Assembly: GCA_902514945.1 (NCBI GenBank)
Contig: CABXSO010000001.1
Span: forward strand, 1 to 64,000
Direction: 5' to 3'
DNA length: 64,000 bases
Origin: an uncultured Pelagibacteraceae bacterium
GTDB lineage: Bacteria > Pseudomonadota > Alphaproteobacteria > Pelagibacterales > Pelagibacteraceae
The position numbers and the translations under genes were made by a program. The notes below the pieces were generated by a model. That model saw nothing but the letters and a program-made list of their open reading frames with translations, ran no database searches and was not told where the DNA came from. Shown here one piece after another: positions 1-64,000 of the stretch (positions within the stretch are counted from its first letter, which is position 1; every line of letters starts with the position of its first letter).

Positions 1-83
1 TTTAATGCTGCAGAAAAAGTTTCGGCATTAGCGTTACTAATTAAAAATATAAAGCTTGTTATTATAATTAAAATTCTGATCAT
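1..83 (-). CDS. Partial CDS, N-terminus of an exported protein (signal peptide MIRILIIITSFIFLISNANAETFSAAL...); possibly TolC-like outer membrane efflux protein
   Basis: ATG at 83 on minus strand, hydrophobic signal peptide with ANA-type cleavage site, open to the window edge; TolC identity is only a guess from the 'ETFSAAL' start. Confidence 0.5.
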   Translation of the reverse strand, partial: MIRILIIITSFIFLISNANAETFSAAL

Positions 84-1003
84 TTCTTTTTATATACAGC
101 AGATTTAATTTGATGGTTACTATTTAAATTAAATATTACTGACGCATACTTAGGCATATTTCTAAACATGTTTTGGGTTATTCTTTGATAAGTTTGCATA
201 AAATTTAACACATCTTCCCTGCTCATTATTTTCGATTTAACTTTACTTTTCACCCAAAGTTTTCTCTCTTGTTTTAATCTCCATTTTTGTAATAAACTAA
301 AATTTTTTGCTTTAAGGTAAATTAAACAATTTAATTGCGAGTATAAGTTTTTGTACTTTGATTTGAGTTGATGGTTAACATGTTTTCTCCAAATTTTTTT
401 TTGGTCTTTTGCTCTTTCCAATGGATTTATTGCTTTATTTAAAGTGGTATTTTTTTCAGATTTTGCCCCAACACACCAGCCCTCAAAAATGATTACATCT
501 GGTCTCTTCTTTAAATCATACCATTTTTTTTTATTATACCTGTCATCAATAGATTTATTGAATGTTGGTAATCTTAATCTTTTAAATTTCTTACTTTTTG
601 ACTTTCTAAAAAAATTTAACATCATATTTATATCATGTGTTCCAGGAACTCCTCTTGTTAAAAGCATAGGATGAACTCTTTTTGATAAGTTTATTCGCTC
701 TTTTCTTGTTTTATAAAAGTCATCTATTGAAATCCTAAAAACATTTAATTTAAAGTATTTAGTCAAAATAATTCTGATTAAAGAGCTAATCGTAGTTTTA
801 CCAGTTCCTTGACCACCTGCTAAACCCACAAAATAAGGTCCTTTTTTATTAGCTTTTTTATTAATCCAAAAACACAATGGAATTAAGAAAGACTTAATCA
901 TTCTTTCCTTATTCTTAAATTTATCAGCTTTTGTTTCTTGAGACTTAATGAATTTTAAACAATCTTTTTTTACTCTTCCAAAGCATAAACTAAATTGTTG
1001 CAT
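80..1003 (-). CDS. D-glycerate 3-kinase-like P-loop kinase
   Basis: GLAGGQGTGKTT Walker A, SIDDFYKT and VIIFEGWCVG motifs typical of the GLYK family. Confidence 0.75.
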   Translation of the reverse strand: MQQFSLCFGRVKKDCLKFIKSQETKADKFKNKERMIKSFLIPLCFWINKKANKKGPYFVGLAGGQGTGKTTISSLIRIILTKYFKLNVFRISIDDFYKTRKERINLSKRVHPMLLTRGVPGTHDINMMLNFFRKSKSKKFKRLRLPTFNKSIDDRYNKKKWYDLKKRPDVIIFEGWCVGAKSEKNTTLNKAINPLERAKDQKKIWRKHVNHQLKSKYKNLYSQLNCLIYLKAKNFSLLQKWRLKQERKLWVKSKVKSKIMSREDVLNFMQTYQRITQNMFRNMPKYASVIFNLNSNHQIKSAVYKKK

Positions 1004-1008
1004 GAAAA

Positions 1009-1371
1009 TTATTTTTTATCTAATGGATGATTTTGACCATCGTTTACTGGGACTTCTTTTATGTCAAAAGTATTTATTTCATCAATACATCCAACATTAA
1101 ATCCTGTCATTGCTGGGTTAATCCTTGGATTGTGATGAGTATAAATCCCACAATCAGAACAAAAGTAATGTTTGGCAACTTTTGAATGAAATTGATAAAG
1201 TTTTAATTTTTCTTCTCCTTTGGTAATTTTAAAATCTTCATTTTTTACCATCGACATGATTGCTCCTTTTCTTTTACAAATAGAACAATTACATTTTATT
1301 ACTTTAGCTAAATCTCCATCTAAATTAATTTCTGCTTCGACGGCTCCACAATGACAAATTAATTTTTTCAT
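1009..1371 (-). CDS. GFA/CENP-V family protein (glutathione-dependent formaldehyde-activating-like)
   Basis: CHCGAVE, CNCSICKRKG and FCSDCGIYTHH zinc motifs; ORF extends to 1410 but likely start is the internal Met (MKKLICHCG). Confidence 0.75.
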   Translation of the reverse strand: MKKLICHCGAVEAEINLDGDLAKVIKCNCSICKRKGAIMSMVKNEDFKITKGEEKLKLYQFHSKVAKHYFCSDCGIYTHHNPRINPAMTGFNVGCIDEINTFDIKEVPVNDGQNHPLDKK

Positions 1372-1439
1372 TTGATAATTTAAACTATCCTTGGTTGAAG
1401 TTATCCACAAGCATACAAAATATAGTTTTGATGTTCACG

Positions 1440-1460
1440 TTTTGATTCACTTTTGATTCA
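1440..1460 (+). promoter_or_regulatory. Candidate SOS/LexA-like direct repeat upstream of umuD
   Basis: TTTTGATTCA-C-TTTTGATTCA direct repeat, giving ATTC-N7-ATTC, one base per half-site off the alphaproteobacterial GTTC-N7-GTTC box. Confidence 0.35.
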
Positions 1461-1501
1461 ATTACGGACTCGAAATACAATCTCTTGCGTGTACTGTATA
1501 A

Positions 1502-1927
1502 ATGGGCTATAAATTAGAACAAAACAAGAACATGAAACTAACTATTCCCTATTACCTACATAAAGCTGGCGCTGGTTTTCCCTCACCTGCCACTGATTAT
1601 ATCGAAGAAGATATCGATCTAAACATGCATTTAATCAAAAACGTTCCAGCTACTTTTATTATCAGAGTTCAGGGAAAATCCATGGTAGATGTTGGTATTA
1701 ATGATGGAGATCTATTAGTTGTCGATAAAAGCTTAAAACCAAAAAACTTTTCAACTGTTATTGCAAATGTTCATGATGAGCTCGTGGTTAAAACTTTAGT
1801 TCAAGAAAGAGATAAAAAATTTCTATCATCTGGTTCTAAAGATTTTTCCAATAGAATTTTAATTAATGAAGAAGAAGATGTTTTTATCTGGGGGGTTGTG
1901 ACTTATGTCATCCATTCTACGTACTAA
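1502..1927 (+). CDS. umuD: UmuD-like S24 peptidase, DNA polymerase V accessory subunit
   Basis: AGFPSPATDY cleavage region, GKSMVDVGINDGDLLVVD (Ser) and LVVKTL (Lys) motifs; adjacent to umuC; start may be the internal Met at 1532. Confidence 0.9.
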   Translation: MGYKLEQNKNMKLTIPYYLHKAGAGFPSPATDYIEEDIDLNMHLIKNVPATFIIRVQGKSMVDVGINDGDLLVVDKSLKPKNFSTVIANVHDELVVKTLVQERDKKFLSSGSKDFSNRILINEEEDVFIWGVVTYVIHSTY

Positions 1928-3185
1928 AAAAATAGGCTTAGTTGATTGTAATTCTTTTTACGTTTCATGTGAAAGATTATTCAATCCAAGAATAAGAAAA
2001 AAACCTGTGGTTGTTTTATCTAATAATGATGGTTGTATAATTTCTAGGTCCAATGAAGCAAAAGCTTTGGGAATTAAAATGGGTGAACCTTATTTTAAAG
2101 CAAAAGATATTATCGTTAAAAATAAAGTTGAAGTTTTTTCATCAAACTATTCTTTATATGGAGATTTATCTAGAAGGGTAATGAGAACACTTAAAAGATT
2201 TAATACTGAAATAGAAGTTTACTCAATTGATGAAGCATTTATAGATTTGTCTAACTTTCTAGATACTGATGTTGAAAAGGTTGGGAGAGAAATTAGAGAA
2301 ACAGTTTTACAATGGACAGGTATTCCAACTAGTATTGGAATTGCTAAAACTAAGACTTTAAGCAAAGTTGCAAATCATATTGCAAAGAAAAAACAATCAG
2401 GTGTTACCAGTTTAATTGGTATTGAAAGCTTAGACCCTATTTTAGAAAAAGTTGAGATTAATGATGTGTGGGGCGTTGGCAGACAACTTACAAAATTTTA
2501 TCAAAAGAATGGAATTTATAATGCAAAGCAACTTAAAAATAAATCTAATACATGGATCAAAAAATGTTCCAATGTTTTAAGTTCTAGGACTGCAATGGAA
2601 CTTAGGGGAGTGCCATGTATTGGTTTAGAGACAACACAAACAAAAAGAAAGAGCTGTGTAGTTTCAAGATCATTTGGAAAAAGAATTGAAAAATTTCAAG
2701 AATTAAAAGAAGCGGTTGCAAACTATTGTTTAAACGCATCTGAGAAAATTAGATCAGAGTCTTTAGTTGCAAAAGCAATTACAGTTTTTGTCAGAACTAG
2801 TCCTTTTCAAAGAGAATATGGTTATTATTCAAATGCAAAGACAATTGATTTTCCAATTGCAACAAATAATAGTATTGAAACTGTTAAAACTGCAATTTCG
2901 ATTTTAGAAAGTATTTTCAAAAATGGATATCGATACCAGAAAGCAGGTGTTATGCTTACAGGATTACGTAATGATGATGGGAGAAAAAATTTGTTTTCAT
3001 CAGAAAAAGACGAAAAAATAAAAACTTTAATGCAATCAATTGACAATACCAACTATAGATATGGAAGATCTACACTAAGTCTTGCAAGCGCAGGTGTTCA
3101 TAAAAAATGGAATATGAGAAGACAGTATTCTTCTAAGATAGATACAGCTGATTTTTATTGTCTACCAACAATTAGAGCTATCTAA
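1905..3185 (+). CDS. umuC: UmuC, Y-family DNA polymerase V catalytic subunit
   Basis: GLVDCNSFYVSCERLFNP, VYSIDEAFIDL motifs; overlaps umuD by 23 nt. Confidence 0.95.
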   Translation: MSSILRTKKIGLVDCNSFYVSCERLFNPRIRKKPVVVLSNNDGCIISRSNEAKALGIKMGEPYFKAKDIIVKNKVEVFSSNYSLYGDLSRRVMRTLKRFNTEIEVYSIDEAFIDLSNFLDTDVEKVGREIRETVLQWTGIPTSIGIAKTKTLSKVANHIAKKKQSGVTSLIGIESLDPILEKVEINDVWGVGRQLTKFYQKNGIYNAKQLKNKSNTWIKKCSNVLSSRTAMELRGVPCIGLETTQTKRKSCVVSRSFGKRIEKFQELKEAVANYCLNASEKIRSESLVAKAITVFVRTSPFQREYGYYSNAKTIDFPIATNNSIETVKTAISILESIFKNGYRYQKAGVMLTGLRNDDGRKNLFSSEKDEKIKTLMQSIDNTNYRYGRSTLSLASAGVHKKWNMRRQYSSKIDTADFYCLPTIRAI

Positions 3186-3196
3186 AAAAAACACTA

Positions 3197-5884
3197 TCAA
3201 CCAGTATTTTTCATTGCAGCTGAAATACCAGCTATTGAGGTTAGCAAAGCGTCATTTAGATACTGTTTATTTTTAGGGTTTTTATTGACTTGAAGTTTTT
3301 TAATCACGGTAGGTTGAATAATATTTAATACCTCAGAGTATATACTTCTAGCGATAATTGGAGATCTAAATTGTTTTCTAATAACAGCAATCTCTTTAGG
3401 TGTAATTTTCTTATTCAATTTTTTAATAACATCAAATTGAAATCTAAGTTTCTTTCCAACTCTCTTTAAACTATCGTCTGCTAAATATTCTTCGTATATT
3501 TTTGATATTTCAGGATCAGCTTTTGCAATGACCATGTCTAGCGTATCAAGCATAGAATTAAAAAATGGCCAATTTTTCTCCATGTCCAATAAGGTTCTTC
3601 TAAATTTGTTTATATAAGAGTATCTTAAGGCCTCAGCACTTCCTAGCCATGCTGGAAGCATAAGTCTAATTTGTGTCCAGGCAAAAACCCAGGGTATTGC
3701 TCTTAAACTTTTTATATTATCAATATTTTTTCTTTTTGATGGTCTCGAGCCTATTGAAAGTTTTCCAAGCGCCTTGTGAGGAGTGACTGTTTCAAAGTAT
3801 TTAATAAATTCTGAACTTTGATTTATATTTTTTCTATAAGAGCTTTTAGATATATCTGACATTTTTTCGATAAGGTTTCTCCAATTATTTTTTGGGGACG
3901 GTGGTGGATTTAGAGTAGCTTCAGTTACAGCACCTATATAGCTACACAAATTATAATTAGCTAAGGGCTCATAGCCATATTTTTGCTGAATAACTTCACC
4001 TTGATCAGTAATTCTAATTTTACCGTTAACAGAGTTTGGAGGCAAAGATCTGAGAGTTGCTTGTATTGGACCGCCACCTCTTCCTGCAGATCCGCCTCGG
4101 CCATGAAAAAAAATTACATCTATTTTAAATTTCTTTGCTAAGCTGACTATTTCTTCTTGAGCCTTATACTGATGCCAGTTCGCACATATCTTACCAGCGT
4201 CCTTACTGGAGTCCGAATACCCAATCATCACCTCTTGTTTATTATTAATTAATTTTCTGTACCATTTTTGTGAAAATAAAGTTTTCATTATTGATTTTGA
4301 ATTAATAAGATCATCCAAAGTTTCAAATAAGGGAACCACTCTTAATTTATCTTTAATTTTTGCTTCCTTCTGTAAAAACAAAACAGATAATATATCAGAG
4401 GCTGAAGTTGTCATTGATATAACATATGCCCCTAAACTTTCACTCGGTTCATCAGCTAGAATTTTAAAAGTAGACCAAACCTCTTTATTTTCTTTATTTC
4501 TTATTTGTAAATCATTTATTTGATTTTTTTTTGAAAGTATTTGTTCTTTTAAGAATTCTATTCTTTTATCTTCACTAAATTTTAAATAACTTTTATTATA
4601 TCTTTTTTTTACAAACTCGTTTATCAATTGACTGTGTCTAGAAGACTCTTGCCTGATATCTAATCTTGCTAAATTAATACCAAAACATTTAGCCCTTCTC
4701 ATCAAATCTAACAATTCACCACTAGCTATATTTTCGTTTTGATTCTGCTCAAGAGACTCTCTTACTACTCTTAATGGTTTTAATATTTCTTCACGAGAAC
4801 TTATTAATTCTTTATGATTTAAAGGTTTTTTATTGACTAAATGTTGTTCGATAGATCTATGAGTTAATCGAATTTTATCTCTTAAAGGTCTTAAAAAAAC
4901 TCTATAAGGCTCAAATGATTTTCCAACTTTTTTTTGGATTTTTTTGGAGCATTTTTTCATAGAGTAAGACCTTATTATTTTTGTAAGAGCTTTCTCATAT
5001 AGTTTTGCAGCTTCCCATCTAGATAATAAAATTACTTTTCTTGTAACATCAGCAGTTACATTGGGATTACCATCTCGATCACCCCCCATCCATGAACCAA
5101 ATACTATTGGGTTAAAATTTTTTGGTAAATTTTTACCCATATTTTTTATAAATATAGAGTTTAATTTTCTGTATACTTTTGGAACTGTATCCCACAAACT
5201 ATCTTCAATTATAGCGAGTCCCCACCTAGCTTCATCAAAGGGCGATGGTCTTACTCTTTTTAAATCATCCGTATTCCAAATAACTGTCAATTCATCAAAA
5301 AGTTCTTTATCGAGTGTTTTCAATTTTGATGGAAAATTTTTTAACAACTCCCTTTGCTCAAGTATTTCAATAATCCTATGATGCTTTTGAATTAAAGTTC
5401 TTCTTTTGACCTCAGTAGGATGGGCAGTCAAAACTATACCGATATTTAAATTTTTAGCTAAATTATAAATTTTATTTTTTGAAATATCTTTTTTCCTAAA
5501 TAAATCTTCAAAAATTTCTTCAATAAATAAATTCTGTTTATTTGATTTTTTTTTGTTGTTTTCATATTGATTCAAGCTTCTGGAGGCATCAACTAATTCT
5601 GCTAAATTTATGAAATTCATAAAATGTGAAAATGCTCTTGTTAATTTAAAAGTATTTTGTGGATTAATTTTTTTTATGGCGGCAATGACTTTACTATTCA
5701 ATTTTTTTTGATTAGGATTTTTTTTGTTTACTTTTGATAATTTTCTAACATTTTCTACTAAATCAAAAAACTTTGAACCCTCCTGAGTAGCTATTACTTT
5801 TCCGAGTGTATCTCCTAAGTATTTTACATCTTCTCTTAGAAGTTTTGTTGGAATTCTCTCATAATATAGATCTTTTTTTTTCAT
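3197..5884 (-). CDS. ppc: Phosphoenolpyruvate carboxylase
   Basis: VLTAHPTEVKRRT, GSWMGGDRDGNP, FHGRGGSAGRGGGP motifs; full length. Confidence 0.97.
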   Translation of the reverse strand: MKKKDLYYERIPTKLLREDVKYLGDTLGKVIATQEGSKFFDLVENVRKLSKVNKKNPNQKKLNSKVIAAIKKINPQNTFKLTRAFSHFMNFINLAELVDASRSLNQYENNKKKSNKQNLFIEEIFEDLFRKKDISKNKIYNLAKNLNIGIVLTAHPTEVKRRTLIQKHHRIIEILEQRELLKNFPSKLKTLDKELFDELTVIWNTDDLKRVRPSPFDEARWGLAIIEDSLWDTVPKVYRKLNSIFIKNMGKNLPKNFNPIVFGSWMGGDRDGNPNVTADVTRKVILLSRWEAAKLYEKALTKIIRSYSMKKCSKKIQKKVGKSFEPYRVFLRPLRDKIRLTHRSIEQHLVNKKPLNHKELISSREEILKPLRVVRESLEQNQNENIASGELLDLMRRAKCFGINLARLDIRQESSRHSQLINEFVKKRYNKSYLKFSEDKRIEFLKEQILSKKNQINDLQIRNKENKEVWSTFKILADEPSESLGAYVISMTTSASDILSVLFLQKEAKIKDKLRVVPLFETLDDLINSKSIMKTLFSQKWYRKLINNKQEVMIGYSDSSKDAGKICANWHQYKAQEEIVSLAKKFKIDVIFFHGRGGSAGRGGGPIQATLRSLPPNSVNGKIRITDQGEVIQQKYGYEPLANYNLCSYIGAVTEATLNPPPSPKNNWRNLIEKMSDISKSSYRKNINQSSEFIKYFETVTPHKALGKLSIGSRPSKRKNIDNIKSLRAIPWVFAWTQIRLMLPAWLGSAEALRYSYINKFRRTLLDMEKNWPFFNSMLDTLDMVIAKADPEISKIYEEYLADDSLKRVGKKLRFQFDVIKKLNKKITPKEIAVIRKQFRSPIIARSIYSEVLNIIQPTVIKKLQVNKNPKNKQYLNDALLTSIAGISAAMKNTG

Positions 5885-6750
5885 TTTATTTTTTCAATAT
5901 CTTTTATTTGACTTAAAGAGTTTTTGAATTCCTCCATATTTTCTCTTAGTGCCAAATTTGAAACTGAGTAGACAGCTATTAGCAATAAAATCAAAGGTAT
6001 TGAGGTGATTATGGAAGCATTACTTTTTATCAGCAAAATATATATGATAATGAAGAACGCTGAACGAATAAGAAAAGTTTTTCTAAAAACACTTATAATT
6101 GCTAGTGAATGTTTAATTAAATTTATAAAACTCATTTTAGATGGCCCATAATATCTTGCTCCTCTTACTGAAGGAAGTGGTGTTAAATTGTCATGAACTT
6201 TTTTTAGTGAACCAGAAAAACTATTCCAGGTAGCTTTCTCATTAACTAATTTCTCAACAGTTGATTTTGGAAGGCAAGTATAGTTACCAAACTTTATTGA
6301 CTTACCTGTAAAGCTTAATGTTATTATTTTATGAAGCTGATAACAAATTTTAAATACTGTATTTTCGGATCTTCTAACTCTTTCTCCCACAAATGTTTTT
6401 CCTTTAAAGTTTTTTGCTTGATCTAAAAAATTTTTTATTTCCTCTGGTCTATCTTCACCATCCCCATCCATTGGAATAACATAGTCAAAATCCTCTTTTT
6501 CAAAAGTATATTTTAAACCTGAAGCAATAGATCTTGCATGTCCTTGGTTTTTTTTCATATTAAGAATCTTAATTGAGTCAATATTTCCCAAATTTTTTTC
6601 ATAATCTAGAGTGTCATGATTAGAAGCATCGTTAATAATAATTACGGAAATTTTAAATTCTTTATTAAGATCGAGACTATTTATTTCATCTAATAGTTTA
6701 AAAGTAGACTTCCAATCATTATAGACAGGGATTAATATCTTAATATTCAT
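5881..6750 (-). CDS. Family 2 glycosyltransferase
   Basis: ILIPVYNDW...IINDAS...PMDGDGEDRPEEI; ORF runs to 6789 but MNIKILIPVYN is the likely start; C-terminal TM segments. Confidence 0.85.
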   Translation of the reverse strand: MNIKILIPVYNDWKSTFKLLDEINSLDLNKEFKISVIIINDASNHDTLDYEKNLGNIDSIKILNMKKNQGHARSIASGLKYTFEKEDFDYVIPMDGDGEDRPEEIKNFLDQAKNFKGKTFVGERVRRSENTVFKICYQLHKIITLSFTGKSIKFGNYTCLPKSTVEKLVNEKATWNSFSGSLKKVHDNLTPLPSVRGARYYGPSKMSFINLIKHSLAIISVFRKTFLIRSAFFIIIYILLIKSNASIITSIPLILLLIAVYSVSNLALRENMEEFKNSLSQIKDIEKIK

Positions 6751-6763
6751 AAAATAATTTTCT

Positions 6764-8122
6764 TTAATATCTTCCCATACATATTTCATCTACGCAGATA
6801 AATTGGGATGAGTTTTTTATTATTTTGTCATTTGTAAATCCCTCCCATACTGGTCTGGATTTAAGATGATATGAAAGATTTCCTGCCTTCCATTCATTTC
6901 CAGTAACAAATTGTATTTCTTTATCAAAGTCTTGGTTCCATATGGCTTGAGTTTTTAGAGCAATTTCCTTTCCAGGATAATCAGTTCTCTTTTCAGTTTT
7001 ATAAATTGACTCATATAAATAGATACTCGGTGATAAGAAGAATAAAAATAAAAAACCATATAAGAATGAACTAATTTTTTTTAAATTGATTTGAGATTTT
7101 AATACATAAATAAACAGTACTCCAAAAAATAAATAAAAAGGTGTCATCCACATTGTTCTGATTTTCGAACCTGTGATTATAGAGGTAAGAAGCATTAAAA
7201 AAATAGGTAAAATATTAATTGTAAATAAAAAAAGTAATTTTTTATCCTGTAAATTAAATCTAAATTTGATTTTTTTAATTAACAACCAAACTAAGAAAAA
7301 AAATGGAATAAGTATCCCTATCTGTTTAGCCATAAATATTAATGGATATTTTATATGATTTATAATGTTTGCATTTTCTAAACCTGTTCTTTGGATTCCA
7401 TATAAAACTGTTATGAAGTTATTTTGATAAAGCCAAATTAAATGTGGAATCAATATGACTGTAAACACTTCTAAAGTAATCAAATATTTGAAATCAAATT
7501 TTTTCTTTTTTTTAAAAAAAATCAAATAAATAAATAACAAATCAATTGAAGCTAACAAATATACAAAAAGATATTTTGACAAAAAGCCTAGCGCCCCAAA
7601 TAACCCAACCAAAAAACAATCTATAAATTTAATATCTTTTGCTGAATAAATCTTCCAAGAAAAATAAACTACCAGTGCCCAAAATGGAAGTTGGCAGACA
7701 TTCACATTAAATTCTGGAGTAGTATAGTTATAAAAATAAACTGAAACTAATAAAAATACAGATAATAAACTTAGCTTAGTATCTCCTAAAATTTCATGTG
7801 CAAATTTGAAAACATAATAAAAAGCAATCCAAACAAATATCTGGCTTAGTAGATAGTAAGCCCAATCTTGAGCACCAAAAATTTGAAAAAATATCTCAGA
7901 AAAAATGGCACTCATTGGTGGATGTTTATTAAATCCCCAATCTAAGTTACTACCCCATGCTAGTGCTTCTATTGTATCTAAAGGTAAATTATTATTTGTT
8001 AATGATGGAACCAATGTCCAAATTATTAAATGAGAAAACAGGAAAATAAAAAAAATATTATTTATATTTCTGTTAAAAACATTCATAAGCAAATAATTAC
8101 AATAATTAACGTTGCTTGACAC
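6764..8122 (-). CDS. Multi-pass ArnT/PMT-like (GT39) glycosyltransferase
   Basis: Multiple TM helices, N-terminal 'DTIEALAWGSNLDWGFNKHPPMSA' typical of ArnT-like GT39 family. Confidence 0.75.
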   Translation of the reverse strand: MSSNVNYCNYLLMNVFNRNINNIFFIFLFSHLIIWTLVPSLTNNNLPLDTIEALAWGSNLDWGFNKHPPMSAIFSEIFFQIFGAQDWAYYLLSQIFVWIAFYYVFKFAHEILGDTKLSLLSVFLLVSVYFYNYTTPEFNVNVCQLPFWALVVYFSWKIYSAKDIKFIDCFLVGLFGALGFLSKYLFVYLLASIDLLFIYLIFFKKKKKFDFKYLITLEVFTVILIPHLIWLYQNNFITVLYGIQRTGLENANIINHIKYPLIFMAKQIGILIPFFFLVWLLIKKIKFRFNLQDKKLLFLFTINILPIFLMLLTSIITGSKIRTMWMTPFYLFFGVLFIYVLKSQINLKKISSFLYGFLFLFFLSPSIYLYESIYKTEKRTDYPGKEIALKTQAIWNQDFDKEIQFVTGNEWKAGNLSYHLKSRPVWEGFTNDKIIKNSSQFICVDEICMGRY

Positions 8123-8165
8123 CCTTATTCTGCTGAATATACTCCCTCGAATTCAATTTGAAATA

Positions 8166-8690
8166 ATGCCTAAAACAAGCAAAGTAAAAAAGAAGACTTC
8201 TAAAATTAAGAGTAAAACTAAGAGTAAACCTAAAATAAAAGTTATTAGTAAACCAAAGATAGTTGTAAAAACTCCAATCAAAATTTCAAAAAATTATATT
8301 CCCAAGGATAATGAGAAATACATGTGTGAAAAACATAAGGTTTTTTTTAGAATAAAATTGCAAGATTGGCGAAAAGAGCTAGTGAAAGCAAATAATGAAG
8401 CTTTGTATAATGGGAGTATGGACGATAATAGTATTTCCGCAGACATTGTTGATCAAGCAAGTTCGTATACTGACAAAAATGTGGAAATGAAAGCAATCAA
8501 TAGACAAATAAAATTAATATCGGAAATTGATAAAGCTTTAATAAGAATTAAAGACGATACTTATGGTTATTGTCTTGATACAGCTGAGCCTATTGGGTTA
8601 AAAAGACTTATGGCGAGACCGGTAGCAAAGTATACTATTGCTGCACAAGAGAAACATGAAAAGAATGAAAAAGTTCACGCAGATGACTAG
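8166..8690 (+). CDS. dksA: DksA-family RNA polymerase-binding regulator with Lys-rich N-terminal extension
   Basis: YGYCLDTAEPIGLKRLMARPVAKYTIAAQEKHE; internal Met start MPKTSKVKKK preferred over the 8112 ORF start. Confidence 0.88.
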   Translation: MPKTSKVKKKTSKIKSKTKSKPKIKVISKPKIVVKTPIKISKNYIPKDNEKYMCEKHKVFFRIKLQDWRKELVKANNEALYNGSMDDNSISADIVDQASSYTDKNVEMKAINRQIKLISEIDKALIRIKDDTYGYCLDTAEPIGLKRLMARPVAKYTIAAQEKHEKNEKVHADD

Positions 8691-8808
8691 AAAAAATAAA
8701 AAAAAGAAAAAAGTCCATAATCCAGTAACTTATTATTTTACGAAAAAGTATATATTTTATTATTATGGTTTTTTTTGGATAATTTTGTTATTTATTGTAT
8801 TTAGTTAA
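8683..8808 (+). CDS. Putative 41-aa basic plus one-TM micro-protein
   Basis: MTRKNKKKKKVHNPVTYYFTKKYIFYYYGFFWIILLFIVFS*; ATG overlaps the dksA 3' end; absent from the supplied ORF track. Confidence 0.5.
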   Translation: MTRKNKKKKKVHNPVTYYFTKKYIFYYYGFFWIILLFIVFS

Positions 8809-8912
8809 TGGATACAAAAATAATCTTAATAATTATTATTGTCCTTGCTATAGAGGTCTCAGGTCACGGAATTTTTGCCTCTTTATTTAGATTACTTTCT
8901 TCAATGAATTAA
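8808..8912 (+). CDS. Putative 34-aa hydrophobic micro-protein
   Basis: MDTKIILIIIIVLAIEVSGHGIFASLFRLLSSMN*; start shares one base with preceding stop (TAATG). Confidence 0.45.
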   Translation: MDTKIILIIIIVLAIEVSGHGIFASLFRLLSSMN

Positions 8913-9538
8913 TATGGTTTAGGTGGTTTCTCGCTTTCATTCATAAATGCAAATCCTCTTTTAACGCTATCTCTTTCAGAAATCTCCTCATACCATCTAG
9001 TGAGATTTTTAAAATTTTTAAGTCCAATATCATGCCATTCATGCCTTGCTATCCATGGAAATGTACCGATGTCTGCAATTGTATAATTATCTCCTGATAA
9101 GTATTTTGATACAAACAACCTATCATCTAATTCTTGATATATTCTTCTGGAAATTTTAAAATATCTATCTTCACCAAATTTACTTTTTCCAGGATTATAA
9201 TGATGAAATTGATGGTGTTGACCTAACATTGGGCCCACATATCCCATTTGAGCCATAAGCCATTGATTAATTTCCAATCTTTCCTCAGAATTATAAAATT
9301 TTCCACTTAGTTCAGCTAAGTAAATCAATATTGCACCAGATTCAAAGATTGTTTTTTTATTCTTATGGTCAATAATTACTGGGATCTTACTTAAAGGACT
9401 AATTTTTTTAAAATCTTTTTTAAATTGTTCACCATTTTCAATATCAACCTTGATTACCTTGTAATCAAATCCAATTTCCTCAAGCATAATACTAATTTTT
9501 TTACCGTTAGGTGTATTAGCTGAAAAAAGATCTATCAC
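8909..9538 (-). CDS. Glutathione S-transferase family protein
   Basis: MIDLFSANTPNGKKISIMLEE..., SGAILIYLAE thioredoxin-fold motif, DNYTIADIGTFPW C-terminal domain. Confidence 0.9.
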   Translation of the reverse strand: MIDLFSANTPNGKKISIMLEEIGFDYKVIKVDIENGEQFKKDFKKISPLSKIPVIIDHKNKKTIFESGAILIYLAELSGKFYNSEERLEINQWLMAQMGYVGPMLGQHHQFHHYNPGKSKFGEDRYFKISRRIYQELDDRLFVSKYLSGDNYTIADIGTFPWIARHEWHDIGLKNFKNLTRWYEEISERDSVKRGFAFMNESEKPPKPY

Positions 9539-10551
9539 TCTTTTTTACCTAATCTTTTTAATAAGTTTGTTGATGTTGTTGTGAATTCAAATCTATATTT
9601 TTCATTAGGTCTTGCTAGCTTAAAACATGCTCTCGCTGCTAAAGCGCCCTCATGAAAACCTGACAAAATTAATCTTAATTTTCCAGGGTAATTACAAATA
9701 TCTCCTACAGCATAGATACCCTTTTGATTTGTTTCAAATTTTTCAGTATCCACTTCAATAGTTTTTTTGTTTAGATTAAGGCCCCAATTAGCAATGGGTC
9801 CTAACTGCATAATAAGACCAAAAAAACCTAGAACATAATCAGTCTTTAAGTTTTTTATCTCACAATTATCATGCTTAATGTCTATACTCTCTAATTTCTG
9901 ATCTCCATGCACATTGGTAATTTGATACTTTGTAAAAAGATTTATTTTGCCACCTTTTTTAAGTTCATACATTTTATCTACTGTTGCTTGTGCACCTCTA
10001 AATTCATCTCGTCTGTGTATCAAGTTAACATCACATTCTTTTGATAACTCAACAGCCCAATCTAATGCGCTATCTCCACCTCCAAAAATTGAAACCGTTT
10101 TTCCTCTGAACATGTTTTTATCTTTTACTGAGTAAAATAATGATTTATTTTCAAATTTTTCAAAATCTATTGGTGAAAATTTTCTAGGTTCGAATGATCC
10201 AACGCCACCTGCAATTATTACATTTGGGGTCAAAAAAGTATTCCCTCCACTAGTTTTTACCAACCAGTTATTGTCTTCTTTTTTTACTTCTTCAACTCTT
10301 TCACTTAAATGAAATTTAATATCAAAAGGTTTTAATTGATTTAACAAATTACTGGTAAGTTCTTCTCCAGTACACTCCGGTACTGCAGGTATATCATAAA
10401 TTGGCTTATCAGGATAAAGTTCGATACATTGCCCACCAATTTTATCTAAATTATCAACTATCTCACAGTCTAATCCAATTAATTTAAGTTGATGAGCAGT
10501 GAATAATCCTGTCGGACCTGCTCCAATAATTAATGCATCAGTTTTATTCAT
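9535..10551 (-). CDS. TrxR-like ferredoxin--NADP+ reductase
   Basis: IIGAGPTGLFTAHQL, GGGDSALDWA, AVGDICNYPGKLRLILSGFHEGALAA; lacks a CxxC redox pair; adjacent ferredoxin. Confidence 0.88.
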   Translation of the reverse strand: MNKTDALIIGAGPTGLFTAHQLKLIGLDCEIVDNLDKIGGQCIELYPDKPIYDIPAVPECTGEELTSNLLNQLKPFDIKFHLSERVEEVKKEDNNWLVKTSGGNTFLTPNVIIAGGVGSFEPRKFSPIDFEKFENKSLFYSVKDKNMFRGKTVSIFGGGDSALDWAVELSKECDVNLIHRRDEFRGAQATVDKMYELKKGGKINLFTKYQITNVHGDQKLESIDIKHDNCEIKNLKTDYVLGFFGLIMQLGPIANWGLNLNKKTIEVDTEKFETNQKGIYAVGDICNYPGKLRLILSGFHEGALAARACFKLARPNEKYRFEFTTTSTNLLKRLGKKE

Positions 10552-10872
10552 TTAAGCTTGTTTGGATGGTATGTTCACTTCAAGTCCGTCAATATCATCT
10601 GAAACAACTATTTGACAACTAAGCCTACTATTTGCTCTCGGTTCAAATGCCATATCTAACATATCATCTTCTCCATCTTCTTTCTTTGGAATTTTATTAA
10701 ACCAATCTTCTTTGACATAAACATGGCAAGTTGCACAAGCCATTCCTCCACCACAGTCAGCATCTATACCTGGTATATCATTTTGAACAGCACCTTCCAT
10801 CACGGTTAAGCCATTTTGAACTTCTATGGTATGTTTTTCATTATCATGCGTGATGTAAGTGATTTTAGCCAT
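10552..10872 (-). CDS. Adrenodoxin-type 2Fe-2S ferredoxin
   Basis: [14 protein letters not shown] (CX5CX2C) plus distal RLSCQIVV Cys. Confidence 0.92.
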
Positions 10873-10889
10873 TAGGGGAATATAGGGCT

Positions 10890-10929
10890 AAAAAAAAATA
10901 GGGCAAGTATGCAAAACATACTCGCCCTA
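10890..10929 (-). terminator. Intrinsic terminator downstream of proteorhodopsin
   Basis: Minus-strand RNA: UAGGGCGAGUAUG-UUUUG-CAUACUUGCCCUA-U9; 13-bp stem with one G-U followed by a T tract. Confidence 0.85.
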
Positions 10930-10950
10930 TAAATTTAGTCTAAATAGTAA

Positions 10951-11727
10951 TTATCTAGCTCTTGCACCAGCTCCAGAACTCATTGCAGCAGCCCAGATTA
11001 CTAGACCAAAAGCAATTTTGTTAATGAAGTCAGCTAAGTTGTAAACAACGTTTAATGAGTTAGCATCTACACCACCTGTTAAGTAACCAAATACATAACC
11101 TAATGGATAAATTGCCCAACCTACAGTTACAATCATTCTCATTGCACCGAACGCTGTTACTAGAGCTTTATTTCCGCTTTTAGCGGCAGCTCTTCCAGCT
11201 TCACCAGAGAATATTTCATAAAGAATGTAGATCCATCCAGCCATACCGATTACAAAACCAAGTGTAGCATTAATGTATCCAGCTTCTCCTAAATATCCAC
11301 CGATTAACATTACTAATGAACCGATTAACAATCTCCAGAACATTCCAGAATTTGCTTTTCTTACTGCTACTAAGATTAAGTAGAACTCTACCATCTGTAG
11401 TGGCACAGTAATTAACCAGTCAATATATCTGTAAACTGTTGGTGAGTCACCTGTAGCAACCCATACTTCTCTCATGTACATATAGTGAATGAAAGCGATA
11501 CCAGTTACTAGACCAGCAACAGTTACTGATGTTTTCCACGCAGGGTTAACAGTACCTCTTTCCATAAAGAAAAAAGCTGTACTCGCTAACATACCCATTG
11601 AAATTATCCAAAAAGATATTCCAACAAAGTCGTCCTGAGCCAACATCGTTGCGTCTGCTGCATTAGCAACACCTGCATATCCCACTAGGGCCACAGCTGC
11701 TAGAGCAAACATTTTAAGTTTTTTCAT
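10951..11727 (-). CDS. Proteorhodopsin, light-driven proton pump
   Basis: Signal peptide; RYIDWLITVPLQMVEFYLIL (Asp acceptor, Glu donor, Gln tuning residue); helix G VYNLADFINKIAFGLVIW retinal Lys. Confidence 0.98.
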   Translation of the reverse strand: MKKLKMFALAAVALVGYAGVANAADATMLAQDDFVGISFWIISMGMLASTAFFFMERGTVNPAWKTSVTVAGLVTGIAFIHYMYMREVWVATGDSPTVYRYIDWLITVPLQMVEFYLILVAVRKANSGMFWRLLIGSLVMLIGGYLGEAGYINATLGFVIGMAGWIYILYEIFSGEAGRAAAKSGNKALVTAFGAMRMIVTVGWAIYPLGYVFGYLTGGVDANSLNVVYNLADFINKIAFGLVIWAAAMSSGAGARAR

Positions 11728-11758
11728 AAAAAACTCCCTCTTTAGTTAGTTTTTACTT

Positions 11759-11774
11759 TAGTTTATATAAACTA
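11759..11774. promoter_or_regulatory. Perfect 16-bp palindrome upstream of proteorhodopsin
   Basis: TAGTTTATATAAACTA, about 32 bp upstream of the rhodopsin ATG, with adjacent hairpin GCTTGGG-GAGA-CCTAAGC. Confidence 0.4.
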
Positions 11775-11938
11775 TGCTTAGGTCTCCCCAAGCAAAAGTT
11801 GTGGTTAAATACCAAATAAAAACACTTAATAGAAGACATAATTGACATTAATTTACATTGATTTTACTCATTTTTTAAAATTAAATACAATTTGTGATTT
11901 AAAAACCACATTAAATTAACTATCGAATCAAAATTACT

Positions 11939-13840
11939 ATGTCAGATAATTTTAACAAAATTTATGAAAAATCGATTAATAATCCTGAGGATTTTTGGAA
12001 AGAGGCATCTGAGGATATTTTTTGGTTTAAAAAACCCACAAAAATTTTAAATAAATCCAACCCTCCTTTTTATAAATGGTATGAGGATGGAGTTACTAAC
12101 ACTTGTTATAACGCACTAGATATCCATATCGACAAAGGGAATGGAAAAAGAACTGCACTAATCTATGATAGTCCAATCACCGGCAACAAAGATCAATATA
12201 CATATGAGGAATTAAAAGTAAAAGTTTCTAAATTTGCAGGAGCTTTAGTTAATCAGGGTGTCAACAAGGGTGACAGAGTAATTATTTACATGCCAATGAT
12301 TCCTGAGGCAGTTATAGCAATGCTTGCTTGTGCAAGACTAGGGGCAATTCACTCCGTTGTTTTCGGTGGATTTGCCTCAAATGAGCTTGCTAGTAGAATT
12401 GATGACAGTAAAGCAAAAATATTAATTACTGCATCATGTGGTTTTGAGCCTGGAAGAACCGTTGAATATAAACCCTTGGTAGATGAGGCAGTTAAACAAG
12501 CAAATCATAAAGTTGAAAAAACAATTTTATTTCAGCGAAATGGTTATGAAGTAAAATTGAGAGCACCCGATGAAATTAGCTGGGATGAGGCTCTCTCAAA
12601 TGCTACAGAAACAGATTGTGTTGAGATGAATTCAAATGAATTTGCATATATATTATATACATCAGGTACAACTGGAACTCCAAAAGGAATAGTAAGAGAT
12701 ATTGGTGGTCATATAGTTGCCTTAAAGTGGACAATGAAAAATATTTACAATATTGAAGAAGGAGATATTTGGTGGTCAGCAAGTGATATCGGTTGGATCG
12801 TAGGACACTCTTACATTGTTTATGCTCCATTATTTAAAGGATGCACCACTGTTTTATTTGAAGGTAAACCAGTTGGTACTCCAAACGCTGGTGCATTTTG
12901 GAAGATAATTTCTGATTATAAAGTTAAATCTCTATTTACAGCTCCAACAGCTTTTAGAGCAATTAAAAAAGAAGATCCTGAGGGTAAATTCTTTTCTAAA
13001 TACGATTTAAGTAAATTTGAAAGTCTCTTTTTAGCTGGAGAAAGAGCTGATCCAGACACAATTAAATGGGCTGAGAATTTATTAAAGGTCCCAGTAATTG
13101 ACCATTGGTGGCAAACTGAAACTAGTTGGGCAATAAGCTCAAATTGCACAGGGATTGAAATGATGAAAACAAAATATGGTTCAGCCTGTAAAGCTGTACC
13201 TGGCTATGATGTAAAAATTATAAAATCAGATCAGACTTTAGCCAAACCGAATGAAATGGGAGATATTGTTGTTAAGCTACCTTTGCCCCCAGGAACTTTT
13301 CCAACTCTTTGGAATGCTGATCAAAGATACAAAGAAAATTATATGTCTAATTATGAGGGATATTATCAAACTTATGATGCGGGTCATATTGATGAGGATG
13401 GATATATTTGGATTATGTCTAGAACTGATGATATTATTAATGTTGCAGGTCATAGATTATCCACTGGAGCTATCGAGGAAGTTTTATCAGAACATCAATC
13501 AGTTGCAGAATGTGCAGTTCTAGGAATAACAGATAAATTGAAAGGACAATTGCCTATAGGTTTAATGGTTCTAAAAGCTGGAGTTGATAAGGATAACGAA
13601 ACAATTTCTAAAGAATGTATTCAAATGGTAAGAGATAAAATTGGTCCAGTTGCAGCGTTTAAAATTGCAATTGTAATCAAAAGACTTCCAAAAACAAGAT
13701 CTGGAAAAATTTTAAGGGGAACGATAAGAAAAATTGCTGATAATGATGAATATAAAATACCTCCAACAATTGATGATCCTGCGATTTTAGATGAGATTAA
13801 GTCAGATCTAATCAAAAATAATATCTTAAAAGGTGTTTAA
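11939..13840 (+). CDS. prpE: Propionyl-CoA/acetyl-CoA synthetase family (PrpE-like)
   Basis: YILYTSGTTGTPKGIVRDIGGH, WWSASDIGWIVGHSYIVYAPL, TRSGKILRGTIRKI. Confidence 0.85.
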   Translation: MSDNFNKIYEKSINNPEDFWKEASEDIFWFKKPTKILNKSNPPFYKWYEDGVTNTCYNALDIHIDKGNGKRTALIYDSPITGNKDQYTYEELKVKVSKFAGALVNQGVNKGDRVIIYMPMIPEAVIAMLACARLGAIHSVVFGGFASNELASRIDDSKAKILITASCGFEPGRTVEYKPLVDEAVKQANHKVEKTILFQRNGYEVKLRAPDEISWDEALSNATETDCVEMNSNEFAYILYTSGTTGTPKGIVRDIGGHIVALKWTMKNIYNIEEGDIWWSASDIGWIVGHSYIVYAPLFKGCTTVLFEGKPVGTPNAGAFWKIISDYKVKSLFTAPTAFRAIKKEDPEGKFFSKYDLSKFESLFLAGERADPDTIKWAENLLKVPVIDHWWQTETSWAISSNCTGIEMMKTKYGSACKAVPGYDVKIIKSDQTLAKPNEMGDIVVKLPLPPGTFPTLWNADQRYKENYMSNYEGYYQTYDAGHIDEDGYIWIMSRTDDIINVAGHRLSTGAIEEVLSEHQSVAECAVLGITDKLKGQLPIGLMVLKAGVDKDNETISKECIQMVRDKIGPVAAFKIAIVIKRLPKTRSGKILRGTIRKIADNDEYKIPPTIDDPAILDEIKSDLIKNNILKGV

Positions 13841-14165
13841 AACTTACCTATTTCTTGTAGGGGCAATCTTTTTGGAGGTAGCGGGTACCATGTTGCTTCC
13901 AATAACTCATAATTTTACAAAATTAATCCCCACATGTCTTCTAGCAGTCTTTTATTTAAGTGCGTTTTATTTGCTCACATTTGTTGTCAATAAACTTCCA
14001 ATTGCAATTGTTTATGGAACTTGGAGTGGTCTTGGAATATTTACAATAGCAATATTAGGCTATATTTTTTTCAAACAGACCTTAGGTTGGCAAGCAATAT
14101 TAGGATTATTTCTCATTGTTATAGGTGTAATTTTAGTTAATTCTTACACTATTAAAACAATATAA
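13833..14165 (+). CDS. Small multidrug resistance (SMR/EmrE-like) transporter
   Basis: GTG start overlapping prpE stop; AGTMLLP..., four TM helices, VYGTWSGLGIFTIAILGYIFF. Confidence 0.85.
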   Translation: MFKTYLFLVGAIFLEVAGTMLLPITHNFTKLIPTCLLAVFYLSAFYLLTFVVNKLPIAIVYGTWSGLGIFTIAILGYIFFKQTLGWQAILGLFLIVIGVILVNSYTIKTI

Positions 14166-14183
14166 ATTAATTATTTAGTATTT

Positions 14184-14951
14184 ATGAAAGCTTCTATTGT
14201 TATAGCAAATTATAATAACTCAAAATATATTGAAAATTGTATTAGCTCTTTAAATTCTCAAACCTATAATAATACAGAAATTATTTTTTTTGACGATAAT
14301 TCAAAAGATAATTCGATCGAAATTATAAAAAAATTTAATAATGTTAAAATAATAGAAAATAAGAATCAAACTCATTTTGGATCTTTTAATCAAATGAATG
14401 CTTTTAAGAAAGCTATAAAGTCAAGCACAGGAGATGTAATATTTTTATTAGATAGTGATGATTGGTTTAAAAACGAAAAGATAGAAAAAATAGTAAATGT
14501 TTTTTTGAACGACGAAAATAAAAAAATTATTTTTGATTTTCCGATAATTGTTAAAAATAACACTAATTTTTACCAAAAAAAAGTGGATAATACTTTTAAA
14601 ACATATTGGGGTTATATTCATCCTACCAGCTGTATTTCTATTAGAAAAAGCTTTGTTGATAAAATATTTGACTCAACTTTAAATAAGAATTTTCCAAATA
14701 TTTGGTTGGATTTTCGAATTTTATTATACGCAAAGTATATTAATGATTATGAGGTGATAGAACAAAATCTTACTTTCTATAGACAAACTAACGAAAATGT
14801 TTCGTCTAAATTCAAAAAATTTACAAAGTCCTGGTGGCGAAGAAGAAAAGAAGCACATGACTATTTTTTTTATTTTATGGAAAAAAATAATTTAGAGTAT
14901 AGAAAAAATTTAGATTACTATGTTACTAAAGCTATAAATAAATTTATTTAG
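14184..14951 (+). CDS. Family 2 glycosyltransferase
   Basis: ASIVIANYNNSKYIENCISSLNSQTYNNTEIIFFDDNSKDNS...LLDSDDW. Confidence 0.9.
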   Translation: MKASIVIANYNNSKYIENCISSLNSQTYNNTEIIFFDDNSKDNSIEIIKKFNNVKIIENKNQTHFGSFNQMNAFKKAIKSSTGDVIFLLDSDDWFKNEKIEKIVNVFLNDENKKIIFDFPIIVKNNTNFYQKKVDNTFKTYWGYIHPTSCISIRKSFVDKIFDSTLNKNFPNIWLDFRILLYAKYINDYEVIEQNLTFYRQTNENVSSKFKKFTKSWWRRRKEAHDYFFYFMEKNNLEYRKNLDYYVTKAINKFI

Positions 14952-15751
14952 TGAAAAAAATTTTAATTATTGGAAAAAGAGGGTTTATTGGTAACAGTTT
15001 ATCGTCATATTTAAGGAAATATTACATTATCTCCCACAAAAGTTTTAAAGATGCTATTAAAATACAATCTCAAATTAACAAATATGATTATGTTATAAAT
15101 ACTTCAATTAATAACAATTATATATATAAGAAATATAATCATAAATTTGATAATGATTTAAAAATTTCAAATTTAATTACTAAATCTAAGACAATATACA
15201 TTTTTTTAAGTTCAAGAAAAATATATGAACCAAAAGCAAATATACTTGAGACTAGTAAACTTTTACCAAAATCGAACTATGCAAAAAATAAACTAATATC
15301 TGAAAAAAAACTCAAAGAGCGATTGAGAAATAATATTCTAATACTAAGAATATCTAATGTTATTGGAGACAAAAAAAAAATTAAAAAGATTCATACTACT
15401 TTCATCGATACTTTTTTTAATAACTTAAGAAAAGGTTTTATTTATGACAATAAAGATGATTTTAAAGATTTTATTAGTGTTGAAAAATTTTGTGAAATTA
15501 TAAAAAGTATTATTGAGAGAAACTTAAAAGGAATTTTTAATGTTTCAATTGGCAGAAAAATTTATCTGGAAGATCTTATAAGCTGGTTAAATAAATTTAA
15601 CAAAAAAAAATATGTCAAAAAAACTAAGAATATTAAAGATGATTGCTTTTTTTTAAATAATAGAAAATTAATGTCGAAGATTAAAATTAAAAATTCTGTA
15701 TCGGAATTAAGAGAATATTGTTTTAAAATTAGTAAAAAAAAATTTTCCTAG
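14951..15751 (+). CDS. NAD-dependent epimerase/dehydratase (RmlD-like SDR)
   Basis: GTG start; ILIIGKRGFIGNSL Rossmann motif, YAKNK active-site-like motif. Confidence 0.75.
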   Translation: MKKILIIGKRGFIGNSLSSYLRKYYIISHKSFKDAIKIQSQINKYDYVINTSINNNYIYKKYNHKFDNDLKISNLITKSKTIYIFLSSRKIYEPKANILETSKLLPKSNYAKNKLISEKKLKERLRNNILILRISNVIGDKKKIKKIHTTFIDTFFNNLRKGFIYDNKDDFKDFISVEKFCEIIKSIIERNLKGIFNVSIGRKIYLEDLISWLNKFNKKKYVKKTKNIKDDCFFLNNRKLMSKIKIKNSVSELREYCFKISKKKFS

Positions 15752-17058
15752 CTGTTAAAAATTAGTGGTTTTCCTTCTGGGTCACCTATAATTTTACCTG
15801 CTTTCATCTTTATTTTTCCATCAACGATAGTTGCCATTGGTGTTCCCTTAAACTCAAATCCATTGAAAGGCGACCATCCACACTTACTTTCTATATTTTC
15901 ATTTTTGATAATAATTTTTTTATCCATATCAACAATTGTGAAATCAGCATCATATCCCTCTTTTATAAATCCTTTATTCTGAATTCCAAAAATCTTTATT
16001 GGATTTTCACATACTAGATTTATTAATTGAGAAAGTGATAATCTTCCATTATTCACATGATCTAACATTACTGGCATGAGTGTTTGAACACCCGGCATAC
16101 CTGATGGAGAATTGGGGTACTCTTTATCTTTATTCACTTTTAAATGTGGTGCGTGATCTGAACCGATTGTATCATTCAAATTATTTTTTACCGCATACCA
16201 CAGTCGATCATAATGAGACTTATCTCTTATTGGAGGATTCATTTGAGCATATGTTCCAAGATTATTATAACAATCAGGTGCATAGATCGTTAAATGTTGT
16301 GGAGTGATTTCAAATGTTATATTTCCTTTATGTTGAGACAAGAAATCTACTTCTTGCTTAGTAGTAATATGTAGCACATGAGCTTTTTTATTATATTTTT
16401 TTGCAAGCCTAACTATTCTTCTTGTAGATGAAATTGCACACTCCTCACTTCTCCAAATAGGATGGGAATGCACATCGCCATTTTTAATTAATCTTTTATT
16501 CTTATTTAAAATTTCTTCATCCTCTGAATGAACAGCTACCACCTTTGAACTATTCTGAAAAACTTTGTCAATATCCTCCTCTAGTGCTACTAAAAGATTA
16601 CCTGTTGAAGAACCTACAAACAATTTGATCCCACAACACCCCTCTAAATTTTTTAACTCTGCAAGCTGACTTACGTTACCTGCTGTTGCGCCAAAATAGA
16701 AAGCGTAATTGCAGTACATTCTATCTTTTGCAAGATCTATTTTTCTTTGAAATTCTTTTAAGTTTGATGTTGGTGGGTTGGTGTTAGGCATTTCAAATAC
16801 TGCGGTGATACCTCCAGCAACAGCTGCCCTACTTCCAGAATGAAGATCTTCGGTGTCTGTCGAACCAGGCTCTCTAAAATGTGTTTGGGTATCTATGCAT
16901 CCAGGCAAGACTATTTGACTTTTTGCATCATAAACTTCTTTTGCTTCTTCTAATACTTTGCCAATTTTAGATATTTTACCATCTTTAATAGCAATATCAT
17001 TATTCTCTAGCTTCCCGTTAATATAACATTCACCGTTTTTAATTATTAGATCTAACAT
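15748..17058 (-). CDS. pyrC: Dihydroorotase / amidohydrolase
   Basis: DTQTHFREPG, EMPNTNPPT, GSDHAPHL motifs. Confidence 0.88.
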   Translation of the reverse strand: MLDLIIKNGECYINGKLENNDIAIKDGKISKIGKVLEEAKEVYDAKSQIVLPGCIDTQTHFREPGSTDTEDLHSGSRAAVAGGITAVFEMPNTNPPTSNLKEFQRKIDLAKDRMYCNYAFYFGATAGNVSQLAELKNLEGCCGIKLFVGSSTGNLLVALEEDIDKVFQNSSKVVAVHSEDEEILNKNKRLIKNGDVHSHPIWRSEECAISSTRRIVRLAKKYNKKAHVLHITTKQEVDFLSQHKGNITFEITPQHLTIYAPDCYNNLGTYAQMNPPIRDKSHYDRLWYAVKNNLNDTIGSDHAPHLKVNKDKEYPNSPSGMPGVQTLMPVMLDHVNNGRLSLSQLINLVCENPIKIFGIQNKGFIKEGYDADFTIVDMDKKIIIKNENIESKCGWSPFNGFEFKGTPMATIVDGKIKMKAGKIIGDPEGKPLIFNS

Positions 17059-17101
17059 TTATAAAAAAAGTTATTATATTAAATTAAATGATCAATCAAA
17101 T

Positions 17102-17989
17102 ATGAATAATAGTGTTTATATATTAAAAGATAGAGCCATACTTTACATAAATGGTCAAGATAGTAGAGAGTTTTTACAAAATTTGATTAGTAATGACATT
17201 AACAAAGTTACAGATAATTCAAGTTGTTTTGCCTCATTATTAACCCCTCAAGGTAAATTTCTTTTTGAATTTATAGTTGTTAAACATAAAACGGGTTTCT
17301 TTATTGATTGTGAAAAATCTCAATCTGAGGAAATATTAAAACAATTAAATCTATATAAAATAAGATCAAAGGTAGAAATTCTTAATCTTAGCAATGAATT
17401 TGTTGTTGCAAGTTTTGGTTATGAAAAATATTTAACAATAGATAAATCAAAAGATATTCTTGGTTTTACAATAAAATATAGAGAAGATCCATTAGTTCTA
17501 GATCCAAGGAATAAAAATTTAGGTGCTCGATTAATAATCAATTTAGAAAAACTTTATCTATCTCTGAAGAAACTTGAATTAAAGGATGATAAGATTGAGG
17601 ATTATTACCATCAAAGTCATAAACTTGGGATTGTTCCAAAGAATTTGAACAAGCTAAAAAATAAATTATTTGGAATTGAGTGTAATTTTGAGGAACTTAA
17701 TGGTATTGATTTTAAAAAAGGATGTTACGTAGGACAGGAAAATACTGCTCGAATTAAACTTAAGAATAAACTTACTAAAAGGCTATTGCCAGTTGAAATA
17801 ATTGATGGAAAACTCGATGAAGGTGAAACAGTATATTATAACAATACTGAAATTGGAAAAATATTAATAAATGAGGAATATCCCTTTGCTTTAATAAAAT
17901 TTTCAAATGAAAATTTCAAAAAAGACCTTACTTTAAAAAGTAAAAATGGTTTATTTAAAATATTTGTGCCTGAATGGCTTAAGATTTAA
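17102..17989 (+). CDS. ygfZ: YgfZ/GcvT folate-binding domain protein
   Basis: KGCYVGQENTARIK signature. Confidence 0.9.
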   Translation: MNNSVYILKDRAILYINGQDSREFLQNLISNDINKVTDNSSCFASLLTPQGKFLFEFIVVKHKTGFFIDCEKSQSEEILKQLNLYKIRSKVEILNLSNEFVVASFGYEKYLTIDKSKDILGFTIKYREDPLVLDPRNKNLGARLIINLEKLYLSLKKLELKDDKIEDYYHQSHKLGIVPKNLNKLKNKLFGIECNFEELNGIDFKKGCYVGQENTARIKLKNKLTKRLLPVEIIDGKLDEGETVYYNNTEIGKILINEEYPFALIKFSNENFKKDLTLKSKNGLFKIFVPEWLKI

Positions 17990-17994
17990 GTTTT

Positions 17995-18080
17995 TGGTGC
18001 GGCCAGAGAGACTCGAACTCTCATGGACTTGGTCCACACGGCCCTCAACCGTGCCTGTCTACCAATTTCAGCATGGCCGC
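17995..18080 (-). tRNA. tRNA-Leu(GAG)
   Basis: GCGGCCA/TGGCCGC acceptor stem, anticodon loop TTGAGGG, variable arm, encoded CCA. Confidence 0.95.
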
Positions 18081-18137
18081 AAATATGACCCACATTAAAT
18101 CAATGACAAGTAGGTTTCAAATTGATAAATTTTATCT

Positions 18138-19127
18138 ATGAATTTTAATCAAGAAGTTAAGTTAGCAACTGATCCAATTTATAAGAAGATTTCAAAAGTT
18201 ATGCCTGAGATTGAATGGGCAGTTCATGCTCCTTATATACATAAAATTAATAAATTAAAAAAAGAGAAAAATGCTGTGATTCTTGCTCATAACTATCAAA
18301 CTCCAGAAATTTATCATGGCATTGCAGATTTTTCTGCAGATTCTTTAGCTCTTGCCGTTGAAGCATCAAAAACCTCAGCAGATATAATTATAATGGCTGG
18401 AGTTCACTTTATGGCTGAGACTGCAAAATTAATGAGTCCAAGTAAAAAGGTTTTGTTACCGGATATGAAAGCAGGTTGTTCATTATCATCTTCAATTACT
18501 GGTAAGGATGTAAGATTATTAAAAGAAAAGTATCCTGGAGTTCCTGTCGTTTCCTATGTAAATACGTCTGCCGATGTAAAAGCAGAAACAGATGTATGTT
18601 GTACTTCTGCAAATGCAGTCAAAATTGTAAAGTCCTTAGGTGTTAAAAAAGTTATTTTTTTACCTGATGACTATTTAGCTAAATATGTTGCTTCACAAAC
18701 TGACGTTGAAATTATCTCATGGAAAGGAATTTGTATTGTTCATGATCAATTCAACGAAAACGAAATTAAAAATATAAGGAAAAATAATCCTGGAATAAAA
18801 ATAATTGCACATCCAGAATGTCCACCAGAAGTAATTAAGGCGAGCGATTTTGCAGGATCAACATCAGGAATGATTAATTATGTTAAAAATAATCAGCCTA
18901 AAAAAGTAATGATGGTAACTGAATGTTCAATGAGTGATAATATTCAAGTTGAAAATCCAAATGTAGAATTTATAAGACCATGTAATATGTGTCCACATAT
19001 GAAAAAAATCACTCTGCCAAAAATATTAGACTGTCTAGAAAATGAAACTGGTGAAATTATCATGAACCAAGAAACAATTGATAAAGCTAGATTGTCAGTA
19101 GAGAAAATGGTAGCTATCGGTAGATAA
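18138..19127 (+). CDS. nadA: Quinolinate synthase
   Basis: AHNYQTPEIY, FMAETAKLM, HPECPPEV, RPCNMCPHMKKITL. Confidence 0.96.
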   Translation: MNFNQEVKLATDPIYKKISKVMPEIEWAVHAPYIHKINKLKKEKNAVILAHNYQTPEIYHGIADFSADSLALAVEASKTSADIIIMAGVHFMAETAKLMSPSKKVLLPDMKAGCSLSSSITGKDVRLLKEKYPGVPVVSYVNTSADVKAETDVCCTSANAVKIVKSLGVKKVIFLPDDYLAKYVASQTDVEIISWKGICIVHDQFNENEIKNIRKNNPGIKIIAHPECPPEVIKASDFAGSTSGMINYVKNNQPKKVMMVTECSMSDNIQVENPNVEFIRPCNMCPHMKKITLPKILDCLENETGEIIMNQETIDKARLSVEKMVAIGR

Positions 19128-19133
19128 CACTTC

Positions 19134-19967
19134 GTGTCAAGAATTAAATTAAGTGAAACTTTTATCAAAGAAAGAGTAAAACTTGCTCTCACCGAAGATT
19201 TGTATCCTTATGGAGATATAACATCTAATCTACTAAATAATAACACAATTATTGAGGCAAAAATAATTTCTAATCAAAAAGCAGTTGTTGCAGGTTTGCT
19301 ATTTGTAAAACAGTCTTTTAAGCAAGTTGACAAAAAAATTAAATTTATATTAAAAAAAAAAGACGGGGCTACGGTCAAAAAAAATTCTGTAATAGCATTA
19401 ATTAAAGGTAAGGCTAATTCTATAATGATTGCAGAAAGGGTTGCATTAAATTTTCTATCTCATATTTCTGGAATAGCGACAAAAACAAATCAATTTGTAA
19501 AACTGGCTGGTAAAAAGTGTAAAATTTGCTGTACTAGGAAAACTTTGCCAAATTATAGGGTTGTTCAAAAATATGCAGTCAAATTAGGAGGTGGTACAAA
19601 TCATAGATTTAACTTAAGTGATGAATTTCTAATTAAAGATAATCATATTGCTGCGTCTAATTTAAAAGAATTAGTTTTATTAGCAATAAAAAATAAAAGA
19701 GGAAAAAAAATTACAGTTGAGGTGGATAGTTTAAAGCAATTAAAAAAAATTATTGGATTAAAATTTAATACTATTTTGTTTGATAATATGAGTATTAAAA
19801 ATCTTAGAACAGGTGTAAAGCTTGTTAAAAAATATTATGAGACGGAAGCTTCAGGGAATATTAATCTTAAAACTGTAAAATCTATTGCTGCAACTGGGGT
19901 TAATAGAATTTCAATTGGTAGCATCACCCATAGTGCTCCAGCTATAGATTTCAAACTACAAATCTAG
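19134..19967 (+). CDS. nadC: Nicotinate-nucleotide pyrophosphorylase (carboxylating)
   Basis: GTG start; AERVALNFL, CTRKTLPNYR, GGTNHRFNLSDEFLIKDNHI. Confidence 0.96.
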   Translation: MSRIKLSETFIKERVKLALTEDLYPYGDITSNLLNNNTIIEAKIISNQKAVVAGLLFVKQSFKQVDKKIKFILKKKDGATVKKNSVIALIKGKANSIMIAERVALNFLSHISGIATKTNQFVKLAGKKCKICCTRKTLPNYRVVQKYAVKLGGGTNHRFNLSDEFLIKDNHIAASNLKELVLLAIKNKRGKKITVEVDSLKQLKKIIGLKFNTILFDNMSIKNLRTGVKLVKKYYETEASGNINLKTVKSIAATGVNRISIGSITHSAPAIDFKLQI

Positions 19968-19981
19968 ATTATTTAATATTT

Positions 19982-22648
19982 TTAATTTTTATTTTTCGAA
20001 AGCTCAGCCTGTGCTGCTGCTAATCTAGCTATAGGAACTCTATAAGGTGAACAGGAAACATAATTAAGACCAGCTTTTGAACAAAATTTAATACTCTTTG
20101 GATCACCGCCATGTTCACCACATATACCCAGTTTAATTTTTTTATTTTGTTTTTTTCCTTTAGAAACGGCTATTTCGACTAAGTCTTTCACTCCATCGTC
20201 AATGGATACAAATGGATCAATAGTAAAAATCTTATTATCTATATAATCATTTAAAAATTTACCACTATCGTCTCTGCTTATTCCAAAAGTTGTTTGGGTT
20301 AAATCATTGGTACCAAAACTGAAAAATTCAGCATGTTTTGCAATATCATCAGCTTTAATTGCTGCTCTAGGTAACTCAATCATTGTGCCCACAAGAAATT
20401 CAATTTTCATTTTATTTTCTTTTTGAACTTTTTTTGCAGTATTGATTACTAAATCTTTCATTATTTTAATCTCAGTTTCAGTTGAAACTAAAGGGATCAT
20501 AATCTCAGGAAAAGCAAATTTTTGTTTATTCTTTTTTAGGTCTGCAAGAGCCTCAAATATTGCCCTACATTGCATTTCATAAATTTCAGGAAATGAGATA
20601 CCAAGTCTACAGCCTCTATGTCCTAACATTGGATTCTGTTCATGAAGTTCGTCGATTCTGCTCTCTATATCTTTTTTGTCTGATCCAATAACATTTGCTA
20701 CTTCAGAAATTTCTTTATCAGATTTAGGTAAAAATTCGTGTAATGGTGGATCTAATAATCTTACAGTAACTGGAAGCCCATGCATAATTTTAAATATTTC
20801 CATAAAATCTTTTTTTTGATGTGGTAAAATTTTTTTTAAAGCATTAGATCTATCATCTAGTGTTTTTGATAAAATCATTTCTCGTACAGATAAAATTCTT
20901 TCCTCATCAAAAAACATATGTTCAGTCCTACAAAGTCCAATTCCCTCTGCACCGAAATCTCTTGCTGTTTTGGTATCTAGCGGAGTCTCGGAGTTAGTTC
21001 GTACTTTAAGTTTTCTAATTTTATCAGCCCAGCTCATTAATTTTGAAAAGTCTCCTGATATCTCAGGTTTTATTGTTGGCACTGTGCCTAAAATTATTCT
21101 CCCTGTAGAGCCATCAATAGTAATTGTTTCACCCTCTTTAACCTCAGCTGAGGATGTTTTAAAAACTTTTTTATCATAATTAATTTCAATTTCACTTGAA
21201 CCAGAAACACAAGGTCTTCCCATTCCCCTAGCTACAACTGCAGCATGACTAGTCATACCCCCTCTTGAGGTTAAAATTCCTTTTGCAGCATGCATTCCTT
21301 GAATATCTTCTGGAGAAGTTTCAACTCTAACTAAAATTGTATCTTGCATCATATCATTTAATCTTTCAGCCTCCTCTGAAGTGAAAACTACTTTTCCACT
21401 TACTGCACCAGGAGACGCCGGAAGACCGTTTGCTATAACTTTGATTGAACTTTTCTCATCTAAAGTAGGATGCAAAAGCGTGTCTAAAGAGTTGGGATCA
21501 ACTCTTAAAATAGCATCATTTTTATTGATTAACTTTTCTCTAACCATATCAACGGCAATTTTTACTGCCGATTTTGATGTTCTTTTTCCAGATCGAGTTT
21601 GTAATATCCAAAGTTTATTATTTTCAACAGTGAACTCTACATCTTGCATATCCTTATAATGTTTCTCGAGTTTTTTTAAAATTTTATATAATTCGTGATA
21701 TACTTTTGGCATCGACTCTTCCATAGATACATCATCAACCTTTGCCTCTTTTCTTGCCTTTTTTGTAATATACTGCGGAGTTCTAGTTCCAGCTACAACA
21801 TCTTCTCCCTGAGCATTTATCAAATATTCTCCATAAATATCATTTGATCCATCTGAAGGGTTTCTAGTAAAGACAACTCCTGTTGCACAATCATTACCCA
21901 TATTTCCAAAAACCATAGATTGAACATTAACAGCTGTTCCCCATTCAGAAGGAATTTGATTCAACTTTCTGTAAACATTCGCTCTTTTGCTTTCCCAAGA
22001 TAAAAATACAGCATCTATTGCCCCAAATAATTGATGATAAACATCTTGAGGAAAATCTTTACTGGTTTTTTCTTTAACTACATTCTTAAAATCATTTATT
22101 AAACCATCCCAATCCTTTTCATCAAGATCCGTATCAAGCAACACACCTTTTGTTAATTTATAATTTTCTATCAGTTCTTCAAAATTGTAACTTTCAACAC
22201 CCATGACTACATTTCCGTACATCTGAATGAATCTTCTATAACTATCTTTCGCAAATCTTCCGTTGGATGTTTTGTTGGCCAAAGCAATTACTGTTTTATC
22301 ATTTAGTCCTAAGTTTAGAATTGTATCCATCATACCTGGCATTGAAACTCTTGCTCCAGATCGGACTGATAAAAGAAGAGGATTTTTTAAATCTCCAAAT
22401 TTTTTTGATACATCTTTTTCTATTGTTTTAATTTCTTTTTTAATTTGGTTAATTAATTTGGAATTTAATTTTTTTTTACCCTTATAAAAAATTTCGCAAA
22501 CTTTTGTTGAGATCGTAAAACCTGGAGGCACAGGTAAACCCATTCTTCCCATTTCAGATAAATTTGCTCCTTTACCACCTAAAAAATTTTTTGAATTTTT
22601 TATTTTTTTTGAGTCTTTAGACTTAAAATTAAGAATTAACTTATTCAT
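19982..22648 (-). CDS. ppdK: Pyruvate, phosphate dikinase
   Basis: FLGGKGANLSEM, GGMTSHAAVVARGMGRPCVSG, GTNDLTQTTFGISRDD. Confidence 0.97.
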   Translation of the reverse strand: MNKLILNFKSKDSKKIKNSKNFLGGKGANLSEMGRMGLPVPPGFTISTKVCEIFYKGKKKLNSKLINQIKKEIKTIEKDVSKKFGDLKNPLLLSVRSGARVSMPGMMDTILNLGLNDKTVIALANKTSNGRFAKDSYRRFIQMYGNVVMGVESYNFEELIENYKLTKGVLLDTDLDEKDWDGLINDFKNVVKEKTSKDFPQDVYHQLFGAIDAVFLSWESKRANVYRKLNQIPSEWGTAVNVQSMVFGNMGNDCATGVVFTRNPSDGSNDIYGEYLINAQGEDVVAGTRTPQYITKKARKEAKVDDVSMEESMPKVYHELYKILKKLEKHYKDMQDVEFTVENNKLWILQTRSGKRTSKSAVKIAVDMVREKLINKNDAILRVDPNSLDTLLHPTLDEKSSIKVIANGLPASPGAVSGKVVFTSEEAERLNDMMQDTILVRVETSPEDIQGMHAAKGILTSRGGMTSHAAVVARGMGRPCVSGSSEIEINYDKKVFKTSSAEVKEGETITIDGSTGRIILGTVPTIKPEISGDFSKLMSWADKIRKLKVRTNSETPLDTKTARDFGAEGIGLCRTEHMFFDEERILSVREMILSKTLDDRSNALKKILPHQKKDFMEIFKIMHGLPVTVRLLDPPLHEFLPKSDKEISEVANVIGSDKKDIESRIDELHEQNPMLGHRGCRLGISFPEIYEMQCRAIFEALADLKKNKQKFAFPEIMIPLVSTETEIKIMKDLVINTAKKVQKENKMKIEFLVGTMIELPRAAIKADDIAKHAEFFSFGTNDLTQTTFGISRDDSGKFLNDYIDNKIFTIDPFVSIDDGVKDLVEIAVSKGKKQNKKIKLGICGEHGGDPKSIKFCSKAGLNYVSCSPYRVPIARLAAAQAELSKNKN

Positions 22649-24713
22649 TATGAGCTTTTAAAAATTGAAAATTTATATAATTTTGAAACGTTTTACATAA
22701 CATATTAATAAGTTCCAAACGGTTTTTTCTTAAAGTTTCGTTGTCCTCATTAACTTTTACATTATCAAAAAATTCGAAAACTTCTTTTTTAGTTTCAGCT
22801 AAAATTAATAATGATTTTTCACAATTTTCATCGCTGGTTATGGTAGAATAATATTTTTTAATATCATTAATTTTTTTATATAAGTTTTTTTCAAAATCAC
22901 TTTTAAAAATACCAGGATCAGTTGTATCATTTATTTCAATCTCATTATTTTTCATCTCATGATCTAAAATGTTAGATGCTCTTTTGTAACTTGAATTAAT
23001 GTCTATACCAATTTGACTGTTAATTACCTTATTAAGACATTTTGCTTTTTCATAAGATGAAAATAATTTATTTAATGAAAATGATGATAAAGTTGCTTCA
23101 ATTATGTCGTAACGTATTTCTTTTTCTTTAAGATAATATCTAAATCTATCTTTTAAAAAATCATGTAATTCTTTTTGTAAATCTTTATTATCAAGATTGT
23201 ATCCTTGGTCATCGTAAAGACGTGAAGAATAATTTAAAAGATCATTTATTTTCAGGTTCTTTTTATTTTCTATAGTAGTTCTTATTATACCTAGAGCAAT
23301 TCTTCTTAATGCTAATGGGTCTTTTGAACTGGTGGGTTTCTCATTTATACCAAAAAAGCCTACCAAGGTATCAATCTTGTCTGTAATTGATAATGCAACA
23401 CTGAACAGCTTTTTTGGAACCATTGAGTTGAGACCAATTGGTAAATATTGTTCAGAAATAGCCAAAGAGATATCTTTATCGAATCCTTGATGTTCAGAAA
23501 AATATCCTCCCATAAGTCCTTGGAGTTCAGGAAATTCACCAACAAGACCAGAGGTAAGATCGGTTTTACAAATCGATGCTGCTAATTCTACTTTTTCCTT
23601 ACTAATTAATAATTCATCTGAAATTATTGCACCAATTTTTCTCATTCGTTGAACTTTATCAAAATAAGATCCAAGACCTTTAAAAAAATTCATTGATTTT
23701 AATTCTGATACCTTTTTTACTAAATTTTGAGTTTTATCCTTATTCCAAAAGAATTCTGCATCGCTTAATCTTGCGTCAACCACTCTTTCGTTACCTATTT
23801 TAATGAGTCCTTTTTTATCTTTTTTATTTGTTACAATTAAAAATTCATTCGTGATTTCGTTTTTATCATTAAATGTTGGAAAATATTTTTGGTGAGACTC
23901 CATTGTTAAGGTCAAAATCTCTTTAGGAACCGATAAAAATTTATTATTAAATTTGCACAATAAAACGTTTGGGCTATCTACTAAATTTACTACCTCATCC
24001 ATTAATTTTATATTTTCATTAATTTTTAATCTTTTTTTTCTAAGTATTTTTAAAAAAGATTTGTTGATTATTTTTAGTCTTTTATTTTGATTAATAATAA
24101 CTCCATTATTTTCAAAAAATTTTTCATATTTACTAAAATTTTCAAAGGATTTTTTTTTATCCTCAAAATCTTTATCTAAAAAAGTCAAATTAGAGGAAAC
24201 TAAATGATGAAATTTAAAACTTACAATTTTTTTATCAAATATTGATAAGATTGATTTTAATGGTCTTCCCCAATTTAAATCAAATTCACCCCATTTCATT
24301 GATTTTTTCCATTTATAATTACTCAAAATTTTTGGAATGAATTCAGCAAGTAAATCATGTGTCTTTAATGAAGTTGCTAAAGTTTTGTAAAAATAAAATT
24401 CATCCTTTTCAGTTTTTTTTTTAAATAGATCTTTTTTGTTAATTTTATTTGATCTCAAAAATCCTTCCAACGCTTGTTGGGGAGCGCTAATTTTAGGACC
24501 TTTAATATCTTTAGATTTAATTTTAATTTGTTTATCTAGTCCTTCAAAAACTAAAACTAATCTATTTGGAGTTGAAAAAGAAAAATTTTTTTTTGATTTT
24601 ATTGATTTTTCCTCAAATAAATTTTTAAAGTCTTCAAAAATTTTTTCTCTCAAATTTTTCTGAAGCGCAGCAGGAATTTCTTCACTAAATAGCTCTAAAA
24701 AAAATTCTGACAT
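22641..24713 (-). CDS. glyS: Glycyl-tRNA synthetase beta subunit
   Basis: FFLELFSEEIPA N-terminus, full-length GlyS; adjacent glyQ. Confidence 0.96.
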   Translation of the reverse strand: MSEFFLELFSEEIPAALQKNLREKIFEDFKNLFEEKSIKSKKNFSFSTPNRLVLVFEGLDKQIKIKSKDIKGPKISAPQQALEGFLRSNKINKKDLFKKKTEKDEFYFYKTLATSLKTHDLLAEFIPKILSNYKWKKSMKWGEFDLNWGRPLKSILSIFDKKIVSFKFHHLVSSNLTFLDKDFEDKKKSFENFSKYEKFFENNGVIINQNKRLKIINKSFLKILRKKRLKINENIKLMDEVVNLVDSPNVLLCKFNNKFLSVPKEILTLTMESHQKYFPTFNDKNEITNEFLIVTNKKDKKGLIKIGNERVVDARLSDAEFFWNKDKTQNLVKKVSELKSMNFFKGLGSYFDKVQRMRKIGAIISDELLISKEKVELAASICKTDLTSGLVGEFPELQGLMGGYFSEHQGFDKDISLAISEQYLPIGLNSMVPKKLFSVALSITDKIDTLVGFFGINEKPTSSKDPLALRRIALGIIRTTIENKKNLKINDLLNYSSRLYDDQGYNLDNKDLQKELHDFLKDRFRYYLKEKEIRYDIIEATLSSFSLNKLFSSYEKAKCLNKVINSQIGIDINSSYKRASNILDHEMKNNEIEINDTTDPGIFKSDFEKNLYKKINDIKKYYSTITSDENCEKSLLILAETKKEVFEFFDNVKVNEDNETLRKNRLELINMLCKTFQNYINFQFLKAHNE

Positions 24714-24714
24714 T

Positions 24715-25596
24715 TTATGTTTGCGACTCTACCCAAACTTCAGCAGCTTGTTTTGTGATCTCTCTTATTCGACCAATATATTCTGCTCTTTGAGCAACAC
24801 TAATAGCTCCACGAGCATCTAATACGTTAAATATATGACTTGCTTTCAAGCATTGATCGTATGCAGGTAAAGATATGTTTTTTTCAACTAATGATTTTGC
24901 CTCACTCTCATGTATATCAAATATCTTAAATAAATTTTCCGTATTAGCATACTCAAAGTTATAAGCTGAGAATTCTTTTTCTGATTGATGAAAAACTTCT
25001 CTGTAATCAATACCTTCATCATTCCAAATTAAATCATAAACGTTTTTTTTCTGTTGGGTAAACATACAAATTCTTTCAAGACCGTAGGTTATCTCCACTG
25101 ACACTGGTTTACATTCGAAACCCGCCATTTGTTGAAAATAGGTAAATTGAGATATTTCCATTCCATCACACCATACTTCCCATCCAAGACCTGCAGCTCC
25201 TAGAGTTGGACTTTCCCAGTCATCTTCAACAAATCTAATATCATGGTCTTTATGATTGATTCCTATTACCGACAAACTGTTTAAATAAAGTTTTTTAATA
25301 TTTAGCGGAGAGGGTTTTATTATAACTTGAAATTGATAATAATGCTGAAGTCTATTTGGATTATCTCCATATCTTCCATCTGTAGGTCTTCGTGAAGGTT
25401 GAACATACGCTGCTTTCCATGGCTTGGGCCCAAGTGATCTTAAAGTAGTTGCTGGGTGAAATGTTCCAGCTCCAACCTCCATGTCATAAGGTTGTAAAAT
25501 TACACATCCATTTTTACTCCAAAATTTTTGTAGATTAATAATTGTATCTTGGAAAGTTTGAAATTTAGGTTTTTTTTTATTTTTTTTAGAGGCCAT
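24715..25596 (-). CDS. glyQ: Glycyl-tRNA synthetase alpha subunit
   Basis: [36 protein letters not shown]. Confidence 0.98.
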
Positions 25597-26392
25597 ATTT
25601 TTGCCAAACCGATTTTTCCTCTAATATATTTGATAATTGATCGACATGGGTATTTGAAGATGATAATTTTTTACTAAGCCAACTTTTTGATTTTTCAAAT
25701 TTTTTAATGACAACATCTTCTCCAAATTTTTCTTTTAATACCTGATCTGCATTTCCTATCTCATCTATCAAACCAAGATCTTTGGCTTTTCTGCCGGACC
25801 AAAATTCACCTGAAAATAACTCTACCTCAGATTTTTTAAGTTTTGATGACCTGCTTTTTTCGACAACCTCTATGAAATCTTTATGTAAATCTAATTGAAT
25901 ATTTTTTAATCTTTCGATGTCTTCTTTTTTTTCATCAAGAAATGGGTCTAATGTACTTTTATTTTTCCCTGCAGTGTGCACTCTTCTCTCAACACCTATC
26001 TTTTTTATCAATTCTGTAAAGCCGAAAGAAGAGTAGATAACACCTATCGAGCCTATAATTGAACTTGAGTTTGCATAAATTTCATCTCCAGCACACGCTA
26101 TTAGATATCCGCCTGAGGCTGCTACATCTTCTGCAAAAACTATTACTTTTTTTTTATTTTTTTTTGCCTGTTGTCTAATTAAACTATAAATTAAATGTGA
26201 TTGGACGGGAGATCCTCCTGGAGAATTTATTGTAATAGCGACACACGGTGCTTTTTTAACTGAAAAAGCTTTTGAAATAATCTCCTCTTGACCAGAAAAA
26301 TCTATACCCTGTTTAAATTTACCTACATTTCCAATTACGCCATTTAGCTTTACATGTGGAATAATTTTTTTTTTTTTAAAAAAAGAGAGCAT
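25586..26392 (-). CDS. S49 family signal peptide peptidase-like protein (SppA/SohB)
   Basis: [35 protein letters not shown] motifs. Confidence 0.9.
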
Positions 26393-26460
26393 TTTAAATA
26401 TTTATAGAATTTTTTAGTGAATATAAAGACACCTTATAATTGAAGATACAGGTGCGTCAA

Positions 26461-26488
26461 TTGATAAGTATAAAAAGTAACCTATTAT
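26461..26488 (+). promoter_or_regulatory. Candidate sigma70 promoter of the polyprenyl synthase gene
   Basis: TTGATA-N16-TATTAT in the divergent intergenic region. Confidence 0.4.
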
Positions 26489-26505
26489 ACTAATTTGCTC
26501 GATAA

Positions 26506-27519
26506 ATGGGAAGTGTCATACAACTAAAAAACAAAATTAATAATTCATATTTTCAACTTAAAAACTCAGTCGAAGATAGATTGATGTTAGTTGAAGAAAA
26601 AATAAAGTCAAAATTGGAGAGCAATGTAGACTTAGTTCAAAAAATGTCAAACTATCACCTTAATACAGGTGGTAAAAGATTAAGAGCTTTATTAACTCTA
26701 GGATCAGCAAAGTTATGCAATTATACAAAAGGAACTAGAGATATAAATTTAGCTGCTTGCGTAGAACTTATTCACTCAGCAACTTTAATGCATGATGATG
26801 TGATAGATAATGGTTCTATTAGAAGAGGAAAAAAAACTTTGAATAAAATATGGGATAATCATTCATCTGTTTTGTTAGGAGATTATTTACTAAGTAGATG
26901 TTTTGAAATGATGGTGGAGGATGGGAATATTGAAGTATTAAAATTATTGTCATCGACCTCCTCTAAGATTGCTCAAGGTGAAGTTCTTCAATTGCAACAT
27001 CAGGGTGAGGTTGACATGCTGGAAGAAACTTACTTAAAAATTATCTCTGCTAAAACCGCAGAGCTTTTTGCGGCGGCTACAAAAGTAGGTGCTATTTTAT
27101 CAAACGTGGAAACAAAAGAAAAAGAAGCATTAGAATTTTATGGAAGGAATTTGGGCTTAACATTCCAAATAGCTGATGATACTTTGGATTATAAATCTGA
27201 GTCAAAGTTTTTTGGAAAAAAAATTGGTAAAGATTTTTACGAAGGAAAGACTACCTTGCCAATTATTTTGTTATTTCAAAAAGCAAATTTAAAGGAAAAA
27301 AAAATACTTAAAAATATTTTTTCAAAAAACAAAAGAGATGAAAACGATTTAAACCGTACATTATCTTTAATTAAAAAATATGAGATAATTAGAAAGTGTT
27401 ATCAAAAAGCAAACCACTATATTAATTTAGCATCAAGCTCATTATCAATATTTAAAGATTGTGATGAAAAAAACATTCTTGAAAATTTAACTTCATTTAG
27501 TTTGTCAAGGGATTTTTAG
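26506..27519 (+). CDS. ispB: Octaprenyl-diphosphate synthase-like polyprenyl synthetase
   Basis: GGKRLRALLT, LMHDDVIDNGSIRRG, FQIADDTLDY (DDxxD motifs). Confidence 0.93.
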   Translation: MGSVIQLKNKINNSYFQLKNSVEDRLMLVEEKIKSKLESNVDLVQKMSNYHLNTGGKRLRALLTLGSAKLCNYTKGTRDINLAACVELIHSATLMHDDVIDNGSIRRGKKTLNKIWDNHSSVLLGDYLLSRCFEMMVEDGNIEVLKLLSSTSSKIAQGEVLQLQHQGEVDMLEETYLKIISAKTAELFAAATKVGAILSNVETKEKEALEFYGRNLGLTFQIADDTLDYKSESKFFGKKIGKDFYEGKTTLPIILLFQKANLKEKKILKNIFSKNKRDENDLNRTLSLIKKYEIIRKCYQKANHYINLASSSLSIFKDCDEKNILENLTSFSLSRDF

Positions 27520-28142
27520 GGACTTAGAAGGCTTTTTATCCAATTACCATTTTTTTCTAAAGAATATTTTAATCTCTCGTGAATTCTATTATCACCATCT
27601 AACCAGAATTCAATTGTTGAAGGTTTTAAATTCCATCCAGACCAGTGACTTGGTCTAGGAACATTTTTTTTATCTTTATATTTTTTTCTATAATCCTCTA
27701 ATGAATTTAAAAGGTCATCTCTACTTTGAAGAACACTGCTTTGTTTTGAGGCCCAAGCACCTATTCTACTGTCGTATTCTCTTGAGGCATAGTACTCATC
27801 AGCTGTTTCATCGTCTACTTGCTGTAATGTTCCAACTATTCTTATTTGTCTTAGTAGACTTTTCCAATGAAAGCACATTGTAGCATTTGGATTTTCTTTA
27901 ATTTCATTTCCTTTTTGACTATTCAAATTTGTATAAAAAACAAATCCTTTTTCATTGTGACCTTTGAGAAGAACCATCCTAACTGAAGGAATACCCTCTT
28001 TATTTGCGGTGCCAAGCGCTAAAGCATTTGGGTCGTTAATTTCTTTTTTTTTAGCCTCTTCAAACCATTTTTGAAATAATTCAAACGGGTTATCTAGATC
28101 TAAAAAGCATTTATTAAGCCCTAGTGAGTTTTTTTGATTCAT
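27516..28142 (-). CDS. pdxH: Pyridoxamine 5'-phosphate oxidase
   Basis: RMVLLKGHNEKGFVFYTNLNSQKG, C-terminal WLDGDNRIHERLKY. Confidence 0.95.
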   Translation of the reverse strand: MNQKNSLGLNKCFLDLDNPFELFQKWFEEAKKKEINDPNALALGTANKEGIPSVRMVLLKGHNEKGFVFYTNLNSQKGNEIKENPNATMCFHWKSLLRQIRIVGTLQQVDDETADEYYASREYDSRIGAWASKQSSVLQSRDDLLNSLEDYRKKYKDKKNVPRPSHWSGWNLKPSTIEFWLDGDNRIHERLKYSLEKNGNWIKSLLSP

Positions 28143-28175
28143 AATTTAAACAAAATAATCTATACAATATAAATA

Positions 28176-29258
28176 ATGTCATTTAATACTTTTGGAAAGA
28201 CTTTTCGTTTCACAACTTGGGGAGAGTCCCATGGTCCAGCTATTGGCTGTATTATTGATGGGTGTCCACCATTAATACCACTGAAGGAGGTGGATATTCA
28301 AAAAGAATTGAATAAACGAAAACCTGGACAATCTAAATTCACTACTCAAAGGAAGGAAAGTGACAAGGTTCAAATTCTTTCAGGAGTTTTTGAGGGTAAA
28401 ACGACAGGAACCCCGATATCTTTAATAATTTACAATGAAGATATGCGTTCAAAGGATTACAATGATATTAAAGATAAATTTAGACCAGGACATGCAGATT
28501 TCACATATTTTAAGAAATATGGAATAAGAGACTACAGAGGTGGTGGTAGATCATCAGCTAGAGAAACAGCTGCAAGGGTTGCAGCGGGTGCTGTGGCAAA
28601 AAAAGTTTTAGAAAAAAAATTAGGAAAAAAATTCAAAATCTATGGAGCTGTAACCCAGCTTGGAATACTAGGATGTGATACAAATAAATGGGATGATAAA
28701 ATAATTTCTAAAAACCCATTCTTTTGCCCAGATAAATCAATGTTAAAAATTTGGGAAAAATACTTATTAAGCATTAGAAAAGCTGGCTCGTCATGTGGGG
28801 CAATAATCGAAGTAAGAGCAAATGGTATTCCTGCTGGATTGGGTGCACCTATATACTCAAAATTAGATTCTGACATAGCTTCGGCTATGATGAGTATAAA
28901 TGCTGTAAAAGGAGTTAATATTGGTTCAGGTATGAACTCAGCACAATTATCAGGTGAGGAAAATTCTGATGAAATCTCTCAAAATAGAAAAAAAACAAAA
29001 TTTAAATCTAATAACGCTGGAGGTATTTTAGGCGGTATTTCTTCAGGTCAAGAAATAATTGTTTCTTTTGCCGTAAAGCCAACTTCATCAATTTTAAAAA
29101 GTAGAAAAACAATTAATAAATTTGGAAAAAATACAAGTATATCAGTAAAAGGTAGACATGATCCATGTGTTGGTATTAGAGCTGTACCAGTAGGTGAGGC
29201 AATGCTATCATGTGTTATATTAGATCATTATCTTCTTGATAAAGCTCAGTGTGGTTAG
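28176..29258 (+). CDS. aroC: Chorismate synthase
   Basis: [42 protein letters not shown]. Confidence 0.98.
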
Positions 29259-29262
29259 TTCT

Positions 29263-31176
29263 TTAATTTTGTTTTTTTAAAACTATATTGGAATTTAGTA
29301 AATCTAGAACTTTTTCCTCAATTGAGATGGAGTCGAGATTTGCAATTTTGTACATTTTATCTGGAGTATCTTGATCAATAAAAATATCTGGTAATGTCAA
29401 TGATCTAAATTTTAAATTAGAGTCTATTAAACCTTTATTTGTTAAAAAATTAATTACATGAGAGCCAAAACCACCGATAGAACCCTCCTCAATAGTCATT
29501 ATCGCCTCATGAGTGGTAGCTAATTGCCAAATTAAATTTTCATCTAATGGTTTTGCAAATCTGGCATCGACAACTGTAATCGATACGCCTTTTTTTGATA
29601 AATTTTCTGCAGCTTTTAAAGTATCATTTAATCTTGCTCCAAAATTTAATATTGCTAATTTTTTCCCTTCTATGATAATTCTTGATTTTCCTATCTCAAT
29701 TTTTTCGTTTATCGTTGGCAGAATAGAACCTAATCCAGTTCCTCTTGGATATCTGAATGCACACGGTCTATCATTAATCTCGGTTGAGGTATTTATCATT
29801 CTCACAAGCTCAGCTTCATCACTAGCTGCCATGACAATAAAGTTTGGTAAAGTTGACAAATAAGTTGTATCAAAACTCCCAGCATGTGTTGGTCCATCAG
29901 CTCCTACAAGTCCTGCTCTATCAATTGCAAATCTGACAGGTAAACTTTGGATTGCTACGTCGTGAACCACTTGATCATAAGCTCTTTGAAGAAAAGTGGA
30001 ATAAATGGCAGCATATGGTTTAAAGTTTTCTGTAGCTAAACCTGCAGCAAATGTAACAGCATGCTGTTCTGCAATCCCAACATCAAAAGTCCTATCTGGA
30101 AATTCTTTACGGAAAATATTGAGGCCAGTCCCGTCAGGCATGGCAGCTGTAATAGCCACAATTTTACTATCCTTCTTTGCGTGTTGTATTAAAGTATTTG
30201 CAAAAACTTTTGTATATGAAGGTAATTTGCTTGAACTTTTTGATTGTTCTCCAGTTTTAACATTAAACTTTGATACTCCATGATAATTATCGTTAGCTTC
30301 TTCTGCAAAGGAATAGCCTTTTCCTTTTTTTGATTTAGTATGAATTAAAATTGGTCCTTCATGCTTTGAATCTCTAGCATTTCTTAAAATAGGAATTAGT
30401 GAATTTAAATCATGGCCATCTATTGGACCAATATAGTAAAATCCAAGTGAACTAAACAAAGTTCCACCTGTTACAGCTGATCTAATCAAATCTTCTGCTT
30501 TGCCTGCCTTTGCACTAAATCTTTTTGAAAAGGCTGACATAATTAATTTTATTGTCTCTCTTAAACTAAAATAAATCTTTCCTGAAAAGATTTTTGCTAA
30601 ATAAGTACTCATTGCTCCTACAGGTCGAGCAATTGACATATCATTATCATTTAAAATTACGATCATTTTAGTTTTGGAGGCGCCAGCATTATTCATAGCT
30701 TCATAAGCCATTCCCGCACTGATAGCTCCATCACCAATAACTGCAATTACATTATCTGACTTATTAGATAGTTTATTTGCCTCTGCTATACCCAACGCTG
30801 ATGAAATTGATGTTGAACTATGTGCTGCACCAAAAGGATCATATTCACTCTCTGATCTTTTTGTAAAACCAGAAAGACCATTACCTTGCCTTAATGTTCT
30901 TATCTTGTCTTTTCTACCAGTTAAAATTTTATGCGGATAACATTGATGACCAACATCCCAAATTAATTTATCGTTAGGTGTATTAAATATATAATGTAAT
31001 GCGACAGTCAATTCTACTACTCCAAGACTCGCTCCTAAATGTCCACCTGTCACAGAAACGGCATCAATCATTTCCTCTCTTAATTCATCAGCTACTTTTT
31101 GCAATTTTGACTCAGGTATTTTTTTTAAATCTGAAGGAAAATTAATCTCATCTAGTAATTCATATTTCTTTTTCAT
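29263..31176 (-). CDS. dxs: 1-deoxy-D-xylulose-5-phosphate synthase
   Basis: [48 protein letters not shown]. Confidence 0.97.
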
Positions 31177-32045
31177 TTATTTCTACTCAAAATATAATTT
31201 AATGTTTCGAACAAATTTTTGGTTCTTGGTCCATATTTAATTAGTTTTTCATTTATTTTTAAAATCAAATTGTTAGCATATTTAATAGTATTTTTGTATC
31301 CCAGTAAACTAATAAGAGTTGCCTTTCCCTTTTTTTTATCCTTACCAGTTTTTTTCCCTGCCACATAAAGAGTTCCTTTATAATCAATAAGATCATCAGC
31401 AACTTGAAATAACAACCCTATATCAGCACCAATATTTTCAAATTTTTTAATATCTTTTTTATTTTTTTTCTTAATTATTAATGGTGCTACACAACAAAAA
31501 CTAAAAAGTTTCCCAGTTTTTTTAATTTCCATCTCTTCAATCTTTTTTTTGGAAATTTTTTTACGTTCATAACTTAAATCTAAATATTGTCCCCCTGCTA
31601 TTCCAAGGTGACCTGAACTTTCAGAGATTCTATTAATTAAAGTAGTTTTAATTTTTTCATTAATTTTTAAATCTTTATGACTTAAGATTTCAAAAGCCAT
31701 TGTTAAAAGTGAATTTCCAGCTAAAACTGCTGTAGCTTCTCCAAATTTAATATGTGCTGATGGTTTGCCTCTTCTTATAGAATCATCATCCATGCAAGGT
31801 AAATCATCATGTATTAAAGAATACGCATGAATACATTCAACCGCAGCCCCGATAATGATAAGTGTTCTATAGTTTAATTTGAATAAAAACCCAATATCAA
31901 TTAAAATTTTTGATCTTATTTTTTTTCCACCAGAAAATAAACCATATTTCATTGCAACAATCAAATCTGATTTTTTTTGTTTAGAAATAAACTTTCTTAA
32001 AAAAAAATTTGTATCTTTAGCAATTTTACTTAGTTTTTTTTGCAT
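31173..32045 (-). CDS. ispA: Geranyl/farnesyl diphosphate synthase
   Basis: [31 protein letters not shown]. Confidence 0.93.
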
Positions 32046-32280
32046 GATTTTTTTGACTAATTTTAGATATCATTTTTTTTGTTTTTTCGTTAATTTCTCT
32101 AATATCTTTTTGAAATTTTTTTTCAATAATGTTATTGAGTTTGATTAGGTTTTGATATTTGTCTAAAGAGTCACCTAAATCCTTTTGATTTTCTAATTCT
32201 TCAATCATCCTATTTGCCTCAAAAGTTAACTCCTCAAGAGAAAATGAATTATAATCTTTTTGTAAATTTTTATCTTTCAT
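32026..32280 (-). CDS. xseB: Exodeoxyribonuclease VII small subunit
   Basis: SFSLEELTFEANRMIEELE...YQNLIKL; position upstream of ispA-dxs. Confidence 0.85.
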   Translation of the reverse strand: MKDKNLQKDYNSFSLEELTFEANRMIEELENQKDLGDSLDKYQNLIKLNNIIEKKFQKDIREINEKTKKMISKISQKNHAKKTK

Positions 32281-32300
32281 ATAATACTCTCAAATAGTAC

Positions 32301-33233
32301 ATGAAAATTAATCTTGCAAATATTAAAAAAGCGAAGAAACTGTTAAATAAAAGAGAGTGTATTGCTATACCCACTGAAACTGTTTATGGAATTGGAGGAA
32401 ATGCTTATTCTGACACTGCTTGTAAAAAAATATTTAAATTAAAAAAAAGACCCAAGAATAATCCACTGATAGTTCATTATTATGATTTAAAAAACTTAGA
32501 AGCTGATTGTGATTTAAATAATGATTTTAAAAAATTGTATAAAAGATTTTGTCCTGGGCCAATAACATTTATTTTAAATCTTAAGAAAACATCAAAAATT
32601 TCTAAAGTTGCAACAAATCAAAAAAAAACACTTGCTGTAAGATTTCCAAAACATCCTATAACAAGAAATTTATTAAAAAATTTAAATTTTCCTATTGCAG
32701 CACCTAGTGCAAATATTTCTACAAAAATAAGTGCAGTGACTTCTTCAGATGTTAAAGATGATTTTGGAAAAAAAATTAAGTATGTGCTTGAAGGTGGAAA
32801 ATCATTAATCGGTGTAGAATCAACGATTGTTGATCTTAGAAAAAAACCTCAAATTTTAAGATTGGGTGGTTTAGAAGTAGAAACTATTCAAAAAATATTA
32901 AAAAAAAAGATATCAATTAACATTAATCCCTCTAAAATTTCAGTACCTGGACAATTGAAAATCCATTATTCTCCCGGTATTCCAATTAGGCTTAATGTTA
33001 GAAAAATTCAAAAAGATGAAGCCTTTTTATTAATTAAAAAAAATAAGATTAACAAATCAAACTATTATTTTTTATCAGAAAAAGGAAATTTAAAAGAAGC
33101 TGCAAAAAATCTTTATACGACTTTAAGAAAAATAAAAAAAGATAGATATAAATCTATAGCTGTGAGTAAAATTCCGAATAAAGGATTTGGCAAAACAATA
33201 AATGATAGATTAATGAGAGCTTCAAAATTTTAA
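32301..33233 (+). CDS. Sua5/YrdC/TsaC threonylcarbamoyl-AMP synthase
   Basis: IPTETVYGIGGNAY, KKRPKNNPLIVHY, PSANIS, ESTIVDL. Confidence 0.95.
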   Translation: MKINLANIKKAKKLLNKRECIAIPTETVYGIGGNAYSDTACKKIFKLKKRPKNNPLIVHYYDLKNLEADCDLNNDFKKLYKRFCPGPITFILNLKKTSKISKVATNQKKTLAVRFPKHPITRNLLKNLNFPIAAPSANISTKISAVTSSDVKDDFGKKIKYVLEGGKSLIGVESTIVDLRKKPQILRLGGLEVETIQKILKKKISININPSKISVPGQLKIHYSPGIPIRLNVRKIQKDEAFLLIKKNKINKSNYYFLSEKGNLKEAAKNLYTTLRKIKKDRYKSIAVSKIPNKGFGKTINDRLMRASKF

Positions 33234-33961
33234 TGCCAATACCACTCGAAATAATCGATTTATCAAAAACTTATGACTCGAAAGAAGCTGTTCGAAATAT
33301 TTCTTTTAAGGTAAATGAAAATGAAATCATTGGAATTCTTGGGCCTAATGGTTGTGGCAAAACGACAACAATAGGTATGATCCTGGGTTTACTTAAACCC
33401 ACTGGAGGCAAAGTTTTAATTAAGGGTTTAGAAATTGAAAAACAAAGAGTAGATTTGTTGAACGAATTAAATTTTATTTCACCTTATATTGAATTACCAA
33501 AAAAATTAACCGTAAAACAGAATTTAGAAGTCTATGGAAGACTTTATGATGTTAAGGAACTAAAAAAAAAAATTGAATATCTTTGTGAAAAATTAAGATT
33601 AAATGAATTTATTAATAAAAACACTGGAGAACTTTCCTCTGGTCAAAAAAATAGAGTAAGTCTTGCTAAATCAATTATTAATGATCCATCTGTTTTACTT
33701 CTTGATGAACCAACTGCATCTCTTGATCCAGAAACAGGAGACTTTGTTAGAAGTTTTTTAGAAGAATACCAGAAAGAAAAAAAAACTTCTATTCTCCTTG
33801 CTTCTCATAATATGTCCGAGGTTGAAAGATTGTGCTCCTCAGTACTTATGATGAATAAAGGAACTATTATTGATGAGGGAACACCTGAAGAATTAATTAA
33901 AAAACATGGCCGGAAAAATATGGAGGAAGTTTTTTTAAAACTTACAAGAGATTTATTGTGA
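33233..33961 (+). CDS. ABC transporter ATP-binding protein
   Basis: GPNGCGKTTT Walker A, LSSGQKNR signature, LLLDEPTASLDP Walker B. Confidence 0.95.
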   Translation: MPIPLEIIDLSKTYDSKEAVRNISFKVNENEIIGILGPNGCGKTTTIGMILGLLKPTGGKVLIKGLEIEKQRVDLLNELNFISPYIELPKKLTVKQNLEVYGRLYDVKELKKKIEYLCEKLRLNEFINKNTGELSSGQKNRVSLAKSIINDPSVLLLDEPTASLDPETGDFVRSFLEEYQKEKKTSILLASHNMSEVERLCSSVLMMNKGTIIDEGTPEELIKKHGRKNMEEVFLKLTRDLL

Positions 33962-34749
33962 ATTTAAATAAAATGTATGGTCTTTTTTTAAGACATTTTT
34001 ATCTTATCAAAAGTTCTTTACCTAGGGTTTTGGATTTGATTTATTGGCCAACTATTCAGATTATTCTTTGGGGCTTTATTTCCAAATTTTTTTCAATTTA
34101 TAGTGATTATTACAGTAATACGCTTGGAATAATTCTTACATGTGCAATTCTTTACGATATTCTTTTCAGATCAAGCATAAGTTTTAATATGCTCTTTTTA
34201 GAGGAAATCTGGAGCAGAAATTTTACAAATTTATTTATTGCTCCTCTTAAACTTAGAGAAATAATAGCATCACTAATCTTCACTGCTCTAATAAGAACTT
34301 TAATCGGATTAGTTCCTGCAATTATTTTGACATCACCTTTGTTTGGAGTCTCAATTTTAAAATTAGGTTTTCCTCTATTAATATTATTTCTAAGTTTATA
34401 TATATTTGGAATAACACTTGGGTTATTTGTTAGCTCTGGTCTGATGAGGTTTGGTCCATCTTTTGAAAATATAGCTTGGTCATCTTTATTTTTACTTGCA
34501 CCATTAGGCTGTATTTATTATCCAATAGAAATACTTCCTAATTTTTTTCAGATTATTGCGAAAGGTTTACCATTAGTTTACATTTTTGATGAGACAAGAA
34601 ATATATTATTAAATGGAGTTGTAAATTATGAAAATATAAAACAAGCTTATTTGTTAAATCTAGTTTATTTAATTTTTGGAATATATTTATTTTATTTCTC
34701 TTTTTTAAAAGCCAGGGTAAAAGGAACATTAATAAATATGGGTGAATAA
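33958..34749 (+). CDS. ABC-2 type transporter permease
   Basis: Multi-TM, translationally coupled with ATPase gene. Confidence 0.85.
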   Translation: MNLNKMYGLFLRHFYLIKSSLPRVLDLIYWPTIQIILWGFISKFFSIYSDYYSNTLGIILTCAILYDILFRSSISFNMLFLEEIWSRNFTNLFIAPLKLREIIASLIFTALIRTLIGLVPAIILTSPLFGVSILKLGFPLLILFLSLYIFGITLGLFVSSGLMRFGPSFENIAWSSLFLLAPLGCIYYPIEILPNFFQIIAKGLPLVYIFDETRNILLNGVVNYENIKQAYLLNLVYLIFGIYLFYFSFLKARVKGTLINMGE

Positions 34750-34750
34750 T

Positions 34751-34827
34751 TGGTGCGCCTGCTAGGAGTCGAACCCAGAACCTCCTGATCCGAAGTCAGG
34801 CGCTCTATCCAGTTGAGCTACAAGCGC
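34751..34827 (-). tRNA. tRNA-Arg(TCG)
   Basis: GCGCTTG/CAGGCGC acceptor, anticodon loop CTTCGGA, GGTTCGACTCC T-arm, encoded CCA. Confidence 0.95.
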
Positions 34828-34850
34828 ATATCATATTAATATAACATTTT

Positions 34851-35831
34851 ATGGAAAAAAAAATAAATTTGATTGTTGATAAGATTGAAAATGACATCCG
34901 TGTTGATGTTTTTATCAAAAAGAGAAAGGATGCAGTTAGTCGAACTAGAATAAAAAAACTGATTTTAGATAAAAAATTAACGATAAACAACAAAGTAGTA
35001 ATTGATCCCTCTAAGAAAATATATTTTAATGATCAAATAAAATTGATTATTCCTGAACCTAAAAAAGCTTCTCTAAAACCATACAAGTTTAATTTAGATA
35101 TAGTTTTTGAGGATAAGGACTTAATTGTTTTAAATAAACCTGCTGGAATAGTGATACACCCCGGAGCGGGTAATTTCGATAATACTATTGTAAATGCTCT
35201 TATGAATTATAATAAGAACTCTTTTTCTAATATTGGAGGTGAATTAAGACCTGGTATAGTACATAGAATTGATAAAAATACATCTGGATTAGTTGTGGTT
35301 GCAAAAAATAATCTAACACACGAACATCTTTCAAATCAATTTAATAAACATACAATCAATCGAGTTTATCAATTATTAATTTGGGGGAAAGTTAGACCAT
35401 CTAAAGGTAAGATAGAAACCTTCATTAAAAGGAGTTCAAAAAATAGACAAATGATGGAGGTTAGTAGTAGTAAAGGAAAAAAAGCAATAACCAATTATAA
35501 AACTTTAGAAATTTTTGAAAATGATAATATACCAACATTAAGTTTATTAGAGTGTAAATTAGAAACTGGTCGAACCCATCAAATTAGAGTCCATATGAAT
35601 TATTTAGGTAATAGTATTGTTGGTGACGACAAATATAAAAAGAAATTTAATAGTCTTAAAAATATAGATCCTTTATTAGAAAAAATTTTAATTAAGTTAA
35701 ATAGACAGTTTCTTCATGCGAAAACGTTAGGATTTATTCACCCAAAAAAAAATAAAGAAATGACTTTTAACTCAATTTTACCAAATGAACTTCAAATAAT
35801 TCTAAAAACACTGAGAAATGCGGTTAAATAA
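34851..35831 (+). CDS. rluD: RluD-like 23S rRNA pseudouridine synthase
   Basis: GIVHRIDKNTSGLVVVAKN, GRTHQIRVHM, S4 N-terminal domain. Confidence 0.92.
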   Translation: MEKKINLIVDKIENDIRVDVFIKKRKDAVSRTRIKKLILDKKLTINNKVVIDPSKKIYFNDQIKLIIPEPKKASLKPYKFNLDIVFEDKDLIVLNKPAGIVIHPGAGNFDNTIVNALMNYNKNSFSNIGGELRPGIVHRIDKNTSGLVVVAKNNLTHEHLSNQFNKHTINRVYQLLIWGKVRPSKGKIETFIKRSSKNRQMMEVSSSKGKKAITNYKTLEIFENDNIPTLSLLECKLETGRTHQIRVHMNYLGNSIVGDDKYKKKFNSLKNIDPLLEKILIKLNRQFLHAKTLGFIHPKKNKEMTFNSILPNELQIILKTLRNAVK

Positions 35832-35865
35832 ATCATTGAAAAATTTTAAATATTAATTAGATAAA

Positions 35866-38866
<3,001 letters not shown>

Positions 38867-38867
38867 A

Positions 38868-40199
38868 TTATTTAATCTTTTTTAAAACAATATTTAAACA
38901 CTTAGAAAGAAGAGTTTTGTTCTCACTTTCACCCATTATTCTTATTTTTGATTCTGTCCCTGACTTTCTTACCAAAATTCTACCATTACCTTTAATTAAT
39001 TTTGTTGCTAGTTTAATTGAATTTTTAATTTCTAATCTATTAATTATATTCTTATCTTTAACTTCAATATTTCTTAATATTTGAGGAGTTTTTTTGAATT
39101 TTTCAAAAAATTCACTAGCTTTCTTTCCTTTTCTAATAGCAAATAAAGACTCTAAAGCTACAAGTAATCCATCCCCTGTTGTTGCAAATTTACCCAAAAT
39201 AATGTGTCCAGACTGTTCACCTCCTAAATTGAATTTATTCTTTTGCATTTTTTCTTTAACATATCTATCGCCAACATTAGCACGTATAAATTTAATGCCT
39301 TCCTTTTTTAAAAATTTTTCAAGACCATAATTGGACATTAATGTTCCAACAACCCCACCTTTCAGCATTTTTTTCTTTTTCCATCTCAAAGCTAAGGCCG
39401 CAATAATTTGATCTCCATCTATGATATTACTTTTTTCATCGCACATAATAATTCTGTCAGCATCACCATCCAATGAAATACCTATATGTGCCTTATGTTT
39501 TTTAACTGCAGATTTTATATTTTTAGGAAACGTGGATCCGCAATTTTTATTAATATTTAATCCATTAGGATTTATCCCAATTGCAATTACTTTAGCCCCT
39601 AATGATTTAAGTAGTTTTGGACCAGCTTTATAGCCTGCTCCATTTGCACAATCTATAACAATTCTAAGTCCCCTTAAATTAAATTCTTTAGTAAAATTTT
39701 TCTTTAAAATTTTAATATAATTTTCAGTTCCAGTTTCTAATCTTTTAACTCGTCCTAGTTTTTCAGGTTTAGAAAGATTTTTAATTATATTTTTATCAAT
39801 CAAATTCTCGATTTTTTTTTCTATCTTATCTGATAATTTCATCCCATTAGGACCAAATAGTTTTAATCCGTTATCACTATGTGGATTGTGAGATGCTGTG
39901 ATCATAATACCCATGTTAGCTTTCATAGATTTTGTAAGCATAGCTAAACCGTTTGTTGGTAAGGGTCCTAAGGTATATACATGCATGCCTGCAGATGCTA
40001 ATCCTGATACCAGTGCAGGCTCAAGGGTATAACCAGATAATCTTGTATCTTTAGCAATTATTGCAATTTGTTTTCTTTTATTTTGTAATTTAAAATATGT
40101 TCCACTTGCTAAACCAAATTTAAAAAACATATCTCCATTAATATTTTTACTATTAATAGCCCCTCTAATACCGTCAGTACCAAAATATTTTTTTGTCAT
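38868..40199 (-). CDS. glmM: Phosphoglucosamine mutase
   Basis: KKYFGTDGIRG, ITASHNPHSDNGLK, DGDADRIIM, RKSGTESKIRIM. Confidence 0.97.
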   Translation of the reverse strand: MTKKYFGTDGIRGAINSKNINGDMFFKFGLASGTYFKLQNKRKQIAIIAKDTRLSGYTLEPALVSGLASAGMHVYTLGPLPTNGLAMLTKSMKANMGIMITASHNPHSDNGLKLFGPNGMKLSDKIEKKIENLIDKNIIKNLSKPEKLGRVKRLETGTENYIKILKKNFTKEFNLRGLRIVIDCANGAGYKAGPKLLKSLGAKVIAIGINPNGLNINKNCGSTFPKNIKSAVKKHKAHIGISLDGDADRIIMCDEKSNIIDGDQIIAALALRWKKKKMLKGGVVGTLMSNYGLEKFLKKEGIKFIRANVGDRYVKEKMQKNKFNLGGEQSGHIILGKFATTGDGLLVALESLFAIRKGKKASEFFEKFKKTPQILRNIEVKDKNIINRLEIKNSIKLATKLIKGNGRILVRKSGTESKIRIMGESENKTLLSKCLNIVLKKIK

Positions 40200-41254
40200 T
40201 AATTACTTATAATTTTTCTAAAAACTTTTAAGCCCTGTGTTATTTCATTTACATCATGGATTCTTAAAATTTGAATACCTTGCATCATTAGATAAATTGA
40301 TGATGCTAATGTTCCACCAATCCTAGATTTACTATCGTTTTTTTTAGATAAGTCCTTGATAAATCTCTTTCGTGAATTACCTACAAGTATAGGAAAACCA
40401 AGAGAATGAAAAATAGAAATGTTGCGAATTAGACTCATATTATGTTTCAATTTTTTTCCAAAACCTATCCCGGGATCTAAAATTATATTATTATGATTAA
40501 TGCCTTTTGACCTTATTAGTTTTATTTTTCTCTCAAAAAAATCATATATATCTAATAACTCATTTTCATAAATAGGTTTTTTTTGCATATTTTCTGGAAG
40601 GCCTTGCGAATGTTGAATTACAAATGGAACTTTATATCTCCTCAATACATTAATAGTATTAGTATCAAAATTTAGACCTGAAACATCATTAATTAATTGT
40701 ACTCCTAAGTTTATACCCTTTTCTATAATATTTGATTTTCTAGTATCTAAAGATATTGGTATTTTTTTTTTGACTAAATATTTTAAAATTCTGTTAATTC
40801 TATTCCATTCTAAACTTTCACTGATCGCTTTTGATCCTGGCCGTGTAGACTCTCCACCAACATCAATTAAGTTAGCCCCGTAGTTTTTTAAATTAATTGC
40901 ATGGTCAACCGCTTTTTCCATCTTGTTAAATTTTCCTCCATCAGAAAAACTATCAGGTGTTAAATTTAAAACACCTAATATATTAGGCGTTTCTTTAAAA
41001 TTGAAATTAGAAAAATTTTTTTTTTTAGATTTAATTTTTTCTAAGTCTAAATTTATTTTTTTTTTAATTACTTTTGGTAAATCTTTAATACGATTAATGG
41101 AGATTTTTTTTTTTGATCTTCTCGTTAATATTTCTACTTGATCAAATGAAATTTCTTTAATCTGGCTTAATGGTATAGTTTTTTTTTTATCTACCAGTTC
41201 TGTTGAATGTTTTCCATAATAGAAATTACACACTCTAGTGTAATATCTAGACAT
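40199..41254 (-). CDS. folP: Dihydropteroate synthase
   Basis: ILGVLNLTPDSFSDGG, GANLIDVGGESTRPGS, DPGIGFGK. Confidence 0.96.
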   Translation of the reverse strand: MSRYYTRVCNFYYGKHSTELVDKKKTIPLSQIKEISFDQVEILTRRSKKKISINRIKDLPKVIKKKINLDLEKIKSKKKNFSNFNFKETPNILGVLNLTPDSFSDGGKFNKMEKAVDHAINLKNYGANLIDVGGESTRPGSKAISESLEWNRINRILKYLVKKKIPISLDTRKSNIIEKGINLGVQLINDVSGLNFDTNTINVLRRYKVPFVIQHSQGLPENMQKKPIYENELLDIYDFFERKIKLIRSKGINHNNIILDPGIGFGKKLKHNMSLIRNISIFHSLGFPILVGNSRKRFIKDLSKKNDSKSRIGGTLASSIYLMMQGIQILRIHDVNEITQGLKVFRKIISN

Positions 41255-41259
41255 TAAAA

Positions 41260-43161
41260 TTAATGAACAATTTTTGGTTTAAGTCCCATTGCACCCATGG
41301 CAGAACTCTTCTCATCATCAACTTTTAAATCTTGTTTATCAGCAGGATAGACATTTTTATTAATTATATTTTCTATTTCTTCGCCAGTTAAAGTTTCATA
41401 TGTCATTAGAGCCTTAGCAATTTTATGAAGATCGTCAACTTTCTCAGTAAGTATCTCTGTTGCTTTATTATAGCCTTCATCAACTAATTTTCTTATTTCT
41501 TTATCTATTTTTTGAGCCACTTCCTCTGAAACTGACTGTGTCTGAGTAACAGATCTTCCAAGAAATACTTCTTCTTGATTCTCGCCATATTCTACTGGTC
41601 CCATTTCTTCGCTCATTCCATATTTTGTTACCATAGCTCTAGCTAGTTGAGTTGCTTGATTGATATCAGATCCACTTCCTCCACCTGCCCCAGTCGAAAT
41701 ATTATCTTTTCCAAAAATTACTTCCTCTGCTACTCTACCGCCAAAACATACTGCTAATCGTGCTTTTAAATATTTAATCGAAAAACCATGTTTATCTCTT
41801 TCTGGAAGATTCATAACCATACCTAATGCTCGACCTCTTGGTATAATTGTTGCTTTATGTATTGGATCGTAGCTAGGCATATTAAAAGAAACTAAAGCAT
41901 GTCCTCCTTCATGATATGCCGTTAATTTTTTTTCATCTTCAGTCATAACCATTGAGCGTCTTTCTGCACCCATCATTACTTTGTCTTTAGCTTCCTCAAA
42001 CTCACTTAAAGTAACTATTCTTTTATTTTTTCTTGCAGCTAATAAAGCAGACTCATTTACTAAGTTTGCTAAATCTGCACCTGAAAAACCTGGTGTCCCT
42101 CTTGCAATAGTTCTTAAATTTACATCAGGGGCCATCTTAATTTTTTTAACATGTACTTTTAATATTTTTTCTCTTCCAATAATATCTGGATTTGAAACGA
42201 CTACTTGTCTGTCAAACCTTCCCGGTCTCAATAAAGCTGGGTCTAAAACATCTGGTCTGTTAGTTGCAGCTATAATAATAACACCCTCATTAGTGTCAAA
42301 ACCATCCATCTCAACTAAAAGCTGGTTAAGTGTTTGTTCTCTTTCGTCATTTCCACCACCTAAACCTGCCCCTCTGCTTCTTCCAACTGCATCAATCTCA
42401 TCTATAAATATTATACATGGAGAATTTTTTTTTCCTTGTTCAAACATGTCTCTAACTCTTGATGCTCCAACTCCAACAAACATCTCAACGAAATCTGAGC
42501 CTGAAATAGTAAAAAAAGGAACTCCAGCTTCACCAGCAATAGCTCTAGCTAATAAAGTTTTTCCTGTGCCTGGAGGACCAACTAACAAGGCGCCTCTTGG
42601 AATTTTTCCACCTAACCTACTAAATTTTTTAGGGTCTCTTAAAAATTCTACAATCTCTTCAACTTCTTCTTTTGCTTCCTCAACACCTGCAACATCATTA
42701 AAAGTTACCTTTCCTTTCATTTCGTTCATCATTTTTGCTTTCGATCTTCCAAAACCCATGGCACCGCCTTTACCGCCTTGCATTTGTCTCATAAAGAAAA
42801 TCCAAACCGCAATTAGTAACAACATAGGGAACCATGATAGTAACACACCAAACAATGATGGCATTTTTTCATCAAGTGGGGCAGCAGAAATACTTACCCC
42901 TTTGTCAGAGAGTTTTTCTATTAAATTAGGATCATTAGGTGAATATGTTTTAAAACTTTTTCCGTTTGCATAAACTCCATTAATGTTATTTCCTTGTATC
43001 TCAACTTTTACAACTTCACCATTATCAACAGACTCTAAAAAATCAGAAAAAATAATTTGATTTGAAGCACTTGTATTAGCTTGAGGGTTCTTGAACATAT
43101 TGTATAGACCAATTGTCAAAAAGACGATTATTGCCCACATAGCTAAATTTTTAAAATTCAT
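41260..43161 (-). CDS. ftsH: ATP-dependent zinc metalloprotease FtsH
   Basis: [31 protein letters not shown], two N-terminal TMs. Confidence 0.99.
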
Positions 43162-43203
43162 GACTATAAGATAAGAATTATTATTAATATAACAAGGTTA
43201 TTT

Positions 43204-44232
43204 TTAGTATTCTTTTGTTAAAATGACAGTCTGATTAATCATCTTAATGACGCATCCTCCTAGTGTTTCTCTAAATAATCTCTTATTTCTAATCTTATTT
43301 AAAATACTATCAATTTTTTTACCTCTGACTGGGTTCCGCTTTTTACCAACAAAATGAATTAAATCTGATAAAGATCTAAAAACTACCTCATATGAGTTGT
43401 CAAAAAAATCCTCTTTTAAGACTAACTCTTTTTTTTTTTCGTTTAGTCTCGAGTTATTTTTCTTGTTTTTTTCAACATAAAATCTTATTGATTCATCTGA
43501 AATTTTCAAATTTTTTATAGTTAATTGAAATTTTTTTTTATCAAAACCAATTGATTTTAATTGATCAATAAAATTTCTTATTTTAATTCTATTAAATTTT
43601 GTATTATAATTTGAGGGATCATTAATAAAAAAATTAAAAATAAATTTAGAAATAAATAACAAATCTTTTTTATCAAATTTGATAAGAGGTCTAAGTAAAT
43701 TGACGCCATTAATTTTTGTCACCTCCCCCAGCGACACTAATCCTTTTAATCCACTTCCTCTTACCATTCTTAAAAAGAAATTTTCAATTAGATCATCCAT
43801 ATGATGACCTAAAACTAAGTTATTAATTTTTAATGTTTTACATTTAGAAAATAAAAGATCATATCTTTTTTTTCTGGCAAAAGATTGGATGCCGTTTGGA
43901 GGTTTTTTGCTCTTGACCGTCAGAATTTTTGACTCAATGTTCATAGACTTAAGAATTTTTTTTACTTTAAACGCCTCGATTGTTGACTCTTTTCTTAATT
44001 TATGATCAACGATAAAATACTTGGAATTAAGATCGTTTTTATAAGCAAAAATTCTTGTTAAAAATGCTAATGCTAAGCTATCTGATCCTCCAGATACAGC
44101 AACTATAAAATCTTTATCTATTTTAAATGAATCTTCAAATTTTCTATAAATTTGATTTACTCTTTGGTTACTAAACTTTACTTTATATTTATTAGGAATT
44201 TTGTTTCTTACACTCAAATTTTTGAGACTCAT
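43204..44232 (-). CDS. tilS: tRNA(Ile)-lysidine synthase
   Basis: VAVSGGSDSLALAFL PP-loop, LGHHMDDLIENFFLRMVRGSGLKGL. Confidence 0.93.
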   Translation of the reverse strand: MSLKNLSVRNKIPNKYKVKFSNQRVNQIYRKFEDSFKIDKDFIVAVSGGSDSLALAFLTRIFAYKNDLNSKYFIVDHKLRKESTIEAFKVKKILKSMNIESKILTVKSKKPPNGIQSFARKKRYDLLFSKCKTLKINNLVLGHHMDDLIENFFLRMVRGSGLKGLVSLGEVTKINGVNLLRPLIKFDKKDLLFISKFIFNFFINDPSNYNTKFNRIKIRNFIDQLKSIGFDKKKFQLTIKNLKISDESIRFYVEKNKKNNSRLNEKKKELVLKEDFFDNSYEVVFRSLSDLIHFVGKKRNPVRGKKIDSILNKIRNKRLFRETLGGCVIKMINQTVILTKEY

Positions 44233-45178
44233 ACTTCGCTTTTTGAATTACTGATTGGTTTGCATCAGGATATTGTTTTTCAACACCACCAATCATTTTA
44301 CAACCTTGATCTTTTTCACCAATTTGTATCATTGATACGCCTAATTTTAATAAATTAATAGGTGCTTTTTCACCTTTAGGATATTTTTGATATCCCTCTA
44401 GATAAGCTGAAGCTGCATCTGTATAAAGTTGTCTAATTCTGAAAGTTTCAGCATACCAATATTGTGCATTACCAGCTAATTTGTGTTCAGGATTTGTAAT
44501 AACAAATTCTCTAAATGCTCTTTCAGCAGTGGCATAATCTCCAACTTTCAAAAAACTTGTAGCGAATTCATATTGTTTTGATGCAGACACCTTTGGCAAA
44601 ATCTTTTCTTCTGCTTGGAATGTCTCAGTAACGATAGACGCAGTTGTTTCAACTGATTGAATTTTTTGTGATGTTTCATTTTGAGAATTATCTTTATAAG
44701 AAATTGAGCCCAAGTCTTGTGGTAGAGATGAACCGGGTAATATTTCTGAATTATCATTTGCTTTACTTTTTGTAACTTTGTTAATTAGTTCACCAGTTGA
44801 TAAGTTAGTTTCTAAATTTTGAAATCTAAGTTGGTTGTCAGCCTGTACCTTGGATAACCTACTCGATAATTTATCCAATTTAAAATTAATTTCCTCGAAC
44901 TTATTAGTAAGTTCTTGAAATTGATTTTCAATTTCAGAAAGTTTTAACAAATGTCTAGTTAGAACATCTTCTGAGTTTCCAATTTCAGATGAGCTTAAAT
45001 TTGTACTATTAAGTTCATTTGAATTCGAATAGACTGCTTTTTCTAGTGTCTTTAGATCTTTTTTAATCACCTCTATAGTATCATAGATATTATGATTATC
45101 AGCTAATGAGGAAAAACAGATAAAAATGTTAATTACCGAAAATGTTATTAATCTAAAATTTAACTTTAAATAAATCAT
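44192..45178 (-). CDS. cpoB: CpoB/YbgF Tol-Pal system TPR protein
   Basis: Signal peptide, coiled coil, C-terminal TPR (YEFATSFLKVGDYATAERAFREFV...); position next to pal. Confidence 0.9.
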   Translation of the reverse strand: MIYLKLNFRLITFSVINIFICFSSLADNHNIYDTIEVIKKDLKTLEKAVYSNSNELNSTNLSSSEIGNSEDVLTRHLLKLSEIENQFQELTNKFEEINFKLDKLSSRLSKVQADNQLRFQNLETNLSTGELINKVTKSKANDNSEILPGSSLPQDLGSISYKDNSQNETSQKIQSVETTASIVTETFQAEEKILPKVSASKQYEFATSFLKVGDYATAERAFREFVITNPEHKLAGNAQYWYAETFRIRQLYTDAASAYLEGYQKYPKGEKAPINLLKLGVSMIQIGEKDQGCKMIGGVEKQYPDANQSVIQKAKYESQKFECKKQNS

Positions 45179-45206
45179 TTATGAAGGTTATGTTGAAAAT
45201 AGTGGC

Positions 45207-45246
45207 AAAAAAAAGACCTCTTAAATAACCAATATTTAAGAGGTCT
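45207..45246 (-). terminator. Intrinsic terminator downstream of pal
   Basis: AGACCTCTTAAATA-TTGGT-TATTTAAGAGGTCT (14-bp perfect stem) followed by a T run on minus strand. Confidence 0.9.
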
Positions 45247-45263
45247 AAAATCTTTATTTAATT

Positions 45264-45785
45264 TTAATTAGCTTTAACTGATACAGATCTTCTGTTCTTT
45301 GACCAGGCTAATGGATTTGATCCAGAATCTACAGGTCTTTCCTTCCCATAACTTAAAACAGAAATTCTACCTGATGAGATCCCATAGGTCATTAAATAGT
45401 CTTTTGCGGCATTAGCTCTTCTTTCGCCTAAAGCCAAGTTGTATTCTCTTGTTCCTCTCTCATCTGCATGACCTTCTAACACAATTGTAATATTAGAATT
45501 CTTTCTTAACCATGATGCTTGTTTTCTTAATGTTTCTCTAGATGCAGTTGTTAAAACAGATTCATTTGTCGCAAAAAATACTCTGTCTGGAACTCCTGAT
45601 GCAAGGTATTCAACAGTGTCTGTGCCTGTATAAACATCACCCTGCATTTGTCCTGTACTCACTTTTTGAGTTGCGCAAGCACTCAAAGCTAAACATGCAA
45701 CTAATGCAAGAAACGTATTTTTTAAAATTTTGTTAAATTTCATTATTGCTCCTTCGCTCAATATTTCAAAAGTATACTTTTTCAC
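45264..45785 (-). CDS. pal: Peptidoglycan-associated lipoprotein
   Basis: Lipobox LSAC, OmpA-like domain EGHADERGTREYNLALGERRA; likely start at internal Met (MKFNKILKN). Confidence 0.95.
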   Translation of the reverse strand: MKKYTFEILSEGAIMKFNKILKNTFLALVACLALSACATQKVSTGQMQGDVYTGTDTVEYLASGVPDRVFFATNESVLTTASRETLRKQASWLRKNSNITIVLEGHADERGTREYNLALGERRANAAKDYLMTYGISSGRISVLSYGKERPVDSGSNPLAWSKNRRSVSVKAN

Positions 45786-45829
45786 AACTAATTAGATGTT
45801 TCAAGTCTAAAAATCAAGCTAATTAGTTA

Positions 45830-47170
45830 TTAATTGCTTAATAAAGATGACCATGATGGGTCTGATCCATCAGTCGGTGTAGGCACTTGTCTCTCATTAT
45901 AGCCTGTTAAATCTATAGACCACAATTTAGCAGAGAAACCCTCACCCTTTACGTCAGTTTTAGTCTCTCTGTAAAAAATAAGAACTCTACCGTTAGGAGA
46001 CCATGATGGAGCTTCTTGATAATAATTTTCTGTTAACAACCTTTCTCCGCTTCCATCCGTTCTCATGACACCAATGTAGAACTTACCTTTGTGAAGTTTT
46101 GTGAATGCTATTAGGTCTCCTCTAGGAGACCATACTGGGGTTCCATAAATTCCTTTACCAAAAGATATTCTTTTAACATTGCTACCATTACTTCTCATTA
46201 CGTAAATTTGCTGATAACCACTTCTATCCGAATTAAATGCGATAAATTTTCCGTCAGGAGAATAGGATGGTGATGTATCGATAGAAGGATGATTTGTAAT
46301 TTTTTCGACAATTCTATTTTCTAAATCCATAGTATAAATTTCAGAGTTACCATCTTTTGCGAAACTCATAATAATCTTCTTTCCATCAGGAGAAAAACGT
46401 GGAGCAAAAGTCATCCCAGGAAAATCTCCAACAACCTCTTGAGTTCCAGTCTCAATATCCAATAGATAAACTCTTGGTAAATTTCTAAAGTAAGAAAGAT
46501 ATGTTACTAGTTGACTAGTAGGATTAAATCTGGGGGTTAAAACTAATTCATTTCCAAGTGTCAAAAATTTATTATTTGCTCCATCTTGATCCATAATAGC
46601 TAATTTTTTTACTCTTTGAGTTTTTGGACCTTCTTCTGCAACATAAATGATTCTAGTATCAAAATAACCCTTTTCACCTGTCAATCTCTCGTAAACTTTA
46701 TCTGTTATTATATGGCCAACACGTCTCCAATTATTTGGTACGGTTGTAAATGCTAATGCCATCATCTCTTTGCCAGCAAGAACATCCCACAATCTAAATT
46801 CTACTCTTAATTTTTCATCCACATAGCTTACTTTTCCAGTAATCAGAGCTTGAGCTTTAATTAAGTTCCAATCTTCAAATCTAGGTTTCAAATTTGCAAT
46901 ATCTGGAGCCTGCAAAAATGCATCTTTATTTAACGGATTAAATAATCCTGAAATTCTCAAATTATTTTCAACGATTAAAGATATTTCTAAACCTATATCT
47001 TTTTTTTTTAGGATATTTTCAAAATTTTTTCTTGAATCTTCATCAATAGATAAAGGAGAAACTGCAACAGGTAATGGATCAAGATTCCCTCTAGTAATAT
47101 CAACTTCTATCAACCCAAATGACTTAACTGGGATTAAAATCATAATCAAAGTAATTAAAAAATTTTTCAT
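45830..47170 (-). CDS. tolB: TolB
   Basis: Repeated beta-propeller motifs ([33 protein letters not shown]). Confidence 0.96.
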
Positions 47171-47185
47171 TTTATAAATATTATA

Positions 47186-47995
47186 TTAACCCTCTAACAT
47201 TTCTCTTGCATCAAAATTTAATTGAAGTTGCTTCCACCTCTCGTACCCAGTACTAGGAACTCTTAAAGGCTGACACAATTTAATAGCTCTTAAGGCACTT
47301 TCTGCTAATACTTTGTAAAAACCTTGCCCTGGTTTATTCATCCTTGCGTGATCCAAAATTTCTGACTTAATTACAGATCCATCAGGTTTAAGTTCTAGTT
47401 TTATTCTCACAAGTAAATTTTCATTATAAGGTAATCCAAGTGGAATACTCCAACAACCAAAAATTTGAGCCTTTAATGCGTCCTCCTCACTTAAGGATAA
47501 GCCCGTGTTATCAAAATTTTTATTTTGATCTTGGCTTAAATCTGGATTTTTTATTAAAGTCTCTGATTTACTCTCTTTAGACTTGTCAATCAAAGCTGCA
47601 ATATTATTAGGATCAAATAACTCATCTTTTTCAAATTCTGATACTTGCTTTACTTCATTGTCAATTTTTTCAGGGTTTTGTTTGTCTTCTTTTATTTTTT
47701 CGACTTTCTTTATTTTGTCATCTGGCATTGGGACTGCATCAGGCTTTATTTTCTTAACTTTTTTAGGAGGAGCTTGTTCTGATACTAGTTTCTTCTCTTT
47801 TTCTTTTACTTTTTCAATTATTTTTTTTGCTTTGGGTGCAAATGGAATATTTGTTTTTTCAGTTATTTGAATTAATTCTACTGAAACAATAGGAGGAAGG
47901 TCAATTGGTTTTTTTACTAAAAAAGGTAGGCTCATTGCCGTTAAAAAAATTACAAATAAATGTAAAGTAGAGGAAATTACAATACTTCTATTCAC
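47186..47995 (-). CDS. tolA: TolA/TonB-like protein
   Basis: N-terminal TM, Lys/Pro-rich middle, TolA C-terminal domain; between tolR and tolB. Confidence 0.88.
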   Translation of the reverse strand: MNRSIVISSTLHLFVIFLTAMSLPFLVKKPIDLPPIVSVELIQITEKTNIPFAPKAKKIIEKVKEKEKKLVSEQAPPKKVKKIKPDAVPMPDDKIKKVEKIKEDKQNPEKIDNEVKQVSEFEKDELFDPNNIAALIDKSKESKSETLIKNPDLSQDQNKNFDNTGLSLSEEDALKAQIFGCWSIPLGLPYNENLLVRIKLELKPDGSVIKSEILDHARMNKPGQGFYKVLAESALRAIKLCQPLRVPSTGYERWKQLQLNFDAREMLEG

Positions 47996-48002
47996 AAAAA
48001 AA

Positions 48003-48419
48003 TTACCTCTCTTTGTATGGTTCGGAAATTAAAGCTACTTTTGTAAATCCTGAACCTGAAAGCAACCCCATTATTTCAAGAACTCTGCCATAATTAATTG
48101 TTTTATCTCCTCTCACATAAATTCTTGTATCTGTACGATTTTTTGAGACTGCTAAAACTTTTGCAATGATTTTTTCATATTCAACTTTTGACTCTTGTAT
48201 AAAAATTTCTCCTTTTGAATTTATGGTCAACGTTAAAGGCTCTTGTTCCTCAGGAAGAGAGTCTGCAGAACTCTCTGGTAAATCAACTTGAACTCCCACA
48301 GTCAATAAAGGTGCTGTTACCATAAAGATAATTAATAGGACCAACATAACATCTACAAATGGTGTTACATTTATTTCACTCATTGGTTCCTTTGATGAAC
48401 GATTGAACTTAAATGCCAT
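48003..48419 (-). CDS. tolR: TolR (ExbD family)
   Basis: EINVTPFVDVMLVLLIIFMVTAPLL. Confidence 0.96.
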   Translation of the reverse strand: MAFKFNRSSKEPMSEINVTPFVDVMLVLLIIFMVTAPLLTVGVQVDLPESSADSLPEEQEPLTLTINSKGEIFIQESKVEYEKIIAKVLAVSKNRTDTRIYVRGDKTINYGRVLEIMGLLSGSGFTKVALISEPYKER

Positions 48420-48420
48420 T

Positions 48421-49095
48421 CTAGATAATCGTTAAAAATCTTTTAGAAAAGTTTTCTAATTTTTGCGAATATTTTAAAGAATCGTTATTAAATTTATTGT
48501 AAGCGATTACAGCAGGGATTGCTGCTAACAAACCTAGAGCAGTAGCAAAAAGAGCTTCTGCTATCCCAGGTGCTACAATCGCTAAGCTAGTATTTCTTGA
48601 AATAGCTATAGATTGAAAAGAATTCATAATCCCCCAAACAGTTCCAAATAATCCTATAAATGGTGCTGTTGATCCTACTGTAGCCAAAAAAGTAAATCCC
48701 TTAGTAATCTTAGACATTTGTTTTTCTATACCTGTTTCTAACATCGATGTCATTCTAGTATTTAAATCTGTTTTAGATCTTCTTTTAAGAAGATTTTGCA
48801 TAGCGTCTTTAAAAATTAGAGCCATTGGATCACTAATATTTCCTGGAAGATTATTATAAAACGACTCGGCTGATTTCGAATTCCAAAACTTGGTTTCAAA
48901 TTCCTCTGTACTTTCATTTATTTTTTTAAATAATTTAAATTTTTCAATTATTACTGCCCAAGAATAGACTGAGCATGCTATAAGAATAATTATAACTGAT
49001 TTTACAATTATATCTGCTCTTATAAACAAATTCATAAGTGAAAAATCAGCATTTGAAGCAAGTCCGACTGCTTGTGAAGAAATATCAGCTTCCAT
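48421..49095 (-). CDS. tolQ: TolQ (ExbB family)
   Basis: FLATVGSTAPFIGLFGTVWGIMNSFQSIA. Confidence 0.96.
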   Translation of the reverse strand: MEADISSQAVGLASNADFSLMNLFIRADIIVKSVIIILIACSVYSWAVIIEKFKLFKKINESTEEFETKFWNSKSAESFYNNLPGNISDPMALIFKDAMQNLLKRRSKTDLNTRMTSMLETGIEKQMSKITKGFTFLATVGSTAPFIGLFGTVWGIMNSFQSIAISRNTSLAIVAPGIAEALFATALGLLAAIPAVIAYNKFNNDSLKYSQKLENFSKRFLTII

Positions 49096-49147
49096 AAGAT
49101 CTTCTCACACTTAAATGTGTCATGAATTTGACTTTAAAAATCTAAGA

Positions 49148-49639
49148 TTAATCCTCTTTTTGGTGAGTTTCATAGTAAAAACTCGCAATTAAAATAGCAT
49201 CTGCTTTATTTGAATCTTTTTTTTTTGAGAGATGTTTTGAAAAATAAGGAAATATTTCAATAGCTCTTGTCCTACTTGCATCCTTTTGAGAATTAATTAA
49301 ATTAAAATATTTTTTCCATTTAGCTGGTCTAACAAAAAACACTGGTAATTGCATTGCGGAACATATTCCTTTCAAAATCCCAAAAGATTGACCAAAATTA
49401 AACATACTGGTAACACCTTGCCCTGGCATTGCAGAAACTTGTTCTATCACAACTCTAATTTCATTGTCTTTTCTATTAATTCTCTTAAAAAATTCGTTAT
49501 AAATTTGAGCACCATTAACCTGTTTTTTATTTTTTTTCCCCTCGGTCATGATTGGCATTTCGATTACTTCAATAATTTTTCCATTTTCAAAAAAACAAAT
49601 TGAGCCTGAAATACCTGGATCAATACCAATTATAAGCAT
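49148..49639 (-). CDS. RuvC-like / phage-type RNase H-fold Holliday junction resolvase
   Basis: IGIDPGISGSICFF, VVIEQVSAMPGQGVTSMFNFGQSFGILKG, KADAILIASFYY acidic motifs; differs from canonical RuvC; next to yebC. Confidence 0.8.
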   Translation of the reverse strand: MLIIGIDPGISGSICFFENGKIIEVIEMPIMTEGKKNKKQVNGAQIYNEFFKRINRKDNEIRVVIEQVSAMPGQGVTSMFNFGQSFGILKGICSAMQLPVFFVRPAKWKKYFNLINSQKDASRTRAIEIFPYFSKHLSKKKDSNKADAILIASFYYETHQKED

Positions 49640-49648
49640 ATTTTGTAT

Positions 49649-50371
49649 TTAATTTAAAAATTTAACATTTGTATAGATATTTTGTACATCATCATCTTCT
49701 TCTAATGTCTCAAAAAAATTAATCAATTCTTCTTTTTTCTCGTTTGAAATTTCAACAGCATTTAAAGGCACCCATTCTATTCCTGTCGAAATAAAATTAC
49801 TTATTTTTTTTTCTAACTCTTTTTTAACAGTATAGATATCATTTATTGAACATTGTATCTCATGAAATTGTTTATACGATTTGCACTCATTTGCGCCGGC
49901 ATCAATAGCAAGTTCTAATATATCTTCATCTGAAATTTCATTTTTGTCGATTTTAACTACTCCTAATTGATTAAAATTATGAGATGCTGAGCCTTGAGTT
50001 CCAAGGCTTCCCCCTGATTTTTGAAAAATTGTTCTTATATTTGAAGCAGTTCTATTCTTGTTATCAGTTAAAGTTTCAACTATCACAGCTACTTTTTCAG
50101 GTCCAAAGCCTTCATATCTCAAGTTTTCAAAATTCGACTGATTACTCATTGAGGACTTATCGATAGCTCTAGCTATATTATCTTTAGGCATATTTGCTGA
50201 CCTTGCTGCTTGGATAGCAGAACGTAGTCTTGGGTTCATAGCTGGGTCTTTATCTCCAAGCTTTGCAGCAACAGTAATTTCTTTGGATAGTTTTGAAAAT
50301 ATTTTTGATCTTTCTTTGTCAGCTTTACCTTTTTTATGTTTTATACCTGCCCAATGAGAATGTCCTGCCAT
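49649..50371 (-). CDS. yebC: YebC/PmpR family protein
   Basis: MAGHSHWAGIKHKKGKADKERSKIFSKLSKEI. Confidence 0.97.
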   Translation of the reverse strand: MAGHSHWAGIKHKKGKADKERSKIFSKLSKEITVAAKLGDKDPAMNPRLRSAIQAARSANMPKDNIARAIDKSSMSNQSNFENLRYEGFGPEKVAVIVETLTDNKNRTASNIRTIFQKSGGSLGTQGSASHNFNQLGVVKIDKNEISDEDILELAIDAGANECKSYKQFHEIQCSINDIYTVKKELEKKISNFISTGIEWVPLNAVEISNEKKEELINFFETLEEDDDVQNIYTNVKFLN

Positions 50372-50376
50372 AAAAA

Positions 50377-51180
50377 TTAAGTATTTTTTAAAAGACCTCC
50401 AAATATATAACTTTCTATACTATCTGCTAAGCCAGTTTCTAAATTACAATTTACTATAACTCCACTCAAAGAAGCTTCTCCAACAGCTGGAAAATGTTTA
50501 ATTGAATTTTTTTTCATAAATCTACTTAAAGAATTATCTTTATCCATGCCTATAACTGAATCATAATCTCCACACATGCCTGCGTCTGTTTGGTAAGCAG
50601 TACCATTTTTTAAAACTCTTGCGTCATTAGTGGGTATATGTGTGTGAGTTCCAATAACAAGCGTTGCTTTTCCATCAAAATAATGACCAATAGCATTTTT
50701 TTCACTTGTTATTTCTCCATGAAAGTCAACAATTAAAAAATCATAATCCTTTTTCAAATCATATTTTTCTAAAAATTCTTTTGATATTTTAAAAACATCA
50801 TCACACTTCTTCATAAAAACATTTCCCATTAAATTTAAAACACCCACCCTGTAATTATTTTTTGTTTCATAAACCTCAAATCCTCTACCTGGAGCAGGTT
50901 CAAATAAATTTTTTGGCCTTAGTAATCTGCTCTCCTTATCAATAAAATTCATAATGTCTTTTTGATCCCATATATGATTTCCAGTTGTAATAACATTAAC
51001 GCCATTTTCAAAAAAATCTGTACAGATTTCTTTAGTCAAACCAACGCCAGTGTCATCAGCATTCTCACCATTAATAATTACAAAATCGATATTATTTTTT
51101 TTAATCTGGCCTAATAAATCATTAGTTATTTTTCTACAACCAGATAATCCAACAACATCACCTAAAAATAAAATTTTCAT
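50377..51180 (-). CDS. YmdB-like metallophosphoesterase
   Basis: MKILFLGDVVGLSGCR, NGENADDTGVGLT, TTGNHIWDQKDI, GTHTHIPTND. Confidence 0.92.
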   Translation of the reverse strand: MKILFLGDVVGLSGCRKITNDLLGQIKKNNIDFVIINGENADDTGVGLTKEICTDFFENGVNVITTGNHIWDQKDIMNFIDKESRLLRPKNLFEPAPGRGFEVYETKNNYRVGVLNLMGNVFMKKCDDVFKISKEFLEKYDLKKDYDFLIVDFHGEITSEKNAIGHYFDGKATLVIGTHTHIPTNDARVLKNGTAYQTDAGMCGDYDSVIGMDKDNSLSRFMKKNSIKHFPAVGEASLSGVIVNCNLETGLADSIESYIFGGLLKNT

Positions 51181-51187
51181 AAAAAGA

Positions 51188-51721
51188 TTATTTGTTTGTT
51201 ATAATAAAATCTAATTTAATATCATAATTATTAGTTGGTATTTTTTTTACTTTCTGAAAAGAGTAAGCAAATCCAATCGTTATGACCTTTTTTCGTTTTC
51301 TTATTTTCTCAATATACCTATCGTAAAACCCTCCACCATAACCAATCCTATTGAAATTTTTATCAAAAGCTACAAGAGGCACTAACAGAATATCTGGAAA
51401 TTTAACATTTTCAGAAATTGGTTCTGGTATTCCAAATTTATTTATAGCTAATGGATGATTTGTTGACCATTGATAAAAGTTCATTTGTGATTTTTTCGTT
51501 ATTTTTGGTAACGTTACAATAAATTTTTTTTTTTCAAATTTTTCCAAAATTTTGAGAATATCTATTTCATAGTTATATGCGTAATAGCCACCAATTATTT
51601 TTCCTGAAACTTTATTTTTTTTTAAAATGTTTAAAATTAAATTAAAATTAAAAATAAATTTTTTTATCTTTTTTTGTTTTCTTATCTTTAGGATTTTTTT
51701 TCTAATTTGAGATTTATTCAC
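51188..51721 (-). CDS. 5-formyltetrahydrofolate cyclo-ligase
   Basis: PDILLVPLVAFDKNFNRIGYGGGFYDRYIE. Confidence 0.92.
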   Translation of the reverse strand: MNKSQIRKKILKIRKQKKIKKFIFNFNLILNILKKNKVSGKIIGGYYAYNYEIDILKILEKFEKKKFIVTLPKITKKSQMNFYQWSTNHPLAINKFGIPEPISENVKFPDILLVPLVAFDKNFNRIGYGGGFYDRYIEKIRKRKKVITIGFAYSFQKVKKIPTNNYDIKLDFIITNK

Positions 51722-51730
51722 AAAATTTTA

Positions 51731-52174
51731 TTAAGATATTTTATCTATATTTGCTTTTTCAACAAAATTTGAAATCTCATTAGTAGCAGCGTCAATTAAC
51801 TTTTCATAATGTTTTTGATTCTGCTCTATTTCGTCTTTTAATTCTATATGATTTTTATTTAGATTTTTAATTTCCTCCTCTTTTCTGTCTTTGTATTCAT
51901 AAACTAATGATTTTAACTCTCTAAATTTATTTGAAAGTTCTTTTAATTCTGTCTTTTTCTGCTCAACTTTTTTCTTAGTTTCGTAGTATTCATCCATTAC
52001 TTTTACTGCAGTAACCAGTAAAAGTTTATTTTCTCCAATATTTCCTAGGTCATTTTTTAAATCATTAAACTTTTGATTAATTTGTATTAATAAATTTTCA
52101 AGATGTTCTTCTTGTCCATCATCACACGATAACAAAAACTCTTTACCATTGAATTTTATAGTTACATTTGCCAT
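51731..52174 (-). CDS. zapA: ZapA cell division protein
   Basis: MANVTIKFNGKEFLLSCDDGQEEHLENL, C-terminal coiled coil; next to fau. Confidence 0.85.
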   Translation of the reverse strand: MANVTIKFNGKEFLLSCDDGQEEHLENLLIQINQKFNDLKNDLGNIGENKLLLVTAVKVMDEYYETKKKVEQKKTELKELSNKFRELKSLVYEYKDRKEEEIKNLNKNHIELKDEIEQNQKHYEKLIDAATNEISNFVEKANIDKIS

Positions 52175-52485
52175 TTATCGATTTCATCCATTAACGTATT
52201 TGTTTCTTGATTTAATTCATCTATTTTTTCCGAAAATTCTAATCTTTTTTTTTCCTCAATTTTTTCTTTATTTTGTAAATCTTCTAGCTTTCTTGATAAA
52301 TTATCATGCTCATCAACCAAAGTTTTATATTTTTTCTCGATTTCAGATTTTTCAATTTCTAATTGATTTTTTTGTTCTCCAATAATTTCAATATTTTTTT
52401 TTATATCTGGATTTTCTAGGTTTAAATTTTTTAGTTTAGTCAAAGCCAAATTAAGCTTTTTTTCTTTTTCAAGAATAGAATTCAT
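52162..52485 (-). CDS. Coiled-coil protein encoded upstream of zapA (ZauP-like position)
   Basis: Continuous heptad-rich coiled coil; 13-nt overlap with zapA. Confidence 0.55.
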   Translation of the reverse strand: MNSILEKEKKLNLALTKLKNLNLENPDIKKNIEIIGEQKNQLEIEKSEIEKKYKTLVDEHDNLSRKLEDLQNKEKIEEKKRLEFSEKIDELNQETNTLMDEIDKWQM

Positions 52486-52538
52486 ATATATATGTTTATA
52501 TTATTAAATAGAATCTTCTAAGTCTAGACAGGATAATT

Positions 52539-54470
52539 TTGAACAATTTATATAAAGAATTAGCTAATTGTATAAGATTTCTCTCAATTGATGCTGTTCA
52601 AAAAGCAAACTCGGGACACCCTGGAATGCCAATGGGTATGGCCGATGTTGCTACAGTACTTTTTAGAGATTTTTTGAAATTTAATCCAAAAAATCCTAGC
52701 TGGATTAATAGAGATAGATTTATTCTTTCAGCTGGCCATGGATCGATGCTACTTTACTCTCTTCTTTATTTGACTGGTTACAAGAGTGTTTCTTTAACTG
52801 ATATTAAAAATTTTAGACAATTAAATTCCATATGTGCTGGACATCCTGAATATTATCCTAATACAGGGATTGAAACCACTACAGGTCCATTAGGACAAGG
52901 AATCTCTAATGCAGTTGGGTTTGCAATATCAGAGGAAATTTTAAAAAAACAATTAGGTAAAAAAAAAATTAATCATAAAACTTATGTTCTTGCTGGGGAT
53001 GGATGTTTAATGGAGGGTATTAGTCACGAGGCATTGAGCTTAGCTGGACATTTAAAATTAAAAAATCTTATTTTGTTATTCGATAATAATTCTATCTCAA
53101 TCGATGGTCCCACTAACCTGGCTGTTTCAGATGATCACGAAAAAAGATTTAAGAGCTACGGTTGGGATTACCTGAAAATAAACGGTCATAATTTCAAAGA
53201 AATAACTAAAGCACTAAAAAAAGCACAAAAATCAAAAAAACCTATTGCAATTTCATGTAAAACTACAATCGGTTATGGATCTCCAAACAAAGCGGGTAAA
53301 TCTTCATCACACGGAAGTCCATTAGGTGACGAAGAAATAAAACTTGTTAGGAAAAAACTAAAATGGAAATATGAGCCTTTTAAGATTCCAGCTGAATTAT
53401 TAAGTGAATGGAGAAAAATTGGGGAAAGTGCCTCACAAAAGGCTCAGAAAAATAAAGTAAACTTTTCAAATTTTAAATATTTTAATTCATTAAAAAAATT
53501 AATTGAAAAAGCAAAAATTGAGTATTATAAAAATACGAAACCGATTGCCACAAGAAAATCATCTGAAATATTTTTAAACGTTGTTGCAAAATTTCCTTAT
53601 TTAATCGGAGGCTCAGCTGATTTAGCTGGTTCGAATAATACTAAGACTAAAGATCATAAAATAATCAAACCAGGAAATTTTTCAGGAAATTATATTCATT
53701 ATGGGGTTAGAGAGCATGCGATGTGTGGAATAATGAATGGAATAGCCTTGCACAGTGGTCTTATTCCTTATGGTGGAACATTTTTAATATTTAGTGATTA
53801 TTGCAAACCATCAATCAGATTAGCTGCTATGATGAAACAGAGAGTTATATATGTATTTACACATGACTCTATTGGCTTAGGTGAGGACGGCCCAACTCAT
53901 CAGCCAATTGAACAATTAACAAGTTTGAGATCAATTCCAAACTTAAATGTTTTTAGACCTTCAGATACGATTGAAACTTTTGAGTGTTGGCAACTAGCTC
54001 TTGAAAGTAAAAATACCCCAAGCGTAATTTCACTAACTAGACAAGGAGTGAGTCCTGTTAGACTAAAAAATACGCTCAAAAATGAGTCGTCTTTTGGTGC
54101 TTATGAAGTTTTGAGAACTGGAAATAATATAAGTGTAACAATTTTAGCTACAGGGTCTGAAACGAGTTTAGCAAATGATGTGGGTCATAAATTAGCCACA
54201 GATGGTATTTATTCCAAAATAATATCAATGCCTTGTCAAAAAATATTTGATAGTCAAAATAGAAAATATAAGGACAAAATATTAGGCGAAACTGAACTGA
54301 TTGTATCTATTGAAGCCTCTGAAACGAATTATTGGAGAAAATATACGGGTACAAATGGGTTAAATTTTGGAATTAATGATTTTGGGAAAAGCGCCCCGTA
54401 TAAAAAAATTTATGATCACTTTAAATTAAATTCTGAAAACATAGTAAAGAGAATTAAAGAAAAATTATGA
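52539..54470 (+). CDS. tkt: Transketolase
   Basis: [43 protein letters not shown]; non-ATG start (TTG). Confidence 0.97.
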
Positions 54471-55465
54471 AAATAAAAATTGGTATCAATGGAATGGGGA
54501 GAATAGGAAGAATGATTCTTCGTTCAATTTTTGAAGGTAACAAGGAAATAGAAATTAAGCATATTAATAATAGAACTAATTCTGAGGTTTGCGCAAATCT
54601 TCTGAAATATGACTCAATCCATGGAAAATTTAATGCTGATATAAGCTTTGATGAAAAAAATCTTATTGTAAATAAAAACAAAATTTCTTTTGGTCAAGAA
54701 ACTGATTTAAATAAAATTGATTGGAAAAAATATGGTGTTGATTATGTTTTCGAGTGTACTGGAAAATTTAATTCTAAAGACAAATTGCAGCCACATCTAA
54801 ATAATGGAGGGAAAAAAGTAATTGTTTCAGCTCCATGTAAAAATGCAGATAAAACTATTGTTTATGGTGTAAATGAGACTGAATTAAAGAAAGAAGATAA
54901 AATTATTTCTGCTGCATCTTGCACAACAAATTGTCTAGCAACGGTTGCTAATATTTTAAATGAAAATTTTGTTATTGAAAAAGGTTTTATGACAACCATT
55001 CATGCATATACAAGTGATCAAAAAATTTTGGATAATTCTCATAAAGATCCTAGAAGGGCTAGATCTGCCAGTCAATCAATTGTACCAACTTCTACAGGTG
55101 CATCAAAAGCTATAGGTGAAATTATTCCCTCTCTTAAGGGAAAATTAGAAGGTGTAGCAATGAGAGTGCCCACCCCAAATGTTTCATTGGTTGAACTTGT
55201 TTTTTGCGCAAAAAAAGATTTGAGTGTTGAAAAAATAAATTCAGCATTTGAGAATTTTAGTAAAAAAAATAAAGTTCTAGAAATAACAAGAGAGAAGCTT
55301 GTTTCTATTGATTTTAATCATAACCCTGCTTCGTCAATTATTGATGCAAGTTTAACAAACACAGTTGGTATGAATATGGGAAAAATTTCTGCATGGTATG
55401 ATAATGAATGGGGTTTTTCAAATAGGATGTGCGATATAGCTGAATATCTTCATAAAATTTCTTAA
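54467..55465 (+). CDS. gap: Glyceraldehyde-3-phosphate dehydrogenase
   Basis: [36 protein letters not shown]. Confidence 0.98.
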
Positions 55466-56643
55466 TGAATAGTATAAAAAATCAAGGAAATCTTAAGAAA
55501 AAAAAAATTTTATTAAGATTGGATTTAAATGTTCCATTAAAAAATGGATCAATTGCCGATGAAACAAGAATAGTTAAAATTATCCCAATCATAGATTTTT
55601 TAATTAAAGAACAATCAAAAATTATAATAATCTCTCATGTTGGACGACCAAAAGGTAAGGTAGACCCTGATCTGTCACTTAAACCGATATGTGATAATTT
55701 AGAAAAAAAGATTAAAAAGAAAATTAGATTAGTTCAAAAAGATATATTTACATTAAAAAAAGAGGATTTGTTTAAAAATCCAAACGATGAAATAATTTTT
55801 TTAGAGAATATTAGATTTTATGAAGAGGAAGAAAAAAATGATACTAATTTTGCACAACATTTAGCCAAACTTGCTGATTTGTATGTGAATGATGCCTTTT
55901 CTTGTTCTCATAGAGCCCACGCATCTTTAAGTAAAATTACTAAATTTCTTCCTTCTTTTGCTGGATTGCAATTGGAAACAGAAATTAGTGCTTTAAAAAA
56001 AGTTACTACAGAGATCAAAAAACCGATCACTTGTATTATTGGAGGATCAAAAATTTCAACAAAAATTGGAATAATCAAAAATTTAATATCTAAATTTGAT
56101 AACATTATCATTGTTGGTGGAATGGCTAATAATATTATCGAATACAAAGGAAACCAAATAGGTAAATCAATTAAAGAAGAAAATTGTGATGTAATGATTA
56201 AAGAAATTTTTGAGACTTTAAAAAATCATTCTTGTAAAGTTACTTTCCCAGAGGATGTTTTAATTGGAAAAAATTTAGATGATGAACCTCAAATCAAAGA
56301 ATTAAATAATATTAAAGATGATGATTTAATTCTAGATATTGGTCCTAAGACATTAGATAAGATAAAAAGTATTATTAGGAATAGTGAAACAGTTCTTTGG
56401 AATGGACCAGCTGGTTATTTTGAAAATCCAAATTTTGCTAATGGCAGTTACGAAATTGCTAAAGCTATCACAAAAAAAAATAAGGATAACTCGATTTACT
56501 CAGTTGTAGGAGGTGGAGATACAATAGCTCTGATTAATAAAATAAAAGTAGTAGAAAATTTTAATTTTGTTTCAACTGCTGGTGGAGCATTTTTAGAATA
56601 CCTTGAAGGAAAAGAGTTACCTGGTATAAAAGCCTTAAACTAA
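55465..56643 (+). CDS. pgk: Phosphoglycerate kinase
   Basis: LLRLDLNVPL, SHVGRPKG, VVGGGDTIALI, STAGGAFLEYLEGKELPGI. Confidence 0.98.
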   Translation: MNSIKNQGNLKKKKILLRLDLNVPLKNGSIADETRIVKIIPIIDFLIKEQSKIIIISHVGRPKGKVDPDLSLKPICDNLEKKIKKKIRLVQKDIFTLKKEDLFKNPNDEIIFLENIRFYEEEEKNDTNFAQHLAKLADLYVNDAFSCSHRAHASLSKITKFLPSFAGLQLETEISALKKVTTEIKKPITCIIGGSKISTKIGIIKNLISKFDNIIIVGGMANNIIEYKGNQIGKSIKEENCDVMIKEIFETLKNHSCKVTFPEDVLIGKNLDDEPQIKELNNIKDDDLILDIGPKTLDKIKSIIRNSETVLWNGPAGYFENPNFANGSYEIAKAITKKNKDNSIYSVVGGGDTIALINKIKVVENFNFVSTAGGAFLEYLEGKELPGIKALN

Positions 56644-56644
56644 T

Positions 56645-57652
56645 ATGTCTGAATTAAATAGTATAGTACTTAAAATACTTAATAATGGAAAAGGTATCCT
56701 TGCAGCTGATGAAAGTACTGCAACAATGGCTAAAAGATTAGAGTCAGTAAAAGTTCAATCGACGACTGAAAACCGTTTGTTGTTTAGAGAAACATTATTT
56801 AGTGCTTCTAGTATGACTGAATATATCGGAGGAGTAATTTTGTACGACGAGACAATAAAACAAGTAACGTCAAAAAAAAATAAAATCCCAGAATTAATTT
56901 CAGAAATGGGTAGTACTCCGGGTATAAAAGTTGATACAGGAGCAAAAGTTTTAGCTGGTTCACCAAATGAAAAAATTACAGAAGGTTTAGATGGATTAAG
57001 GGAAAGATTAAAAGAGTATTATAACTTAGGAGCAAAGTTTACAAAATGGAGAGGTGTATACAATATATCTAAGGAATTTCCAAGTAATCTATCAATACAA
57101 TCCAATGCGCACGCATTGGCCAGATATTCTGCATTAGTTCAAGAATGTAATATGGTACCAATAGTTGAACCTGAAGTATTAATGGATGGAGAACATTCAG
57201 CAAAGGAATGCTTCATCAAAACTTGTGAGGTAATTAAAAGATGTTTTGAGGAACTAATCTTACATAAAGTTGATTTAAGTGGAGTCATATTAAAGCCAAA
57301 TATGATTTTAGCTGGAAATAAATGTAAAGATAAAATATCAAATGAGGAAGTTGCAAAATTAACTCTTGAATGTTTAAAAGACTCAGTTCCATCAGAAGTA
57401 CCTGGAATAGCATTTTTATCTGGCGGTCAATCAGAAATTGAGGCTACAGAAAATCTAAATTTAATAAACAAATATAATGATACCAACTTTATAATGAGCT
57501 ACTCTTTTGGTCGTGCTCTACAACAAAGCGCATTAAAATTTTGGTCTCAAGATACAAGGAATATGGAAGGAACTCAAAAAGTTTTTAATCAAAGAGCAAA
57601 AATGAATACTTTAGCTGCTCAGGGTAAATGGTCTAAAGAACTTGAGAATTAA
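56645..57652 (+). CDS. fba: Class I fructose-bisphosphate aldolase
   Basis: GKGILAADESTATMAKRL, FTKWRGVY, GVILKPNMIL, FLSGGQSE. Confidence 0.97.
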   Translation: MSELNSIVLKILNNGKGILAADESTATMAKRLESVKVQSTTENRLLFRETLFSASSMTEYIGGVILYDETIKQVTSKKNKIPELISEMGSTPGIKVDTGAKVLAGSPNEKITEGLDGLRERLKEYYNLGAKFTKWRGVYNISKEFPSNLSIQSNAHALARYSALVQECNMVPIVEPEVLMDGEHSAKECFIKTCEVIKRCFEELILHKVDLSGVILKPNMILAGNKCKDKISNEEVAKLTLECLKDSVPSEVPGIAFLSGGQSEIEATENLNLINKYNDTNFIMSYSFGRALQQSALKFWSQDTRNMEGTQKVFNQRAKMNTLAAQGKWSKELEN

Positions 57653-58256
57653 TAAAAAAAAATTCATTTATCTCATTTCACCTACCAAAATTAATAAGCC
57701 ATTCTACCAAGATTTATCTCAAGTTCTCAAACAAAAAAAAGTTAGTTTTTTTCAATTGAGGCTTAAAAAAGAAAGTTTAAAAAAAAAATTAATGATTGGT
57801 AAAAAAATTAGAAGAATTTGTAAAAAATTTAATGTCAAATTTCTTGTTAATGACGATGCTTTAATTGCCAAAAAATTAAATGCAGATGGTTGCCACCTAG
57901 GTCAAAAAGACATGCATATTATTGAAGCTAGAAAGTTAATTGGTAATAAAATAATTGGTGTCACGTGTCATAATTCTATAGAATTAGCAAAAGTTGCTGT
58001 AGAAAATAAAGCAGATTACATAGCCTTTGGGGCCTTTAATGACTCAAAAACAAAAAATATAAAATATAAAGCTTCTACTAATTTGATAAGAAAAGTAAAA
58101 AAAATCACAAAAATCCCTATTGTTGCCATAGGTGGTATTAATTCTAGTAATTATAGAAAACTTTTATTGAATAAGGCAAACTTTTTAGCTATTTCAGGCT
58201 ACATTTGGAGTAATAAAAAACTAAAACCAATTGAAGCAATAAAAAAACTTAAATGA
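57642..58256 (+). CDS. thiE: Thiamine-phosphate synthase-like protein
   Basis: FFQLRLK, ADGCHLGQKDM, ADYIAFGAFNDSKTK, VAIGGIN. Confidence 0.85.
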   Translation: MRINKKKFIYLISPTKINKPFYQDLSQVLKQKKVSFFQLRLKKESLKKKLMIGKKIRRICKKFNVKFLVNDDALIAKKLNADGCHLGQKDMHIIEARKLIGNKIIGVTCHNSIELAKVAVENKADYIAFGAFNDSKTKNIKYKASTNLIRKVKKITKIPIVAIGGINSSNYRKLLLNKANFLAISGYIWSNKKLKPIEAIKKLK

Positions 58257-58813
58257 AAATTAATGCTGGAGAAATAAGAGTGGGCATGTTGCTTGAATAT
58301 AAAAATGATCTATGGCAAGTGCTCAAGACTCAACATGTTAAACCGGGTAAAGGTGGTGCCTTTGCACAAGTTGAAATGAAAAGTTTAAGCAAAAATACAA
58401 AATTAAATGAGAGATTTAGATCTAGCGAAAATGTGGAAAAAGCATCATTAGATGAAATAAACTATAATTATTTATACGAAGACGAAAACTGTTACTTCTT
58501 TATTGAGCCTAAATCTTTTGAGCAAATTAATTTAAAAAAAGATATTATTGGGGAAAAAGGAAGGTTATTAACTGAAAATCTCGAGGTCAATGTTAGTTTT
58601 CATAATAACTTACCTATTTTTGTTGATTTACCAAATCAAGTAACATGTAAAATAAAAAACACTGATGTTGCATTAAAAGGCCAGACAGTTTCCTCCTCTT
58701 ATAAACCAGCGACATTAGATAATGGTTTAAATATACAAGTGCCCCCTTTTATTGAGGCAGGGGATGAAATCATAATAGATACACGTAAACTCGAATATAT
58801 AAAAAAAATTTAG
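58253..58813 (+). CDS. efp: Elongation factor P
   Basis: HVKPGKGGAFAQVEMKSL; full-length EF-P. Confidence 0.97.
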   Translation: MKINAGEIRVGMLLEYKNDLWQVLKTQHVKPGKGGAFAQVEMKSLSKNTKLNERFRSSENVEKASLDEINYNYLYEDENCYFFIEPKSFEQINLKKDIIGEKGRLLTENLEVNVSFHNNLPIFVDLPNQVTCKIKNTDVALKGQTVSSSYKPATLDNGLNIQVPPFIEAGDEIIIDTRKLEYIKKI

Positions 58814-58817
58814 TTAT

Positions 58818-59558
58818 ATGAATTCAATATCTTCAAATTTAAATATAATGATTAAAGCTAGTGAAAAAGCCTCAAAAATTTTAATTAGAGATTTTGGAGA
58901 GATAGAAAAATTACAGGTTTCTAAAAAAAGTCCTTCAGATTTTGTAACAAACTCAGACCTAAAAGCAGAAAGAATAATTATTGAAGAGTTAGAAAAAGCG
59001 AGACCAAATTTCTCTTTTATTAGCGAAGAAAACGGGATAAAAAAAAAGAAGGATACAAACAATATATGGATTATTGATCCAATTGATGGAACAATCAACT
59101 TTTTACATGGAATTCCACATTTTGCAATTTCAATTGCTTTAAAATCAAATAATGAGATTGTTTCAGGTCTGATTTATGATCCCATAAAAGATGAAATGTT
59201 TTATGCTGAGAAAAATAATGGAACATTCCTAAATAACCAAAGAGTAAGAGTTTCTAAAAAAAATAATTTTGAAGATTGTTTATTTGCAATTGGAGGAAAG
59301 TTAAATATTGAACCAAATTTTATTAATAGAAGATCAGGTAGTGCAGCACTTGATTTAGCATATGTCGCTGCTGGAAGATATGATGGCTACTTTCAAAAAA
59401 ATCTCAACTTATGGGATATAGCAGCAGGAATAATTTTAGTCCAAGAGGCTGGTGGTATAATAGAGGATTTAAACTTAGATAACTTAAAAAATGTAAATGT
59501 TATAGCTTCAAATCCAAACATTAGTGGAAAATTTAAAGAAAAAGTGGTGAACTTTTAA
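58818..59558 (+). CDS. suhB: Inositol monophosphatase family protein
   Basis: [49 protein letters not shown]. Confidence 0.95.
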
Positions 59559-59593
59559 TTGTTTTAAAAAAATCTTTTGTTATAAATCTCGAA

Positions 59594-59824
59594 ATGAAAA
59601 AAAATATACACCCTAAGTATCACAAAATTAAAGTTGAGATGACTGATGGTACTCAATTTGAAACAAGATCTACCTGGGGTGCGGAGGGCGATGTATTAAA
59701 ATTAGAAATTGATCCAAAATCTCATTCTGCTTGGACTGGTGGAAAACAAAAACTTATGGATAAAGGTAGAATTAGTAAATTTAACAAAAAGTTTCAAAAC
59801 TTTAAATCAGAAAACAAAAACTAG
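59594..59824 (+). CDS. rpmE: 50S ribosomal protein L31
   Basis: [24 protein letters not shown]...[11 protein letters not shown]. Confidence 0.95.
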
Positions 59825-60400
59825 ATGTCTGAAACTCCTTTAATGCCAATGGCAACCGCTGTCTGGCTAGTGGAAAACACAACACTGACTTTTAAACAAA
59901 TTGCAAATTTTTGCAATATGCATGAGGTTGAAATTCAAGGTATAGCCGATGGTGAAGTTGCAAAGGGAATTAAAGCATATAATCCTATAATAGCAGGTCA
60001 ACTATCAAGAGAAGAAATTGAACTATCTTCAAAGGATGAGAGTAGGCCTCTTAAAATAAAAAATACAGATGTTGAAATTTCAAATAATGAAAAAAAGATA
60101 AAAAAATATATTCCTCTTTCTAAAAGACAAGATAAACCAGATTCAGCTTTATGGCTAATAAAACAGCACAATTTTTTAAAAGATTCCCAAATTGCAAAAT
60201 TGGTTGGAGTTACAAAGAATTCCGTTACTTCTATAAGAAATAAAAGTTACTGGAATTTTAATAATTTAAACCCTAAAGATCCAATTGCATTAAACTTATT
60301 TACACAAAAAGATTTGGTTGATGCAATTGAGAAGGCAGAAAGAAGAATTAAAAGAGAAAAAAAAGAAAAAGAAAAACTACAAAAACTCAACTCGAAGTGA
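59825..60400 (+). CDS. DUF1013 / TrcR-like regulator
   Basis: LMPMATAVWLVENTTLTFKQIANFCNMHEVEIQGIADGEVA. Confidence 0.88.
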   Translation: MSETPLMPMATAVWLVENTTLTFKQIANFCNMHEVEIQGIADGEVAKGIKAYNPIIAGQLSREEIELSSKDESRPLKIKNTDVEISNNEKKIKKYIPLSKRQDKPDSALWLIKQHNFLKDSQIAKLVGVTKNSVTSIRNKSYWNFNNLNPKDPIALNLFTQKDLVDAIEKAERRIKREKKEKEKLQKLNSK

Positions 60401-60468
60401 TGAATAAATTAGATAGACATAGAATTTCAAAAATGATAACAAATCATTCTTTTGGAGGTAGTTATTAA
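60400..60468 (+). CDS. Putative 22-aa leader/coupling ORF between trcR-like gene and rpsU
   Basis: TGATG overlap with preceding stop; MNKLDRHRISKMITNHSFGGSY*; ends within the S21 5' coding region. Confidence 0.3.
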   Translation: MNKLDRHRISKMITNHSFGGSY

Positions 60469-60658
60469 AATAGAGGTGAAAGACAATAATGTTGAACAAG
60501 CTTTGAGAGTTTTGAAAAGAAAACTTCAAAGAGATGGTTTTTTTAAAATAATTAAGCTTAAAAATAATTATGAAAAACCATCTGAGAAAAAAAAAAGAAT
60601 TCTCCAAGAAAATATTAAACGAGTAAAAAAATTAAATAAGCTTAAAAACAGAATTTAA
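60464..60658 (+). CDS. rpsU: 30S ribosomal protein S21 (start codon uncertain; ORF track starts at TTG 60452)
   Basis: EVKDNNVEQALRVLKRKLQRDGFFKIIKLKNNYEKPSEKK; GGAGG at 60454-60458. Confidence 0.85.
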   Translation: MKIEVKDNNVEQALRVLKRKLQRDGFFKIIKLKNNYEKPSEKKKRILQENIKRVKKLNKLKNRI

Positions 60659-60664
60659 GTACAC

Positions 60665-60741
<77 letters not shown>

Positions 60742-60810
60742 ATTTTTTATGAAAAGAAATCAATCTCTAATAGCTAAACCCTTCAATAATTTACGCAAAT
60801 AAAATTAAAA

Positions 60811-62019
60811 GTGTCTAAACTAACATTTTCGTTAATACTATTTTTTCCAATATTTCTAATTGCTGGAAATTTTTTAATAAATCTTTTTTATATTTCAGTT
60901 TCGATTTTATCTGTTTTAAATTTTCATCAAGAAAAAGATTTTTTCAGATCAAATATATTTTACCTGTTAATATTTTTTCTAATCTACTTATGTATAAATC
61001 TTATATTCAGCATTAATTTTTATAATTCTTATCCTAGAGTAATAAAATTTCTACTTATAATTTTGTTTGTGAAAGAAATCGTCAATTTTAATAATAAAGG
61101 AGAAATTTATATTGAAAGAATAATGAGATTTTGGTCTGTATTATTTTTTATTGTCACCATTGATGTAATATTTGAAATTATATTTGGATTTAATACTTTG
61201 GGATTTAAGTCCTACATGCCTGGTAGAATTGCGAGTTTTTTCGGTGATGAATTAGTAGTTGGCACTTTTTATCATTTTTTTTCTTTGATGGTATTATCGT
61301 ATTTAGTTAAAAACAAATATTCAAATTTTTTCATTATTTCTCTTATAATCTTAATTATTTGTATAAGCTTTATGATTGGTGAAAGAGCAAACTTCATCAA
61401 ATTATTTTTTTCAATTTTAATAATTTCTTTTCTTATCTTGGAAATTGGTTTTATAAAAAAAATTGGTATGACCTTTTTAACTTTTTTAATCGTAGGAGGA
61501 ATTTTTTACTCAAATGATAACATTAAAAGTAGATATTATAATCAAATTGGTAATATTTATTCTGTTGATGGTTTTAAAAAATTTTTTAAAGAATCTCAAT
61601 ATGGGGCACATCAAAGCACTGCTTACCAAATATTCAAAGATAATACCTTACTTGGTGTAGGACTTAAGAACTTTAGAGAAGAGAGTAAAAAAAGTAAATA
61701 CGAAAATCCAGATTACAAAAGGTCAAATCAAAGACAAGCAACTCACCCACATCAGATCCATCTTGAGCTTTTATCTGAACTTGGATTAATTGGGTACATT
61801 TCTTTCTTAGTTATGATTATTTACTCAATTATAGTTTCAGCTAAAAATTATTTTAAAAAGAAAAATCCTTATCAACTTTCAACCTTGATTTACATTATAT
61901 CTTGCTTGATTCCAATAATACCTTCGGGAAGTATATTTTCGACCTTCTTTGGAGGACTCTTTTGGTTTAGTTTTGGTTTAATGATCAGCTTTAATAAAAA
62001 TTTAAAGCTTAAAGTTTGA
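60811..62019 (+). CDS. O-antigen ligase (WaaL/Wzy)-like polytopic membrane protein
   Basis: GTG start; about 10+ TM segments, periplasmic loop GVGLKNFREE...THPHQIHLELLSELGLIG typical of O-antigen ligases. Confidence 0.88.
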   Translation: MSKLTFSLILFFPIFLIAGNFLINLFYISVSILSVLNFHQEKDFFRSNIFYLLIFFLIYLCINLIFSINFYNSYPRVIKFLLIILFVKEIVNFNNKGEIYIERIMRFWSVLFFIVTIDVIFEIIFGFNTLGFKSYMPGRIASFFGDELVVGTFYHFFSLMVLSYLVKNKYSNFFIISLIILIICISFMIGERANFIKLFFSILIISFLILEIGFIKKIGMTFLTFLIVGGIFYSNDNIKSRYYNQIGNIYSVDGFKKFFKESQYGAHQSTAYQIFKDNTLLGVGLKNFREESKKSKYENPDYKRSNQRQATHPHQIHLELLSELGLIGYISFLVMIIYSIIVSAKNYFKKKNPYQLSTLIYIISCLIPIIPSGSIFSTFFGGLFWFSFGLMISFNKNLKLKV

Positions 62020-62697
62020 TTTTTTACTATCCTTCAGAAAACTAGTTACAGTCTCTTTAGTAAGTTGATCAAATGATTTTCCAAACTTTTCTATTTTCTC
62101 TATAATTTTCGGTGGAACAGTTATCAAATGACAACCTAATTGTTTTGCTTGTAAGTAATTATAGGGCTCTCTAACACTTGCCCATAATATCCTAACATTT
62201 TTAAATCTTTTTGACATTGATATACTTTTTTTTAGCTCTGGCATTGGGTCTTTGCCTACGTCGCCAGCTCTACCGGCAAAAATTGAAATTATAGTTTTTG
62301 ATTTTTTATTTAGACATTTTAAAATTTTTTTGGTTTGTGAAGAATTATAGACAGCAGTTATATTTAGCTTAATATTTTTATAACTTAACTCTTTTATGAG
62401 TTTTCCTGTAAAACTTCCTTTGGAATTAATTATTGGAATTTTAACATAAACATTTTTACCCCAAGAATTAATTATGAATGCCTGTCTTTTCATTGACATA
62501 TAATCATCACCAAAGACTTCAAATGAAATTGGTTTTTTGCAAAATTTCAAAATTTCCTTAGAATAATTCTCATAATTTTTTGCTCCTGCTTTTCTCATTA
62601 AGCTTGGATTAGTTGTAAAACCTTTAACAATAATTTTCTTATTAAATTTTTTAATTTGCTTAATATCTGCAATATCACAGTAAATATTTGTAATCAT
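62002..62697 (-). CDS. Transaldolase-family protein (divergent)
   Basis: GFTTNPSLMRKAG, VYVKIPIIN (Schiff-base Lys), IISIFAGRAGD. Confidence 0.82.
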   Translation of the reverse strand: MITNIYCDIADIKQIKKFNKKIIVKGFTTNPSLMRKAGAKNYENYSKEILKFCKKPISFEVFGDDYMSMKRQAFIINSWGKNVYVKIPIINSKGSFTGKLIKELSYKNIKLNITAVYNSSQTKKILKCLNKKSKTIISIFAGRAGDVGKDPMPELKKSISMSKRFKNVRILWASVREPYNYLQAKQLGCHLITVPPKIIEKIEKFGKSFDQLTKETVTSFLKDSKKSNFKL

Positions 62698-62704
62698 AAA
62701 AAAT

Positions 62705-64000
62705 TTATAAATTTTTAGTAATATCTTCTGTCATTTTTTTTGCGTCGGCAAATAGCATGAGGGTATTCTCTCTATAAAATAAATCATTATCTATTCCTGC
62801 ATATCCTGGTGATAAACTTCTCTTTACAAATAAAACTGATTTACATTTTTCAACATCAAGAACAGGCATTCCATAGATTGGACTTTGAGGATCAGTTTTC
62901 GCAACAGGATTCGTAACATCGTTTGCACCAATAACAAACGCAACATCGGCATTAGCAAAATCATTATTGATTTCTTCCAACTCGAAAACTTCATCGTACG
63001 GAACATTTGCCTCAGCTAATAAAACGTTCATGTGTCCAGGCATTCTTCCTGCTACAGGATGAATAGCATATGAGACTTTAATTCCATTTTTTTTCAATGT
63101 ATCAACCATCTCTCTTAATGCATGTTGAGCTTGAGCAACTGCCATTCCGTAACCAGGAACGATAATAACTGATGAGGCATTTTTCATTAAGAATGCTGCG
63201 TCATCTGCATTTCCACTTTTAACGGGTCTCTGTTCTTTATTTTTATTATTGGTCGACTGCTCTGAACCTCCCCAGCCTCCCAAAATAACATTAAAAAATG
63301 ATCTATTCATTCCTTTACACATTATGTAAGAAAGAATTGCCCCCGATGATCCAACTAAAGCACCTGTAATTATTAAGGCTGTATTTTCTAAAGTAAAACC
63401 AATTCCTGCAGCAGCCCAACCTGAATAAGAATTTAACATCGAAATTACAACTGGCATGTCAGCACCTCCAATTGGAATAATTATTAAAAAACCAATTAAG
63501 AAAGAAATTGCAATTAAAATCCAAAACAACCTAGATGACTGTGCTGAACAAAGATAATAGGTTAGAATGAAAATTGAAATTAATAGTAAGGCATTGAGTA
63601 AATGTTGTCCTTTAAAGGTTATTGGAGCTCCCGACATAATTCCTTGAAGTTTTAAAAAGGCAATAATGGATCCGGAAAAAGTTATTGCACCTACAGCTGC
63701 TCCAATTGCCATTTCTATTAAACTTGCAAGTTTAATATTACCTGGTGTGCCAAGATTAAACGCTTCTGGATTTATAAATGCAGAAATTGCAACGAATACC
63801 GCAGCAAGTCCAACTAAGCTGTGAAAACCTGCTACTAATTCTGGCATTGCTGTCATTGGTATTTTATATGCAATGAATGCTCCAATACTTCCACCAATAG
63901 CTAAAAAAATTAATACATAAACGAAACCTGATGAAAAATTCCCAACAGAAAGAAAAGTAACTGAAATTGCAATTATCATTCCAATAATTCCAAATAAATT
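62705..64000 (-). CDS. pntB: NAD(P) transhydrogenase beta subunit, 5' end truncated by window edge
   Basis: IVPGYGMAVAQAQHALREM, HPVAGRMPGHMNVLLAEA, IGANDVTNPVAKTDPQSPIYGMP; frame is open to 64000. Confidence 0.96.
   Translation of the reverse strand, partial: NLFGIIGMIIAISVTFLSVGNFSSGFVYVLIFLAIGGSIGAFIAYKIPMTAMPELVAGFHSLVGLAAVFVAISAFINPEAFNLGTPGNIKLASLIEMAIGAAVGAITFSGSIIAFLKLQGIMSGAPITFKGQHLLNALLLISIFILTYYLCSAQSSRLFWILIAISFLIGFLIIIPIGGADMPVVISMLNSYSGWAAAGIGFTLENTALIITGALVGSSGAILSYIMCKGMNRSFFNVILGGWGGSEQSTNNKNKEQRPVKSGNADDAAFLMKNASSVIIVPGYGMAVAQAQHALREMVDTLKKNGIKVSYAIHPVAGRMPGHMNVLLAEANVPYDEVFELEEINNDFANADVAFVIGANDVTNPVAKTDPQSPIYGMPVLDVEKCKSVLFVKRSLSPGYAGIDNDLFYRENTLMLFADAKKMTEDITKNL

Follow-up and report, generated by a model that had tools for sequence, protein, structure and literature searches.

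Gene organization of the locus

The window analyzed here is the 64,000-nucleotide stretch of contig CABXSO010000001.1 from an uncultured Pelagibacteraceae bacterium, in which two very small open reading frames, denoted ORF1 and ORF2, lie between dksA and a convergent GST gene:

5881-6789 (of the 5881..8122 block), minus strand: GT2 glycosyltransferase gene (Pfam Glycos_transf_2), divergent from dksA
6764-8122 (of the 5881..8122 block), minus strand: GT39/PMT_2 glycosyltransferase gene (Pfam PMT_2), divergent from dksA
8166..8690, plus strand: dksA, 174 aa (Pfam DksA_N, 1.2e-12; zf-dskA_traR, 6.8e-8), the first gene of the run dksA-ORF1-ORF2 in this lineage
8683..8808, plus strand: ORF1, 41 aa, MTRKNKKKKKVHNPVTYYFTKKYIFYYYGFFWIILLFIVFS (tblastn and profile matches in relatives, dN/dS, AlphaFold2, hydropathy)
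8808..8912, plus strand: ORF2, 34 aa, MDTKIILIIIIVLAIEVSGHGIFASLFRLLSSMN (tblastn and profile matches, dN/dS, AlphaFold2, invariant columns)
8909..9538, minus strand: convergent GST gene, the downstream boundary, with TTAA in common with the ORF2 stop

The 3' end of dksA reads ...GCA GAT GAC TAG, with the stop codon at 8688-8690, and the ATG of ORF1 at 8683-8685 thus overlaps dksA by 8 nt. ORF1 ends with TAA at 8806-8808, sharing one base with the ATG of ORF2 at 8808-8810 (TAATG), and ORF2 ends with TAA at 8910-8912, overlapping the GST gene by 4 nt, with both stops within the palindrome TTAA. All ORF coordinates, lengths and junctions in the initial annotation of this DNA agree with this direct reading. 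The GST gene belongs to a run that also includes thioredoxin-reductase-like, ferredoxin and proteorhodopsin genes (8909-11727 in the window); this run adjoins dksA and is kept in nearly all loci of the family.

Evidence that ORF1 and ORF2 are protein-coding genes

The searches recovered 109 distinct ORF1-ORF2 loci, of which 105 are located behind dksA, and not a single in-frame stop is present in either frame across these loci. Nei-Gojobori counts for 52 near-neighbour pairs yield in-frame dN/dS values of 0.036 for ORF1 and 0.090 for ORF2, next to 0.022 for dksA (its last 120 codons); in the same comparison, the other two frames give values of 1.2 to 3.9, i.e., above 1. The initial annotation had proposed two tiny hydrophobic proteins here and named frameshifts, stops or dN/dS near 1 as the signs of a spurious assignment; the absence of stops, the purifying selection and the conservation in relatives bear out the proposal.

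The spacing between ORF1 and ORF2 is -4 nt in 80 loci, -1 in 17 and 0 in 11 (one of these three values in 108 of the 109), and the 8-nt overlap between dksA and ORF1 is kept in 83 of the 105 dksA loci. The median distance between the dksA and GST stops is 220 nt with the pair in place, compared with -4 to +2 nt in 32 of the 38 loci in which the pair is missing or located elsewhere. Given that the spacer shrinks to abutting stops without the pair, the gap exists because of ORF1 and ORF2, in accord with the earlier claim that the two frames fill the 220-bp interval. Open frames are common in short, very A+T-rich DNA, so that this spacer might be thought to hold spurious ORFs or a structured RNA; however, codon-level selection confined to one frame already refutes this reading, the protein profiles are conserved across many unrelated contexts, and the spacer is usually gone where the ORFs are gone, which leaves such an explanation with a negligible probability. 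As judged by comparative sequence analysis, ORF1 and ORF2 are genuine, strongly conserved small genes.

Predicted structure and sequence searches

ORF1 has a Lys-rich, variable N-terminal tail (net charge +9) and one membrane helix predicted from hydropathy at residues 14-40; the AlphaFold2 model is a single helix over the same residues, with a pLDDT of 77. The core of the protein matches F-x-K-K-Y-I-x-x-Y-Y-x-F-F-W, and Tyr27, Tyr28, Trp32 and Lys22 are the most conserved positions. By the positive-inside rule, the Lys-rich tail is predicted to be cytoplasmic. In two genomes (G251 and G282, loci L251 and L252), the ORF1 homologue is C-terminally extended, to about 73 aa (...SSNSNKELSMHQKNINDFKKAAEFINRNSSKN), so that, going by these sequences, members of the family can have an additional soluble tail.

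The AlphaFold2 model of ORF2 (pLDDT 88) consists of a hydrophobic helix at residues 3-17, a break at 18-21 (S-G-H-G) and a short helix at 22-33. The break coincides with the motif I-E-x-S-G-x-G, in which Ile15, Glu16, Ser18, Gly19 and Gly21 are invariant; Arg28 is nearly so. Thus, ORF2 is predicted to be a short membrane helix that ends in an invariant buried glutamate and an S-G-x-G kink, followed by a second helix. The hydrophobic stretch ahead of the glutamate is short for a full membrane span, and given this length, the protein might be monotopic. That the hydrophobic stretch is interrupted midway by an acidic residue and a glycine break suggests that ORF2 packs against a partner or makes a polar contact with it.

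Searches of Pfam and NCBIfam with ORF1 and ORF2 at relaxed E-values gave chance-level matches only (Renin_r, Ac81 and others), as did the search of PHROGs, which was run with ORF2 alone. Profile searches of the PDB sequences gave no match, and two scans of IMG/VR viral contigs identified no confirmed relatives. The CydX, KdpF, AcrZ, COX4_pro_2 and CcmD families are absent from the Pfam and NCBIfam matches, where short models can miss distant members. The lack of matches for ORF1 and ORF2 in the searched libraries is probably due to their length of only 31-45 aa. In the literature searched, neither a description of these peptides nor a survey of SAR11 small proteins was found.

Genomic context

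Contig scans of the genomes of relatives, anchored on DksA, show that in nearly all loci of the crown clade, the pair is located behind dksA with the overlap conserved; in the tree of four neighbouring proteins, this arrangement falls within a derived clade. In the same genus, the basal lineages (G010, G016, G023, G225, G226 and relatives) have ORF2 between the GT39 (PMT_2) and GT2 genes, where it overlaps or abuts both of them, and ORF1 lies apart from it, before an agmatinase-like gene, after an aldehyde dehydrogenase gene near a CcdA-like gene, or after an SDR gene. In G002, G019 and G171, the gene ahead of the pair encodes a 275-aa (phytanoyl-CoA-dioxygenase-like) protein and adjoins GST, with other genes inserted before it, after dksA; in G224, the pair is located behind carB, at a distance of about 60 kb from dksA; and in G114 and G322, ORF2 alone is located behind dksA. 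In the sister genus (g8), ORF1 is found between the proteorhodopsin and ferredoxin genes and ORF2 several kilobases away. Divergent ORF1 homologues of this genus, e.g., at L146 10840-10992 (G301) and L290 5530-5664 (G288), are probably unannotated.

In SAR11, the content of the dksA-GST interval varies (L074 in G002, L075 in G019, L161 in G223, L154 in G171, L082 in G222); the inserts in different genomes include amino-acid ABC transporter genes, the phytanoyl-CoA-dioxygenase-like gene, a TPR-like gene and a gene of 261 aa.

The initial annotation had described a dksA-linked cassette. A pair that adjoins dksA and is probably co-translated is indeed what is seen in the derived clade, but a functional link to dksA is not supported, considering the other contexts (e.g., in G002, G010, G016, G171, G224, G225 and the sister genus), and the dksA neighbourhood is not kept family-wide. 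Placement behind dksA in a single lineage, with other contexts elsewhere, points to an expression arrangement and is not evidence for a role in the stringent response. Judging by co-occurrence, it is the partnership of ORF1 and ORF2 that is conserved, and not proximity to dksA.

Phyletic distribution and joint loss

ORF2 is present in 179 of the 218 genomes of the genus that are at least 85% complete, and no ORF1 or ORF2 was detected in about 238 genomes of other Alphaproteobacteria. Among the 93 genomes of the family that are at least 90% complete, 62 encode both proteins, 8 ORF1 only, 4 ORF2 only and 19 neither (Fisher p 4e-10, a test that ignores relatedness); in the subset with the dksA locus assembled, the respective counts are 62, 2, 3 and 14. 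Most of the single-ORF cases coincide with assembly gaps, and wider profiles recovered a divergent ORF1 in most genomes that at first appeared to have ORF2 only. The remaining exceptions are ORF1 without a detectable ORF2 in G157 and G321, and ORF2 without ORF1 in G226, G318 and G322. G157, G321 and G008 (L157, L156, L068; L274-L276) form a tight clade in which ORF1 precedes the agmatinase-like gene and no ORF2 is recognizable, as determined by whole-genome search for G157 and G321 and at the GT39-GT2 locus alone for G008; in this clade, either ORF2 is too divergent to be identified or ORF1 can be kept without it. An ORF2-like match in G284 (L265/L287) was rejected as the antisense of the GST end and is no homologue.

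Both genes are missing in G222, G317, G098, G012 and G219, four of which are single-contig genomes, and these fall on about five separate branches of the tree, which implies, on this sequence-based phylogeny, about five joint losses. Thus, the two genes tend to disappear jointly, although in many lineages they are not adjacent, and these separate losses are a better argument for partnership than the Fisher test. The near sisters G172 (L066), which has the pair, and G098 (L080), in which the dksA and GST stops directly abut, appear from their sequences to represent a recent clean loss.

Functional prediction

The presence of both genes or neither, the repeated joint loss, the stop/start overlaps and the purifying selection at the protein level, in the apparent absence of a fixed neighbour, are best compatible with two inner-membrane microproteins that work as one functional unit and probably either regulate a larger membrane complex or serve as its accessory subunits; this is the reading that we favour, with some reservation. 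ORF1 and ORF2 would associate with each other, and the pair would probably serve a transporter or an energy enzyme, considering the analogy with CydX, KdpF and AcrZ and the lack of any activity domain. As suggested by the 8-nt overlap followed by ATGA or TAATG, translation of ORF1 and ORF2, which are placed as the tail of dksA, may be coupled to that of the upstream gene, and such coupling would spare them a promoter or ribosome-binding site of their own. A partner search that compared the complete genomes G218, which has the pair, and G219, which does not, and covered 400 kb of G219 yielded no convincing membrane candidate; the 32 genes found only in G218 within syntenic blocks include ordinary variable genes (by eye, sugar-transporter, msrA- and msrB-like).

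The best local candidates for such a partner are GT39 and GT2, given the location of ORF2 between them in the basal lineages, where it overlaps or abuts both, and even in the dksA lineage no more than about 0.6 kb separates the pair from GT39. ORF2, with or without ORF1, could accordingly be a small subunit of the polyprenyl-phosphate-sugar machinery that aids, e.g., sugar transfer or flipping. However, genomes that lack both peptides (G012, G098, G219 and G222) retain GT39 and GT2, which argues against an obligatory role and leaves no consistent co-occurrence, and ORF2 is separated from these genes by about 7 kb, with PR and ACS in between, in the sister genus and by about 60 kb in G224; this possibility is accordingly regarded as unlikely. 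A marginally lower probability is assigned to a self-sufficient pair, i.e., a minimal two-component membrane device built around the buried glutamate of ORF2 and acting in proton or ion conductance or as a membrane-stress or curvature factor. Such a device would fit the strict pairing, the lack of a fixed neighbour, and the invariance of Glu16 with S-G-x-G in the ORF2 helix of all members, but the single-helix small proteins studied so far, CydX and AcrZ among them, are mostly helpers of larger complexes.

That the pair follows dksA, with the overlap conserved, in nearly all crown-clade loci might also indicate a dedicated cassette whose peptides act in DksA/ppGpp signalling, e.g., by linking the stringent response to the membrane. 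This is improbable given that both genes are away from dksA in the basal members and the sister genus, that the pair also follows the 275-aa gene and carB, and that some genomes, including several complete ones, have dksA and lack both peptides. Even less credence is due to a selfish pair of type I toxin-like or holin-like membrane peptides: the tiny size, hydrophobicity, shifting location and repeated loss are all reminiscent of such elements, but the strong purifying selection, the coupling to housekeeping genes and the presence in 179 of 218 genomes of the genus are not, and no toxin or holin family was matched in Pfam, NCBIfam or (for ORF2) PHROGs and no relative found in the IMG/VR contigs.

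A bolder and quite speculative reading can also be formulated, namely, that two hitherto undescribed microprotein families make up an obligate two-part membrane device of two SAR11 genera, which combines a helix with an intramembrane glutamate and a Lys-tailed aromatic helix, acts alone or on an energy or transport complex of SAR11, and changes its genomic position, whole or in parts, by attaching to the ends of unrelated genes.

SAR11 bacteria belong to the most abundant cells of the ocean, and their genomes serve as a reference for minimal free-living organisms; ORF1 and ORF2 are two strongly selected gene families of this group without a match in the family libraries searched. The pairing of ORF1 and ORF2 despite shuffled positions makes for a directly testable protein partnership, and the locus illustrates that what looks like a short gap in a streamlined genome can consist of real genes: the interval closes up once they are gone.

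Comparison with known small membrane proteins

Single helices of the ExbD/TolR/MotB type contain a buried acidic residue. The likeness of ORF2 to these proteins lies in the invariant acidic residue (Glu16) in its only hydrophobic helix; unlike them, ORF1 and ORF2 have no periplasmic domain, no sequence match to these families and, in the examined loci, no ExbB/TolQ/MotA-like neighbour. Subunit IV of the alphaproteobacterial aa3-oxidase (COX4_pro_2) and orphan subunits of the CcmD type are proteins of about 40-50 aa with one helix that are sometimes encoded away from the main operon. In contrast to these, ORF1 and ORF2 have no Pfam match and are missing altogether from some genomes of the same genus, which indicates that they are not core respiratory subunits.

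Further parallels are CydX (YbgT_YccB), KdpF and AcrZ, which, like ORF1 and ORF2, are 30-50 aa long and mostly contain one helix. CydX, encoded as an operon tail, conserves few residues and is difficult to annotate (PMC4325964, PMC6005532), and AcrZ binds to the membrane portion of a large transporter (PMC7267776). ORF1 and ORF2 differ from these proteins in that they have no sequence match to them, no oxidase, transporter or pump gene adjoins them, and there are two mutually dependent peptides rather than one. Judged by their sequences, ORF1 and ORF2 are new families of a known kind of small single-helix membrane proteins, and what sets them apart is their strict pairing across shuffled genomic positions.
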